Of a stretch of DNA of 64,000 bases, positions 1-64,000 are shown in pieces. The notes under the pieces are model-generated. The model worked only from the letters and a program-made list of their open reading frames with translations, did no database searches and was not told where the DNA came from. The position numbers and the translations under genes are program-made. Positions within the stretch are counted from its first letter, which is position 1. Each line of letters begins with the position of its first letter. The DNA is from Lucinisca nassula (lineage: Eukaryota; Mollusca; Bivalvia; Lucinida; Lucinidae), in the NCBI GenBank assembly GCA_963580285.1, contig OY757024.1:118235203-118299202 (forward strand), in the 5' to 3' direction.

Positions 1-445
1 CTTCGGCACTTTGAACATTGTACCCCAGATTAGACGCCGCAAAACGCTGCGTCTGGTCTGGCAGGGTCTATACTCTTTGCTGATTATCAGAATGTTTTGT
101 ATTATTTACAATAAAAGCAGCAAGCAAGTACTATACTAATGGATAATCAAAATGCTTTTGCCTTTTTCGGGAACGCTTAAACGGCACGCTTAAAACAGAT
201 TGCCAGCTCTGTGACAGGGAATTACTGTCATGTCGAAGATATGCCGAAGAAAAAGTCAAGTAAAATGTCAAATACTGTAAATTCTTCATTATGAAATGAT
301 CTTAGTTTTGCCTTATAATGTTTTGTTTCATATGTCTCTAGGAATGACATTTATCACTTGATTAGTCATAGCATTCTTAACACACAAATATTAAAAGTAC
401 ATCGAAGTTGGCTCAGTGTGTGTACAGAACAGATACAAGCAAACC
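1..445. other. Mostly unannotated; hairpin remnant at 1-85
   Basis: At about 20-80 an imperfect hairpin (AGACGCCGC against GCTGCGTCT) belongs to the hairpin type seen intact in the piggyBac-like MITE at 17.74-17.97 kb. I recognise nothing in 86-445, which is AT-rich. Confidence 0.4.
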
Positions 446-690
446 ATCATGAAATTTTATACAGTAAAACTGGGGTTTACAGGGTATACATTATTATCTT
501 ATTTCTGCTCAATAACATAGATTGTGGAAACTCGTTAGAACCGCCTCAACTTGAGGCGGTTCTAACAAGTAACCACAATCTATGTTATGAGCAGAACGTT
601 GAAGACCAAAATAAGGGATTTTTTTTGTGTGTGAAACTTTTCATTTTTGGTGATAAACTTTTCAATATACTTGATTAGGCATGTTTTGTA
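446..690. mobile_element. H-element, 5' end damaged
   Basis: The hairpin at 502-596 has nearly perfect arms running from TCTGCTCAATAACATAG to CTATGTTATGAGCAGA around the GAACCGCCTC/GAGGCGGTTC core. The right end (about 675-690, TTAGGCATGTTTTG) matches the diagnostic terminus of the family. The left terminus appears deleted. Confidence 0.65.
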
Positions 691-1028
691 ATGACCTTAT
701 CCCAGTGACAGCGACTCTATTTGATTATTATTTGTCAATGTCTGTTATCATGATCCGCCAACACAAGAATGCATGCAAACAAACGCATGAACACACAGCA
801 TAAATCAGAGCCCATTACGGATTGTTATTTTTATGAATTACTCAACAGCATGTCTGCGGGGTAAAGGTAGGACGGTGCATTAAAATACATCTGTTCATGA
901 ACATCTTATTATGAGGTGAAGACAAAATAAACTTTTTCGACTCTCACAGTATTTTTCTTTTCTTTTTTTTCCTACCCCAAAGTATGACTTTCCAGTCCAC
1001 AGTTTTCAGATGAAATATCGTCAGCATA
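691..1028. other. No recognised feature
   Basis: AT-rich sequence without a credible reading frame or a repeat shared elsewhere in the window. Confidence 0.3.
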
Positions 1029-1030
1029 TA

Positions 1031-1235
1031 CAGTAAAATTCCTATATTAAGACCACCTTTTGGACTGTTCAAAAGTGGTCTTTAAGACCACTTTTGAACA
1101 GTCCAAAAGGTGGTCCCTGACCAGAGGAATTGTGGGCAGAAAACTCAAAGGAAGGTTAAGTGAAGCCTTCAAAATAAGCTTCTTAAAGCAGAATTAGTCT
1201 TAATTTTAGGTGGTCTTAATAGCGGAATTTCACTG
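1031..1235. mobile_element. TA-flanked MITE with central perfect hairpin
   Basis: The ends are inverted: CAGTAAAATTCC at 1031 against the complement of GGAATTTCACTG ending at 1235, continuing into TATTAAGACCACC. TA lies on both sides (1029-1030, 1236-1237). A second, internal perfect palindrome covers about 1050-1113 (AAGACCACCTTTTGG arms). The CAGT terminus with TA duplication resembles pogo/Tigger-derived MITEs. A decayed relative lies at 4111-4505. Confidence 0.75.
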
Positions 1236-1302
1236 TATGCTCTCAAGAAAGGTTTTGGGTGATATTAAGACACATCGCTTCAGCCACAAGGTCAATGGGT
1301 TT

Positions 1303-1491
1303 TCCCCCTTATCCCGCTGATCACAACAATCCCTACTTTTGAAACCAGTGTAGATCCAGATAATCTGATCAGGATCTACCCTGTTTGACATTCGGTTTGT
1401 GAATTTGTAGGAATAAATTTCATCAAGCAATCTGATTGGTTCAAAGTCAGAAGTGGTCGTGGCAACATTAATTATTCAGCGGGATAAGGTT
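1303..1491. mobile_element. PiggyBac-like MITE, degenerate
   Basis: The inverted ends are CCTTATCCCGCTGA and TCAGCGGGATAAGG. The interior carries GTGTAGATCCAGAT..ATCTGATCAGGATCTAC, the hairpin of the better preserved copies at 4274 and 63399. The TTAA target is no longer intact here. Confidence 0.6.
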
Positions 1492-1856
1492 AGCAGTCTA
1501 CCATGGGGGAAATAACAGCACGCCTATATATGTAGAGAAAAGGAACTGTGATTTATTCTGCAATAAATCACTTGGAAGAAGAGCGTGACACACAAAAAAA
1601 ACACACAATTTTGTGACGTCAATCCAAGGTTCTTTGACGTTAGACGGTGTAACATCATTTTCCCGCATCGAACACATCACAAAATGGATGTGGAACAGTC
1701 CGTTATTTTGGCCTCATTTCTTAAGCAACGGCCAAAGGATGGGAGAATTTGAAGGAAACAACCGCGGCAATTTTATTATCGTCAATTTTATGTTAGAATC
1801 GAAATGTGCGAATTGAAGACTTTCGACCATCATAGTATTTTTGTCCGCACACGAGT
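1492..1856. other. No recognised feature
   Basis: Short open frames occur on both strands without splice signals, domain similarity or codon pattern that I can defend. Confidence 0.3.
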
Positions 1857-2066
1857 ACTGGTAAACTGCTAAGAGGACTGATCTAAGCCTGCCCAGGCAA
1901 AGCGGTGCGAGCCGGACCGTCCATGCTTATAGACCCTATTGGTTTTATTGGGCTTGAGATGCTTTTTCATCTCAATGTCGGGTAAAAGTTCCACACAATT
2001 GGAAGAACGTCTCCAAAAATGACCTTTACTGTGTTGACGGGGACGTTAAACCTGAACTCAGTCAGT
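1857..2066 (+). mobile_element. SINE-G, 5' truncated
   Basis: It begins inside the body (TGGTAAACTGCTAAGAGG) and runs through CTAAGCCTGCCCAGGC and CATCTCAATGTCGGG to the tail TGTTGACGGGGACGTTAAAC. The head is missing, as expected for incomplete reverse transcription. Confidence 0.8.
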
Positions 2067-2356
2067 TAGTCATTTTATAGATACGAAATTATCACTGAGA
2101 CGGTCTTTACCAGATTATATCACAACTTTAACGAGCCGGTCTTAATCAGAGGTTTGCTAAAACTGCTCTAAAACTGCCATGGAGCGATCTGGCTCCGAGT
2201 TTATAAAACTGTTTATTGAACACGAAATTTGCAATATTCGTAAAGTTAAAATGCAAAAAAGTTAAGCTATTTTCCGTCTCAGTTCTGCAAAGAATGTCAT
2301 TTGTTCTCTTGTATCACTTGGCCAATCAAAACAATCAGTGCACACATATCATATTC

Positions 2357-3055
2357 GACTGTCCTGACACTATTGAACATAAATGTTCTGACACTATTGA
2401 ACATAAATGTCCTGGCACTATTGAACATAAATGTCCTGACACTATTGAACATAAATGTCCTGACACTATTAAACATAAATGTCCTGACACTATTAAACAT
2501 AAATGTCCTGACACTATTAAACATAAATGTCCTGGCACTATTGAACATAAATGTCCTGACACTATTGAACATAAATGTCCTGACACTATTAAACATAAAT
2601 GTCCTGACACTATTAAACATAAATGTCCTGACACTATTAAACATAAATGTCCTGACACTATTAAACATAAATGTCCTGACACTATTAAACATAAATGTCC
2701 TGACACTATTAAACATAAATGTCCTGACACTATTGAACATAAATGTCCTGACACTATTAAACATAAATGTCCTGGCACTATTAAACATAAATGTCCTGAC
2801 ACTATTGAACATAAATGTCCTGACACTATTAAACATAAATGTCCTGACACTATTGAACATAAATGTCCTGACACTATTAAACATAAATGTCCTGACACTA
2901 TTAAACATAAATGTCCTGACACTATTAAACATAAATGTCCTGACACTATTAAACATAAATGTCCTGACACTATTAAACATAAATGTCCTGACACTATTAA
3001 ACATAAATGTCCTGACACTATTAAACATAAATGTCCTGACACTAATGCACATAAA
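2357..3055. repeat. 24-bp minisatellite, about 29 units
   Basis: The unit TGACACTATTAAACATAAATGTCC repeats head to tail about 29 times. Variation is restricted mainly to two positions (A or G in the ATTRAAC and TGRCAC steps) plus single base changes in the first and last units. The 24-bp period is a multiple of three and the unit lacks stops in four frames, so the array yields four long open frames, one reading (D/G)TI(K/E)HKCP. There are no spacers, so it is not a CRISPR array. The proteins are very likely artefacts. Confidence 0.95.
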
Positions 3056-3219
3056 TTTCAAACATCAGTCTTACAACTGTCTATTTGTGTGAAACTTCAA
3101 TATTAAGGACTCAAATCCTTTATCTCAGGTGAGCAATATATGGCTATCATGGCACTCGAGTTCTTAAATATAGTCCAAACACGGAAACATGACTATATAA
3201 TTTCGAGTTGCTAGAACTG

Positions 3220-4000
3220 TAAGCAAAGCTAGCGTGGGTAGGTGGAACTCGTAGCCTTGGTTGGCAATCCACCTAGGGGTTTATGGTCCCTAAACAAAAC
3301 ATAGCCAGTGGCAGGGGGGACCAACTTTTTTCTTAATTGAATACTAACTCCCCCTATTGGGTGGACTGGCCTCGCGTTACTTTGTGCACAGCTGTGGTCG
3401 TCCATCGAAATCCTGTGTTGGTGCTTGGTCACTCTGCCACTGCAAGGGGTAGATGGAGCTCTCAGGCCCTGGTCGGCAATCCATCTAGGAGAAGGCAACT
3501 CCAAACAAAAACTTACATATCTAGATTTGCCTGTTCCAGCTATGTGAAGCCTGCTACGGCTGCTGGGGCGGAAGAAATCATTTCTCTGATTCAACGGTCC
3601 AAACGGCGGTGCAGCAGCGTGTTGTGGAGCATGAAGAGCATGGCAAGGCACTAAAGAAGTCATGGTCATCCACTGCATCCGGGCTTAGCTCCAGATGGCT
3701 CGACACTGTCTTGCCTCTGGATCCAGCTAGGTCAGGACGAGAGTGTGAGGTTGACTCTGCGCGCCTCTCCCTCACTAAAATCAAATTCACACCGCATGTC
3801 ATCTTAATCATAAACACACAATCACTGCAGGCACAAATATGCATGAAACTCAAAAAGCCCCGTGGCGATGGGTGATCAGCGAAGCAGCAGGTGAGGATAC
3901 AGTGGAAGCTGTAGTTGCGAACCTGCACACAGGCGGCCTGGTTCTATATGGTCGCTTTCCTTAAGAATGAAGCAGTATGGGGAATTCGGCAGCCGAACTG
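3220..4000. repeat. Unclassified repeat-like block
   Basis: Two related stretches, about 3234-3310 and 3455-3520, share GGCAATCCA(C/T)CTAGG. The block is more GC-rich than its surroundings and has the feel of an untranslated part of a retroelement. I cannot assign it, and no second copy exists in this window. Confidence 0.3.
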
Positions 4001-4110
4001 AATGACTGAGCAGACCGTTTTATGATCGCACTGTAAACCCCCTCAGCATTTGCTGGGGCTCGGTGATAGGTCCATGCATCACTCAGGTTGGAAACGCATA
4101 TAAAGATGCA

Positions 4111-4505
4111 CAGTAAATTCCTATATTAAGACCTCCTTAGGGAGACAAGTGGTCTTTAAAACCACTTTTAAACAGTCCCGAAGGTGTTCCATGACCAGAG
4201 GACACTGTATGGAGAAACATCAAAGAAAGAATAACTGCAACCTACTAATAAGCTTTTTTAAAGCAGAATTAGGCTTAACCCTCATCTTGCTGAATTTTCA
4301 TTTAAGCCACACCCTTTTCTGTCTATCAACCAATCAAATTACTTGATGTAATTTATTGCTACAAAATCATAAACCGAATGCTAAACAGTGTAGATCCTGA
4401 TCAGAAGCCATCTGATCTGGATCTACACTGTTTCCAAAGATAGGGGTTGTCGTGAACAGCAACATAAGGGTTAATTTTAGGTGGTCTTAATAGTGGAATG
4501 GCACA
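4111..4505. mobile_element. Decayed TA-type MITE interrupted by another MITE
   Basis: The left part (from CAGTAAATTCCTATATTAAG) and the right part (to about 4505, GGTGGTCTTAATAGTGGAATG) align with the element at 1031-1235. They are separated by the piggyBac-like MITE at 4274-4472. The intact relative near 1193-1210 supplies the empty site, a single TTAA. Confidence 0.7.
4274..4472. mobile_element. PiggyBac-like MITE nested at TTAA
   Basis: Flanked by TTAA on both sides, with ends CCCTCATCTTGCTGA and AACAGCAACATAAGGG. The interior hairpin is AACAGTGTAGATCCTGATCAG..CTGATCTGGATCTACACTGTT. The TTAA duplication plus CCCT/AGGG termini fit piggyBac; no transposase is present. Confidence 0.7.
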
Positions 4506-4611
4506 GAAACCATACTCATAAATATTCTTATAATCGTGCATGTTATCCGAATGTAAACCCATGTTTTATGACTCGCGATTTAACATATGATATTGTTTTT
4601 TTCTGTTGTTT

Positions 4612-4858
4612 TGTTTGTTTGTTTGTTTGTTTTAAGGCCCTTTCAAGATTATTTCACTAAGTACAAACCGATCGTTAATCACAGGTGGGCGAAAACCGGA
4701 GTATCTTAAAAAAAAAACAAAAAAAAAAACAACATAAAAAAACCTGAGCTGTCGTTGCAGAACTTAGTAGTGGCGTCTCACATGTGACCCGAGCTCGAAC
4801 CACAGCATTGAGAGACCTAATGATTAAAAGTCAGCGCTAACATAAGACTAACACAGTC
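4612..4858 (-). mobile_element. tRNA-Lys-like SINE, degenerate
   Basis: On the minus strand the head remnant includes GACTTTTAATCATTAGGTCTC and a B-box-like GTTCGAGC, followed by a body shared with the fuller copy at 51930-52163 (GGGCGAAAACCGGAGTA). It ends in a run of AAAC repeats. A-rich expansions interrupt the middle. Confidence 0.6.
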
Positions 4859-5101
4859 GTGTTATGTGCATTCTCACATCTTCAAAATGACATTCTTCTG
4901 CTCAAAATGTGACATTTTGGTCGTGTGTTTGACAATCGACCCTAAATTACTAAGCACAATAGCTTTTTTCTTGTTGATGTCCACGTGACTAGCACTGATT
5001 GTAACGGTTATTCATAGAAAATAGCCGGACAAGTCTTATCGCTGTTGTGTCAGAGTGTTGCGTAAGAGTGTTATCAAAATAATCCGATCTGGAATCATGT
5101 A

Positions 5102-5446
5102 CAGTCGAACTTCAATGGCTCGAACACCTTTGGGACCACAAAATCTGTTCGAGACAGGGGTAGTTCGAGCCAATGAGGTTACTGTCAGGATGCATAACGA
5201 GATACTTTAAGACATCTTTTCGGTGTTCTATAATGATAATCTATGCTGTGTGTACTCATTAGAATCGCCTCATCGAGGCGATTCTAATGAGTACACACAG
5301 CATACATTTGCAAGATAAAAGACTAAAATCTCCTTAATTACACCCCACTATTTCTTATGTAGAGGATTTCGCTAGGGGCTCAAGAATGGGTTCGACACAT
5401 CCATGGTAAACGAGCCTTCGGTGTTCGAGCCATCGAAGTTCTACTG
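5102..5446. mobile_element. Pogo-like MITE, full length
   Basis: The termini are inverted over about 25 bp: CAGTCGAACTTCAATGGCTC at the left and its complement-like GAGCCATCGAAGTTCTACTG at the right, flanked by TA. The centre holds a near-perfect hairpin (about 5245-5310) with core TTAGAATCGCCTC/GAGGCGATTCTAA. There is no open frame. CAGT termini and TA targets are typical of pogo/Tigger. Confidence 0.8.
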
Positions 5447-5698
5447 TATTGGGTTTTGCGAAGAGTGCTGACCCGGATCAGACGCCGCTGATCAGTGTCT
5501 ACGTTGGTTGCTTTCAGTACAGAAATTCAAGGGTTAAACGAAAGAGTCTGAGCCCCGTTTAGGACAATCTTTCCAGCATATACTCAGAGACAATCTGTAC
5601 ATCAGTGCTGATAGTGTTTTGGTTCTTATACGAGCTCGGAAAATGGCCCTGATCTCGGATTAAGACTGTGTCGTTTAATCATTACATTTGCCCCCCCC
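5447..5698. other. Hairpin remnant and unannotated sequence
   Basis: About 5455-5520 is a decayed copy of the GATCAGACGCCG hairpin type. Nothing is recognised in the remainder. Confidence 0.35.
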
Positions 5699-6003
5699 CC
5701 CCCGCCCATCGGGGCATGAAGAAATAGATTGGGCTGCACGATGCTTCCACGCAGTGCTGAAACTGACAGCACATGAGTACTGTTAAAACCGTAGACGGAC
5801 TAAGCCTGCCCAGGGAAAGTTGTGCGAGTCAGACTGTCCAGTACAGTCTAAGCCGTATTGGTTTCATTGGGCAGAAGGGCTTGAGAGGTCATGTCATCTC
5901 AATGTCAGGTAAAGTCCTGGAAAATTGGAAGCTATGTCTCCGAAATGGCCTAAATAGTGCTGACGGGGACGTTAAACTACAATAAAACAAGCAAACAAAC
6001 AAA
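5699..6003 (+). mobile_element. SINE-G, near full length
   Basis: The head is CCCGCCCATCGGGGC. The body has CTAAGCCTGCCCAGGG and CATCTCAATGTCAGG, and the tail TGCTGACGGGGACGTTAAAC is followed by AAAC repeats. Immediately upstream is a homopolymer C run. Confidence 0.85.
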
Positions 6004-6210
6004 CTAATTAATCATTGCAGTCCGGAATTTAAACCAAAGTGTATGTAGTGGTATATTATGAGTGTTCATCGAGACGATTCTAATGAGTATGCACAACATT
6101 CATTTTAAAATTAAAACATGGGAAAGATCTTTTTTAATGATCCCAAAATATTTGCAACCTGCACCTATCGGAAGAATTCCTGTGTGGCTAAAGTTCGAAT
6201 TATTTGATTG

Positions 6211-6712
6211 CCGCTGACCGGTGATCAGGGAGTCGCGCGGCCCCCGCCCATATGGGCTTGAAGAAATATATGGGCTGCATGATGCTACCACGCAGAGCTG
6301 AATCCGGCCCGCACACTAGTACTGGTAAACCGCTAAGAGGATCTAAGCCTGTCCAGGAACCCCGGTGCGAGGCGTTCTGTTCATGCTAATAAACCCTATT
6401 GGTTTCATTGGGCGACAGGGCTTGAGATGTCATTTCATCTCAATGTCGGGTAAAAGTCCCACAAAATTGGAAGCAACGTCTCGAAAATGACCTTTACAGT
6501 GTTGACGGGGGCGTTAAACCTCAAATCAAACAAACAAACAAATCAGGGAGTCGCGAGTTCGATACCATTCTTACACGGATTGATAATGAAATTGTTTTCA
6601 TTCATTTTCTTCCGCTGAAAGAATGCGCAGCTGCCCAGGAAAACAATAAACTGATCGGCTCGATATGACCACAATACCGTTGACCGAGCCGTTAAACTCC
6701 AATAAGACAAAT
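6211..6712 (+). mobile_element. SINE-T fragment split by a SINE-G
   Basis: The anticodon-arm part of the tRNA-like head (CTGACCGGTGATCAGGGAG) ends at 6237 and resumes at 6542 with GAGTTCGATACC, continuing to the tail GAGCCGTTAAACTCCAATA near 6712. The gap is exactly the SINE-G at 6238-6541, so this element was the older resident. Confidence 0.75.
6238..6541 (+). mobile_element. SINE-G, full length, with 14-bp target duplication
   Basis: ATCAGGGAGTCGCG lies directly before (6224-6237) and after (6542-6555). The head is intact and the tail ends in AAAC repeats. The duplication marks a target-primed insertion into an older SINE-T. Confidence 0.9.
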
Positions 6713-6719
6713 GAAGTGT

Positions 6720-7190
6720 TCGAGTCGCTGGTGTAATTTGACATGAGACTAAATTTGTCAATGTAATCACCCAATAGGTGGGTGCATTATCGGCATCTCG
6801 TGAATTGCGACCCATTAACCGTCAAGTATTGAATAACAATATCGGCCTCTTCGGAAAACGGCGAAGATTAATATAATTTATTATTAATTGACTGTCCTAT
6901 ATTACACAAGGACAACCAATATTAAAAAATCATAAATCGTGTTTTTGATTGCGTCAGTTAATAAAATTGTCATTAAACAAGTAATTTCGTATTGTCCCAG
7001 TTACAGGTCCTCAGTCAGCTGTATTGGCCTCGGCCTTCGGCCTCGTGCCAATACAGCAGACCTCGGACCTGTAACTAGGCCAATACGAAATTATTTGATT
7101 AATAACATTAACATTAAAGTATTGAATAACAATATCGGCCTCTTCGGAAAACGGCGAAGATTAATATATGCATTCAGTCGGGTGTGAAAT
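6720..7190. repeat. Interspersed repeat with 52-bp direct repeat and foldback insertion
   Basis: The sequence aligns in parts with 8640-8905 (shared CGTGAATTGCGACCCATT and GCATTCAGTCGGGTGTGA). An exact 52-bp direct repeat (6824-6875 and 7117-7168, beginning AAGTATTGAATAACAAT) brackets an insertion. The insertion contains a strong palindrome around 7000-7080 (arms TACAGGTCC..GACCTGTA; centre GGCCTCGGCCTTCGGCCTCG). Confidence 0.65.
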
Positions 7191-7201
7191 CATGGTAATA
7201 T

Positions 7202-7365
7202 ACCTTATTTGCATTATCTGGTGGTTCCTAGTCTGAAGGTTATCAGTGTTGGAAAAACAGGTAACCAGACCCCCCTGACCTTTCAAGGTCAGGGGGGTCT
7301 GGTAACCTGTTTTCCATTATTGACAATGTGCAAGCTGGAAGCCAGCAAATAATGCAAATATGGTG
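7202..7365. mobile_element. Hairpin MITE, copy 1
   Basis: Nearly the whole element is one palindrome. Its ends are ACCTTATTTGCATTAT and AATGCAAATATGGTGA, and its centre is CCCTGACCTTTCAAGGTCAG flanked by ACAGGTAACCAGACC arms. A second copy lies at 60899-61070. Confidence 0.8.
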
Positions 7366-7619
7366 AGTAGAGGTCATCCGTCTCATGTCAAATTGCACCA
7401 GCTATACTGTATATTTATGAAGACCTTATTGTACCACCTTGACCCCACGTCAAACTCACGTAAAGTTTCTCTTTAGACAATCAAAGTGACGGAGGTTTTA
7501 TTGCACGCAGTTGCCCCGGGCAATAGTTATCTGACAGATTGGCCGAAACAGGGGGTTACGCTTCAACGCCGACTGTGTATTTAGATTTACCGTAATAACG
7601 TTACGTTGAAACAATTTTG
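7366..7619. other. No recognised feature
   Basis: Unique-looking sequence. I see no coding exon or repeat match. Confidence 0.3.
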
Positions 7620-7795
7620 TGTTTGGTTTGTTCGTTTTGGAGTTCAGCGGCCCAGTCAACACTATGTAGGTCATATCGAGCTGGTCAGTTTACCTAATCA
7701 CACTTTTCCTGGGTAGGCTTACACATAAGCGGTTAACGTGTACAGTACACATCACATTCGCTGTCCTTCTTGAATCAGCGGCGTGTGTTGGGGGA
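7620..7795 (-). mobile_element. SINE-T, 5' truncated
   Basis: Read on the minus strand, it holds the family body (CTAGGCTTACACATAAGCGG region) and ends in the AGTGTTGACTGGGCCG-type tail. The tRNA-like head is absent. Confidence 0.65.
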
Positions 7796-7883
7796 AAATG
7801 CAAAAAGTTACACAGCTAAACCTATAAAATGTATAAAAATATATTTTCATAAAGGTATATATAAAAAATAATATTAGATAGGT

Positions 7884-7990
7884 CATCCCATCGGAGCTTG
7901 TGCGCTCAGCAAAGAAAAGACTCTGAGCAGTCTGTGCATCCACGCAGGCTGATCAGAGTCTTTGTTGTGCGCTACACGGACTTCTTTTAA
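7884..7990. repeat. Hairpin element of the GCGCAGGCTGATC type
   Basis: Imperfect arms meet around CTGTGCATCCACGCAGG. Comparable hairpins with the CAGCCTGCGC/GCGCAGGCTG core lie near 15165-15260 and 60163-60225. Confidence 0.5.
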
Positions 7991-8029
7991 CTCGATCGGT
8001 GCGCAGAGAAATAGATTGGGCTGCCTGAA

Positions 8030-8112
8030 AACAAATTGCACGAGTTTTGGTAAAGATATATGTTCTATAAGAAGGGTTATCCTTTGGAAGCAAGGAATAC
8101 ACCACAGAACTT
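8030..8112 (-). mobile_element. Fragment of the hammerhead-bearing retroelement
   Basis: On the minus strand, GTTCTGTGGTGTATTCC joined to TTGCTTCCAAAGGATAACCC matches the tail-to-head junction of the element at 35.69-35.99 kb. The ribozyme portion is not present here. Confidence 0.55.
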
Positions 8113-8117
8113 TGGCT

Positions 8118-8290
8118 GGAGAGTCGAACCGTCCCTGCATATAAACGCTATGTGTTTGTTTGGGCGGTAGGGCTTGAGATGACATTTCACCTCAATGTCG
8201 GGTAAAAGTCCCACAAAATTAGAAGCAGCGTCACAAAAATGACCCAAATAGTGTTGACGGGGACGTAAAACCTCAGTTCAAATAAACAGA
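8118..8290 (+). mobile_element. SINE-G 3' fragment
   Basis: It starts at GAACCGTCCCTGCATATAAA and runs through CACCTCAATGTCGGG to GTGTTGACGGGGACG and an AAAC-type end. Confidence 0.75.
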
Positions 8291-8639
8291 AGTCGACGAA
8301 AAGCTTCTTGCCTAAGTTTGTATGCAGACTAATTCAAGTTCTTTCCTTTAATAGTTGACCACTATTGACATGGGAGACAAAAATACTTTAGCAGGAGTTG
8401 CCGCCCCTGATGGTGTTCCCATTCCCCTTAAGTATGTAAACAGACTAATTCGAGTCTCGCGCTCAAAGACCATGTGCTTGACGCGCTCAAAATGGGGCTT
8501 CGACGAGGCGGTTCTATAGAACATCCACAGCCTATGTTTTGAATATAAATGTGAAAACATTTCACAAATTTTCATCAGAAACCGCAATGTTTAAAATTCC
8601 ATCCAAAGTGGCAAATACAACATGTGTTTACATTAAGAT
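8291..8639. other. Largely unannotated; H-type hairpin remnant
   Basis: Around 8510-8560, GAGGCGGTTCTATAGAACATC followed by CCTATGTTTTGA is a half-hairpin of the H-element. Nothing is recognised elsewhere. Confidence 0.35.
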
Positions 8640-8905
8640 ATAGTTCGAACAAATTGACCTGAGACTAACCTTTATGCAAGGAATAAATTTGCCAAAGTTA
8701 TCGCCTAATACGTCGGCTTTCGTATCCTTCTCGTGAATTTTCGGCATCACGTGAATTGCGACCCATTTACCGACTTCTATGTATTGAATAACAATATCGT
8801 CATTTTCTGGAGACGGCGAAGATAAATACATGCATTCAGTCGGGTGTGACATTATGTTAATAGAGTTCACCAGTCTCAAGTCAATTTGTTCCAACTATAC
8901 CTTAC
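8640..8905. repeat. Interspersed repeat, second copy
   Basis: Colinear with 6720-7190 but without the foldback insertion and without the 52-bp duplication. It therefore represents the uninterrupted arrangement. Confidence 0.6.
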
Positions 8906-9019
8906 CCATATACGATATTACTTTCTTTCACGACTCTTTTTGGGACCTTTTTGTATGTTTGTATTATGCAGAAAACTCCGCTAAATCAAACTCATCTATT
9001 TGAAGCACTCAATAGTTCA

Positions 9020-9315
9020 AGCTGATTTTGAGGTATCAGTTATGTAAAGGGCATTGCATTAATACACCTATGCGGTGTAGTTCATTTTTTCACATCTCCA
9101 AAATTGCTACTTTTCTGAATAAAATCCGTTATATTTTTCTTATTTATACTAGAAACATAGGTCGTATGTGCTCGTTAGAACCGCCTAATTGTGACGGGTC
9201 TAACGAGTACCAACAGCCTATGTCTTGGAGCAGAAATAAAAAAAAAATGTATAACCCAGTAAACCTCAGTTTTGTTTTCTATATAAAAAGGGGTTACGAG
9301 GAATCTACACTGTTT
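9020..9315. mobile_element. H-element, diverged
   Basis: A hairpin around 9150-9235 pairs CATAGGTCGTATGTGCTCG with a degenerate partner around GTTAGAACCGCC. The flanking CTTATTT/AGAAATAA and CCAGTAAACCTCAG are family hallmarks. Confidence 0.6.
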
Positions 9316-9340
9316 GCTTGCTTGGAACAGTATTCGTAAT

Positions 9341-9630
9341 TTGTTTGTTTGTTTGAATTGAGGTTTAACGTCCCCGTCAACGCTATTTAGGTCATTTTGG
9401 ATACGTTGCTTCCAATTTTGTGGGACTTTACCCGACAATGAAATGAAATGACATCTCAAGCCCTGACGCCCAATGAAACCAATAGGCTTATATACGCTGG
9501 ATGATCTGACCCACACCACTTGCTTGTGCAGGCTTAGTCCCCAGTATTCATGTGCGGTCAGTTTCAGCTCTACGTGGAAGCATAATGCAGCACAATCTAT
9601 TTCTCCAAGCCCCGATAGGTGTGGGCGTAG
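9341..9630 (-). mobile_element. SINE-G, near full length
   Basis: Antisense orientation: GTTTGTTTGAATTGAGG then TTTAACGTCCCCGTCAACG, ending in the head complement CCCCGATAGGTG. Confidence 0.85.
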
Positions 9631-9748
9631 TGTTCGTAGTACTGAACGGAATTGCCTTATTTTTGGGTGATCTGAATAGCAACATTCTGTTGCCAGTGTG
9701 TTCAGCAGTACACGGAGCCCCTTGTGAATGTGATTGGTTGTGTGAGTA

Positions 9749-10094
9749 CAGTCGAACTTCAATGGCTCGAACACTTTTGGGACCTCGAAAATCTGTTCGA
9801 GACAGGGGTAGTTCGAGCCACTGAGGTTATTGTCAGGAGGCATAACGAGATGCTTTTAGACATCTTTTCGGTGTTCTATAATGAACATGTATGCTGTGTG
9901 TACTCATTAGAATCGCCTCATCGAGGCGATTCTAATGATTACACACAGCATACATTTGCAAGATAAAAGACTAAAATCTCCTGAATTATCCCCCACTATT
10001 TCTTATTTAGACGATTTCGCTAGGGGCGCAAGAATGGGTTCGACTCATCCATGGTAAACGAGCCATCGGTGTTCGAGCCATCGAAGTTCTACTG
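9749..10094. mobile_element. Pogo-like MITE, full length (346 bp)
   Basis: TA flanks at 9747-9748 and 10095-10096. It is colinear with 5102-5446 throughout, including the internal hairpin (about 9893-9952). Confidence 0.85.
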
Positions 10095-10322
10095 TATGTT
10101 GTAATGTTCTCCTATCCTGGTGCTGTTCCTTGTCTGTCTTATAAATGATTGCCTTTCATTTCACTTTTCCTGAGTATTGAAATGAAAAATACGATTCCTT
10201 TCCCGGCCTATTTTTACCTGCCCATAAATACACACAAACGACAAAAGTAAACATTCCTTCCATCAGTCATCAGGGTAAAGTGGGTACCATAAATATACTA
10301 AACATTCTGCAATACAGTCGAT
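10095..10322. other. No recognised feature
   Basis: AT-rich spacer between a MITE and a SINE. Confidence 0.3.
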
Positions 10323-10593
10323 GTTTGTTTGTTTGATTTGAGGTTTAACGTCCCCGTCAACGGTGAATAGGTCATTTTGGAGACGTTGCTTCCAATTTTG
10401 TGGGACTTTTACCCGACATTGGGATGAAATGACATCTCAAGCCTTGCCGCCCAATTAAACCAATAGGGTTTATAAGCATGGACGTTCCGACTCGCACCGA
10501 ACCGGTTTACCAGTACGCGTGTGCGGTCAATTCCACCTCTGCGGGGAAGCCTGATGCAGCCCATCTATTTCTTCAAGCCCCGATGGGCGGGGG
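10323..10593 (-). mobile_element. SINE-G, near full length
   Basis: Antisense copy with GATTTGAGGTTTAACGTCC at the left and GATGGGCGGGGG at the right. A pogo-like MITE begins three bases later. Confidence 0.85.
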
Positions 10594-10596
10594 CTA

Positions 10597-10760
10597 CAGT
10601 CGAAGTTCAATGGCTCGAACACCTTTGTTACCATAGAAATTTCTCTGAGGTAGGGCTAATTCGAGCAACAGAGTGTTTAAATATGTTGTGTGCGCTCATT
10701 AGAATCGCCTCTGTGAGGCGATTCTAATGAGCGCACACAACCTTTCTTTTCAAGATAAAC
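10597..10760. mobile_element. Pogo-like MITE, 3' truncated
   Basis: It opens with CAGTCGAAGTTCAATGGC after TA and retains the internal hairpin (about 10685-10742, TTAGAATCGCCTC/GAGGCGATTCTAA). The right terminus is lost. Confidence 0.7.
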
Positions 10761-10979
10761 AAGAGCCAACACCTTCGAATGTGGCGTCTAATCAGGATCT
10801 ACAATGTCTGCCTGATGTACCTTAAATAGGCAATGGCTCGCCCAGGCTATTTGGCGGGCTGTCTATGTGCCGAATTATGGGTTCATATAAATATGTGCTA
10901 AATATGCGTTGATAGAGTAGTACAAATAAATATAAGATGTAATGCTTTTAGTAGGCCTATTACCTCTTATGTTTATTCG
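10761..10979. other. Hairpin remnant and unannotated sequence
   Basis: GGCGTCTAATCAGGATCTAC near 10781 is a remnant of the GATC hairpin type. The rest is unrecognised. Confidence 0.3.
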
Positions 10980-11277
10980 GCTCCCGCCCACCGGGGCTTG
11001 AAGAAATAGATGGACTGCATGATGCTTCCACGAAGAGCTGAAACCGACCCGCATGCGAGTACTTGTAAACCGCTTAGAGGATCTAAGCCTGTCCAGACAA
11101 AGCAGTGCGCGTCGGACCGTCCATGCTTATAAACCCTATTGGTTTCATTAGGCGGCAGGGCTTGAGATGTCATTTCATTTCGATGTCGGTAAAAGTCCAA
11201 TAAAATTGGAAGCAACGTCTACAAAATGACCTTTACAGTGTTGACGGGGACGTTAAACCTTAAATCAAACAAACAAA
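10980..11277 (+). mobile_element. SINE-G, full length, with 15-bp target duplication
   Basis: TCTTATGTTTATTCG precedes it (10965-10979) and TCTTATGTTTATCCG follows (11278-11292), with one mismatch. The head is CCCGCCCACCGGGGC and the tail ends in AAAC repeats. Confidence 0.9.
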
Positions 11278-11292
11278 TCTTATGTTTATCCG

Positions 11293-11937
11293 TTTGATCA
11301 AGCTTTTCTATCCAGTTTTTTGTGGTAATTATGTTTTTTGGACAAATATTCATAATTAACAATTCCATGGGGCAGACATCATTGACTGTCATCTGCACTT
11401 CAGTGGTCACGAGTGTCAACTATTTGCCGTTTTTTGCTTTTTCGCAGATTTTGGAATTATTCATTGTTTATTTAACATGCAGGGGTTTGATTTCATAATT
11501 CTGTGCAAATTATAAAGATGCCTGATGTGTTAAAAATACTATTTGTTTCTTTCTTTCTCTTTTAATGAATGGCTGTGATATTTTGAGACATGACAAAAAT
11601 ATGTATCACAATGGATTTGGCCCATTTTGTAGTAAAGCCTTTGAAATTTTGCAAACAGAATGTTTCAAAAATGACTAATTAATGGTATATCGTTTCAATT
11701 GTTGTAAAAAGTAGTATATTTTGTCACGCCCGCACAAAAAGCTGCAAATGTAACGTCAACGTCATGTCTATTCCGGTGTTGCGGTTTTAATTGTATGGTT
11801 TATCAAACAAATTGCATGTTACATGCAGAAACGGATTATTGATGGCCGATTTCAGCGGGAGTGTTTGTGGTATTATTCGTGATTCCGTTTAGTGTGTAGG
11901 AAATCTACGTCACTTGGGTGGTTCTGAAGTGACGCCT
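11293..11937 (+). promoter_or_regulatory. Candidate upstream/5'UTR region of the next exon
   Basis: Repeat-poor sequence immediately before the candidate exon. A TACGTCAC motif (about 11907-11914) resembles a CRE site. I see no convincing TATA box. Assignment as promoter or 5'UTR is positional inference only. Confidence 0.25.
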
Positions 11938-12381
11938 ATGGCAGCACCATCATGGATTAAGCGTTTCACTGAAAATAATGATGACAATGACCTTGACCCT
12001 ACGCCATTGTCCAGGTACTCGACTCCAAGAGGGTCTTTCTCAGAACTTTCTCAGGGAACTGGTAGCACAAGAGTTCTTGATGCTCCTGTAAACGACAAAA
12101 AGAACGAAAGACATTCACGAGGACATTCTAATAAAGGATTTTATAATGAACCGGAAACAAAGGAGCGACCTAAACGATACCTTTCTCCTGCCAACACCAT
12201 AAATAGACAGGGAGATCGCATAATGTATATGGGTCAGACCCGTGGTCGAGGGAACTTAAACAGTAGATATGAGCAGGCGTATGATACAGGAGACACAGGT
12301 AGAAGACTGAGGAGAACTAGTGAAGAGCCGAGAAGAGAAGAGTCCTGGGCATATATTGACAACGCACACACAGGTGCTGAG
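11938..12381 (+). CDS. Candidate coding exon with splice donor, product unknown
   Basis: ATG (with G at +4) opens 148 codons of non-repetitive protein, ending in GCTGAG followed by GTAAGA, a strong donor, with the exon closing in phase 0. The frame is also open upstream to about 11914, so the start is a choice. The peptide begins MAAPSWIKRFTENNDD and is hydrophilic, rich in S, R, T, E and N, with arginine clusters near its end (GRRLRRTSEEPRREESW), so it is probably disordered or nucleic-acid or cytoskeleton binding. No transmembrane segment or recognisable domain is seen. Later exons are not visible downstream, perhaps because the intron is long. I do not recognise the protein. Confidence 0.55.
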
Positions 12382-12409
12382 GTAAGAACTGGCATTTTTA
12401 TAATGTTAA

Positions 12410-13029
12410 TACCCCTGGCACACAGTCACGAGTTTTTCTACGACATGAGCCGAGTTATTTTTAATTATAACTTGGGGCATGTTGTACGAGTTATCGCGAG
12501 TTGTTGCTCTGTTCTTATGGCCAAAACTGTTCTACGAGTCCCTCACGACATGTCTACGACATAATCGCATAATTGCGTCGTAACTCGTACAAACTCGTAC
12601 TAAATCGTACAGTTGTGTCTTTTCGCAGGAATGTCGTAGCCAACTCGTGTTATCTCGACATTATAGCCTACTTTTTCGCAGCAACTCGTGACTAACTCGT
12701 AGTAACTCGTGGCATGTCGTAATGGCTAACAACAGACTAAAAACTCGCTCGAGATCCTACGACATTACTACGAGATTTACATGACACGCTACGAATTCGC
12801 TATGTGATCAGTACGAGTTATAATAAGCTCCGTCCACTTCGACTACGGGTTGTCCCGAAAATTTCAAATCGTTTAAAGTTGTCTTAGGCTCTTCCCGACA
12901 AGCTACGAGTTGTGGCGATTTGAGGCGAGATGCGTACGACAACCGCCGACATATGGCGACATAACACATGCTACGAGTTGTTGACCCGGGACAACTCGTA
13001 GCCAGACTCGTGACTGTGTGACAGGGGTA
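12410..13029. mobile_element. Harbinger-like MITE in the putative intron
   Basis: The ends are inverted: TACCCCTGGCACACAGTCAC at the left and GTGACTGTGTGACAGGGGTA at the right, bracketed by TAA on both sides, a 3-bp target duplication as for PIF/Harbinger. The interior is packed with both orientations of ACTCGTAG/CTACGAGT-like words, so it can fold extensively. It starts only 28 bases after the splice donor. There is no transposase frame. Confidence 0.7.
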
Positions 13030-13084
13030 TAACACTGTAACCTTGGCATGCCGACAACTTTTATTTAGAGAGATTTTTCTTATT

Positions 13085-13515
13085 AAAATCTGGAAAATGT
13101 ATGCTATCTGCACTCATTAGAATCGCCTCGATGAGGCGATTATATTGAGTACACACAGAGTACCTATATATACAGAAGGTCGAAAAGATGTCGGTAGATT
13201 AACAACATTATGATGCCCGACCTGGGGTTATATCTAGCCCTCAGTGGCTCGAATTACCTCACCGAGGCGATTCTAATGAGTATACATAGCATACATTTAG
13301 ATAATGGCAATATGGAGCCCATCGATGCGATTTAAACGAGTACTCATAATCTACGTCACGTGAGCAAGTCCGTGAAATGAACAGCCCCACTTTATAAACA
13401 GAAAGCTGGGGTTTACGTGGAATACAATAATTTACTTATTTCAGCCCCAAGACATATGTTGAGGGTACTCGATAGAACCTCGTCAATGTGGGGCTCTAAC
13501 GAGCACCCACAACCA
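13085..13515. repeat. Cluster of hairpin-core fragments
   Basis: Four decayed stretches carry the core in different states: near 13105-13150 (TTAGAATCGCCTCGATGAGG), 13240-13285, 13310-13345 and 13450-13510. They resemble the middles of pogo-like MITEs and H-elements that have lost their ends. Confidence 0.5.
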
Positions 13516-13518
13516 TTA

Positions 13519-13772
13519 CGAAAACATGCCTATACGAATACATTGTGAACTTTATCGCTGAAAAAAAAATTGTAATATTTTTTCTTATTTCTGCTCAAAA
13601 AATTGATTGTGGGTAATCGTTAGAACCGCCCCATCGAGGCGGTTCTAACGAATACCCACGATCTATATTTTAGAGCAGAAGTTATGAAAAATAAAGTTTA
13701 CCCCTGTAAATCCCAGGTTTACTACATAAAACCGTGGTTCAAGGGGGTCAAAAGTATATAGGCGTGTTTTCA
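13519..13772. mobile_element. H-element, full length
   Basis: Termini are CGAAAACATGCCTATAC and TATATAGGCGTGTTTTC. The hairpin spans about 13585-13680 with core GTTAGAACCGCCCC/GAGGCGGTTCTAAC. Confidence 0.8.
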
Positions 13773-13894
13773 TGATGGTGCGTTTGCAGTATAAATAAGA
13801 AACAAAATATATTTTTATCGGAAAAGTAGCTTTTTGGAGCACTATGTCGCATGGGTGTGTTATCATAATGAATGTTTGAAGCAAAAATGGCCAT

Positions 13895-14040
13895 CATGAC
13901 AACACGCCTGTATAATTTTGGCCCTCTTGGAACCCACTTTTATATAGTAAAACTGGGGTTTAAAGGGGTAAACCTTTATTTTTCTTATTTCTGCTACAAA
14001 ATATAGATTGTGGGTACTCGTTAGAACCGCCTCAGTGGAA
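13895..14040. mobile_element. H-element, right half missing
   Basis: It begins ACAACACGCCTGTATAATTT and stops inside the hairpin at CGTTAGAACCGCCTC, close to the next MITE. Confidence 0.7.
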
Positions 14041-14093
14041 GCAGCAAACATTCGTTGTGAAGGGAACATTAAAAATAACAAACAGCAACGTGG

Positions 14094-14509
14094 TACGGAA
14101 CCCTGGAAGGGACATGATTTTTTTTAATATATTGTTTGAACAAGATATTCAGTTGTGCGAACAAGATATTATCTTGTGCGCACAAGATATTATCTTGTTC
14201 GCGCTACATATTATATTGTGCGCACAAAATAATATCTTTTGCAGACAAGATACTATCTTGTGCGGAAAAGATATTATCTTGTACGCACAAGGTCTATGTG
14301 ATATTATTTTGTGCGGACAAGATGATACCTTGTTTGCACAACTTAATATCTTGTGCACACAAGTTAATATGTTGTGCGAACAAGATATTATGTTTTCCGC
14401 ACACAAAATCTGTTGTCCGAACAAGATAGTATCTTGTCCGCTCAAGATATTATCTTGGTCGCACAACATAATAATAAAAAAAAAATCATGTCCCTTCCCG
14501 GGTTCCGTA
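14094..14509. mobile_element. MITE filled with CAAGATATTATCTTG palindromes
   Basis: Long inverted ends (TACGGAACCCTGGAAGGGAC and its partner GTCCCTTCCCGGGTTCCGTA, extending through ATCATGT and an A/T run) are flanked by a direct duplication ACGTGG (14088-14093, 14510-14515). Between them about 15 degenerate units of roughly 19-21 bp, each built on CAAGATATTATCTTG with TGCGCA/TTCGCG spacers, form nested palindromes. The open frames across it are by-products of the array. Confidence 0.75.
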
Positions 14510-14591
14510 ACGTGGTCTAATACGAGAAATCGCCATTTTCGGATGAAAAATATTTGCAAGTTTTTTTTTTCGTGCTACAGTAAAATTTCGT

Positions 14592-14853
14592 TTCTTTTGA
14601 ATAGAGGTTTAGCGTCCCCGTCAACACTATTTAGGTAATTTTGGAGACGTTGCTTCCAATTTTGTGGGACTTTTACCCAACATTGAGATGAAATGACATC
14701 ACGAGCCCTGTCGCCCAATGAAACCGATAGAGTTTTTATGCATGGACAGTCCGACTCGGACCACTTTTCCTGGACAGGCTTAGTACTTAATTTCAGTCTG
14801 TTCGGCTATGTGTGAGAGCACCATGCTGCCAAATCTATTTCTGTACGCCCCGG
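14592..14853 (-). mobile_element. SINE-G
   Basis: Antisense copy; tail complement GAGGTTTAGCGTCCCCGTC, body intact, head shortened at TTTCTGTACGCCCCG. Confidence 0.8.
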
Positions 14854-15460
14854 TCTCAAAGGAGTGCTCGAGTTGTATTTAGTTATACATATGGTTTTAA
14901 ATCTTATCAATATAGTGTAAAGAGTATGTCTTAAAAGAATGCATATTGTCTTATATGAAACACGCCCTTAAGGGACAAGGCGTTATCAGATGGACAGATA
15001 AGTGCAATAATTAGGGGGGATGTCCAAATTATGAGTGCTTGTAAGTCTTATGATATTATGATACGAAATAATATGAGTCGCGTCACCAGAAAATGCTTCT
15101 TGTGGGCCTTTGGACCACTGCAAAATGTAGATCGGTCTTTTACACGTATTTGGTATGTAGGTGCCTATGATATGACGAAGCTTCATGCGATCAGAGAAGG
15201 ATCGGATCAGCCTGCGCTCACGCACAGGCTGATCTGAACCTTCGCTGACAGCACATGTCATATTACAGTTTTTAGCGACACGGGTCATATATCTTTGGGC
15301 TAATTGTGCTTTTAAAGATATACATATATGTCCTTCTTACTGTCATGATATATATTAGCACAAGATAATGATCGTGTTTAGTATGCCTGCTCATTAAGCT
15401 ATGATAGCGGAGAAAAATAAAATATTTAACGTTTGGGGCGTGTGGTAGGGCGATAGGTTT
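14854..15460. other. Unannotated, with one hairpin element
   Basis: Around 15165-15260 imperfect arms (CATGCGATCAGAGAAGGATC / GAACCTTCGCTGACAGCACATG) surround CAGCCTGCGCTCACGCACAGGC. The rest is unrecognised. Confidence 0.4.
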
Positions 15461-15840
15461 TGTTTGTTCGTTTGATTTGAGGTTTAACGTCCCGCCAATT
15501 GTTTGTTGGTTTTGGAGTTCAACGGCCCAGTCAACACTATTTAAGGTCATTTTTGAGCCGGTCAGTTTACCTATCCACACTTTTCCTGGGCAGGCTTATA
15601 CGTAAGCGGTTAACCAGTACAGTGCAACATTCTTTCGCCAGAAACTGACAAATGCCCTTCTTGAATCAGCGGAAGGGAGAGAATGACCGTAGAAAAGATT
15701 TCGTGATCAATCTCCATGAAAGAATGTTGCCGACCCCGGCGGGAATCGAACCCGCGTCCTCATGATCACCAGTCAGACGCGCATCCGACTGAGCCACCGA
15801 GGCCGGCTTAACGTCCCGCCAATACTGTAAAGGGCGATAG
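15461..15840 (-). mobile_element. SINE-G tail fragment interrupted by a SINE-T
   Basis: GATTTGAGGTTTAACGTCCC precedes the intruder and the fragment continues after it with AATACTGTAAAG. Only a short piece of the host element remains. Confidence 0.65.
15500..15807 (-). mobile_element. SINE-T, full length, with 16-bp target duplication
   Basis: TTAACGTCCCGCCAAT occurs at 15484-15499 and 15808-15823. On the minus strand the first 75 bases fold as a tRNA: acceptor GCCGGCC/GGTCGGC, D-arm GCTCAGTCGGATGC, anticodon loop CTGGTGA (GGT, Thr-like), B box GGTTCGATTCC. A body and the TTGACTGGGCCG tail follow, showing this is a SINE and not a tRNA gene. Confidence 0.9.
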
Positions 15841-15856
15841 GTACATATGTATGTAG

Positions 15857-16605
<749 letters not shown>

Positions 16606-16785
16606 GATGTGTAATGGAAGCCTCCGTGGTGTGGATGTGGAAGTAAAGCTATTGGCCTTGTAAACCAGGGATCGCGAGTTCAATTCTGGGCTTCTCCAGA
16701 ATTTCTGAGGAATCTTTAAACCGAAGTCCCGTCTCCATGTAACCTTAATAGGTGTTGATGGTGGGACGTTAAACTGAAACACACT
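16606..16785 (+). mobile_element. SINE with tRNA-Thr(TGT)-like head
   Basis: The head runs from GAAGCCTCCGTGGTG to GGGCTTCT with a loop CTTGTAA and a B-box-like AGTTCAATTCT. A short body follows, and then GTGGGACGTTAAACTG. The tail word GACGTTAAAC links it to the other SINE families. A second copy is at 56015-56168. Confidence 0.7.
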
Positions 16786-16845
16786 TTTGCAGGTAAAAGT
16801 TTGACTTTGCAAATAAATTTGCAAATTTGTTCTTTAAAGTATAAA

Positions 16846-17068
16846 CCCATATATGCCTAGCGGCCCATTTTTTTGGACATTGGCAATCAGTGTAGACCCA
16901 GATCCGATGTCGCAGAACGCGACGTCTGATCTGAATCCTTACTGTTTGTTTAAAGTTCGTACATTTTTGTGAAACTTCCAGAAATAAAACAACCTGACAA
17001 CCATATAATTGGAAGTGGATCAATTTAGATCATTTAGGCGGAATATTCCATTTCATATGTGGGTTCAA
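16846..17068. mobile_element. PiggyBac-like MITE, degenerate
   Basis: The centre is the GATC hairpin (CAGTGTAGACCCAGATC..GATCTGAATCC, core GATGTCGCAGAACGCGACGT). The ends AAACCCATATATG and CATATGTGGGTT are inverted. Confidence 0.6.
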
Positions 17069-17075
17069 TTGACAT

Positions 17076-17320
17076 TTTGTTTGTTTGGCGTCCCATCAAA
17101 ACTGTTTAGGTAATTTCGGAGACGTTGCTTTCGATTGTTTGGGACCTTTTCCAGACACGGAGATGAAATGGCATCTGAAGCCCTACCGCGCAAAGAAACC
17201 GATAGGTTTCGCGGGAGGGCCCGCTCACACCACTTTCCCTGGCAAGTCCTAAAAATTTGGTCTCCATCAGTTTTTACGCAGAAGCCCAATCTATTTCTCC
17301 AGGCCCTGATAGGCGGTAGC
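17076..17320 (-). mobile_element. SINE-G, diverged
   Basis: Antisense copy with internal deletions in the tRNA-proximal half (CACTTTCCCTGGCAAGTCC) and the head complement CCCTGATAGGCGG. Confidence 0.75.
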
Positions 17321-17340
17321 GCATTAAAATGATATATATT

Positions 17341-17632
17341 TTTGTTTGATTTGGGGTTTAACGTCCCCGTCAACACTATATAGGTCATTTTGGAGATGTT
17401 GCTTCCAATTTTGTGGGACTTTTATCCGACATTGAAATGAAATGACATTTCAAGCCCTGTCGCCCAATGAAACCAATAGGGTTTATAAGCATGGACGGGC
17501 CGACTCGCGCCGCGTTGCCTAGGCAGGCTTAGATTCTCTAAGCGGTTTACCAGTACTCGTGTGCGGATGGTTTCAGCTCTACGTGGAAGCATCATGTAGC
17601 CCATCTATTTCTTCATGCCCCGATGGGCGGGG
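17341..17632 (-). mobile_element. SINE-G, full length
   Basis: Close to consensus, from GATTTGGGGTTTAACGTCC to GCCCCGATGGGCGGGG. Confidence 0.9.
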
Positions 17633-17736
17633 TTGGAAAATGATATAGATAAAACAAGCTTGTACCTCGTTCCACAGCTACATAGGATCTCATTCCATGA
17701 ATTTGTGGAAGGTATGATTTTGATTCGACACTGGGA

Positions 17737-17976
17737 GTCTTAAACCCATTTTGTACCGGAAACCCCAAAACGGGTACCCGGGCAAACAGTGCAGGCCCAG
17801 ATCAGACGCCGCAAAACGCGGCGTCTGATCAGGGCCTGCACTGTTTGTGAAAAGTTAAGCCATTTTCCAAATAAATTTTGAAGAAAGCACAACCTGACAC
17901 CCTAAAATTTTGAATTGGACTCCTGCTATACATAAGGAGGAAGATTCCATTAGGGATTTAAAGGGTTAATTCAAGG
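17737..17976. mobile_element. PiggyBac-like MITE with near-perfect hairpin
   Basis: TTAAACCCATTTTGTACC at the left and TTTAAAGGGTTAA at the right. The hairpin arms are AAACAGTGCAGGCCCAGATC and GATCAGGGCCTGCACTGTTT around GACGCCGC/GCGGCGTC. This is the best preserved member of its hairpin type. Confidence 0.75.
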
Positions 17977-18321
17977 AATTGGTAACTAATTATCAGTCTT
18001 TTTCAGTGAAATGCGAGTACCTTTTCTTGCACTTAAGTCGTGCGCGGAATAATGAAACACTACTACTTTAGACTTTTATTAATTGAATTTCATAGCTCAT
18101 TTATGAAATTTATACGTTTTGCAGAAAATGTGCGCTGTGTTATCAGAGGGCGTGAAAAACGTCATTTAAATTTACAATTTTCATTCATTTTGCCACTTGT
18201 GGTATTATTACTAACATATATCTTCCGCCTTTTACCTCCGCCGTTCTTCCTAGCTTGTTCATAGAAAAACCAACAGTCTTAAAACAGACACTGCATGGTA
18301 CCGCCACACAGAGCTGAAACC
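17977..18321. other. No recognised feature
   Basis: AT-rich; no coding or repeat evidence. Confidence 0.3.
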
Positions 18322-18765
18322 ATAGTGGTTTCTTTGGGTGGAAGGGCTTCAGACTAGGGCAGCTAGACTTGTAATGAGTAATTACTGCTATGAATCTGGA
18401 AATACGACTGGAATACTGGAAAACAAAACCAACAACAACAAAGAAAAAAACACACACACAAAAAAAAACACACTTAAGATGGGTGTCTCTCAAGAAAAGG
18501 AGAGGCAATATGTTTATACTCTTGTACAAAGGTCTAAAGGGTGCTGCCAGCTGGCCCAGCATTCCAGTAGATGACCTAGTTCACCCAATGAGGAGATGCA
18601 GGAATCTTTCAGATCCCCTATCAGATATTTACAATGGATCATTCTTTCCCCAGACCATTAGAGATTGGAATGTCGGCCTTCCAGATTCGGTACTTTCATC
18701 CGCTGAAGGCGCAAAGCATAAACTCGTATCTAAGTTTACTTCTTTGGCGAAAGCTAGGGAGTAAC
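18322..18765 (+). pseudogene. Non-LTR retrotransposon (LINE) reverse-transcriptase C-terminus, broken
   Basis: The translation contains GLQTRAARLVMSNYCYES and, after an A-rich insertion with a frame change near 18420-18470, LRWVSLKKRRGNMFILLYKG and SFFPQTIRDWN followed by LP-like residues. LQxRAARxV, SLxxRR and SFFPxTIRDWN are typical of the segment after the RT domain in jockey/CR1-like LINE ORF2 proteins. The catalytic domain is absent, so this is a 5'-truncated, frameshifted remnant. Confidence 0.75.
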
Positions 18766-18827
18766 ATCCCATTTCACAAGTCCTGGTGAACGGATGTCAT
18801 TTGACGTGTCACCAGTAACATTTCTGA

Positions 18828-18945
18828 TTCCGAGATGTCATTTCATCTCAATGTCGGGTAAAACGCCCAAAAATTCGGAAGCAACGTTTCCAAAATGGCC
18901 TGAATGGTGTTGACTGGGAGGTAATACCTCAACACAAACAAATAA
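18828..18945 (+). mobile_element. SINE-G 3' fragment
   Basis: GAGATGTCATTTCATCTC through GGTGTTGACTGGGAGG with an AAAC end. Confidence 0.75.
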
Positions 18946-19012
18946 CCAAAACCACTGTTCACCTTTCAGGCAGTAAAGAATACCAGGCCTACGTCGGGTC
19001 ATACTTTTATTT

Positions 19013-19248
19013 GAGCCCCGCCAAGCGAATTTGGGTCTTCGAGCATTCCGTCATGACAAATTTTAACTGCGCATGCCCAGCCATTCAGAGCGGCCAGGGA
19101 TATGGCTTTCTGTCTGAAGGTTCCTCTTGATTCACTGCTTGTATGAGCGAGCAGCGAACGTTCTGGCGAGACTGCGCGGATGCGCAGGCTCGCCTGAACC
19201 TTCGCTGCTCGCATAGGCGATAAGTACCAAAATCGCTTGACGGGGCCC
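19013..19248. mobile_element. 236-bp MITE, copy 1, 4-bp target duplication
   Basis: ATTT precedes and follows it. Inverted ends: GAGCCCCGCCAAGCGAATTT and AAATCGCTTGACGGGGCCC. The interior hairpin pairs GCGAGCAGCGAACGTTC with GAACCTTCGCTGCTCGC around TGCGCGGATGCGCA. Copy 2 (57451-57686) has the same length. Confidence 0.8.
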
Positions 19249-19430
19249 ATTTATCCAATCAAGGGCCATTACTGGCGATACGATGTTTTAACGATTTTGG
19301 TATGAAGATGGTCCGCCCCTTTTTATTCTGGCTAGGCAGCAAAGGCTAGTATCAGTTTGTACTTCTGTACAGCGTTACCCTTTTTAGGATTGTTCCATCG
19401 TTTTCTAGGCTTCAAGAATTACGAGTATTT
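19249..19430. other. No recognised feature
   Basis: Unassigned spacer. Confidence 0.3.
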
Positions 19431-19621
19431 TGACTGTGTTGGAGTTTAAAGACACTTCAACTATTTTAGGTAATTTTGTGTCGTCTCCCAGAGAAAGGGA
19501 GAAAAGAGATGCAAGAGATAAATAGAGAAGATGAAACTTAACAGTGGAGAAAGAGGAAAATAAATGTAAGTTTAGAAACAGAATTCCCCCTCTACCCAGA
19601 CTGCTGCAAGGACATACAACA
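19431..19621 (-). mobile_element. SINE-like repeat, copy 1
   Basis: Shares GTCGTCTCC(C/A)AGAGAAAG and CCCCCTCTACCC with 24552-24840. The plus-strand start GTTGGAGTTTAAAGACAC looks like the complement of a GTTAAACTCCAA-type SINE tail, so it is read on the minus strand. Confidence 0.5.
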
Positions 19622-19890
19622 TGAAAACATGCCTATATAATTCTGACCCCTTGAACCTCACTTTTATACAGCAAAACTGGGGTTTAATGGGGTAAACTTT
19701 ATTTTTGTTATTTCTGCTCTAAAATATAGATTGTATGTACTCGTTAGAACCGCCTCATCCAGGCGGCTCTAACGAGTATCCACGATCTATATTTTGAGCA
19801 GAAATAAGAAAAATATCACAATTTTTTATCATAAAATTTTCGATTTTTCGGCAATAAAATAGTCAATGTATTTGTATAGGCGTGTTTTCG
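19622..19890. mobile_element. H-element, full length
   Basis: Termini are GAAAACATGCCTATATAAT and TTGTATAGGCGTGTTTTCG. The hairpin covers about 19710-19810 (core GTTAGAACCGCCTCATCC). Confidence 0.8.
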
Positions 19891-20347
19891 TAATGACCAA
19901 TTTTGTACCGGAAACCCGTAAATGGGTAATTGGCAAACAGTGCAGGCCCAGATCTGACGCCACAGAACGTTTTCCAAAAAGTTTAGCTATTTTCAAAATA
20001 AAATGCAGTATCGATTACTTGTACCATACCCACCTTGCACAGGCCCCGTCCAGGGTTCCCTTCTCTGCGCGTGCGCAGGCATTTATAAAAATAAATTGCG
20101 CAAAAATTGCCACATAATCATTTGTAAAGTCTACTACGCGTACTCTACTTTTTTGCTATGTGTAAATGTCAAAAGTTTCAAGACACATTTTGCTCCTCGC
20201 GGCTCGTTATATTCGTTAAATGCTACATTTCACATACATAATCATAAATTAATTTAATTGCTGCATAATTAATTTGCTGTTGTGCTGAAGTGACGACCTT
20301 GTTTGTCATGTGCAGGAGGAGGTGCTTTTGAAGTGCTTGAATCTTTA
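19891..20347. other. PiggyBac-like MITE remnant, then unannotated
   Basis: About 19898-20005 matches the left half of the MITE at 17737 (TTTGTACCGGAAACCC, AAACAGTGCAGGCCCAGATC) and breaks inside the hairpin. Nothing is recognised in 20006-20347. Confidence 0.45.
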
Positions 20348-20365
20348 TGGTGTACCAAAAGGGTC

Positions 20366-20690
20366 AAAATGACCGATACCGGTCTACCCGCATTTTAGAT
20401 ATACGGGTATACCCGTAAATTTGCGGGTACACCCCTAAATTTGCAGGTACACCCCTATTTCAAATGCGGGTGTACCCGTAAATTTGCAGGTACACCCGCA
20501 TTTAGCGGTCTACCCGCATTTTACGGGTAGACCTGCATTTTACGGGTACACCCCTATATTTGCGGGTACACCCCTAAATTTACGGGTGTACCCGCATCTT
20601 AAAATGCGGGTATACCCGTAAAAATAGGAGTGTACCCGTAAAATGCAGGTCTACCCGTAAATGCAAGTAGACCGCTATTTCTTATTTTCC
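20366..20690. repeat. Palindromic GGGTAYACCC minisatellite, left arm
   Basis: About 20 degenerate units of roughly 16-18 bp alternate CGGGTATACCCG/GGGTACACCCC with AAATTTGC or CATTTTA spacers. Many units are themselves palindromic. It sits at the outer edge of the big palindrome and recurs inverted at 50868-51190. Confidence 0.85.
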
Positions 20691-20865
20691 AATTATCCAA
20701 TCAAAATGCCGCTTACATATCCACATTTTTTGGATAAAGCTCTTATCTTTCTTGCGGCGTCTTTGATATACCTGTCCAATTCATGCTGTGTAAACACTCA
20801 ATAATTTCAAATTTTAATGAGAATCAAGAGCGTTTATTGCACCCTTGAAAAAATCACGGGATAAT

Positions 20866-21345
20866 CAGTCTGATTTGATATATTAAAATTTAACTAAGCG
20901 TATAATAAAATGTTTTGCTTTTACTTTCCTGTCATTTATTTATTTATTTACACATATTATCATGTGGGGTTTAGTTATAGATATACAATGTTGAAGCATC
21001 AAGAATACATGCCTACATATGTTTGACCCCCAGAAACCCCATTTTCATTTTGTGAAACTTGGGTTTATTGGGGTATATATCACAATCACAAACCGCGCAA
21101 CAAAAGTACCGCATTGGAACGATCAATAAAATATCAGTCTGATTTGATATATTAAAATTTAACTAAGCGTATAATAAAATGTTTTGCATTTACTTTCCTG
21201 TCATTTATTTATTTAGTTACGCATATTATCATGTGGGGCTTAGTTCCAGATATACAATGTTGAAGCATCAAGAAAACACGCCTATATATGTTTGACCCCC
21301 AGAAACCCCATTTTCATTTTGTGAAACTTGGGTTTATTGGGGTAT
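20866..21345. repeat. Left-arm-specific tandem duplication (269-bp offset)
   Basis: About 211 bp starting CAGTCTGATTTGATATATT at 20866 recurs from 21135. The right arm has this segment once (about 50490-50700), so the duplication came after the arms formed. Confidence 0.8.
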
Positions 21346-21540
21346 ACATTATTTTCCTTATTTTTGCTGAAAACATAGATTGTTGGTACTCTTTAGTACT
21401 CTTTATCAGAAGCGGTTCTAATGAGTACCCACAATCTATGTTTTGGAGCAGACTTGACAAAAATAAAGTATACCTTTGTTAATCCCCGATTTTCTTTATG
21501 TATAGTTTGGTCTTCAAGGGTTTCAAATACGCATGATGAT
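21267..21540. mobile_element. H-element, left arm
   Basis: Starts AAGAAAACACGCCTATATATG. The hairpin is degraded by a repeated TAGTACTCTTTA; its mirror copy is at about 50280-50560. Confidence 0.65.
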
Positions 21541-21550
21541 GACTCGAATC

Positions 21551-21842
21551 GCGCCCGCCATCGGGGCCTGGACAAATAAAATGGGCTACACAGTGCTTCC
21601 GCGCAGAGTTGAAACCGACCGAACTTGAGCACTGGTTAACAGCTTAGGTCTAAGCATGCCCAGGAAAAGTGATGCGAGTCGGACCACTCCTTAAACCCCA
21701 GCGGTTTCTATTGGCGGTAGGGCTTGAGATGTCATTTCATCTCAATGTCGTGTAAAATCCCACAAAATCGGAAGTAACGTCTCCAAAATGACTTGAATAG
21801 TGTTGACGGGGACGTAAAACCTCAACTCAAACAAACAAACAG
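21551..21842 (+). mobile_element. SINE-G, left arm
   Basis: Head GCCCGCCATCGGGGCC; tail GTTGACGGGGACGTAAAAC. It is mirrored by the antisense copy at 49982-50272, so insertion predates palindrome formation. Confidence 0.85.
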
Positions 21843-21899
21843 ATAACTCGAAAAGCTTTCTTATTTCGAAAGAATGTTTCCTGTTTCCTATCAAAGAAA

Positions 21900-22265
21900 A
21901 AAGTGTGTGTGTTGGGGTGGGGGGGGGAGGGGGGGGGGGGGGAGGAGGAGGGCGGCAAACTCATTCGTTTTTGTCTGTAAAAAAAAAAACGAAACATTTC
22001 GTTTTTGGGTGGTAAAATTTTCCAGTATATCTGAAAAGGCGCGTTTTCGTAATATCTTGTGATATTCAAGCAAAGAATAAGAATGTGCGTAAATACTGCG
22101 CGGAAGCGCAGGCAGATGCATGTATGTGTGTGCGGAGCGCGTTTTAGTTGTAAGTTTCACAAACAACTAAGGTAAAATATATAAGGGCCTACTACCACTA
22201 CCACTATATCTTTAAATACCACTATTAATATCACTATTATATCTGCCATAACTACTACAACTACA
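21900..22265. other. G-rich tract and unique palindrome-arm sequence
   Basis: About 21909-21955 is a G-rich run; its C-rich counterpart is at about 49860-49905. The following sequence contains a small hairpin (TGCGCGGAAGCGCAGG) that is also present in the right arm. Confidence 0.6.
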
Positions 22266-22369
22266 TCTATATAAGCCTGCCCAGGAAAAGCGTGGATAGG
22301 TAAACTGACCGGCTCAAAAATGATCTAAAACAGTGTTAACTGGAATGTTAAACTCCAATACAAACAAAA
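22266..22369 (+). mobile_element. SINE-T 3' fragment
   Basis: TATAAGCCTGCCCAGGAAAA through AGTGTTAACTGGAATGTTAA to CCAATACAAACAAAAC. The right-arm copy (49457-49553) is separated from the neighbouring array by a 7.2-kb insertion. Confidence 0.8.
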
Positions 22370-22675
22370 CTACTACCGCCACTATTCACGCTACCTCTGT
22401 AACCACTACTTCATCTATGTCTACCACAGTCACTAGTACAAGTAGTTGTAGCAGTAGTAATTGTAATAGCAGAAGTAGTACAAGTATAACTACTAGTAGT
22501 AGTAGTAGTTGTTGTTGTTGTAGAAGTAGAAGTAGTAGCAATAGAAGTAGAAGTAGTAGGTATAGTAGTAGTAGTTGCAGTAGTAGTAGCAGTTATACTC
22601 GTAGTAGGTGCAGTAGCATAAGCAGCAGCAGCAGTAGTAGCAGTAGCAGAAGTAGTAATAGTAGTAGTTTCTTTG
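22370..22675. repeat. Trinucleotide (TAG/CTA) array, left arm
   Basis: Begins with CTA-rich sequence containing CACGCTACCTCTGTAACC, then switches to TAG-rich. The inverted partner is 41730-42233. Confidence 0.9.
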
Positions 22676-23235
22676 GTTGAATTTTGATTTAACGTTCCCG
22701 TCAACACTACTTAGGTCATTTTGGAGATGTTGCTTCAAGTTTAATTTGTTTGATTTAGATTTAATGTCCCCGTCAACTCTGTATAGGTCATTTTGGAGAC
22801 GTTGCTTGCAATTTTGTGGGACTTTTACCCAATATTGAGATGAAAGGACATCTCACGCCCAGCCGCCCAATGAAACCAGCATGGACTGTTCGACTCGCAC
22901 CACTTTTCCTGGGCAGGCTTAGAACCTCTAAGCAGTTTACCAGTACTCATGTGCGGTCGTTTCAGCTCTGCGTGGAAGCATCATGCAGCCCAATCTATTT
23001 CTTCAAGTCCCGATGGGCGGGGCCGTGCTTACAGTTTTGTGGGACGTTTACCCGACACTGAGATGACATAGCATCTCAAGCCCTGTCGTCCAATTATATG
23101 CATTGAACGGTCTGACTCACATTACTTTGCATGTGAAGGCTTAGTCCTTTTAAGCGGTTTACCAGTACTCGTTCTTCGGTTTCAGAACTGCGTGGAAGCA
23201 CCATGCGGCCCAATCTATTTCTTCAAGCCCCGATG
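22676..23235 (-). mobile_element. Three SINE-G copies or pieces in series
   Basis: A tail fragment (22676-22740), a near-complete copy (22742-23023) and a copy lacking its tail (23024-23235). The same series occurs reversed at 41152-41716. Confidence 0.8.
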
Positions 23236-23518
23236 TCTGTTTTTTTTTATTGGAGTTTAACGGTCCAGTCAGCACTTTTTTAGGTCATTTGTGAGCCGGT
23301 CAGTTTTTCCTATCCACAATTTCCTGGGCAGGATTAACCAGTACAGTGCACTTTCTTTCGCTAGAAACTCGCAACTGGCGGAAGGGAGAGAATGACCGTA
23401 AAACGATTGCATGATCAATCTCCACGAAAGAATGTTGCCGACCCCGGCAGGTATCGAACCTGTGTCCTCCTGATCACCAGTAAGACGCGCATCCGACTGA
23501 GCTACCGAGGCCGGCACC
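23236..23518 (-). mobile_element. SINE-T with 11-bp target duplication
   Basis: AAGCCCCGATG at 23225-23235 and 23519-23529. The head on the minus strand has loop CTGGTGA. The mirror position near 41125-41150 keeps only the tail, so the right-arm copy was truncated later. Confidence 0.85.
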
Positions 23519-23529
23519 AAGCCCCGATG

Positions 23530-23610
23530 AGTGGTTTAGTAGTAGTAGTAGTAGTAGTAGTAGTATTGTTGGTAATGGTAGAAGTAGTAGAAGTAGTAGT
23601 TGTAGTAGTA
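23530..23610. repeat. (TAG)n tract
   Basis: Near-perfect GTA repeats with a few variants. Confidence 0.9.
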
Positions 23611-23894
23611 TTTTGTTTGGTTTGATTTGAGGTTTAACGTCCTCGCTAACACTATTTAGTTCATTTGAGACGTTGCTTCCAATTTTGTGAGACTTTTACC
23701 CGACACTGAGATAAAATGACATCTAAATCCCTGCCGCTGAATGAAAACAAAAGGTTTATAAGCATGGACGCGCCGACTGGCAGCAATTTTCCTGGGTAGG
23801 CTTAGACGTTCTAAGCGGATTACCAGTACTCATGTGCGGTCGGTATCAGCTCTGCGTGGAATCATCGTTTCTCCAAACCCCGATGGGCGGGGGC
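23611..23894 (-). mobile_element. SINE-G within TAG arrays
   Basis: Antisense copy flanked on both sides by (TAG)n. Confidence 0.85.
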
Positions 23895-23967
23895 GGTGTT
23901 GTAGTAGTGGTAGTAGTAGTAGTAGTAGTAGTAGTAGTTGTTGTAGTTTCAGTTGTAGCATTGGTTA

Positions 23968-24008
<41 letters not shown>

Positions 24009-24015
24009 TAAGTAT
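23895..24015. repeat. (TAG)n tract
   Basis: Interrupted TAG repeats containing GTTTCAGTTGTAGCATTGG. Confidence 0.9.
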
Positions 24016-24190
24016 TTTGTTTGTTTAATTTGAGGTTTAACGTTCCCGTGAACACTATATAGGTCATTTTGAAGACGTTGCTTCCAATTTTGTGGGACTT
24101 TTACCCGACATTGAGATGAAATGAAATCTCAAGCCCTGTCGCTCAATGAAATCAATAGGGTTTATAAGCATGGATGGTCCGACTCGCGCG
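24016..24190 (-). mobile_element. SINE-G, head missing
   Basis: Antisense copy ending abruptly at GACTCGCGCG. Confidence 0.8.
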
Positions 24191-24247
24191 TATAAGTAAA
24201 TATTGCAGTTGTAGTAGTAGTAGTAGTAGTAGTTTTGAAAGTAGTGG

Positions 24248-24540
24248 TTTTTGGTTGGTTGATTTGAGGTTTAACGTCCCCGTCAACACTGTAAAGGTCA
24301 TTTTGGAGACGTTGCTTCCAATTTTGTGGGACTTTTACCCGACATTGAGATGAAATGACATCTCAAGCCCTGTCGCCCAATGAAACCAATAGGGTTTATT
24401 AGCATGGACGGTCCGCCTCGCACCGCAGTTCCTTGACAGGCTTAGATCCTCTAAGCGGTTTACCAGTACTAGTGTGGGGGCTGGATTCAGCTCTGCGTGG
24501 AAGCATCATGCAGCCCATATATTTCTTCAAGTAGTGGTAG
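24248..24540 (-). mobile_element. SINE-G
   Basis: Antisense copy; GATTTGAGGTTTAACGTCC to CATATATTTCTTCAAG. Confidence 0.85.
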
Positions 24541-24551
24541 CAGTACAGAAG

Positions 24552-24840
24552 TTGTAGTTGACTGATTAATTGTTTTGGATTTAACGACACGCAACCCATT
24601 CGGGTCAGTTTGTGTCGTCTCCAAGAGAAAGAAAGAAAAGACATAGAAGAGATAGTAGAGGAGATGAAAGTGAGGGACAGAGGATAAAGAGGAAAAGACT
24701 GGAAGTGTGGAAAGATAAGAACAAACAACACCCCCTCTACCCTTACCTGCTGTAAGGACATCAGGCCTTATCCAACCGCAGGCCAATATCAGTTGACACA
24801 AGATACACGCCACCTTTGCCTCACCCACCACTCCCACAGA
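24552..24840 (-). mobile_element. SINE-like repeat, copy 2
   Basis: The plus strand reads TTTTGGATTTAACGACACGC, GTGTCGTCTCCAAGAGAAAG, CCCCCTCTACCCTTACC and GCCAATATCAGTTGACAC. It is a fuller version of 19431-19621. Confidence 0.55.
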
Positions 24841-24926
24841 AGTAGTAGTAATACAAGTGGTTAGTGTGTTAGTAATATTAGATGGTGATGACTTCATGTA
24901 ATACCGCGCGGCGTGAAGGTGAAAGC

Positions 24927-24964
<38 letters not shown>

Positions 24965-24989
24965 AAGTAGTAGTAGTAGTAGTAGTAGC

Positions 24990-25045
<56 letters not shown>

Positions 25046-25062
25046 AAATGATAGCAGCAGTT
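24841..25062. repeat. (TAG)n tract
   Basis: Almost uninterrupted GTA repeats from about 24930 to 25045. The poly-Ser and poly-Val open frames here are translations of the microsatellite. Confidence 0.95.
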
Positions 25063-25357
25063 TTTTGTTTGTTTGATTTGAGGTTTAACTTCCCCGAAAC
25101 ACTGTATAGGTCATTTTGGAGACGTTGCTTCCAATTTTGTGGGACTTTTACCCGACATTGAGATGAAATGACATCTCAAACCCTGTAGTCCAATGAAACC
25201 AATACTGTTTATAAACATGGATGACGCGCACCGCTTTGCCGGGACAGGCTTCGATCCTCTAAGCGATTTTCCAGTACTCGTGTGCGGTCTGTTACAGCTC
25301 TGCGTGGAAGCATCATGCAGCCCATCTGTTTCTTCAAGCCCCGATGTTCGGGGACCC
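25063..25357 (-). mobile_element. SINE-G
   Basis: Antisense copy. Part of its head region is mirrored at about 41033-41086. Confidence 0.85.
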
Positions 25358-26607
25358 GACTGTAGCAGCAGAAGCAAAAATAGAAGTAGTAGTAGTAGTA
25401 GCAGTAGTAGTAAAAATAGAAGTAGTAATAGTAGCAGTGGTAGAAGTAGTAGCAGTAGTATTAGAAGTAGCAGTAGTAGTAGTGTCGTAGTAGTAGAAGT
25501 TGAAGTAACAGTTGTTGTTGTAGAAGTAGTACTAAACGTAATAGTAGTAGTAGCTGTTGTTGTTGTTGTTGTTTTTGTTGAAAAAGTAATAGAAGTGGCA
25601 GTAGCAGAGGTGGTGGTAGTAGTAGTAGTAGTTGTAGTAGTAGTAGTGGTAGTGGTAGTAGCAGAAGTAGTAGTGGTAGTAGTAGTAGCAGTAGTTGTAG
25701 AAGTAGTAGCAGTAGAAGCCATAGTTGTAGCGATTATGAGAAGATTATTAGCAGTTATAGTTGTAGTAGTGTTTTAAAATGTAGAAATGTTTGGAACAGA
25801 AGAAGCCATTGTAGCAGTAGTAGTGTTGTTATATTATTGGCAGAAGTCGTATTATTATAACTTCTATGATTATTATTATTAGTAGTAGTAGTAGTTGAAG
25901 TAGTAGTAGTTGCAAAAGAAATAGTAGTTTTAATTACAATTGCAGGTGAAGTAGCATAAGCATTGGTGAAACTTGTAGAAGTAGTAGCTGTCACAACATC
26001 TACAAACTTACAATAATAGCTACTACTACTGCTACTACTACTTTTACTACTACTACTTCTATTTCTACAACTTCTATTACTACTACTTTTGTCATAGTAG
26101 TAGCAACTCTAACTGTAGTACTGTAATAGTAGTAATAGTAGTAGTAGAAGTAGTAGTTGTAGTTATAGTTAGTAGTAGCAGAAGTAGTAGTAGTGAATGT
26201 AGCTGTCGTAGTAGTAGAAGTAGTAGTAGTTGTTGTAGCAGAAGTAGTAGTAATAGTAGTAGTAGGAGTAGTAGTAGTAGTAGTTGTTGTTGTTGTTGTA
26301 GAAGTATTTTAAGTATTAGAATAAGCAGTAGCAGTAGTAGTAGAAGTAGTAGAAGAAGAAATAGTGGAAGTTGTAGCAGCATTAGAAGTGGTAGGGGGAA
26401 TAGCAGTAATAGTACTAGTAGTAGAAATAGTAGCAGTAGAAGCCATAGTTGTAGAGATTATGACAATACTAGTAGCAATTATAGTAGTAGTAGTGCTTTA
26501 AAATGTAGAAGTGTTTGAAGTAGAAGAGGCCAATGTAGCAGTAGTAGTGTTGTTGTCTTATTAGTAAAAAGCGTATTATCATTACCATTATTAGTTTAAA
26601 CTAATTT
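25358..26607. repeat. TAG-dominated trinucleotide array, left arm
   Basis: Mostly AGTAGTAGAAGTAGCAG-type sequence on the plus strand, with a CTA block at about 26010-26090. Landmarks GCCATAGTTGTAGCGATTATG and TGCAAAAGAAATAGTAG recur inverted at about 40440-40680. A second cycle (26430-26600) is mirrored near 39700-39860. Confidence 0.9.
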
Positions 26608-26858
26608 ATTTAAGTTCGATTGCGATGGAAACTTCAAGCTTATTTAATCGCTCTCGAACACTCATTCCGGATGTTTTCACATGCGCGAAAGAGAGGCAGT
26701 GACTATTACACCACTGCTACCCATTTACACCTGGGTGAAGTTAGGCAGTGTCATTACGTGTCTTGCTGAAGGAGACACCTCGATACCGGGTGCCGGATTC
26801 GAACGCACAACCTCTCGATCATGAGTCGAACGTGATAACCACTTGCGCTATCGAGGAT
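26608..26858 (-). mobile_element. SINE with tRNA-Met(CAT)-like head
   Basis: On the minus strand the head reads CCTCGATAGCGCAAGTGG, loop CTCATGA (anticodon CAT), B box CGTTCGAATCC, 3' acceptor TATCGAGG. A body then extends to ATCGCAATCGAACTTAAATA. Copies occupy the equivalent places at 31545-31650 and, inverted, 39473-39690. Confidence 0.75.
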
Positions 26859-27102
26859 GACAATTACCATTATTATTATTTTTAGTAGTAGTAGTAGTAG
26901 TAGTATTTGTAATAGTAGTAGTTGCAAAAGTAGTAGTAGTTTTAATTGCAATTGCAGGTGCACTAGTATAAGCATAAGTGAAACTTGTAGAAGTAACTGT
27001 AACAACAACTACTAATTCTACAATAGCAGCTACTACTACTGCTACTACTACTACCACTACTACTACTATTACTACTACTACTTCTACTACTTCTTTTACC
27101 AA
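26859..27102. repeat. TAG then CTA array, start of unit A
   Basis: TAG-rich to about 26985 with landmark TTTTAATTGCAATTGCAGG, then CTA-rich. It parallels 31650-31810 and is mirrored at 39230-39470. Confidence 0.9.
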
Positions 27103-27347
27103 AGTCGTTAAAATGGTACTAGATGCTCCTCGCTTGGCACTCAGATTTACGGGAGCTAGGACTTGTCTACCCAATGTCAGGATAATGTGACTGGGTGTGG
27201 TATCGTGTAATGTGTCTGGAACATGATACTTCAGTGAGGCAGCTCTATAAAAGTGAGCATTGAGCTCCCTGTCGCAACCAGACACCGTCGTGATATGACT
27301 GAAAAATTGTTGAAAGCGACGTTAAACCCAAATTCTCAAACACACTC
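27103..27347 (+). mobile_element. 5'-truncated SINE private to unit A
   Basis: Matches the 3' three-quarters of the SINE at 54741-55058 (GGCACTCAGATTTACGG, GTGACTGGGTGTGGTATC, TTGAAAGCGACGTTAAACCC). Unit B lacks it at the corresponding place. Confidence 0.8.
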
Positions 27348-27423
27348 TACTATTTCTAGCACTATTTGTATTGCTACAACTTGTAATATTACTACTTTTT
27401 GTCATAGTAGTTGCAGTTGTAAC

Positions 27424-27462
<39 letters not shown>

Positions 27463-28887
27463 CGTATTATTAGTAGTAGTAAAATAATTAATAATAGTAA
27501 TAGCAGTAGAAGTAGTAGTAGTAGTTATAATAGCAGTAGTAGCAGAAGTAGTAGAAGTAATAGTAGTAGAAGTAGTAGCTGCTGTAGTAGTAGTAGTAGA
27601 TATAATCAGAGTAGCTGCAGCAGTATAAACAGTCGAACAATTTTTATTTTTATTATTATTATTTCTATTATTTTAGTAGTAGAAGTAGCAGAAGTAGTAG
27701 TTGTTGTATAAGTATAAGTAGCAGTAGCAGTAATAATAATCATCGTGGTAGTGGTAGTTATAATTGTAGAAGTAGTGGTAATAGTAGTAGTAGAAGCGGA
27801 AGTCATAGAAGAAGTAGAAATGCTAACAGTAAAATGCGAAGTAGTTGTGGTAGTCGTAGTAGTAGTAGTAGAAGTAGTAGCAGTAATAGTAGCAGAAGTA
27901 GAAATAGTAGTAGTTGTTGTTGTAGTACGTAGTAGTAGGAACAGTAGTGCTATTATTTCTGCCATAATTAGGTCGACTACTGCTGCTACTACTACAACAT
28001 CAACAACAATAAAGTCTACCACGAGTACTACTACTACCACTACTTATCCTGCCAATGTAACCATTGCGGCTTTAACTTATACTAAACAATTGTAGTAGTT
28101 GTTATAGTAGCTGCAGTAATAGTAATAGTAGTAGTATGGTACAATAAATAATAGTACAAGCAGTAGTAGAAGTCCAGTAATGGTAGCAGTAGTAGAAGTA
28201 GTAATAGTAGTACTAGAAGTAGAGGAGCAGTAGTAGAAGTACCACTAGTAGAAGTAGAAGTTTCGGTGGTATACTGATATTGAAGGAGTAGCAGCAGCAG
28301 TGGTATTGAAAGTAAAATTAGCAGTAACAGAATTATTAGTAGGAAAACAATAATTAAAAGAAAAAGCAGTAGTAGAAGTCAAGCAGTAGTAGCAGTAGTA
28401 GAAGTAGTCGTAGTAGTAGCAGTAGTAGAAGTAGAAATTTCAGTAGCACTCCTGGTTAAAGTTGAAGTAGTTGTATAAGTAAAAATTGTATGAGTAGTAG
28501 CAGTAGTCGTTTTAGTTTCAGCTCTGCGTGGAAGCACCATGCAACCCAATATACTTCTCCAAGCCCCGATGAGTAGTAGTATTAGTAGTTGTAGTAATAG
28601 CAGTAGCAGTAGCAGTAGAAATAATAGTTGTATTTGATGTTGCAGTTGTTGTCGCAGTAGTAGAACTACCACTTATATTATTACTGCTACTACTACCACT
28701 GCCACATATACTACTTCTACTACTACAACAACTAGTATTAATTCTACTTCTACAACAACAAATGCTACCAATACTACAACTTTTAGCACTACTACTACAG
28801 TAACTACTTCTACTACAGCAACAACAACTACTACAACCACTTGAACTTTTTCTTCTACGACTACGCCTACTACTACAACTACTACTA
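27348..28887. repeat. Trinucleotide array of unit A
   Basis: TAG-rich with landmarks AACAGTCGAACAATTTTTAT (27620) and TAATTAGGTCGACTACTGC, a SINE-G head fragment (about 28512-28572), then a switch to CTA-rich from 28670. Colinear with unit B about 5.18 kb downstream, and inverted relative to 37.7-38.85 kb. Confidence 0.9.
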
Positions 28888-30235
28888 CGAGGACTGTAAA
28901 ATTATATGAAAGCAACTAAGCACATAAAAATGATTCCGTGATAGATTTCGATGAAAAATTTATTTTGTCCCCTAAAAGTATTCCCCTTTAACAGATATAC
29001 AAACTTTCAGTCTTCTGATCCAATCATTGAATGCATTTTGGTAGTCTTTTCGAGGTATACTATGAAGGCACTTGAATATTGCAGAACCGAGGTGTTTGCG
29101 CTGTACAAATTTTCGACCAGAAAGGTATTTTTTAGCCGCGGGAACAAAAAAAAGTCACAAGGGGCAAGGTCAGGGGAATACGGGGGGTGAGGGAGTACAA
29201 CAACCTTTTCCTGCTTCAGATAGTCTTGCACAATGAACGCCTTGTGCGATGACGCATTGTCATGTAGCAATCTGACATTGGCCAAACCAGTTGCGGGTCT
29301 TCGTTCTTTGAAATATCTTTGAAAAATCTTCAATTTTCGAAGAACTTTATTCTTGTAAAACTTCGCATTTACAGATTTGCCTTTAGGCACAGCAACCTGA
29401 ATAGTAGGGCCCTGATTTGAAAAGAATATGGCATACATTACCTTCTTGACGCTCATGGTCGCTTTGCAATGCATGGTCTTTTGCAATACTTTGTTGCCCA
29501 TATATTGTTCTGAATCTTTCGTTTTGGCTAAAAAAGTGAACCCATGCCTCGTCACCTGTGACGACATTAGCGAAATACCGTGCATTGTAATTTGGAAGTT
29601 TTTTAAGCAACTTCTTGGCGCACTGAACGCGTGTCTTTTTCTGCTCATCTGTCAACAGATGGGGAATTCATCTAGCACAGATCTTTCTCATTTTCAAATC
29701 CCGTTTCAGAATTGTATGATCTGCTCCTATTGAGATGCCAACCATACTAGCTTTTTGCCTAGTGGTGTATCGTGCATCGGTAGCAACTATTTCTTTCACT
29801 CTAGCAACCATCTTGGCAGATGTTGCTCTTTTCGGCCGACGATCATGTGGTGCATCTTCTGTTGAGCCTAGCCCACAGCTGAATTTCTTACACCAACGAA
29901 AAACTGTCGGAAAAGACATTTCATTATGCCCATAAACCGAACATATTTAATCAAAAATGTCTTTGCACCGTATACCAAGAATACAACGATTCTTAATATA
30001 GGACCGTATTTCAACGGCGTACTCTGACCTTCTTCCAGCCATGTTTTGTATTAGTATTCAAGAGTAGACAGTGTTTATCGAACGATATACATTGCTAAAG
30101 TGGACGGATTTAAACAATTTTGGTATCAATGTATAGGTAAAATGTTTTTCTACGCTGTGATATTTATTTCAAGGTGATTTTCGCATTAGTGCATGAGAAA
30201 ACGTTCTACTTGCATTCATATTTGAACAGTCCTCG
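28888..30235 (-). mobile_element. Mariner (DD34D) element, complete but inactive
   Basis: The 1348-bp element has inverted termini beginning CGAGGACTGT at both ends and is flanked by TA (28886-28887, 30236-30237). It sits inside a CTA array. Unit B at about 34070 shows the exact empty site with a single TA, confirming the boundaries. The transposase remnant fills 28972-30042. Confidence 0.95.
28972..30042 (-). pseudogene. Mariner transposase, disrupted
   Basis: Reading from ATG at 30042-30040 the frame spans 357 codons, a typical mariner length. It has two nonsense codons: TAA at 29947-29949 (codon 32) and TGA at 29668-29670, replacing the Trp of the usual (K/R)WxPHxLT motif. Two compensating frameshifts lie near 29420-29460 and in the A/T run at about 29128-29133. 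The catalytic triad is recognisable: VTGDEAWVHF, then LHDNASSHKA, then YSPDLAPCDFFLFP, with 34 residues between the last two aspartates. The N-terminal part includes a recognisable helix-turn-helix remnant. It cannot make a functional enzyme. Confidence 0.95.
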
Positions 30236-31544
30236 TACTATTTCTGCTCCTACTGCTACTACTGCTACTGCTTCTATTACTACTACTATTACTATTACCA
30301 CTACCTCAACTAGTAGACATACTTCTACTACTGCTGCTACTACATCTATTTTACTACTACTGCTACTTCTACTACTACTAGTACTACTACTGCTACTTCT
30401 ATTACTACTACTACATTATCAACAATAACAACAACTACTTCCTCTACTACTACAACTTCTAGTTCTACTACTACTACTACTACAGCTTCTACATCTACTG
30501 CTACTTCTACGACTACAACTTCTACTAACACTACAACAACAACTAATAATAATAATAATTATAATAATAGAAATAATAATACGGCTAGTGATACAATACA
30601 ACAACACTACTCCTTCTACAACTGCTTCTTCTACTCCTACCACTTAAACATTTGAAGCACCACTTCTGCTACTACTTCTAAAACTAGTTCAACCACTCGT
30701 AGTAGTAGCAGTAGTAGAAGTAGTAATGATTGTAGCAGTAGTATTAAAATACTACTACTGCTACAACCATTTGTAGAAGTAGTTATGATTGTAGCAGTAG
30801 TAGTAATGATTGTAGCCGTAGTAGTAAAATACCTGTATTTTACTACTAGTGCTGCAATCATTCCCACTTCTAGTACTGCTACTACTATTACTAGTGCTAG
30901 TAATGCTTCTACTATTACTACGACGCATAAAACAACACTTTTACTACTACTAGTTCTAATACTGCTGCTACTACCTGTATTTTACTACTACTGCTACTAA
31001 ACTACTTCTACTACTACTGTTTCTCTTTTAAGCAATACTGCTACTACTACTACTACTATTGCTTTTGCCATTACGCCGCGCTGTAAAACAAGAAATCAAC
31101 TCAATCTAATATTGGTATCACAGGTAGTTTAGGTCGTAGTACCAAAGCGTTAATCCAAAATCATTAATCCATAGACAAAGTATTATCACACTAATTGCTT
31201 ACATTACTACTACTTCTGTCACTGCTGCTACTACTTTCAATACTACTACTGCTACCATTCCTACAATATTTACTTATACTACTACTTCTACTATAACTAG
31301 TACAACTACTGATTCTTCTACTTCTACTACTGCTACTACTACTACAGCTACTGTTACTGAACTTCTACTACTGCTTGTTTATTATTTATTTACCATACTA
31401 CTACTATTATAATTTTAAGAGTAGTAGTAACAATAGTAGCATTAGTAGCACTAGTAAAAGTAGTAGCAGCAGTAGAAGTAGTAATAATTGCAGTTGTAGT
31501 CGTAAAATACAAGTATAATACAAGTATTTTACTACAACTGCTAT
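30236..31544. repeat. CTA-dominated array, end of unit A
   Basis: CTA-rich with switches to TAG at about 30700-30840 and 31420-31520. Non-trinucleotide landmarks: ACGCCGCGCTGTAAAACAAG (31073) and AATCATTAATCCATAGAC. They recur in unit B near 35246 and 35330. Confidence 0.9.
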
Positions 31545-31650
31545 TACGTGTCTTGGATAAGGAGACACATCGATACCGGGTGCAGGATTCGAACGCAAAA
31601 CCTCTCGATCAGCAGTCGAACGCGATAACGACTGCGCTATCGAGGATGAC
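31545..31650 (-). mobile_element. tRNA-headed SINE fragment at start of unit B
   Basis: The same locus as 26608-26858 but with only the head retained; its anticodon loop reads CTGCTGA in place of CTCATGA. Confidence 0.7.
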
Positions 31651-31810
31651 AATTACCATTATTATTATTAGTAGTAGTAGTAGTAGTAGAAGTAGTAGTA
31701 GTAGTAATAGTAGTAGTTGCAAAAGTAATAGTAGTTCTAATTGCAATTGCAGGTGCAGTAGTATAAACATAAGTGAAACTTGTAGAAGTTGTAGCTGTAA
31801 CAACAACTAC
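31651..31810. repeat. TAG array of unit B
   Basis: Parallel of 26876-27005, with the TAATTGCAATTGCAGGTGC landmark. Confidence 0.9.
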
Positions 31811-32130
31811 AAAGTAGAAGTAAAACAAAGATCAGGAATCGATACAATTAACTTACTCCACCCATCAAAGACACCAAAGGGAAAGAAACACAAACATTAA
31901 GCGACCAGACCATAATGGAAACCTAAACAAAGGAAGACCATAAGGACAGTTACTCTCCCACAAAATGGCCATCCTAAATAAAAAGACACAAGTGATACAC
32001 ACAGTAAGTAACAAACAACACCATAAATAAACCGCCACAGAAGAACCGCCTTGGAACGGTCAGTGGAATGATTTCCACTGGGGGCTTAAATCGATTTTAC
32101 GTGGCCACAATCCTCGCCCTTACTTCTGGC
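31811..32130. mobile_element. Unclassified 320-bp insertion private to unit B
   Basis: Non-trinucleotide sequence placed between AACAACTAC and GAATTCTACTATAGCAGC, which are adjacent in unit A. It contains TTACTCTCCCACAAAATGGCC and CAATTAACTTACTCCACCC. Their complements lie at about 43830-43870 and 44215-44270, so it is a dispersed repeat. Confidence 0.6.
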
Positions 32131-32178
32131 GCGAATTCTACTATAGCAGCTACTACTACTGCTTCTTCTTCTACTACT

Positions 32179-32232
<54 letters not shown>

Positions 32233-32310
32233 GCTGCTGCTGCTACTACTATTATTACTACTACTACTTCTACTTCTTCTAGTACTATTTCTATTGCTAC
32301 AACTAGTAAT
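32131..32310. repeat. CTA array of unit B
   Basis: Includes a pure ACT run at about 32178-32232. Confidence 0.95.
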
Positions 32311-32324
32311 ACTACTACTTTTTG

Positions 32325-32517
32325 AGCCTGTCCAGGAACCGCGGTGCGAGGCGGACCGTCCATGCTAATAAACCCTATTGGTTTCATTGGGCGACAGGGC
32401 TTGAGAAGTCATTTCATTTCAATGTCGGGTAAAAGTCCCACAAAATTGGAAGCAACGTCTCCAAAATGACTTTTACAGTGTTGACGGGGACGTTAAACCT
32501 CAAATCAAACAAACAAA
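32325..32517 (+). mobile_element. SINE-G, 5' truncated, private to unit B
   Basis: The 14-bp duplication ACTACTACTTTTTG flanks it (32311-32324, 32518-32531). Unit A has the uninterrupted sequence ATTACTACTTTTTGTCATAG near 27390, so the insertion followed the A/B duplication. Confidence 0.9.
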
Positions 32518-32570
32518 ACTACTACTTTTTGTCATAGTAGTGGCAGTTGTAACAGTAGAAGTGGTATTAA

Positions 32571-32633
<63 letters not shown>

Positions 32634-34395
32634 AAGTAGTAGTAGTAATAGTAGTAGTAGTAGTAGTAACAAGAGTAATAATAATAGTAATAGCCACAGA
32701 AGTAGTAGTAGTAGTTATAGTAGCAGTAGCAGAAGAAGTAGTCGAAGTAATAGTAGTAGAAGTAGTAGCTGCAGTAGTAGTAGTAGATATAATCGTAGTA
32801 ACTGCAGCAGTATAAACAGTCGAACAATTTTTATTTTTATCATTATTATTTCTATTATTTTAGTAGTAGAAGTAGAAGAAGTAGTAGTAGTAGTATTTGT
32901 ATTAGTATAAGTAGCAGTAGCAGTAATAATAATCAACGTAGTAATGGTAGTGGTAGTTATAATTGTAGAAGTAGTGGTAATAGTAGTAGTAGTAGAAGCG
33001 GAAGTCATAGAAGAAGTAGAAATGCTAACAGTAAAATGCGTAGTAGTTATAGTAGAAATGCTAAGAGTAAAATGCGTAGTAGTTATAGTAGTAGTAGTAG
33101 TAGTAGAAGTAGTAGCAGTAATAGTAGTAGAAGTAGAAGTAGTAGTAGTTTATGTTGTAGTAGGTAGTAGTTGGAACAGTAGTTCTATTATTTCTGCCAT
33201 AATTAAGTCGACTACTGCTGCTTCTACTACAACATCAACAACAACAAAGTCCACTACCAGAACTACTACTACCACTACTTGTGCTACAAATGTAACCACT
33301 GCGGCTTCAACTTCTACTAAAAGCAATTGTAGAAGTGGTTGTTATAGTAGTAGTATGGTGCAATAAATAATAGAACAAGCAGTAGTAGAAGTCAAGTAAT
33401 GGTAGCAGTAGTAGAAGTATTAATAGTAGTACTAGAAATAGAGGAGCAGTAGTAAAAGTAGCAGTAGTAGAAGTAGAAGTTTCGGTGGTATATTGACATT
33501 GTAGGAGTAGCAGCAGCAGTGGCATTGAAAGTAATATTAGCAGTAACAGAATTATTAGTAGGAAAACAAGAACAAGCAGTAGTAGAAGTCCAGCAGTAGC
33601 AGCAGTAGTAGAAGTAGAAGTTTCAGTAGCACTACTGGTTAATGTTGAAGTAGTAGTATAAGTAAATATTGTATGAGAAGTAGCAGTAGTCGTTACAGCT
33701 TCAGCTCTGCGTGGAAGCACCATGCAACCCGATATATTTCTTCAAGCCCCGATGAGTAGTAGTACTAGTAGTTGTAGTAATAGCAGTAGCAGTAGCAGTA
33801 GAAATAATAGTTGTATTAGATGTTGTAGTTGTTGTCGTAGTAGTAGAACTACAACTTATATTATTACTGCTACTACTACCACTGCCACATATACTATTTT
33901 TATTACTACAACAGCTAGTACTATTTCTACTACTGCAAAAACAACTGCTACTAATACTACAACTTCTGGCACTACTACTACAGTAATAACTTCTACTACA
34001 GCAACAACAACTACTACAACCACTTGAACTTTTTCTTCTACTACTACTCCTACTACTACAACTACTACTACTATTTCTACTAATACTGCTACTACTGCTA
34101 CTGCTTCTATTACTACTACTATTACTATTACCACTACTTCATCTAGAAGACCTACTTCTGCTACTGCTGCTACCACATCTATTTCACAACTACTGCTACT
34201 TCTACTACTACTAGTGCTACTACTGCTACTTCTATTACTACTAATACATTATCAACAATAACAACTACTACTTCCTCTACTATTACAGCCTCTAGTTCTA
34301 CTACTACTGCTACTACTACTGCTTTTACATCTACTGCTACTACCATGGCTACAATCTCTAATTACACTTCAACAACTAATAATAATAATAACTAG
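32518..34395. repeat. Trinucleotide array of unit B
   Basis: TAG-rich to about 33840 (long GTA run at 32570-32650; SINE-G head fragment at about 33697-33755), then CTA-rich. The mariner empty site is at about 34070. Confidence 0.9.
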
Positions 34396-34524
34396 AGCTG
34401 TCAGTGAAACTGACTAGGGCCCCGGCAGCGCCATCAGAAATTTGTGGACGGACAGACGGACGGACAGACAGACAAACAGAGTGATTACTATAGGGCACCC
34501 ACACTTTCAGTGCGGGGCCCTAAT
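34396..34524. mobile_element. Short repeat private to unit B
   Basis: AGAGCTGTCAGTGAAACTG, then GACGGACAGACGGACGGAC, ending TGCGGGGCCCTAA. GGGCCCCG/CGGGGCCC stretches near its two sides are inverted. Unit A has plain AATAATAATAATTATAATAA at this place. Its class is unknown. Confidence 0.55.
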
Positions 34525-35689
34525 GATATTAATAATAGAGATATTGATACGGCTACTAATACAATACAACAACACTACTCCTTCTACATCATCTTCTTCT
34601 ACTCCTACAACTTAAACATTTGAAGCACCACTTCTGCTACTGCTACTTCTAAAACTAGTTCAACTACAAACAGTAGTATTAAAATACTACTACTGCTACA
34701 ACCATTTGTAGAAGTAGTAATGATTGTAGCAGTAGTAGTAATGATTGTAGCCGTAGTAGTAAAATACCTGTATTTTAATACTAGTTCTGCAATCATTTCC
34801 ACTTCTACTACTGCTTCTACTATTACTAGTGCTACTAATGCTACTACTATTACTACGACTCATAAAACAACAATAACAACAACTACTACTTCTACTACCA
34901 CTTCTAGTACTACTACTACTACTACTTCTACATCTTCTGCTACTACTACGACTACTTCTTCTTCTACTTCTGTTACTTCTACTACTACTAATAATGATAA
35001 TAACAATAAAAATAAAAAAATATGCCTATACTACTAATACAACTACACTACTACTTCTGCAACAGCTTCTTCTACTCCTGCCTCTTCTACATCTTAAGGC
35101 ACCACTTTTACTACTACTAGTTCTAATACTGCTGCTACTACCTGTATTTTACTACTACTGCTATTAAACTACTTCTACTACTACTGTTTCTCTTTTAAGC
35201 AATACTGCTACTTCTTCTACTACTACTATTGCTTTTGTCATTACGCCGCGCTGTAAAACAAGAAATCATCTCAATCTAATATTGGTTTCACAGGTAGTTT
35301 AGGTCGTAGTACCGAAGTGTTAATCCAAAATCATTAATCCATAGACAAAGTATAATCACTCTAATTGCTTGCATTACTACTACTTCTGTCACTGCTACTA
35401 CTACTTTCAATACTACTACTGCTACTACTCCTACAATATTTACTTATACTACTACTTCTACTATAACCAGTACAACTACTGATTCTTCTACTTCTACTAC
35501 TGCTACTACTACTACTACAGCTACTGTTACTGGACTTCTACTACTGCTTGTTTATTATTTATTTACCATACTATTACTATTACAATTTTAAGAGTAGTTG
35601 TAACAGTAGTAGCATTAGTAGCTCTAGTAATAGTAGTAGCAGCAGTAATGATTGCAGTACTAGTAGTAAAAGGCAAGTATTATACAAGT
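34525..35689. repeat. CTA-dominated array, end of unit B
   Basis: Colinear with 30590-31520 of unit A, with a TAG switch at about 35590-35670. Confidence 0.9.
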
Positions 35690-35988
35690 GTTTGCTTCCA
35701 AAGGATAACCCTTTTATAGAACGTTTTAGCTTCACTACAGCTGGTGTGTGGGGATGTGTGGCGGCGGTAAAACGTCTCCCTGCCCTACATCATAGTGTAG
35801 ATTATATTCTCTTGTCCTTTGGGATCATTGATTTCATTGTGGAATTTTGAAAATATCTGAGGGTCACTGATGAGGCGTAATTGGCCGAAACAAGCTAGTC
35901 TGTCCCAGAAAATATGAACACTCCATATATTTCAGTTCTGTGGTGTATTCCTTGCTTCCAAAGGATAACCCTTTTATAGAACGTTTTA
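35690..35988 (+). mobile_element. Retrozyme-like insertion, 1.1 units of a 260-bp monomer
   Basis: An exact 36-bp direct repeat (35693-35728 and 35953-35988, starting TGCTTCCAAAGG) ends the insertion on both sides, giving a 260-bp repeating unit and one hammerhead ribozyme. Its first part (CACTACAGCTGGTG .. AACGTCTCCC .. CATAGTGTAG) is shared, in opposite orientation, with the retrozyme at 61363-61872. Unit A carries the uninterrupted target near 31521-31535 (CAAGTATTTTACTACAACTG). Confidence 0.75.
35861..35906 (+). ncRNA. Hammerhead ribozyme, type I, slightly degenerate
   Basis: Stem I 5' strand GGGTCA, core CTGATGA (35867-35873), stem II GGC..GCC (35874-35886), core GAAA (35887-35890), short stem III AC..GT, cleavage-site base C at 35900, stem I 3' strand TGTCCC. 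One mismatch in stem I (T-T) and one lost pair in stem III suggest reduced activity. Confidence 0.75.
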
Positions 35989-36879
35989 CTACAACTGCTA
36001 CAACCATTACTACTCCAGGCACAATCATTACTACTTCTTTCTACTAATGATTGTAGCAGTAGTAGTATTTTACTACTACTACTACTTCTACTACTTCTAC
36101 TTCTTCTACTGCTACCATTTCTGGACTTCTACTACTGCTTGTTCTATTATTTATTGTACCATACTTCTATAATTACAATTACTGCAGCTACTATAACAGC
36201 TACTTCTACAATTGCTTTTAGTAGAAGTTGTAGGCGTAGTGGCTACATTGGTAGCACACGTAGTGGTAGTAGTAGTTCTAGTAGAAGTAGTACTATTACC
36301 ACTACTTCTACAATTATAACTATTATTATTATTTTTATAATTGTGCTAGTAGAAGTAGTAGTAGAAGTAGTAGTTGTTGTTATAGTATAAGTAGTAGTAG
36401 TAGGAGTAGTTGTAATAATAATAATCGTAGTAGTAGTTATAATTGTAGAGGTAGTGGAAATTGTATTAGTAAAGTAGAAGCGGAAGTCATAGAAGAAGTA
36501 GAAGTGGTAACAGTAGTAGGCGTAGCAGCAGCATAAGTAGTAGTAGTAGTAATGGTTGTAGACGTAGTATTAGTTGTTGCTGTAGTAGTAGTAGTTGTAG
36601 TAGTAGGAACAATAGTGCTATTATTTCTGCCATAATTAAGTACACTACTGCTGCTACGACTACAACATCAACAACAACAAAATCTACTACTAGAACTACT
36701 ACTAGCACTACTTGTGCTATCAATGTAGCCTCTACGGTTTCAACTTCTACTAAAGGCAATTGTAGAAGTTGTTGTTATAGTAACGGAAGTAATTGTAATA
36801 GTAGTAGTATGGTACAATAAATAATAGAACAAGCAGTAGTAGAAGTCCCGTAATGGTAGTAATAGTAGTAGTAGTAGTA

Positions 36880-36920
<41 letters not shown>

Positions 36921-36924
36921 TGTT

Positions 36925-36994
<70 letters not shown>

Positions 36995-37932
36995 ATGCAG
37001 TAGAAGTTGTAGTAGTAGTAGTAGTAGCAGTAGTAGTTATAGTAGTAGTATTAAAAGTAGTAGCAGTAGTAGAAGTAGAAGTTTCGGTAGTAGTACTGGT
37101 TATAGTAGAGGTAGTAGTATAAGTAAATATTGTAGAAGTAGTAGCAGGAGAGGTATTGAAAGTAGTATTAGCAGTAACAGAAGTATTAGTTGGAAAACAA
37201 AAATTAAAAGAACAAACAGTAGTAGAAGTCCAGTAGTTGAAGAAGTCGTAGTCGTAGTAGTAGCAGCAGTAGAATTTTCAGTAGTGGTACAGATTATAGT
37301 AAAAGTAGTAGTATACGCAAATATTGTAGGAGTAGTTGCAGTAGTCGTTTCAGTTTCAGCTCTGCATGGAAGCACCATGCAACCCCATATATTTCTCCAA
37401 ACCCCGATGAGTAGTAGTAGAAGTAGAAAAAATAGATGAAGTAGCAGCAGTAGTAGAAGTAGTTCTAGTTGTAGAAATAGTGGTGATAGTAAAAGTAGTA
37501 GTAATAGAAGCAGAAGCAGTAGTAGCAGAAATAGTACTAGAAGTTGTAGTAGTAGGAGAAGTAGTAGAAGTAGAAGTTCAAGTGGTTGCTGTAGTAGAAG
37601 TAGTTACTGTAGTAGTAGTACTAGAAGTTGTAGTATTTGTAGCAGTTGTTGTTATAGTAGTAGAAATAGTAGTGGTTGTTGAAGAAGTAGTATATGTGGC
37701 AGTGGTAGTAGTAGCAGTAATAATATAAGTGGTAGTTCTACTACTAATACAACAACTTCAACATCTAATACAACTATTATTTCTACTGCTCTTTCAATAC
37801 CACTGCTGCTGCTACTCCTACAATATCAGTAATACCACCGAAACTTCTTCTACTTCTGCTACTTCTACTATTGCTCATCTACTTCTAGTAATATTACTAC
37901 TTCTACTACTGCTACCATTACTGGACTTTTAC
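35989..37932. repeat. Trinucleotide array around the palindrome centre
   Basis: CTA-rich to about 36200, then mainly TAG-rich, returning to CTA-rich from about 37735. The central symmetry is shown by CCACTACTTCTACAATTATA (36300 area) facing TATAATTGTAGAGGTAGTGG (36430 area). A pure TAG run lies at 36880-37010 and a SINE-G head fragment at about 37345-37408. Confidence 0.85.
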
Positions 37933-37933
37933 T

Positions 37934-38247
37934 GCCGGCCTCAGTGGCTCAGTCGGATGCGCGTCTGACTGGTAATCAGGAGGACGCGGGTTCCACTCCC
38001 GCCGAGGTCGGCAACATTCTTTCGTGGAGATTGATCATGAAATCTTTTCTACGGTCATTCTCTCCCTTCCGCTGATTCAAGAAGGGCAGTTGTCAGTTTC
38101 TGGCGAAAGAATGTGCACTGTACTGGTTAACCTCTTATGTATAAGCCTGCCCAGGAAAGTGTTGATAGGTAAACTGACCGGCTCAAAAATGACCTAAATA
38201 GTGTTGACTGGGCCGTTAAACTCCAATACAAACAAACAAACAAACAA
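37934..38247 (+). mobile_element. SINE-T, full length, 14-bp target duplication
   Basis: ACTGGACTTTTACT at 37920-37933 and 38248-38261. The tRNA-like head has loop CTGGTAA and B box GGTTCCACTCC; the tail GGGCCGTTAAACTCCAATAC is followed by five AAAC units. The mirrored left-arm arrays lack it. Confidence 0.9.
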
Positions 38248-38261
38248 ACTGGACTTTTACT

Positions 38262-39002
38262 ACTGCTTGTTCTATTATTTATAGTACCATACTACTACTA
38301 TTACTATTACTGCAGCTACTATAACAACTACTTCTACAATTGCTTTTTATAGAAGTTGAAGCCGCAGTGGTTACATTAGTAGCACAAGTAGTGGTAGTAG
38401 TAGTTCTGGTAGTAGGTTTTGTTGTTGTTGATGTTGAAGTAGTAGCAGCAGTAGTGGACTTAATTATGGCAGAAATAATAGTACTACTGTTCCTACTACT
38501 ACCTACTACAACAGCAACTACTACTTCTTCTACTTCTACTACTATTACTACTACTACTACTACTACTAGTACTACTACTACCACTACTACTACTACTAAT
38601 ACTGCTACTACTTCTACTAATACTACTACGCCTTTTACTGTTAGCACTTCTACTTCTTCTATGACTTCCGCTTCTAATACTACTATTACCACTATTTCTA
38701 CAATTATAACTACCACTACTACGATGATTATTATTACTACTATTGCTACTATACTAATACAACAACTACTACTATTACTACTTCTTCTACAATAATAGAA
38801 ATAATAATGATAAAAATAAAAATTGTTCGACTGTTTATACTGCTGCAGCTACTACAATTATATCTACTACTACTACTGCAGCTACTACTTCTACTATTAT
38901 TACTACTACTACTTCTGCTACTACTTCTTCTATAACTACTATTACTACTTCTACTACTATTACTATTACTTTTACTACTACTACTACGACGACTACTAGA
39001 TG
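38262..39002. repeat. CTA array, right arm
   Basis: Inverted counterpart of 27600-28140, sharing TCGACTGTTTATACTGCTGC with the complement of 27620. Confidence 0.9.
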
Positions 39003-39225
39003 TACCTGTTGATAATATAATTTTATTCTTAAAAGAAAATAGACTTTTTCATAAGATTTAACTGTTTAAGATTTTTATACATATCAGACTAACTTTTTCA
39101 CTTTTAATATCCTCATAATTCTTTATGCCGTTTAACCATTTACCGCTTGACGCTTATGATCCACAAAGACGGTTGGCGCGTCGTTAAACACAAAATCATC
39201 ATCATCATCATCACTGTTACAACTG
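39003..39225. other. Right-arm-specific AT-rich insertion
   Basis: Not present in units A or B. It ends with CGCGTCGTTAAACACAAA and a run of ATC, reminiscent of a SINE tail. No full element is recognised. Confidence 0.4.
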
Positions 39226-39472
39226 CAAATACTATTACAAAAAGTAGTAGTATAACTAGTAGTAGAAGTAGTAGTAGTAATAGTAGTAGTAGTAGTAGTA
39301 GTAGCTGCTTTTGTAGAATGTGTAGTTGTTGTTACAGCTACAACTTCTATAAGTTTCACTTATGCTTATGCTACTGCACCTGCAATTGCAATTTAAACTA
39401 CTATTACTTTTGCAACTACTACTATTACTATGACTACTACTACTACTTATAATAATAATAATGGCAATTGTC
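39226..39472. repeat. TAG/CTA array, right arm
   Basis: Mirror of 26875-27100 (CACCTGCAATTGCAATTT landmark). Confidence 0.9.
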
Positions 39473-39690
39473 AGCCTCGATAGCGCAGTGGTTAACGCGT
39501 TCAACTCATGATCGAGAGGTTGTGCGTTCGAATTCGGCACCCGGTATCGAGGTGTCCCCTTGTGCAAAACACGTAATGACACTGTGGTGCAATAGTCACT
39601 GCCTCTCTCTCGCGCGTGTGAAAACATCCGGAATGAATGTTCGAGAGCGATTAAATAAGCTTGCAGTTTCCATCGCAATCGAACTTAATC
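39473..39690 (+). mobile_element. SINE with tRNA-Met(CAT)-like head, right arm
   Basis: Head GCCTCGATAGCGCAGTGG, loop CTCATGA, B box CGTTCGAATTC. Mirror of 26608-26858 and the best preserved of the three copies. Confidence 0.8.
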
Positions 39691-40336
39691 GAATTAGTAT
39701 AAATCAATAATGGTAATGATAATACGACTTCTACCAATAAGACAACAACACTACTACTGCTACAATAGCCGCTTCTACTCCAAACACTTCTACATTTCAA
39801 AAACACTACTACTACTATGATTGCTACTAATATTGTCATAATCGCTACAACTATGGCTTCTACTGCTACTACTTCTACAACTAGTATTACTACTGCTACT
39901 CCTACTTCCACTACCACTTCTAATGCTGATACTACTACCACTTCTTCTTCTACTACTACTGCTTATTCTAATACTTATAATACTTCTACTATAACAACAG
40001 CAACAACAACTACTATTACTACTACTTCTACAACAACAACTACTACTACTGCTACTACTTCTTCTACTACTACAACTACTACTGCTACTTCTTATTCTAA
40101 TACTACTACTTCTACTACTACGAAAACTACTATCACTACTACTTCTTCTGCTACTACTGTTACTATAACTCCAACTACTACTTCTACTACTATTACTACT
40201 ATTAATATTTTTACTACTGCTACACTAATACTACTTATACTACTCTTCTACTACTACTACTACAGTTACAACTGCTACTACTATGATCAAAGTAGTAGTA
40301 GTAGAAGTTGTAGAAATAGAAGTAGTAGTAGTTGTG

Positions 40337-40388
<52 letters not shown>

Positions 40389-41032
40389 AAGCTGCTATTG
40401 TAGAGTTTGTAGTTGTTGTGACAGAAGTTTCACTAATGCCTATGCTACTGCACCTGCAATTGTAATTAAAACTACTATTTCTTTTGCAACTACTACTTCA
40501 ACCTCTACTACTAATAACAACAATCATAAAAGTTATAATTATACGGATTCTACCAATAATACAACAACACTACTACTGCTACAATGGCTTCTTCTATACC
40601 AAACACTTCTACATCTTTAAACACTACTACAACTATAACTACTACTAATATTGTCATAATCGCTACAACTATGGCTTCTACAGCTACTACTTCTACTACT
40701 ACTGCAACTTCTGCTATTACCACTACCACTACTACTGCTGTTACTATCACTACTACTTCTACTACTACTGCCTCTTCTGATGCTGCCACTTCTATTACTT
40801 CTGCAACAAAAACAACAACAACAACAACTACTTCTACTACCATCAGTACTACTTCTACAACAACAACTTCTTCTACTTCTTCTACTACTACGACAACTAC
40901 TACTACTACTACTACTACTTCCAATCCTACTGCTGCTACTCCTACTACTGCGACTACTACTACTTCTTCTATTTTTACTACCACTGCTACTACTACTACT
41001 TCTATTTTTGCTTCTGTTGCTACTATCGGGCC
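39691..41032. repeat. CTA-dominated array, right arm
   Basis: Mirror of 25358-26600. A TAG block (about 40285-40395) corresponds to the CTA block at 26010-26090. Confidence 0.9.
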
Positions 41033-41716
41033 CCCGAACCGCGGGGCTTGAAGAAATAGATGGGCTGCACGATGTTTCCACGCAGAGCAGTAGTCGTTTC
41101 AGTTTCAGCTCTGCGTGGAAGCCGTTAAACTCCAATATATATAAAAAAAACAGACATCGGGGCTTGGAGAAATAGATTTGGCCGCATGGTGCTTCCACGC
41201 AGAGCTGAAACCGACGAACGAGTACTGATAAACCGCTTAGAAGGACTAAGCCTTCCCATGCAAAGTAATGTGAGTCAGACCGTTCGTTGCATATAATTGG
41301 ACGACAGGGCTTGAGATGTCATGTCATCTGAGTGTCGGGTAAAGTCCTACAAAACTGTAAGCACGGCCCCGCCCATCGGGACTTGAAGAAATAGATTGGG
41401 CTGCATGATGCTTCCACGCAGAGCTGAAACGACCGCACATGAGTACTGGTAAACTGCTTAGAGGTTCTAAGCCTGCCCAAGAAAAGTGGTGCGAGTCGGA
41501 CAGTCCATGCTGATTTCTTTTGGCGGCGGGGCGTGAGATGTCATTTCATCTCAATGTTGGGTAAAAGTCCCACAAAACTGGAAGCAACGTCTCCAAAATG
41601 ACCTACACAGTGTTGACGGGGACGTTAAATCTAAATCAAACAAACAAACAAAACTGGAAGCAACATCTCCAAAATGACCTAATAGTGTTGACGGGAACGT
41701 TAAATCTCAATTCACC
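41033..41716 (+). mobile_element. Series of SINE-G copies, right arm
   Basis: A head fragment (41033-41086), remnants including a SINE-T tail (about 41117-41135), a near-complete copy lacking the tail (41152-41364), a full copy (41365-41643) and a tail fragment (41650-41716). It is the reverse of 22676-23250. Confidence 0.8.
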
Positions 41717-42233
41717 CAAAGAAACTACTACTATTACTACTTATGCTACTACTACTTCTGCTGCTGCTGCATATGCTACTACACCTACTACGATTATAAC
41801 TGCTACTACTACTGCAACTACTACTACTACTATACCTACTACTTCTACTACTATTGCTACTTCTTCTACTGCTACAACTACTACTACAACTAGTTATACT
41901 TGTACTTCTATGCTACTACTACTACTAATAATAATAATACTAATAATAACGAGAATGATAAGACTGCTTATGCTACTGCGCCTTTTACAATTATATCTCC
42001 TATTACTACTGCAAATGCTACTTCTACTACTATTACTACTACTACTTCAGCTGTTACTGCTTCTGCTTCTACTACTACTACTGCTACTACTACTACTACT
42101 ACTACTACTGCTGCTGCTGCTTCTTCTGTAATAACAATTACTACTACTACAACTACTTTTACTAGTGACTGTAGTAGACATAGATGAAGTAGTGGTTACA
42201 GAGGTAGCGTGAATAGTGGCGGTAGTAGTTTTG
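41717..42233. repeat. CTA array, right arm
   Basis: Mirror of 22370-22675, interrupted exactly at TAGTAGTTTTG by the next feature. Confidence 0.9.
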
Positions 42234-42750
42234 TTAGAAGGTGATGACCTTTCAGGTCTCACCTTCTTATGGCAACACTCCAAAGAATTCCCTTGATACC
42301 GCATCACTCCTCTGCTTCAAGAAAAATAGGTCGTCATAAATCAGTGAAGAGACGCGCCTTTATCATTTGATATGTGAAAATAATATGCAGATTGAAACAA
42401 AAACTGTGGATGCAAAATACACAAACAATGAACTTCAGAGTTAAATGTCATAAAATGGATCTAGATTTGAAATTGGTCTCGTTTCGCAGCTGACCTGGCC
42501 TAGTTATTAAGAGCGAGTTCGGTTGACTTTCTAGAGTTAACTATAGTTACACCAAAACACGCGGGTTATGGCTCGTACCGCACTATTAGAGTTAACTTGG
42601 GTTCAGTCAAGCTTGCTTTGGGAGTTGGGAGTTCTGTCTAGCAAGAACAAAAACACGACGGCAGGGGGGGGGGGGATAATCGTAGGTTAATTAAGAAATG
42701 AATATAAACTAATTAGAAGGTGATGACCTTTCAGGTCTCACCTTCTTATG

Positions 42751-43825
42751 TCAATCGACACTGGCGCCCCTCGATGACGATTCAGTTGACCAACTCAAGA
42801 AAACTCAAGAAAAGTAGGGGAGACAGTACCCCCCCACCCACCCCCACCCCCCCCCGCGCCCCACTTCACGATCCCCCAATTAGAAGCGACAGGAAGCATC
42901 AAATGACACCAGTAACGATTCAGATTCAGATTCAGAACTCTACTGACGTCAAGAAAATGTCATCGTTTGCCCTCGAGTAAATCGAAAGTATAAACATGTT
43001 TTCAAGTTGGGCGTGATTTTTCCAACACGTGGCCAAAATTTCAAATACTGGTAGTTGGAAATAATCGATTTTCGGATTGCATTTAGCTTACAATTTTCCA
43101 CCTTCCACCGTATTCGTTGTTACCAGGCAAGGCTTCCAACTCTCATACCAAGCTAACTCTAGCAGTCGCAATAGACCTTTCTTAATATTATAGCTCATTA
43201 ATATCAATATATATCCAGAACGAGGCTAAGCTGGCAAACATACTTACAAGCTGGCTGAAATAACTAACAACAAAATGTTAGCATCATGTAATGAAAGAGG
43301 TCAGGCTAGAATATTAATTCCTAACATTACTTTATTCTTAAAATCCAAAAAGTCATCTTCAGGAGAAAGTCATATTAGTTAAGGGGACAAGTGTTTCAGC
43401 TTAGGTTACAGAGGCTGGTTCTCTTACTTTTTCTCTGCTAAGTTCCTACTTTTGCTTAAGTGTTTTGACACAAGGCCCATGTTTTGACACAAGGCCCATT
43501 TTGTTTGGCTCTTTTGACTTATCAAACAAATTCATGGAAAAATAATCATGTTAAGATAAGAAATGTAAACAACTACATATCACATTTCCTATGGATAGTG
43601 TACCGCATTTCTTCTGATTAAGGCACCTATCTATTTAAGTGGCAACTTGCTTCATTAATGTAGAGTGTTCTCACTAACATCACATCGTATACGGCTGACC
43701 AGGTTTTAATATTATATGAGCCCGTGCATCACAAAACAAAACTTGCAACTGGTGAAGACTCATTTCAGACTGCGCATCTACACAGCCTGGTCAGGAGCTT
43801 CAATGATGACAGGATGGCCAATTGT
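42751..43825. other. Interior of the 7.2-kb insertion, unrecognised
   Basis: Contains a C-rich tract (about 42830-42860), a short tandem (GTGTTTTGACACAAGGCCCAT, twice near 43460-43495) and the inverted similarity mentioned for the parent feature. No coding evidence. Confidence 0.35.
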
Positions 43826-44345
43826 CCATTTTGTGGGAAAGTAACTGTCCTGTTGGCTTTCCCCTAACGATGTTTCTAGAAGGGTTTATTTACTTAATTA
43901 ATAGAAGAAATAGGTGGGCTGCATGACGCTTCCATGCAAAATTAAAACCGACCGCACACGAGTACTGATAAACCGCTTAGAGGATCTAAGCCTGCCCAGG
44001 CAAAGCGGTGTGAGTCGGACCGTCCATGCTTATAAACCCTATTTGTTTCATTGGGCGACAGGGCTTGAGATTTCAATTCATCTCAATGTCGGGTAAAAGT
44101 CCCACAAAATTGGAAGCAACATCTCCAAAATGACCTACACAGTGTTGACGGGGACGTTAAACCACAACTCAAGCAAACCAATCAAACAATTATTTACTAA
44201 TTCACGTTCATATTTCTTTCCCTTTGGTGTCTCTGATGAGAGGTGTGGGTTAATTGTATTGATTCCTGATCATTGCCTTCAATTATATCTTCTGTAGCCT
44301 GTAGACTATGTGAAAAGAAGTAAACAACAATTCCTGCCCAAGTGG
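43826..44345. mobile_element. Dispersed repeat interrupted by a SINE-G
   Basis: The left part (CCATTTTGTGGGAAAGTAAC) and right part (TTCTTTCCCTTTGGTGTC, GTTAATTGTATTGATTCCTG) are complementary to the 31811-32130 insertion. Confidence 0.55.
43903..44188 (+). mobile_element. SINE-G, 5' end slightly truncated
   Basis: Starts at GGTGGGCTGCATGACGC and ends in the GTTAAACCACAACTC tail. Flanked by TTATTTACTTAATT-like repeats, a probable target duplication. Confidence 0.85.
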
Positions 44346-45294
44346 AAGGATGTACCCTCTAAGAAATATGTATTAAACGTGGGTTATAAAACAAATGCTA
44401 ACGAAAGGGGCCATGGTGCATCAAATAAACGGTTTCCATGATTCGCCGGTATGGATTGTAGGTTTTTCAATTTGTTCAATATCATTGGCTTCACTAGGAG
44501 AAAACTTTTTTTTTTTTTTTGCTGGTCTAAAAGATAGAAATGTGGGGTCTGATGCCTTTTGCAGTAAACAATTTACGCAAAATGAAGCATTCATCTACCA
44601 TCACATCATCGATCCCTTGGTTCATGAAAGTCTAGCAGGCCAGATAACTTTGTTATTTCAACATCTGACATGCAGCCTGTATACAAAGAAGATATGAATG
44701 TAACAGCACCATGAGAAGGAGGCATGTGAAAGTGTTGGTTCCTATATACATGTAATTTGAACAGGACTGAACGTTAAAAACTAGTGAAGAAGGCTGTTGA
44801 GTTCGTATCGCAGCAGTCTGCTATTACCCTGGTTCTCGGACACAACTGCTTTAAGAAGTCTGGTATAAGCTCATGGATAAGCCCCTAGTGACAATTTTTC
44901 TGCTTGCTGTTGCTACTGAGCAATTAAAGTGAACACTTAAGTCTTGCAAAAGGAGGCCAACCCGTAACCAAAACGTAAACATGATAAAATGCTAAACTCA
45001 TCTAAATAATATTATATATGTAAACACGCATCTTTTACACCTGGCTAAACCTACTGGACATCTAACTGGCCATGTAGTAAGCACTTTGCATGTTTGAAGC
45101 ACTTGGCGGAATGCATTTAGTAAGAGACGGAACAGCTTGTCAGAAGGAAACCATGTGTAAAAGTTTTTCAAACTACTGTCTGTTGAAAATCTTGCTACAC
45201 CCAAACTTTCTAAATATAGCTGTTGTTTAAGTGTTTGACATTCTGTCCTGGCTGACTCAATTTTAATGTGGCAGTTGTTTGTTCATCCAGATCA
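44346..45294. other. No recognised feature
   Basis: A 100-codon open frame at 44395-44697 has no splice signals or domain I can recognise and contains a poly-Phe run from a T tract. I do not call it a gene. Confidence 0.35.
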
Positions 45295-45597
45295 GGCCGG
45301 CCTCGGTAGCTCAGTCAGATGCGCGTCTGACTGGTGATCAGGAGGACGCGGGTTCGATACCTGTCGGGGTCGGCAACATTCTTTCGTGGGGATAGATCAT
45401 GAAATCTTTTCTACGGCCATTCTCTGCCTTCCGCTGATTCAAGAAGGGCAGTTGTAAGTTTCTAGAATGAGCACTGTACTGGTTAACCGCTTATGTATAA
45501 GCCTGCCCAGGAAAAGTGTTGATAGGTTAACTGACTGGCTCAAAAATGACCTAAATAGTATTGACTGGGCCGTTAAACTCCAATACAAACAAACAAA
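45295..45597 (+). mobile_element. SINE-T, full length, 12-bp target duplication
   Basis: TCATCCAGATCA at 45283-45294 and 45598-45609. Head GGCCGGCCTCGGTAGC with loop CTGGTGA and B box GGTTCGATACC. Confidence 0.9.
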
Positions 45598-45706
45598 TCA
45601 TCCAGATCAAACATATATATACATGATCTCAAAAGTCAAGCAGTTAGAAGCAATGGCAATACGTGGCATCTTTGGATTTTCTACGGTAACATTAAGATTA
45701 ACAAAT

Positions 45707-45961
45707 AACCCATTTTGTACCAGAAACTCCAGAATGGGATACTGGCAAACACTGCTGCTGCATGATGCAGTGTCTGATCATAGCCTACACTGTTTGCAAA
45801 AAGTTCAGCTATTTTTTGCAAATTGTACAGCTGTTTTTGTTTGTTGTTTTTTTTTCTTCAAATAAATCTTTAAAGATAATACAACATGGCACCCCTAAAT
45901 TTTGAAATGGACTCCTGCTTTATATAACTAGGAAGACTCCATTTGGTACAAAATGGTTAAT
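45707..45961. mobile_element. PiggyBac-like MITE
   Basis: Inverted ends AACCCATTTTGTACCAG and TTGGTACAAAATGGTT. The interior GCAAACACTG..CACTGTTTGC hairpin is degraded around CATGATGCAGTGTCTGATC. Confidence 0.7.
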
Positions 45962-46516
45962 ATCAATTCTGGAATTGCTCTACTTTAGAAATAAAAGACA
46001 GGATATTTTGTTGAAAGGTATTTTAGCTGTTTCTTTTTTTTTAAACTTTGCTACAGAAATATTATGGATCATCAGTAATGTTCTAACGTTTAAATGGGGC
46101 CCTTCATCTTATTTTAATGATAGTTTGTTTCCTATACACTTCAATGTTAGCAATTTGGGGAATAGACAAGGCTGTATCATATCCACCATCAATGTACAAC
46201 TTGGTATATAACAATGAAAATGAGTTGATTTTGTTTCAGAAAAAAAGTAGCAATGGAAGCTTCAGTTGTAGCCATTATTAACTCTACTACTGTTTGCCAG
46301 CTTAGCCTCGTTCTGGTTTTGGAATGTAAAACATGCATATAATTTGAAAGGTGGCTATATTCCTACACGGCGCGTTTTGGAGCCAGTCAACACTTGTTAA
46401 CTCTAGTACGTCAACTGAACTCGCTCAAAATCTAGATCGCGGAATAATAATTCAATGAATGAGTTGACAGTTTGAATGGAATACTACGACTTGCTATACT
46501 ACAGATAGAGCGAAGT
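45962..46516. other. Unannotated part of the 7.2-kb insertion
   Basis: About 46285-46440 is the inverted partner of 42503-43260. The rest is unrecognised. Confidence 0.35.
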
Positions 46517-47508
46517 TTTGTTTGTTTGTTTGTTTTGAGGTTTAACGTCCCCGTCAACACTGTAAAAGTCATTTTGGAGACGTTGCTTCCAATTCTGTGG
46601 GACTTTTACCCGACAGACGTTGCTTCCAATTCTGTGGGACTTTTACCCGACATTGAGATGAAATGACATCTCAAGCCCTGTCGCCCAATGAAACCAATAA
46701 GGTTAATTAGCATGGACGGTCCGCCTCGCACCGCGGTTCCTGGACAGGCTTAGATCCTCCAAGCGGTTTACCAGTACTAGTGTGCGGGCCGGACTCAGCA
46801 CTGCGTGGAAGCATCATGCAGCCAATATATTTATACAAGCCCCTATGAGCGGGGCGGATAGAGCAAAGTTACCTATCACTGTTGGATTTGTTTGATTAGA
46901 GGTTTAACGTCCCCGTCAACACTGTAAAGGTCATTTTGGAGGCGTTGTTTCCAAGTTTGTGGGACTTTTACCCGACATTGAGATGAAATGACATCTCAAG
47001 CCCTGTCGCCCAATGAAACCAATAGGGTTTGTTAGCATGGACGGTCCGCCTCGCACCGCGGTTCCTGGACAGACTTAGATCCTCTAAGCGGTTTACCAGT
47101 ACTAGTGTGCGGGCCGGACTCAGCACTGCGTCGAAGCATCATGCAGCCCATACATTTCTACAAGCCCCTATGTGCGAGGCGGATAGAGCGAAGCTACCTT
47201 CACTGTTGCATTTGTTTGATTAGAGGTTTAACGTCCCCGTCAACACTGTAAATGTCATTTTCGAGGCGTTGCTTCCAAGTTTGTGGGACTTTTACCCGAC
47301 ATTGAAATGAAATGACATCTCCAGCCCTTTCGCCCAATGAAACCAATAGGGTTTATAAGCATGGACGGTCCGACTCGTGCGCACCGCTTTGCTTGGGCAG
47401 GCTTAGATCCTCTAAGCGGTTTACCAGTACTCGTGTGCGGGTCGGATTCAGCTCTACGTGGAAGCATCATGCAGCCCATATATGTCTTCAAGCCCAGATG
47501 GGCGGGGA
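46517..47508 (-). repeat. Tandem array of three SINE-G copies
   Basis: Copies at 46517-46856 (with an internal duplication of CGTTGCTTCCAATTCTGTGG), 46886-47180 and 47211-47508, all antisense. The copies are joined by near-identical spacers built on GATAGAGCGAAGCTACCTTC. The spacer shows that SINE plus flank was duplicated as a unit rather than inserted three times. Confidence 0.8.
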
Positions 47509-47583
47509 CCGAGGTCAGAAAATATCAGATTTTGTTTCTTCTTCTTCTGTATCTGAATATTTCCCTTTTATTTACTGAGGTGT

Positions 47584-48045
47584 ATTTGATTTGTTTGATT
47601 TGACGTTTAACGTCCCCATCAAGACTGTATAACGGCCCCGCCAACCGGGACTTGAGGAAACAGATTGGCCTGCATGATGCTTCCACGCAGAGCTGAAATC
47701 GACCGAACATGATTACTGGTAGACATCTTATAGGTTCCGGTTCTAAGCCTGCCCAGGAAAAGTGGTGAGAGTTGGACCACCCATGCATATAAACTCTATT
47801 GGTTGCATTGTGCGGCAGAGGCTGAGTTGCCATTCCATCTCAATGTCGGGTAAAAGTCCGACAAAATTGGAAGCGACGTCTCCAAAATGACCTATAAAGT
47901 GTTGACGGGGCGTTAAACTCAAATCAAACAAATAAACAAAACTGTATAGACGTGCTTCGAATTTCGTTGGACTCTTACCTAACATTGTGATGAAATGGCA
48001 TATAAAGCCTTGCCACACTATGAGACCAATGGACTTTCCGACTTA
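47584..48045 (-). mobile_element. SINE-G interrupted by a second SINE-G
   Basis: The host is antisense: tail complement at 47590-47631, continuing at 47941 with CGTGCTTCGAATTTCG. It is older and more diverged than the intruder. Confidence 0.75.
47632..47940 (+). mobile_element. SINE-G nested, 8-bp target duplication
   Basis: ACTGTATA at 47624-47631 and 47941-47948. Sense orientation; head CCCCGCCAACCGGGAC. Confidence 0.85.
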
Positions 48046-48049
48046 AAAT

Positions 48050-48412
48050 TATAGCCCTGGGGCCAAAAATGCCCCCATCCCGGGGCCCTTTGGTTTTACA
48101 TTGACTAATATAGGGAAACCCTTTGAAAATCTTCTTGTCAGAAACCAGGAGGCTGAGGTGTTTGATATTTGATATGAAGCTGCGTCTAGTGGACCTCTAT
48201 CAAGATTGTTAGAGTTATAGCCCTGTGACCAAAAATGCCCCCGCCCTGTAGCCCACTGGTTTTACATAGACATCTCGTGGGAAAATCTTCAAAAATCTTC
48301 TTGTCTGAAACCATAAGCCTCAGATATTTGATATTTGGTATGTAGCTTCGTCTTGTGGACCTATATATTTCATATTAAAGTCCTTGTATCAAAATTGCCC
48401 CCCCCCCCCCGA
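48050..48412. repeat. Two degenerate units of a roughly 155-bp repeat
   Basis: Both units contain TATAGCCCTG, CAAAAATGCCCC, AAATCTTCTTGTC(A/T)GAAACCA, TGATATTTGATATG/TTGGTATG and GTGGACCT. From memory this tandem motif is widespread in bivalve genomes; I could not check. Confidence 0.6.
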
Positions 48413-48588
48413 CCTATGTCTTCGAGCAGAAATATGAAAAATAATGTATACCCCGTAACCCCAGTGTTCTCTCAATAGGTCACTGAGACTCATTTTGAAA
48501 TAATTTCACAGGAATGTTCCTTTGGTCACTCTCAACCAAAATGGCTCAAACCATCTACTCCACCTTATATTACCTACCACTTTATTAG

Positions 48589-48800
48589 CCCCCGCCCATA
48601 GGGGCTTGAAGAAATATATGGGCTGCATGATGCTTCCACGCAGAGCTGAATCCGGCCCGCACACTAGTACTGGTAAACCGCTTAAAGGATCTAAGCCTGT
48701 CCAGGAACCGCGGTGCGAGGTGGACCGTCCATGCTAATAAACCCTATTGGGCTTGAGATGTCATTTCATCTAGACAATAGGGTTTATAGGCCATATATTT
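48589..48800 (+). mobile_element. SINE-G 5' part fused to an antisense head end
   Basis: Runs from CCCCGCCCATAGGGGC to GAGATGTCATTTCATCT and then turns into GGGTTTATAGGCCATATATT..CCCCTATGGG, the complement of a head. A small foldback. Confidence 0.7.
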
Positions 48801-48856
48801 CTTCAAGCCCCTATGGGTGGGGCGGATAGAGCGAAGCTACCTTCACTGTTGCATTC

Positions 48857-49149
48857 GTTTTATTAGAGGTTTAAAGTCCCCGTCAACACTGTAAATGTCA
48901 TTTTTGGAGACCTTGCTTCCAATTTTGTGGGACTTTTACCCGACATTGAGATGAAATGACCGTCTCAAGCCCTGTCGCCCAGTGAAACCAATAGGGTTTA
49001 TTAGCATGGACGGTCCACCTCGCACCGCGGTTCCTGGACAGGTTTAGATCATCTAAGCGGTTTACCTGTACTAGTGCGCGGGCCGTATTCAGCTCTGCAT
49101 GGAAGCATCATGCAGCCCATATATTTTTTCAAGCCCCTATGGGCGGGGG
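48857..49149 (-). mobile_element. SINE-G
   Basis: Antisense copy preceded by the same GATAGAGCGAAGCTACCTTC spacer as the 46.5-47.5 kb array, so it derives from that duplication series. Confidence 0.85.
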
Positions 49150-49456
49150 CCGTTGGTGTAAGAAAGCCATTTGCTAGCACGTTTAGAGTGTTGAGCAAAT
49201 TATCTTGTTTACTAGAGTCTATGTATAATTGTCTCCAGAATTATTCTCATTGACACAAGAAGGGATTCACAACATGTACCGTTCGATCCTCAATTTTTTT
49301 TTGACATTCCATTTGTCTGCTCCTCACGTTACTACAATCATACATAACCATTGACTGTTTTAAAAATTAAAAAAAAAGATAATGAAATGAAATGGCCCAG
49401 TGTAAAAACTAACAGTTTTCTACCATCACCTTCTATTAGTACTTTCAGTACTTTGA
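49150..49456. other. Right end of the 7.2-kb insertion
   Basis: Unrecognised sequence ending in CATCACCTTCTA and TTAGTACTTTCAGTAC. Confidence 0.35.
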
Positions 49457-49553
49457 TTTGTATTGGAGTCTAACAGTCCAGTCAACAGTGTTTTAGGTCA
49501 TTTTTGAGCCAGTCAGTTTTCCTATCCCCGCTTTTCCTGGGCAGGCTTATATA
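49457..49553 (-). mobile_element. SINE-T 3' fragment, right arm
   Basis: Mirror of 22266-22369. Confidence 0.75.
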
Positions 49554-49981
49554 GCTGTAGTTGTTATGGCACATATAATAGTGGTATTAATAGTGGTATT
49601 TAAACTTATAGTGGTAGTGGTAGTAGGCCCGTATCCATTTTACCTTAGTTTGTGAAACTTACAACTGAAACGCACTCCGCACACACATACATGCATCTGC
49701 CTGCGCTTCCGCGCAGTATTTACGCACATTCTTATTCTTTGCTTGAATAACACAAGACATGAAGAAAACACGCCTTTTCAGATATACTGGAAAATTTTAC
49801 AACACAGAAACGAAATGTTTCGGATTTCTTTTTTCAGACAAAAACGAATGAGTTTGCCCACCCCCCCCCCTCCCCCATCACGCACCTCCCCCCCCCCACC
49901 CCAAATCTCCAACACACACACTTTTTCTCTAATAGGAAACAGGAAACATTCTTTCGAAATAATTAAGCTTTTCGAGTTATC

Positions 49982-50272
49982 TGTTTGTTTGTTTGAGTTG
50001 AGGTTTTACGTCCCCGTCAACACTATTTAAGTCATTTTGGAGACGTTGCTTCCGATTTTGTGCGATTTTACACGACATTGAGATTAAATGACATCTCAAG
50101 CCCTACCGCCAATAGAAACCGCGGGGGTTTAAGGAGTGGTCCGACTCGCATCACTTTTCCTGGGCATGCTTAGACCTAAGCTGTTTACCTGTGCTCAAGT
50201 TCGGTCGGTTTCAACTCTGCGCGGAAGCACTGTGTAGCCCATTTTATTTGTCCAGGCCCCGATGGCGGGCGC
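49982..50272 (-). mobile_element. SINE-G, right arm
   Basis: Mirror of 21551-21842 with a few substitutions. Confidence 0.85.
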
Positions 50273-50274
50273 GA

Positions 50275-50560
50275 TTCGAGTCATCATCATGCGTATTTGA
50301 AACCCTTGAAGACCAAACTATACATAAAGAAAATCGGGGATTAACAAGGGTATACTTTATTTTTGTCAAGTCTGCTCCAAAACATAGATTGTGGGTACTC
50401 GTTAGAACCGCTTCAGCTAAAGAGTACTAAAGAGTACCAACAATCTATGTTTTCAGCAAAAATAAGGAAAATAATATATACCCCAATAAACCCAAGTTTC
50501 ACAAAATGAAAATGGGGTTTCTGGGGGTCAAACATATGTAGGCATGTATTCTTGATGCTT
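50275..50560. mobile_element. H-element, right arm
   Basis: Mirror of 21267-21540. The left hairpin arm is clearer here (GTGGGTACTCGTTAGAACC). Confidence 0.65.
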
Positions 50561-50867
50561 CAACATTGTATATCTATAACTAAACCCCACATGATAATAT
50601 GTGTAAATAAATAAATAAATGACAGGAAAGTAAATGCAAAACATTTTATTATACGCTTAGTTAAATTTTAATATATCAAATCAGACTGATTATCCCGTGA
50701 TTTTTTCAAGGGTGCAATAAACGCTCTTGATTCTCATTAAAATTTGAAATTATTGAGTGTTTACACAGCATGAATTGGACAGGTATATCAAAGACGCCGC
50801 AAGAAAGATAAGAGCTTTATCCAAAAAATGTGGATATGTAAGCGGCATTTTGATTGGATAATTGGAA

Positions 50868-51190
50868 AATAAGAAATAGCGGTCTACTTGCATTTACGGG
50901 TAGACCTGCATTTTACGGGTACACTCCTATTTTTACGGGTATACCCGCATTTTAAGATGCGGGTACACCCGTAAATTTAGGGGTGTACCCGCAAATATAG
51001 GGGTGTACCCGTAAAATGCAGGTCTACCCGTAAAATGCGGGTAGACCGCTAAATGCGGGTGTACCTGCAAATTTACGGGTACACCCGCATTTGAAATAGG
51101 GGTGTACCTGCAAATTTAGGGGTGTACCCGCAAATTTACGGGTATACCCGTATATCTAAAATGCGGGTAGACCGGTATCGGTCATTTTGA
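50868..51190. repeat. Palindromic GGGTAYACCC minisatellite, right arm
   Basis: Reverse complement of 20366-20690, nearly identical unit for unit. Confidence 0.85.
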
Positions 51191-51224
51191 CCCTTTTGGT
51201 ACACCATAAATCTTGGTCATCATT

Positions 51225-51815
51225 CATAGACTTCCTTTACAGCAGAAAACTAAATTTTACAATTAACCCATATATAATTATGACAATGGAATATTCCACG
51301 TAATGAGTTTAAGAGCGATCCATTTTCAATTATAGGGTTGTCAGGTTTGTTTTTGTTAGTGGCGAATTATACAAAAATGATTTGTTTGTTTGATTTGAGG
51401 TTTAACGTCCCCGTCAACCCTGTAAAAGGTCATTTTGGAGACGGTACTTCCAATTTTGTTGGACTTTTACCCGACATTGATATGAAATGACATCTCAAGC
51501 TCTGCCGCTCAATGAAACCAATAGGGGTTATAAGCATGGACGGGCCGACACGCACCGCTTTGCCTGGGCAGGCTTAGATCCTCTAAGTGGTTTACCAGTA
51601 CTCGTGTGTGGGTCAGTTTCAGCTCTGCGTGAAAGCATCATGCAGCCCATATATTTCTTTAAGTCCGATGGGCGGGGGCCGCTTTACAAAAAGAATGTTC
51701 TTTCAGCAAACAGTGTAGACTCAGTCGTGTTCTTCGGCGTCTAATCTGGGTATACACTGTTTGCTAACGTCCCAAAAGGGTCGCTAGGCATAATATTATT
51801 AATATTCTATGAGTT
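51225..51815. mobile_element. PiggyBac-like MITE split by a SINE-G
   Basis: The left part (TTAACCCATATATAATTATG; GGTTGTCAGGTTTGT) and right part (CAAACAGTGTAGACTCAG..CTGGGTATACACTGTTTG, then AATATTC and GAGTTAAACC) rejoin to the MITE type at 16846-17068. Confidence 0.6.
51381..51678 (-). mobile_element. SINE-G nested in the MITE
   Basis: Flanked by TTATACAAAAATGA and TTTACAAAAAGAATG, an imperfect 14-15-bp target duplication. Confidence 0.8.
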
Positions 51816-51929
51816 AAACCTGTACTTGAAAGTTTATTCACACAACATATCAGGTGGGTATTTGATTAAAACTGAAGGGTAAATTTCTTATTTCTCAATA
51901 AAAACCCATGCTGTAGAGCTTTTTTGGGG

Positions 51930-52163
51930 GGGGTTGTTGTTGTTTTTGGTTTTACGGCTCTTTCAAGATTATTTCACTCATATCGAGCCGATCGTTAATC
52001 AGAGGTGGGCGAAAACCGGAGTACCCGGAGCAAAACCACCTGACCTTCCGTTGAAGAACTTGGCGTCTCACATGTGACCCGAGCGAGGCTCGAACCCACA
52101 GCGGTGAGAGACCTAATGATTAAGAGTCAGCGCCCTTATCCACCAGGCCACGGAGGCCCGTGT
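51930..52163 (-). mobile_element. SINE with tRNA-Lys(CTT)-like head
   Basis: On the minus strand: CGGGCCTCCGTGGCCTGG, loop CTCTTAA (CTT), B box GGTTCGAGCC, then a body with GGCGAAAACC-complement sequence. A truncated relative is at 4612-4858. Confidence 0.7.
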
Positions 52164-52450
52164 CATGTTGTAGTTATTCATTCGAACAGACTCGCCGAGG
52201 CGGTTCAAATGAATACCCATAGCATAGGCTTCTTTTGGACGACTGACAAAATTATCCTTTAACCACCTTCCAAGCAGCCACACGTCGCTAGGGCAACGTT
52301 AAATCAACGTCGGTGCAACGTCTTGACATTTCACCGACGTAGATGTGACGTTGCATAAATGTCATGAAGTTGAACCGACGTTGATGTGACGTCCCAATTA
52401 GGGTTAGAGTTAGGTTTAGGGTTAGTAACCATGACTCTTACCCTAAGCCA
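52164..52450. repeat. Hairpin remnant, ACGTC-rich repeats, telomere-like patch
   Basis: About 52170-52230 is an H-type hairpin variant (CGAACAGACTCGCCGAGGCGG). About 52285-52390 has several ACGTCGGTGCAACGTC/CGACGTTGATGTGACG words in both orientations. About 52395-52430 has degenerate TTAGGG units, too few for a telomeric tract. Confidence 0.5.
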
Positions 52451-52910
52451 TGCCATTCTGTGTCGCGGTAGATATCGAGTTGTCGAAGTGGTTCTGGAGG
52501 GTACTGGCAGTATGCTCTGGGTCACTTTGTTCAGGTGTTTATGGTGGACACCCTGTTAAGATGAATGCACCAGCGGAAACATATCGAGGGAATAGGTTGA
52601 TACATGGTTTATGAAAGGCACCCTTTTCTATATTATATTGGTCATTTTTGTCTTGTTCTATTGTTTTTAGCTTTTTTATTTATGATCTGTCGTTTAGAAC
52701 TCTTGCCTAGATTATTCATTATATGTTCCTAAGTGAGCCGAAAATTCGTAATAAATAACTTGTATCTTGGTAGTACGGTATGCAGTCTACACCAGTCTTT
52801 GGTTGCCTTCACAAAATTGTCTTGATCCGAATCATTATAACCTGCATCAAATTGATCCAGTTCACACTTGTATTAACATGCACCATATAAAATGGATCAG
52901 CGGCCCCCGC
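52451..52910. other. No recognised feature
   Basis: Unassigned sequence. Confidence 0.3.
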
Positions 52911-53052
52911 CCAATGGGGCTTGAAGAAATACTTCCACGCAGAGCTGAATCCAACCGCACACGAGTACTGGTAAACCGCTTAGAGAATCTAAGCTTGCCC
53001 TGGCAAAGCGGTGTGAGTCGGACCGTCTTTGCTTATTAACCCGTTTGGTGAC
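52911..53052 (+). mobile_element. SINE-G 5' part
   Basis: Head CCCCGCCCAATGGGGC, ends after GGACCGTC; abuts a SINE-T. Confidence 0.75.
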
Positions 53053-53283
53053 ATTGCGCGCCTGACTGGGGTCGACACCATACTTTCGTGATCATGAAAT
53101 TTTTTTCAAGTTTCAATTCCACCCCCTTCCGTCGATTAAAGAAGGGCAGTGGTCAAACCGTGTACTATTCTGGGTAACGGTTTATGTATAGGCCTACCCA
53201 GGAATTTTAAATAGGTTAAATTACCTGCTCGATATGAACTAAATAGGGTTGACTGGGTCGTTAAACTTCAAACTAACGAGCAA
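53053..53283 (+). mobile_element. SINE-T, degenerate
   Basis: Contains TGCGCGCCTGACTGG, CATACTTTCGTGATCATG and the tail GTTGACTGGGTCGTTAAAC. Confidence 0.65.
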
Positions 53284-53508
53284 AATCAGATCAGCTTTGC
53301 GCGGCCAGCGACAAATGAAAAGCAGATTTTCTAGAAAAAAAAAAGACTTGACCAATATCCAGATGTTCTCCAAAACCGAAACATAGAGCACTAACCAAAA
53401 TTGACCTTATCTCCCAACACTGACGGGGTGTGCAGCTGGCTTTATCGCCCAAACACTAACGAGCCGTGGTGTAGCTCGAGACATGTACATTACAGACCTT
53501 TATGGCTT
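53284..53508. other. No recognised feature
   Basis: Unassigned sequence. Confidence 0.3.
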
Positions 53509-53695
53509 ATCCAGCTGAATAAGTTTATTAACCACACCCATTTCTGACAATCAGCCAATCAAATTATACGATATGATATTTTCGTTCAAATTTACAAATT
53601 GAATGACAACCAGTATAGATCCAGATCTGACAGAAGCCATCTGATCTGGATCTACACCGTTTGCAAAGGTAGGGGCTGTCGTAAACAACATGATA
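53509..53695. mobile_element. PiggyBac-like MITE, degenerate
   Basis: Hairpin TAGATCCAGATCTGAC..CATCTGATCTGGATCTAC, with flanking TTAACCACACCCATTTCTG and AATCAGCCAATCAAATTA as in 4274-4472. Confidence 0.6.
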
Positions 53696-54089
53696 AGTGA
53701 TTATAGGTGTCTGATTAAGCAGCAATATTACTTGCTCACTTGTTCACTTGCCCGACACAGAAACCGATCCAACGCGTTCACAGTAACGAGAATCCGCGGC
53801 CCTAACAAGAAGTTACAAAGCTACAAATGTCCGTCATTCATTTGGAAAACATCTCTATGTGAAATGATGACATTTAACATGGTGTCAGAAATGACAAATA
53901 AAGTCAAACCTGTCATAGTGGCCACCTCTATTAAGCAAGCAACCTGTACTAAGCAAACATGCATTTAGTTCCCGAAAAAGGTAAATGCATTAAATTTAAC
54001 CTGTATTAAGCAAGCACCTGTCTTAAGCAAGCACATTTTCATCATCACTGAGGTGTTTGCCTAACACAGGTTGGTCTGTGTCTGGTAAA
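53696..54089. other. Unassigned with short TTAAGCAAGCA repeats
   Basis: Around 53930-54035, AACCTGTA(C/T)TAAGCAAGC words repeat, resembling the remains of a TA-type MITE terminus. Confidence 0.3.
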
Positions 54090-54320
54090 ATGGTCACATC
54101 TTTCTTATTTTTTTTTTCAACATAAATTATTGGTGCTCGTTAGAACCGCTTCAATGAGGCGGTTCTAACGAGTACACACAATCAATTGTTTTGTTTGTTT
54201 TTTATTTTTTTTATTTTTTTTTTAAATAAGGCAGATAATGTATGGCCCCGTTAACCCCACTTTTCACTATATGATGTGAGGTTTATGGCGGTCTTCGTTT
54301 TGTTATCGCGATGTATAAAT
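54090..54320. mobile_element. H-element, diverged
   Basis: Hairpin at 54128-54185 (GTGCTCGTTAGAACCGC / GCGGTTCTAACGAGTAC), then T-rich expansion and GGCCCCGTTAACCCCAC. Confidence 0.65.
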
Positions 54321-54740
54321 AACGGGTGGTCACATGCGAAGATTGCTACCACGCCCATATATGGTAAAATCATTAAAAATCTTCTCTCAAACCAGTGGGC
54401 TGATTTTCAAGAAACTTGGGTATGTAATACCTAGGACTGCTGCTCAACATAATTTGTTTAAACGACGACTCTAGGTTTATCACAAACAATCAGATCACCT
54501 GCGGGAACAATATGTGATTATTAATCATCAAAAGATTACCGGTCGGAATCAACTACTTCATTTATTTAATCAAGCCTTCACGCGACACTGGCATTTGTGT
54601 GCATATATATTTTCTTTCTTTTTCCATTCATCCTTCCATCCACCGACCGACCCATCCATCCATCCGCCCGTCCGTCTGCCTGTCTGTCTGTCCGTTTGTC
54701 TGTCTGTGTATATGTCCGTCCGTATGTTTGTTCGTTTACC
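54321..54740. other. Unassigned, ending in CCAT/CTGT microsatellite
   Basis: About 54630-54720 is a degenerate tetranucleotide tract. Nothing else is recognised. Confidence 0.5.
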
Positions 54741-55055
54741 GGCCCCGATAGCTCAGTTGGTAGAGTGTCCGCTCCGGGGAACGGGAGGTCTCGGGTTCGA
54801 TCCCGGGCCGCGACATACCAAAGTCGTTAAAAATGGTACTAGCTGCTCTTCGTTTGGCACTCAGATTTACGGAGTAGAGCTAGGACTGGTCGATCCAGTG
54901 TCAGGATAATGTGACTGGGTGTGGTATCATGTAATGTGTCTGGGACATGATACTTCAGTGAGGCAGCACTATAAACGTGAGCATTGAGCTCCCTGTCGCA
55001 ACCAGACACCGTCGTGATATGACTGAAAAATTGTTGAAAGCGACGTTAAACCCGA

Positions 55056-55058
<3 letters not shown>
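54741..55058 (+). mobile_element. tRNA-derived SINE with near-intact head
   Basis: The head has A box TAGCTCAGTTGGTAGAG and B box GGTTCGATCCC; the anticodon arm is irregular (a loop-like CTCCGGG with extra bases), so no amino acid is assigned. The body is shared with 27103-27347; the tail is GTTGAAAGCGACGTTAAACC. It grades into (CA)n. Confidence 0.8.

Positions 55059-55103
<45 letters not shown>
55059..55103. repeat. (CA)n microsatellite
   Basis: About 22 CA units directly after the SINE tail. Confidence 0.98.
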
Positions 55104-55107
<4 letters not shown>

Positions 55108-55510
55108 TTGTTCGTTCGTTCATCAGTCCACCAATGGACCCATCCATCCAAATACCCACTCACTTATCCCTCTCTATAGTGTACCCATCCATCCATCCAT
55201 CCATCCATCCATTGATCCGTGCTGAATGGCGAGGGGGCGAAGCAACTAGGTGGGCGAAACAACTAAGGTGGCGAAAGACAAAGCTTTTTGCGAGGAGGCG
55301 AAACAACTAGCGGTGCAAAATGAGGGCAAAACGACCAGGGAGAAACGGCTGGGTGGTGTATCTTGAGGGCATAGTATCTTGTTAACCCGCTAGCCAGAGG
55401 TAAAGAAGAAACTAGTTGGATAAACTGGGTGGGACCATAGAAAGACATCGAATCAGGCCCAAGCACTATCTCCATATCGATTGAACTAGCTCCTTGTCGA
55501 GAAAACTAGC
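55104..55510. repeat. CCAT microsatellite and GGCGAAACAACTAG-like repeats
   Basis: CCAT repeats occur near 55185-55215. From 55226, words like GGGCGAAACAACTA recur every 22-30 bp in degenerate form. Not a gene. Confidence 0.5.
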
Positions 55511-56014
55511 TCGGACAGTAATTTCGTCATAAGTCGCAACTTACGTAATCACGGCCATGTTTTTTTTTTTTTTTTTTTGCTTATTTCAAACTTTCCATGT
55601 TTCATTTCACTAGGGCCGTGCTTCTCGGGGGTGTGACGGGCGTACTTTGACGGAAAATGAACAATCATGGACCAAAATCTCCGTGTTGACACAAATTGAC
55701 AATTTTTCAAGTCCGTGATAAAACGTTTCCTTTCATTCATACTCCATCGCTGCAAATTTCCGTGGTAAATTCTAGCGGGTTACAAAGTTAAATCATTTTC
55801 ATGTGGAACTGCATTGCCCGATTTTTTTATAAATAGCTTACAAAGAAAAAATGGTGATACAATTCTTCTAGAACTACCTTTGTTAACCAGTTTCCTGGCG
55901 ATGGAGCTAGCTCGAGAGTTCCCGGATGTGTCGAGGGAACCAATGTCCATTGACTCATTTTCGAGCTAGTTCCCCTGATTACCACACGTGTAAATGTAAC
56001 GTTCTTGTTGTTTA
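55511..56014. other. No recognised feature
   Basis: Contains a T homopolymer near 55561-55578 and unassigned sequence. Confidence 0.3.
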
Positions 56015-56168
56015 TAGAAGCCTCTGTGGTGGTTACGCTATTCGTCTTGTAAACCAGGATCGCAGGATCGATCTCGGGCTTCTCTAGACTTTCGGATGAG
56101 TCTTTAAACCGAGGTCCTGTCTCCATACGAACTTAGCTGTTGGTGGGACGTTAAACTCAAACACCCAC
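56015..56168 (+). mobile_element. SINE with tRNA-Thr(TGT)-like head, copy 2
   Basis: AGAAGCCTCTGTGGTGG, loop CTTGTAA, CTCGGGCTTCT, tail GTGGGACGTTAAACTC. Colinear with 16606-16785. Confidence 0.7.
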
Positions 56169-57102
56169 TCACTCCTGTTGTTCATGGTTCGGTTATTTAC
56201 CTTTATGAGAACAGGCTTATTATCGTTATTTTATATTTATAGGAATGTGAGAACATATACTTTTCCCATAAACGTACAGTGTTTGGCATAAAATCCTGAT
56301 AATGATGAGACTGTTAATCAAAGGTCCTTCTACTTAATTGAGAGCGGGTCTTTCAGCCATATTGGCTTGGGGCCTACTATTGTGATACGGTGGAAAGCAT
56401 GGTAAGGATGGTTATATGTAACGATAAAATCTTTCAACAGTTTGATTCTTTTTTCGTATATCCAATGAGATTTACTTGGTGTTCGGAAGAATGGTCATGT
56501 AGTGCCTGAGATTTCTTAAATAAAGTGAAGTTTACACGGCGGCTTAATTGAGATAACAGTAGTTTGAGACAGATGAAGTTAATCTATAAGGACATATAGC
56601 AAAACCCCTTCTCTTCCCCCCCCCCCCCCCCCCACACACACACACAAAAACACTCTTTGCCACAGTATAGTTTAATTTAAGTTGGATATATCAGTGTTTG
56701 GGATTATGAGACTCAACCGCATGTTATTCAAAAGTATTTTACGAGGGGATGAAGTATAATGTTTCATGCATTAACATTTGTCTAGTTCCGAGGGAGGGTA
56801 CCTGATGCTCTGTCTTCAGGATTTCGGTTAGTTCATTCGTCGAGTCCTCATTGTTGTTTCATTTCTGAACTCGTTTGATTTCTGACTATACCAAGGCGGT
56901 TCTTCTGTTGTGGTATTTTACTGTCACTGTTTGCCTGTCTTTGCATGTATGTCCTGGTCTTATGCACTTACGAATGTAGCGCAACGTCTGATTGGATAGC
57001 GTAAAAACTTTGCGACATTATATTCTGCGATATACTATCGGAAACCCGACGTCATCAAATAACGTCGCTTTCCAGTGGATGGTATTTGGTTTTACGCAGC
57101 TC
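56169..57102. other. No recognised feature
   Basis: About 930 bp with a C tract (about 56617-56632) and no defensible gene or repeat. Confidence 0.3.
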
Positions 57103-57300
57103 ACTTTTACCCGACATTGAGATGAAATGACTTCTCAAGCCCTGTCGCCCAATGAAACCAATAGGGTTTATAAGCATGGACGTGCCGACTCACACCTCTT
57201 CGCCTGGGCAGGCTTAGATCCTCTAAGTGGTTAACCAGTACTCGTGTGCAATCGGTTTCAGCTCTGCGTGGAAGCATCATGCAGCCCATGTATTTCTTCG
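57103..57300 (-). mobile_element. SINE-G, tail missing
   Basis: Antisense body and part of the head. Flanked by GGTATTTGGTTTTACG and GGTTTTGGTATTACGG, possibly the target duplication. Confidence 0.75.
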
Positions 57301-57450
57301 AAGGTTTTGGTATTACGGTCTATTTATATTTTGCCACTTTTTTCGACTTTTGAACATAGCCATTTTTTAGAATTTAAATAGCATGAAAGTACATTACAGT
57401 TGATACATGTTACTTGTGTACGCCACTCCTCTTACAATGTCTTACCAATT

Positions 57451-57686
57451 GAGCCCCGGCAAGCGAATTTGTGTCTTCGAGCATTCCGTCATGACAAATT
57501 TTAACTGGGCATGCCCAGCTATTCAGAGGGGCCAGGGATATGGCTTTCTCTCTAAAGGTTCCTCTTGATTCACTGCTTGTATGAGCGAGCAACAAAGGTT
57601 CTGGCGAGACTGCGCGGATGCGCAGGCTCGCCTGAACCTTCGCTGCTCGCATAGGCGATAAGTACCAAAATCGCTTGACGGGGCCT
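57451..57686. mobile_element. 236-bp MITE, copy 2, 4-bp target duplication
   Basis: AATT precedes and follows. Ends GAGCCCCGGCAAGCGAATTT and AAATCGCTTGACGGGGCCT. The hairpin is retained. Confidence 0.8.
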
Positions 57687-57719
57687 AATTAATTTGAAAC
57701 TTTTCAGGCCCTTTTGCTA

Positions 57720-57910
57720 TTATCTGTAGAAAGGCATCTGGTTTTGGTATTATCCTATTTGTTTTTTAAGAAATAGATCGTATATTGAGTAAAAATCATA
57801 GTTTGGAGGTCAGTTGTAAAATAGATCAAATCACGAGCGCGTAGCGCGTGATTTGTTTACTTACAACTGACCGACAAACTGTGATTTATTACTCAACAAA
57901 TCACAGACTA
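57720..57910. repeat. Foldback palindrome
   Basis: GAGGTCAGTTGTAAAATAGA faces TTACTTACAACTGACCGACA, centred on CACGAGCGCGTAGCGCGTG. The outer arms extend to TTGAGTAAAAATCA / TGATTTATTACTCAA. Confidence 0.7.
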
Positions 57911-58249
57911 GAGCGGATCTATTTCGATTCTAACACGCAAAAATCGGAAAAATGGTGTTAATAATTGTTTCCTTCAAATTCTAACACAAGAAATGCCGCA
58001 AAAATTATTGACTATAACACATGCATTTATGTCCTTTTGTAACGTTTTTGTGTGAGGAAGTGACGTTACACGGTCCAATGTCTATGAATCTATGAATGAC
58101 GTCATAAATTGGCAGCTTAATGACGTCACTCGGCCTACCCTTACGCCCCGTGATTTTCTGCATAATAAAACACAATTCCTTTCCATTGCCTATATAGGCG
58201 CGCTGTGTTAGAATTTGTCACATTTTTCAACTTTTGAACTTTGCCATTT
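57911..58249. other. No recognised feature
   Basis: Unassigned sequence. Confidence 0.3.
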
Positions 58250-58418
58250 CTGTCCGTAGTCATATCTGCCCGACTCCATGAGGCGGGTCTTACGTGTACC
58301 CGCAATCTATATTTTGAGCAGGAATAAATATAACAATTTTTCGTCATAAAATCTTTTTATTTTTTCGACGAAAAAAAGTACTAGATCTATGTATTTGTGT
58401 AGGCGTGTTTTCGGTATT
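58250..58418. mobile_element. H-element, right half
   Basis: GACTCCATGAGGCGGGTCTTACG to GTGTAGGCGTGTTTTCG. The left hairpin arm is mostly lost. Confidence 0.65.
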
Positions 58419-58512
58419 TTTGGGACATCTTGTCGAGCCTCTATAGAATAAAATAATGTTTTTTCTTTTGTACTCATTAAGTCTAGTACACAGAACAGAG
58501 CATTTCAAAGTT

Positions 58513-58806
58513 TTGTTTGTTTTTGCTGGAGTTGAGGTTTTTCGTCCCCGTCAACATTATTTACGTCATTTTAGAAACGTTGCTGCCAATTTTGCGAGGT
58601 TTTTACCCGACATTGAGTTAAAATAATACCTCAAACCTGCAGCCAAAACCAACCAAAAGGCTTTATATGTAGGGACGGTCCAACTCGCACCACTTTGCCT
58701 AGGCAGGACTAGTGACCCCTTAGGCGGTTTACCAGTACTGATGTGCGGTCGGTTTCATCTCTGCGTGGAAGCATCATGCAGCTCAATCTATTTCTCCCAG
58801 CCTCGA
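58513..58806 (-). mobile_element. SINE-G, diverged
   Basis: Antisense; GAGTTGAGGTTTTTCGTCC to CTCCCAGCCTCGATT. Confidence 0.75.
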
Positions 58807-58829
58807 TTTCAAGATAAAAGCACAAAACC

Positions 58830-58961
58830 TCCCAAAATTTTTCTTTCCCAAATATATATGGGTCTCTAGGCTATGAAAAGAATTCTCTTTGGGCTCAACT
58901 GCGAGTTCGATTTAGCCACAGTAATCGAGCCATCCTTCTTCGAGCTATCAAGACTTCACTG
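58830..58961. mobile_element. Pogo-like MITE, 3' fragment
   Basis: Ends GAGCTATCAAGACTTCACTG just before the TA that opens the next full copy, so two elements are abutted at the same TA. Confidence 0.6.
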
Positions 58962-58963
58962 TA

Positions 58964-59309
58964 CAGTCGAACTTCAATGGCTCGAACACCTTTGGGACCA
59001 TGAAAATCTTTTCGAGACAGGGGTAGTTCGAGCCACTGAGGGCTACTGCCAGGAGGCATAACAAATTACTTTTGGACATCTTTTGGGTGCTCTATAATGA
59101 AAATGTATGTTGTGTGTACTCATTAGAATCGCCTCAATGAGGCGATTCTAATGAGTACACTCAGCATACATTTGCAAGATAAAAGACGAAAATCTCCTAA
59201 ATTATCCCCCATTATTTCTTATGTAGAGGAATAACCTAGGGACTCAAAACGGGTTCGACTCAGCCATGGTATACGAGCCATCGGTGTTTGAGCCATCGAA
59301 GTTCTACTG
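58964..59309. mobile_element. Pogo-like MITE, full length (346 bp)
   Basis: TA at 58962-58963 and 59310-59311. Internal hairpin at about 59107-59167. Confidence 0.85.
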
Positions 59310-59382
59310 TATTTAGATCTCAGTAAGCGCCATGATGCCGCCAAAAAGAAAGCCATTTTTTTTTAAAACTGATTCTTTCTTT

Positions 59383-59492
59383 GTTCATCTCAATGTCGGG
59401 TAAAAGTCGCACAAAATTGGGAGCAACGTCTCCAAAAATGACCTGTACAGTGTTGACGGGAAAGTTAAACCTCAAATCAAACAAGCAAACCT
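59383..59492 (+). mobile_element. SINE-G 3' fragment
   Basis: CATCTCAATGTCGGGTAAAAG to GGGAAAGTTAAACCTC with AAAC/AAGC end. Confidence 0.75.
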
Positions 59493-60162
59493 TTCCTTGT
59501 GTACTTATCAAGACAACATTGTCATCTACGTGACTGTGCAGTGTGAACAGAGTCAGCGTTGTGAACAACAGTCAAACCTCCTCCATGCAAAAAGGAGAAA
59601 GTATCCAGAATGGACACACAGGCTGGTCTGAGTCTTATGTGTGCACAGAGGTTAAAGGCATCCAAACATCGCTTGTCATTTTTAAATGTCACATCGTAGT
59701 TGCATTCCATATAATATTGTATTTACATGTAATGGCAGACAGAACTATTATATTGTCATTTTAAGGGTTTCTTAATTAAATATACATGATAATTCAATCA
59801 CAATAAATGCTAAAAACAATATATAATTTTCCATGATTTTTATTCCATGTAGCGGAATTAATTTACATGTATATAAAATATAGTCGTGGGACACATATAG
59901 GTGTAGGCTGCGTTGAATATTCTATGCATTCCAATGCATGTCTGAGAACTTCAATATGTAGTCACGTGTTGCATGTGCACACCAATGTATGCGCATATGC
60001 CACATAAATCATTGCTTCATATGTTTTAGAAGTAAGCTATTTTTGTTATCATTTTGTTCGCCTTTGCTTGGCATTTACTTTTAAAAGTTAATATATCATA
60101 ATATACTATATTTTTAAATGAGACGCCTCGAGCGAAGCTATGTCTTGGGGCTTGTGAGCACG
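59493..60162. other. No recognised feature
   Basis: AT-rich; no gene or shared repeat identified. Confidence 0.3.
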
Positions 60163-60225
60163 GCGAAGACTCCGACCAGCCTGCGCAGTTGCGCAGGCTG
60201 ATCGAAGTCTTCGCTGCGTGCTACC
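60163..60225. repeat. Hairpin, GCGCAGGCTG type
   Basis: AGCACGGCGAAGACTCCGA faces TCGAAGTCTTCGCTGCGTGCT around CAGCCTGCGCAGTTGCGCAGGCTG, with small mismatches. Confidence 0.75.
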
Positions 60226-60898
60226 TGGTTATCCATGCAGACAGTGAAGGGCGTGTTCAGCGCGAGTGTGTACGGAGATTGATTTGAGCCTTGGCTGAGT
60301 TTCTTGTCTCAAAGCCATTTTTCGCCTGTCTCGGCTCAGAGAGTGATCGGTCTTCATTTGTTATCATATTTTATTATTTAAATTTAAATGTTGCATAACT
60401 GAGGCATGGAACTAAAAAATGATTTATAATTTCATGAAACCTGGCACACATTCATTAGAAAAGAACGACCCCTAACGCAAATATTGCCCGACATCTTAAA
60501 TGATATCTTGTTCTTTTTAACAGCAATCGCGATATATTTCTGTCTAGAGTCGCTCATGTACACTTATTTCGCAGGCTTATCAGCAACTTGTGATATTTCC
60601 AACTTTACTGTCAAGCTATTTGAACAAATAAAAGTTCATATTCATGTTCAAATTCTTGGTCAGACTCAGATTTAAATTCGAATTCACTGAATTAAATTTT
60701 GATTTGACTTTCTTTTTGAATTTGAGTTTCTTTTTGTGTTTTTATTTTTAATTTAAATTGATTTCAACTTGCTCTTGGGGTGGTCAGAACACAGTTTTTT
60801 CCCATTCATCCCTAACCTTCTTACGTATATTCAAAGGAAGTAAATTAGAATTTGGAAACAACCAAACAGGCGTTTAAACATAACCCACTTACACACAT
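60226..60898. other. No recognised feature
   Basis: AT-rich; short open frames only. Confidence 0.3.
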
Positions 60899-61070
60899 TC
60901 ACCATATTTGCATTATTTCCTGGCTCCCAGCTTGCACATTGTCAATATTAGAAAAACAGGTAACCAGACCCCCCCCCCTGACCTTGAAAAGTCAGGGGGG
61001 TCTGGTTACCTGTTTTTCCAACACTGATAACATTCAGACCAGGAACCAGCCAATAATGCAAATAAGGTGA
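60899..61070. mobile_element. Hairpin MITE, copy 2
   Basis: Colinear in reverse with 7202-7365, with an expanded C run in the left hairpin arm. Confidence 0.8.
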
Positions 61071-61362
61071 ATAGCGTAGATCCCGATAAGGTGGCTCATT
61101 ATGAATTAACTCATCTGGATTTTCACTTTTTGGGCAGATATTGGGTCTGGTCTACAGTGTTGAAATAGCTAAATATTTTGGGACTGCTAAGAAAAAAAAA
61201 AACACGTATACAGTAATTTGTTAGAACACTTGAGACTTCTGTGTGCCTGTTGAATATAGTAGCTAACCCTTGTGAGAGGCAGAGACAAATACTTCTTCCA
61301 CAGACTTCTATAGTAAATATACTGTAACGAATACGTGTATTAAGCCCGGCTCCCTCAACTTT
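61071..61362. other. No recognised feature
   Basis: Unassigned sequence. Confidence 0.3.
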
Positions 61363-61424
61363 CAAATAAAAATAAAAAAATGAGTTCCTTTAAGAGCAAT
61401 GAAAACATTCATAAGAAAGAAGAT

Positions 61425-61470
61425 GGGTCATACTACGTAGTTTCGGCTAATAAAGCCTCATCAGTGACTC
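61425..61470 (-). ncRNA. Hammerhead ribozyme, type I (downstream copy)
   Basis: Minus strand: stem I GTCA/TGAC, CTGATGA (61458-61464), stem II GGCT..AGCC (61445-61457), GAAA (61441-61444), stem III ACT-ACGT-AGT, cleavage after A (61431). All core positions agree with the hammerhead consensus; the very short stem III is characteristic of the retroelement type. Confidence 0.85.
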
Positions 61471-61807
61471 TGTAATGATCCGGCAACGAAAGCCAGAGGA
61501 AGCATACTGCAATTTTGCGAATTTTGAATAGGCAGTCGATTCAAAGACTGATATAAATCAAAATGGGGTCCAAATAATTAAAAACCTGTCTAGAATATGA
61601 GTCTAAACCAATAATTTATTTATGATTTCTCAGAATATTCACGCTGATCTCAAAGGACCAAACGTAATATATAAACTGCACTATGGTTGATGTACGGGGA
61701 GACGTTTAACGGCCGCCACACGGCACAGCACCAGCTGCAGTGAAGGCAAATAAAAATCAAAAATGAGTTCCTTTAAGAGCAATGAAAACATTCATAAGAA
61801 AAAAGAT

Positions 61808-61853
61808 GGGTCATACTACGTAGTTTCGGCTAATAAAGCCTCATCAGTGACCC
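61808..61853 (-). ncRNA. Hammerhead ribozyme, type I (upstream copy)
   Basis: The same core (CTGATGA at 61841-61847, GAAA at 61824-61827), stem II and stem III as the other copy, with a fully paired 6-bp stem I GGGTCA/TGACCC. Cleavage is expected between 61814 and 61813. Confidence 0.88.
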
Positions 61854-61872
61854 TGTAATGATCCGACAACGA

Positions 61873-62025
61873 AAGCCTCCAAAGACTCCTATGTCTGCCA
61901 CCAAATTAGAGAGCATTCACTAGCATATACCCAAGAGGATCGTGACAAGCATTGTATGGCACGTTTTTCCTCCATACACCGATAGGTAACAGTAATCGAA
62001 CAAGCACGATAACACTATCTCTGAT
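61873..62025. other. No recognised feature
   Basis: Short spacer. Confidence 0.3.
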
Positions 62026-62343
62026 CGGCCCCGCCTATCGGGGCTGAAAGAAATATGTGGGCTTCATGATTCTTCCACATAGAGCTGAAACCGACCGTAC
62101 ACTAGTACTGGTAAACCGCTTAGAGGCTCTAAGCCTGTCCAGGCAAAGCGGTGCGAGTCGGACGTCCGACGGTCCATGCTTATAAACCCTATTGGTTTCA
62201 TTGGGTGACAGGGCTTGAGATGTCCTTTCATCTCAAAGGCTGCTGAAATTCCTACAAAATTGGAACCAATGTCTCCAAAATAACTTATACAGTGTTGACG
62301 ACGGGGACGTAAAACCTCAAAGCAAACAAACAAACAAACAAAC
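62026..62343 (+). mobile_element. SINE-G, full length
   Basis: Head CCCCGCCTATCGGGGC; tail GACGACGGGGACGTAAAACC with five AAAC units. Confidence 0.85.
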
Positions 62344-62430
62344 ACTACCTCTGCCTTCTCGGCCATGCCAAGACAACAGTGCGATTGGAGAAGAATATAC
62401 TGTTTTTTTTATTTTTTATTATTTTTTTTA

Positions 62431-62930
62431 TAGGCAACAAAGGGAGCGCTCGGCGAGCGGCCGTTGTTGAACGCTGCTCTAAGTAGGCAACAAAGTCAGC
62501 GATCGGCGGGCGGCCGCGTTGTTGAATGCTCATCTGAGTAGGCAACAAAGTGACCGCTCGGTGGGCGGCCGTGTTGTTGAACGCTCCTCTGAGAAGGCAA
62601 CAAAGTGAGCGCTCGGCGGGCGGCCGTGTTGTTGGACGCTCCTCTGAGTAGGCAACAAAGTGAGCGCTCGGCGGGCGGCCGTGTTGTTGAACGCTCCTCT
62701 GAGAAGGCAACAAAGTGAGCGCTCGGCGGGCGGCCGTGTTGTTGGACGCTCCTCTGAGTAGGCAACAAAGTGAGCGCTCGGCGGGCGGCCGTGTTGTTGG
62801 ACGCTCCTCTGAGAATGGAACAAAGTGAGCGCTCGGCGGGCGGCCGTGTTGTTGGACGCTCCTCTGAGTAGGCAACAAAGTGAGCGATCGGCGGGCAGCC
62901 GCGCTTTTAAACGCTCCTCTGGACTTCAAA
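62431..62930. repeat. 55-bp GC-rich minisatellite, about 9 units
   Basis: The unit starts AGGCAACAAAGTGAGCGCTC and contains GGCGGGCGGCCGTGTTGTTG. Units alternate between GAGTA and GAGAA endings, so the recent amplification step involved pairs (110 bp). The outermost units are more diverged. The open frames across it are artefacts. Confidence 0.92.
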
Positions 62931-63012
62931 AGAAGTAAAAGTCTCGTAGACATCAGAAGATGAAGCTTCTTCGCTTAGTATTTTTTTGTCGATTAACCAT
63001 CAATCCATTAGG

Positions 63013-63280
63013 CAAACACGCCTATACAAATACATTGCCACCTTTATCGCCGAAAAAATGAAAATTTTATGATGAAAAATTGTGATATTTTTCTTATTTC
63101 TGCTCAAAATATTGATTGTGGGCACTCGTTAGAACCGCCTCATCGAGGCGGTTCTAACGAGTACCCACAATCTATATTTTAGAGCAGAAATAAGAAAAAA
63201 TAATTTATACCACCGGAAACCCCAGTTTAACTATATAAAAGTGGGGTTCAAGGAGGACAAAATTATATAGGCGTGTTTTC
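63013..63280. mobile_element. H-element, full length, best preserved
   Basis: Termini AAACACGCCTATACAAAT and TATATAGGCGTGTTTTC. The hairpin (about 63095-63190) pairs over roughly 45 bp per arm around CCGCCTCATCGAGGCGG. Confidence 0.85.
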
Positions 63281-63398
63281 GTGATGCGTCCAAAAACACT
63301 ACAAATGTTCATGTGAAAAATGTCAGTTTACTGCCTGAAAAGAAATTGTATCGTTTACGCGTATAATCGAAATGTACCTGTGGGTCCCATTTTCACTT

Positions 63399-63608
63399 AA
63401 CCCTTGTTCTGTTGAGCCCGGATATGCCTTTTCTTTGAAATAATGTAGATCCAGATCAGATGGCTTCTAAAGAAGCCATCTGATCAGGATCTACATTGTT
63501 TGTCATTCAGATTGTGAATTTGTTGTAATAATTTGCTACAGGTAATCTGATTGGTTGATAATCGGTAGTGGGTGTGGCATATATGAATATTCAGCAGGAC
63601 AAGGGTTA
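63399..63608. mobile_element. PiggyBac-like MITE, well preserved
   Basis: TTAACCCTTGTTCTGTTGA and TCAGCAGGACAAGGGTTAA form the ends including the TTAA target. The hairpin GTAGATCCAGATCAGATGGC / GCCATCTGATCAGGATCTAC is nearly perfect. Confidence 0.8.
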
Positions 63609-63768
63609 AAAAAGGTGCACCAGTCAAGGAAATCAATCAAAATTTTCGTGCGGGAACTACGCACATATATTGCATTTCACGTCACGCATTTTCCTGAAAG
63701 TCTCGTGACCTCGACTTCTTACGAATGATCGATAACACATTCGACGACAGACTTCAAACAAAGATCGA

Positions 63769-63975
63769 TCACATTTGTCGCAAAGGTCGATCTGGTTTCG
63801 TTTTTGAAGGATGACACATGAAACTCATGCCGACATTGTCAACGTAAAGAGCTAAGGTAGAATCATACCCTACATGTATGCGCTTGATGCCATGAAGTCT
63901 TCTTATTTTAATATCATATTTTTTCTCGCCTCTTCGAAGATCATAGTACTGAAAACCCTGAAGGGTCGATTGACT
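63769..63975 (-). CDS. Candidate terminal coding exon, product unknown
   Basis: On the minus strand a pyrimidine tract (TTTTTGTTTTTTCTTGCACC) and CTCAG at 63976-63980 give a strong acceptor, followed by 68 codons and TGA at 63769-63771, in phase 0. The peptide (SQSTLQGFQYYDLRRGEKKY.. and ..HVGYDSTLALYVDNVGMSF) is non-repetitive with ordinary composition, unlike nearby junk frames. I cannot name the family. Upstream exons would lie beyond the window. Confidence 0.5.
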   Translation of the reverse strand, partial: SQSTLQGFQYYDLRRGEKKYDIKIRRLHGIKRIHVGYDSTLALYVDNVGMSFMCHPSKTKPDRPLRQM

Positions 63976-64000
63976 CTGAGGGTGCAAGAAAAAACAAAAA

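Follow-up and report, generated by a model that had tools for sequence, protein, structure and literature searches.

From which RNA, and from which point on it, is a non-coding element with two hammerhead ribozymes copied into a genome? The question is raised by a locus near the end of the window, a 64,000-nt stretch of the Lucinisca nassula genome, in which a sequence-only reading had placed a two-ribozyme retrozyme. The element, E1, occupies positions 61363-61877 on the minus strand and measures 515 nt, i.e., a 383-nt unit plus a 132-nt overlap, or 1.34 laps. Its direct repeats, 132 nt long and spaced by 383 bp, are 96.2% identical, and the 3.8% difference within this overlap is above the mean of its family (family A). 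Identical 24-nt hammerhead cores (CTGATGAGGCTTTATTAGCCGAAA) are located in the repeats at 61824-61847 and 61441-61464 on the minus strand, bearing out the claim of two cores 383 bp apart; no core was found in 100 dinucleotide shuffles, even with up to three mismatches allowed. The predicted cuts, between 61814 and 61813 and between 61431 and 61430, delimit a 383-nt unit with a GC content of 38%. The longest frame within E1 starting with ATG, GTG or TTG has 36 codons, in agreement with the absence of coding capacity noted earlier.

The upstream ribozyme (61808-61853, minus strand) is a complete type I hammerhead with a stem I of 6 bp, while the downstream one (61425-61470, minus strand) has an A-C mismatch at pair 5 of stem I. 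Thus, a 6-bp stem I is indeed present in one ribozyme, and perfect only in the upstream one, and the description of both ribozymes as intact holds for that copy but not for the downstream copy. A descriptor for type I hammerheads, requiring the core, 3 bp of stem II, two stem III pairs, an NUH site and at least five of six stem I pairs, matched the window at three places, both E1 hammerheads and position 35867 on the plus strand, compared with 1 match in total in 300 windows simulated from the dinucleotide frequencies of the window. The hammerhead fold was predicted at -13.2 kcal/mol for the upstream ribozyme, against a free minimum of -14.0, and at -6.3 against -10.6 for the downstream one; neither free minimum is therefore the hammerhead, with a large gap only downstream. 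The Rfam search proposed as a check of the element did find both E1 sites, but as matches to RF00008, the type III model, at 31.3 and 25.1 bits (E values of 1.3e-4 and 0.007), below the gathering score of 48.5, at which no hammerhead-like match was returned. RF00163, which we take to be in one clan with RF00008, was absent from the matches at E1, the tool reporting only the best match per clan. Two sister loci of family A (L012 and L048) scored 28 to 31.3 bits. A plant-type (type III) hammerhead was considered for E1 and rejected, because loops close stems II and III and stem I is open.

Comparison of E1 with the window revealed two relatives beyond E1 itself, both new finds. The first, E2 (35690-35988, plus strand), is a divergent retrozyme with a 260-nt unit and 1.14 laps, which belongs to family B. 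Its ends overlap exactly over 37 nt (35692-35728 is identical to 35952-35988); its last 6 nt are unlike the family B reference, to which the BLAST alignment stops at 35982. Its hammerhead (35861-35906, plus strand), with a cut placed by eye on the sequence between 35900 and 35901, is weakened by a U-U mismatch in stem I and an A-A mismatch in stem III. With Rfam at an E value of 0.1, no hammerhead match was returned for two family B loci (L013 and L036), nor for L076, a Penelope-like locus described below. The second relative is a 52-nt family B fragment, F3 (8058-8109, minus strand), truncated on its 5' side and with its 3' end at family position (-3). E1 and E2 share a circular order of conserved domain, linker, hammerhead and linker; they are 83% identical over 48 nt in the hammerhead and 74% identical in the domain of about 100 nt (61645-61745 on the minus strand in E1, 35730-35827 on the plus strand in E2), and the remainder aligns weakly. 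Both elements end directly before the conserved domain, yet they start at different points. E2 is surrounded by (AGT)n and (ACT)n microsatellite tracts, which are numerous between 22441 and 42157.

E1 belongs to the known metazoan non-LTR retrozymes, as the sequence-only reading had proposed. It is non-coding and low in GC (below 45 to 50%), it carries type I hammerheads with complete cores, the downstream one with the stem I mismatch, and its direct repeats fall in the range of about 150 to 450 bp described for dimers to multimers, with spacings of 383 bp for E1, 260-261 bp for family B and 346 bp for L010. The latter locus represents a third family, C, whose unit is that of family B enlarged by an insert of about 85 nt in the domain. 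The available text on metazoan non-LTR retrozymes (Cervera and de la Pena 2020, PMC7229834) describes the same combination of a type I hammerhead, non-coding sequence, low GC content and tandem copies, as well as the weak helix III with a palindromic tetraloop found in E1. Closest by size are the mussel retrozymes, of 350 to 390 bp (PMC7229834), a range that includes the 383-nt unit. Plant LTR retrozymes, as far as the accessible parts of PMC4918200 and PMC7761336 describe them, also have tandem hammerheads and form circular RNA, as presumed for E1; they differ in that their ribozyme is of type III and in having LTRs of about 350 bp, a PBS, a PPT and 4-bp duplications. Assignment of E1 to Penelope-like elements (PLEs) by a frame coding for a reverse transcriptase and a GIY-YIG domain was rejected, given its longest frame of 36 codons.

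Retrozymes are abundant in this host. The hammerhead pattern CTGATGAGGCNNNATTNGCCGAAAC, which leaves stems I and III unchecked, has 24,061 and 23,910 exact copies on the two strands of the 2.93-Gb assembly that holds the window (696 contigs), for a total of 47,971, and its reversed control has 0. Words from near the 3' end of the elements occur in 18,835 copies for family A and 16,118 for family B, with 0 for the controls. For comparison, about 5000 hammerheads in a mussel and 126,247 in axolotl were found by other search criteria (PMC7229834, available part). Exact-pattern scans of viral_contigs and genome_contigs for relatives outside the host returned 0 matches. The multicopy, mobile nature of these elements is also apparent from the sampled copies, which are dispersed and have element ends.

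To locate these ends, we analyzed two sets of genomic copies. Sample 1 comprised the first 100 listed places of the pattern, all on one contig and covered by 59 stretches, in which BLAST against tandem references delineated 83 segments of at least 40 nt, or 81 after two at stretch ends were dropped; as it was picked by the exact hammerhead core, short copies missing the core are under-represented. In this sample 64 of the 81 segments had their 3' end within 3 nt of a single unit position, set as 0, compared with 1.8 expected for a uniform distribution. The site was used in both families (A, 36 of 40 with 0.7 expected; B, 28 of 41 with 1.1 expected), and the counts were unchanged with a rotated reference. 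The other 17 segments ended off site, three of them flagged with a neighbouring piece. Sample 2 was restricted to family B and comprised 40 of the first 41 B clusters beyond 5.27 Mb, one large cluster being skipped. There, 34 of the 36 segments with a 3' boundary inside the stretch stopped within 3 nt of the site, in a sample picked by a 31-mer ending about 5 nt before the site and thus blind to 3' ends upstream of about -5; 6 of 42 segments extended to the end of the stretch. Sample 2 thus shows that copies stop at the site instead of running on. Counted from the ribozyme cut, the fixed 3' end comes 67 nt downstream in family A and 89 nt downstream in family B, and the conserved hairpin described below follows immediately. 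In E1 it falls at 61363-61364 (minus strand), 67-68 nt downstream of the cut. Genomic copies whose ends fall at one fixed point past the hammerhead are a feature of a PLE-like mode of working, and we infer that this end corresponds to the start of reverse transcription.

The 5' ends behaved differently, being spread all round the unit, and copy lengths ranged from 0.2 to 6.7 units overall and from 0.36 to 6.7 units in sample 1. The two-ribozyme dimer recognised in the sequence-only reading is not itself the element's unit but one of the products of a copying process, which range from 0.2 to 6.7 units and share their 3' end. The 5' ends did not pile up within 3 nt of the ribozyme cut, with 0 of 81 in sample 1 (about 1.8 expected, which denotes an absence of pile-up, not avoidance) and 1 of 40 in sample 2 (1.07 expected), arguing that linear, ribozyme-cut RNAs do not usually provide the template end. 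In family B we recorded a 5' hotspot at positions 52-63 from sample 1, where a 10-nt window reached as high a count in 1 of 2000 simulations. The hotspot, defined before sample 2 was analyzed, was replicated in the latter (10 of 40 against 1.8 expected, p = 1e-5). Family A alone had no significant 5' cluster, with 7 of 40 ends at 52-72 (2.2 expected), and two other family B clusters were inconsistent, at 154-168 in sample 1 only and at 184-186 in sample 2 only (5 of 40). The hotspot falls within the hairpin, at the edge of the 3' strand that faces the loop; a polymerase that has gone round would thus halt shortly after entering the hairpin.

The domain that adjoins the fixed 3' end on its 3' side is the only strongly conserved segment outside the ribozyme. 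We analyzed its hairpin in 38 of 65 full domain copies, one per locus and family, of which 28 were distinct. The outer helix was paired in 96.4% of cells, one of its pairs being broken in 8 of the 28 distinct copies. Two pairs were changed on both sides, the first being A-U in 17 copies, G-C in 8 and G-U in 3, and the second C-G in 27 and U-A in 1. Of 500 shuffles, none attained the covariation score, 12 had at least as many doubly changed pairs and 496 at least as many pair types, in a test in which related sequences can beat shuffles without any structure. Folding of single sequences alone was unconvincing (z of -1.2 to -1.5). In the predicted E1 circle the domain stem forms with pair probabilities of 0.81 to 0.93. 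Stem I of the hammerhead is absent from that fold (probabilities of 0 to 0.03), and the circle is 54% paired, compared with the more than 70% self-pairing described for retrozyme RNAs in the available part of PMC4918200. The domain is a candidate binding site for the reverse transcriptase.

Pairing is also kept through changes in the ribozyme. Among 130 cores in the sampled stretches 83 were intact, a share inflated by the selection of stretches on an exact core. Pair 4 of stem II differs between the families with pairing retained (C-G in 62, T-A in 59). In 88 of the 130 cores the stem III 8-mer corresponds to either of two palindromes, and between families the centre of stem III changes on both sides, again with pairing kept; these compensated changes represent few evolutionary events seen in many copies.

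We then compared successive laps of the same element. They differed by 1.05% in family A (19 of its 36 elements had two laps) and by 4.2% in family B (18 of 28), compared with 5.3% and 10.9%, respectively, between different elements. Variants common to two laps numbered 124 in family A against 17.5 expected, and 363 in family B against 101 expected. Single-lap variants numbered 99 in A and 565 in B, thus exceeding two-lap variants in the latter. Such likeness is expected of laps copied from a single circle, and equally of laps derived from a single homogeneous array.

The fixed 3' end, the variable 5' ends, the variants shared by laps and the pairing kept through changes are accommodated by a single route, and E1 is probably an inserted copy of a non-LTR retrozyme that was reverse-transcribed from a fixed internal start on an RNA that was circular (or multimeric). 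By this route, transcripts would be cut by the hammerheads into one-unit RNAs and closed into circles; one-unit RNA circles have been shown in other animals (PMC7229834, available text). A reverse transcriptase supplied in trans would bind the conserved hairpin and begin copying at a single internal site immediately 5' of the hairpin, 67-89 nt past the cut. It would then go round the circle, often for more than one lap, and stop at variable points, the commonest stop in family B being on re-entering the hairpin. On a linear, cut RNA the start would lie only 67-89 nt from the 5' end, and only a stub could be copied, which would make a circle useful. The available text of PMC7229834 contains an earlier proposal of a circular RNA template, tandem cDNA and PLEs as a strong candidate for mobilisation; in that text there is no discussion of a 3' end fixed away from the cut or of copies of less than one unit, as seen here. 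Among the titles and beginnings of abstracts that we searched, we found no mapped reverse transcription start site for a retrozyme. The fixed end, the adjoining hairpin and the hotspot together define a specific start site, open to testing in other species that carry retrozymes. They make testable a step of the retrozyme cycle that had been accepted without being specified, and suggest a reason for the ribozyme.

The template might instead be a long, uncut transcript of a tandem array, initiated from a promoter near the 5' hotspot, with the start of reverse transcription still fixed and cleavage being a separate fate of the RNA. Tandem copies do exist in the genome, segments that start in the hotspot include some of 1.8 and 2.8 laps (sample 2) and of 3.7 and 6.7 laps (sample 1), and a multimeric linear RNA would leave much the same marks as a circle. 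In addition, a PLE of Anolis copies uncut RNA in vitro, its ribozyme being dispensable for insertion there (PMC11167929, available part). However, 21 of the 35 sample 2 segments with both ends inside their stretch are shorter than one lap, pairing in the ribozyme has been kept through changes, and circles are the main form in mussel tissue as described in the accessible text of PMC7229834. We therefore consider an uncut array transcript unlikely as the template.

A SINE-like origin, in which RNA polymerase III stops at a T-rich stretch of a linear RNA and a LINE copies it by target-primed reverse transcription, could be suggested by the end sequences, as family A stops after TTTTTGATTTTTATTT and family B has CCCTTTT about 14 nt before the end and ATATTTA at the end. 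Most family B copies nevertheless end at AACATATT or AACATATTTA rather than within a run of at least four T, elements of several laps continue past the end point, and inspection by eye for the box consensus recognised neither an A nor a B box, making this origin very improbable. A tandem repeat of the satellite type, multiplied by unequal exchange and carrying the hammerhead as a passenger, would explain tandem runs of up to 6.7 units but hardly dispersed copies with one end fixed and the other variable, many of less than one unit, in unrelated flanks, and we regard it as the least credible origin.

In 59 elements, flank words were shared little more than in shuffled pairs (values as high arose in 15 and in 30 of 300 shuffles), so that target site duplications, which have been reported for some retrozymes, are not clear here; in metazoan retrozymes they are larger than 4 bp when present. 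By eye, three insertions (two of family A and one of family B) in L059 and L064 lie near one place of what seems to be one dispersed repeat, possibly reflecting a target preference.

For the route via a circular or multimeric RNA, the enzyme would have to come from elsewhere, and a PLE is a candidate source. Animal retrozymes are said in a review to lack any conserved motif pointing to their enzyme (PMC7761336, available part). The parallel with PLEs is good. The PLE PAc of Anolis was shown in vitro to begin reverse transcription at an internal site, at 111-118 nt of the ORF, and its ribozyme cuts at position 26 (PMC11167929, available text); by our computation the start lies 85-92 nt downstream of the cut, compared with 67-89 nt here. 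PAc needs RNA 3' of the start, up to +172, and partial tandem copies occur in both systems (same source and extent). The retrozymes differ from PAc by the lack of a long ORF and by a canonical hammerhead (PMC11167929, as available). Animal retrozymes in general might tentatively be viewed as circular-RNA parasites of Penelope-like reverse transcriptases, recruiting these by the hairpin, with a hammerhead that exists for circle closure and hence full copies; we put this forward with less confidence than its opposite.

The host has at least 138 matches to GIY-YIG frames, with 150 of 746 candidates scored. The label PLE rests on these frames of up to 820 codons, some of them in tandem pairs, and on further sequence features; among four PLE-like pieces analyzed with Pfam, GIY-YIG was found in one and a reverse transcriptase model in none. 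No significant similarity was detected between the retrozymes and 12 PLE-like upstream regions (best matches of 16 nt, E value of 0.067). One of these 12 regions, several of which come from one family, contains a minimal hammerhead (L076, 1120-1145). The corresponding 143-nt piece (1101-1243) had 2 matches among the 40 of 2291 DNA-query candidates that were scored. Both are inverted, lie upstream of an ORF match and have the same two ends, the 3' end being 98 nt past the cut, which fits the PLE geometry with n = 2. A third match, at 85%, covers another part of L076.

In the window itself, no PLE was recognised among the 8 open frames scanned. Next to E1 an inverted repeat with a long C/G run was seen by eye at 60951-61020, which may be a foldback or MITE-like element. 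A minisatellite of nine 55-bp units occupies 62431-62921. One of the scanned frames, located in a minisatellite, gave a weak fucosyltransferase match, below the cut-off. Four tRNA-Thr(GGT)-like loci, perhaps SINE heads, are located at 15729-15805, 23437-23513, 37936-38012 and 45298-45374, three of which were also matched by Rfam. A mariner-like transposase remnant is present at 29010-29651 on the minus strand (DDE_3, E value of 3e-6, just below the curated cut-off).
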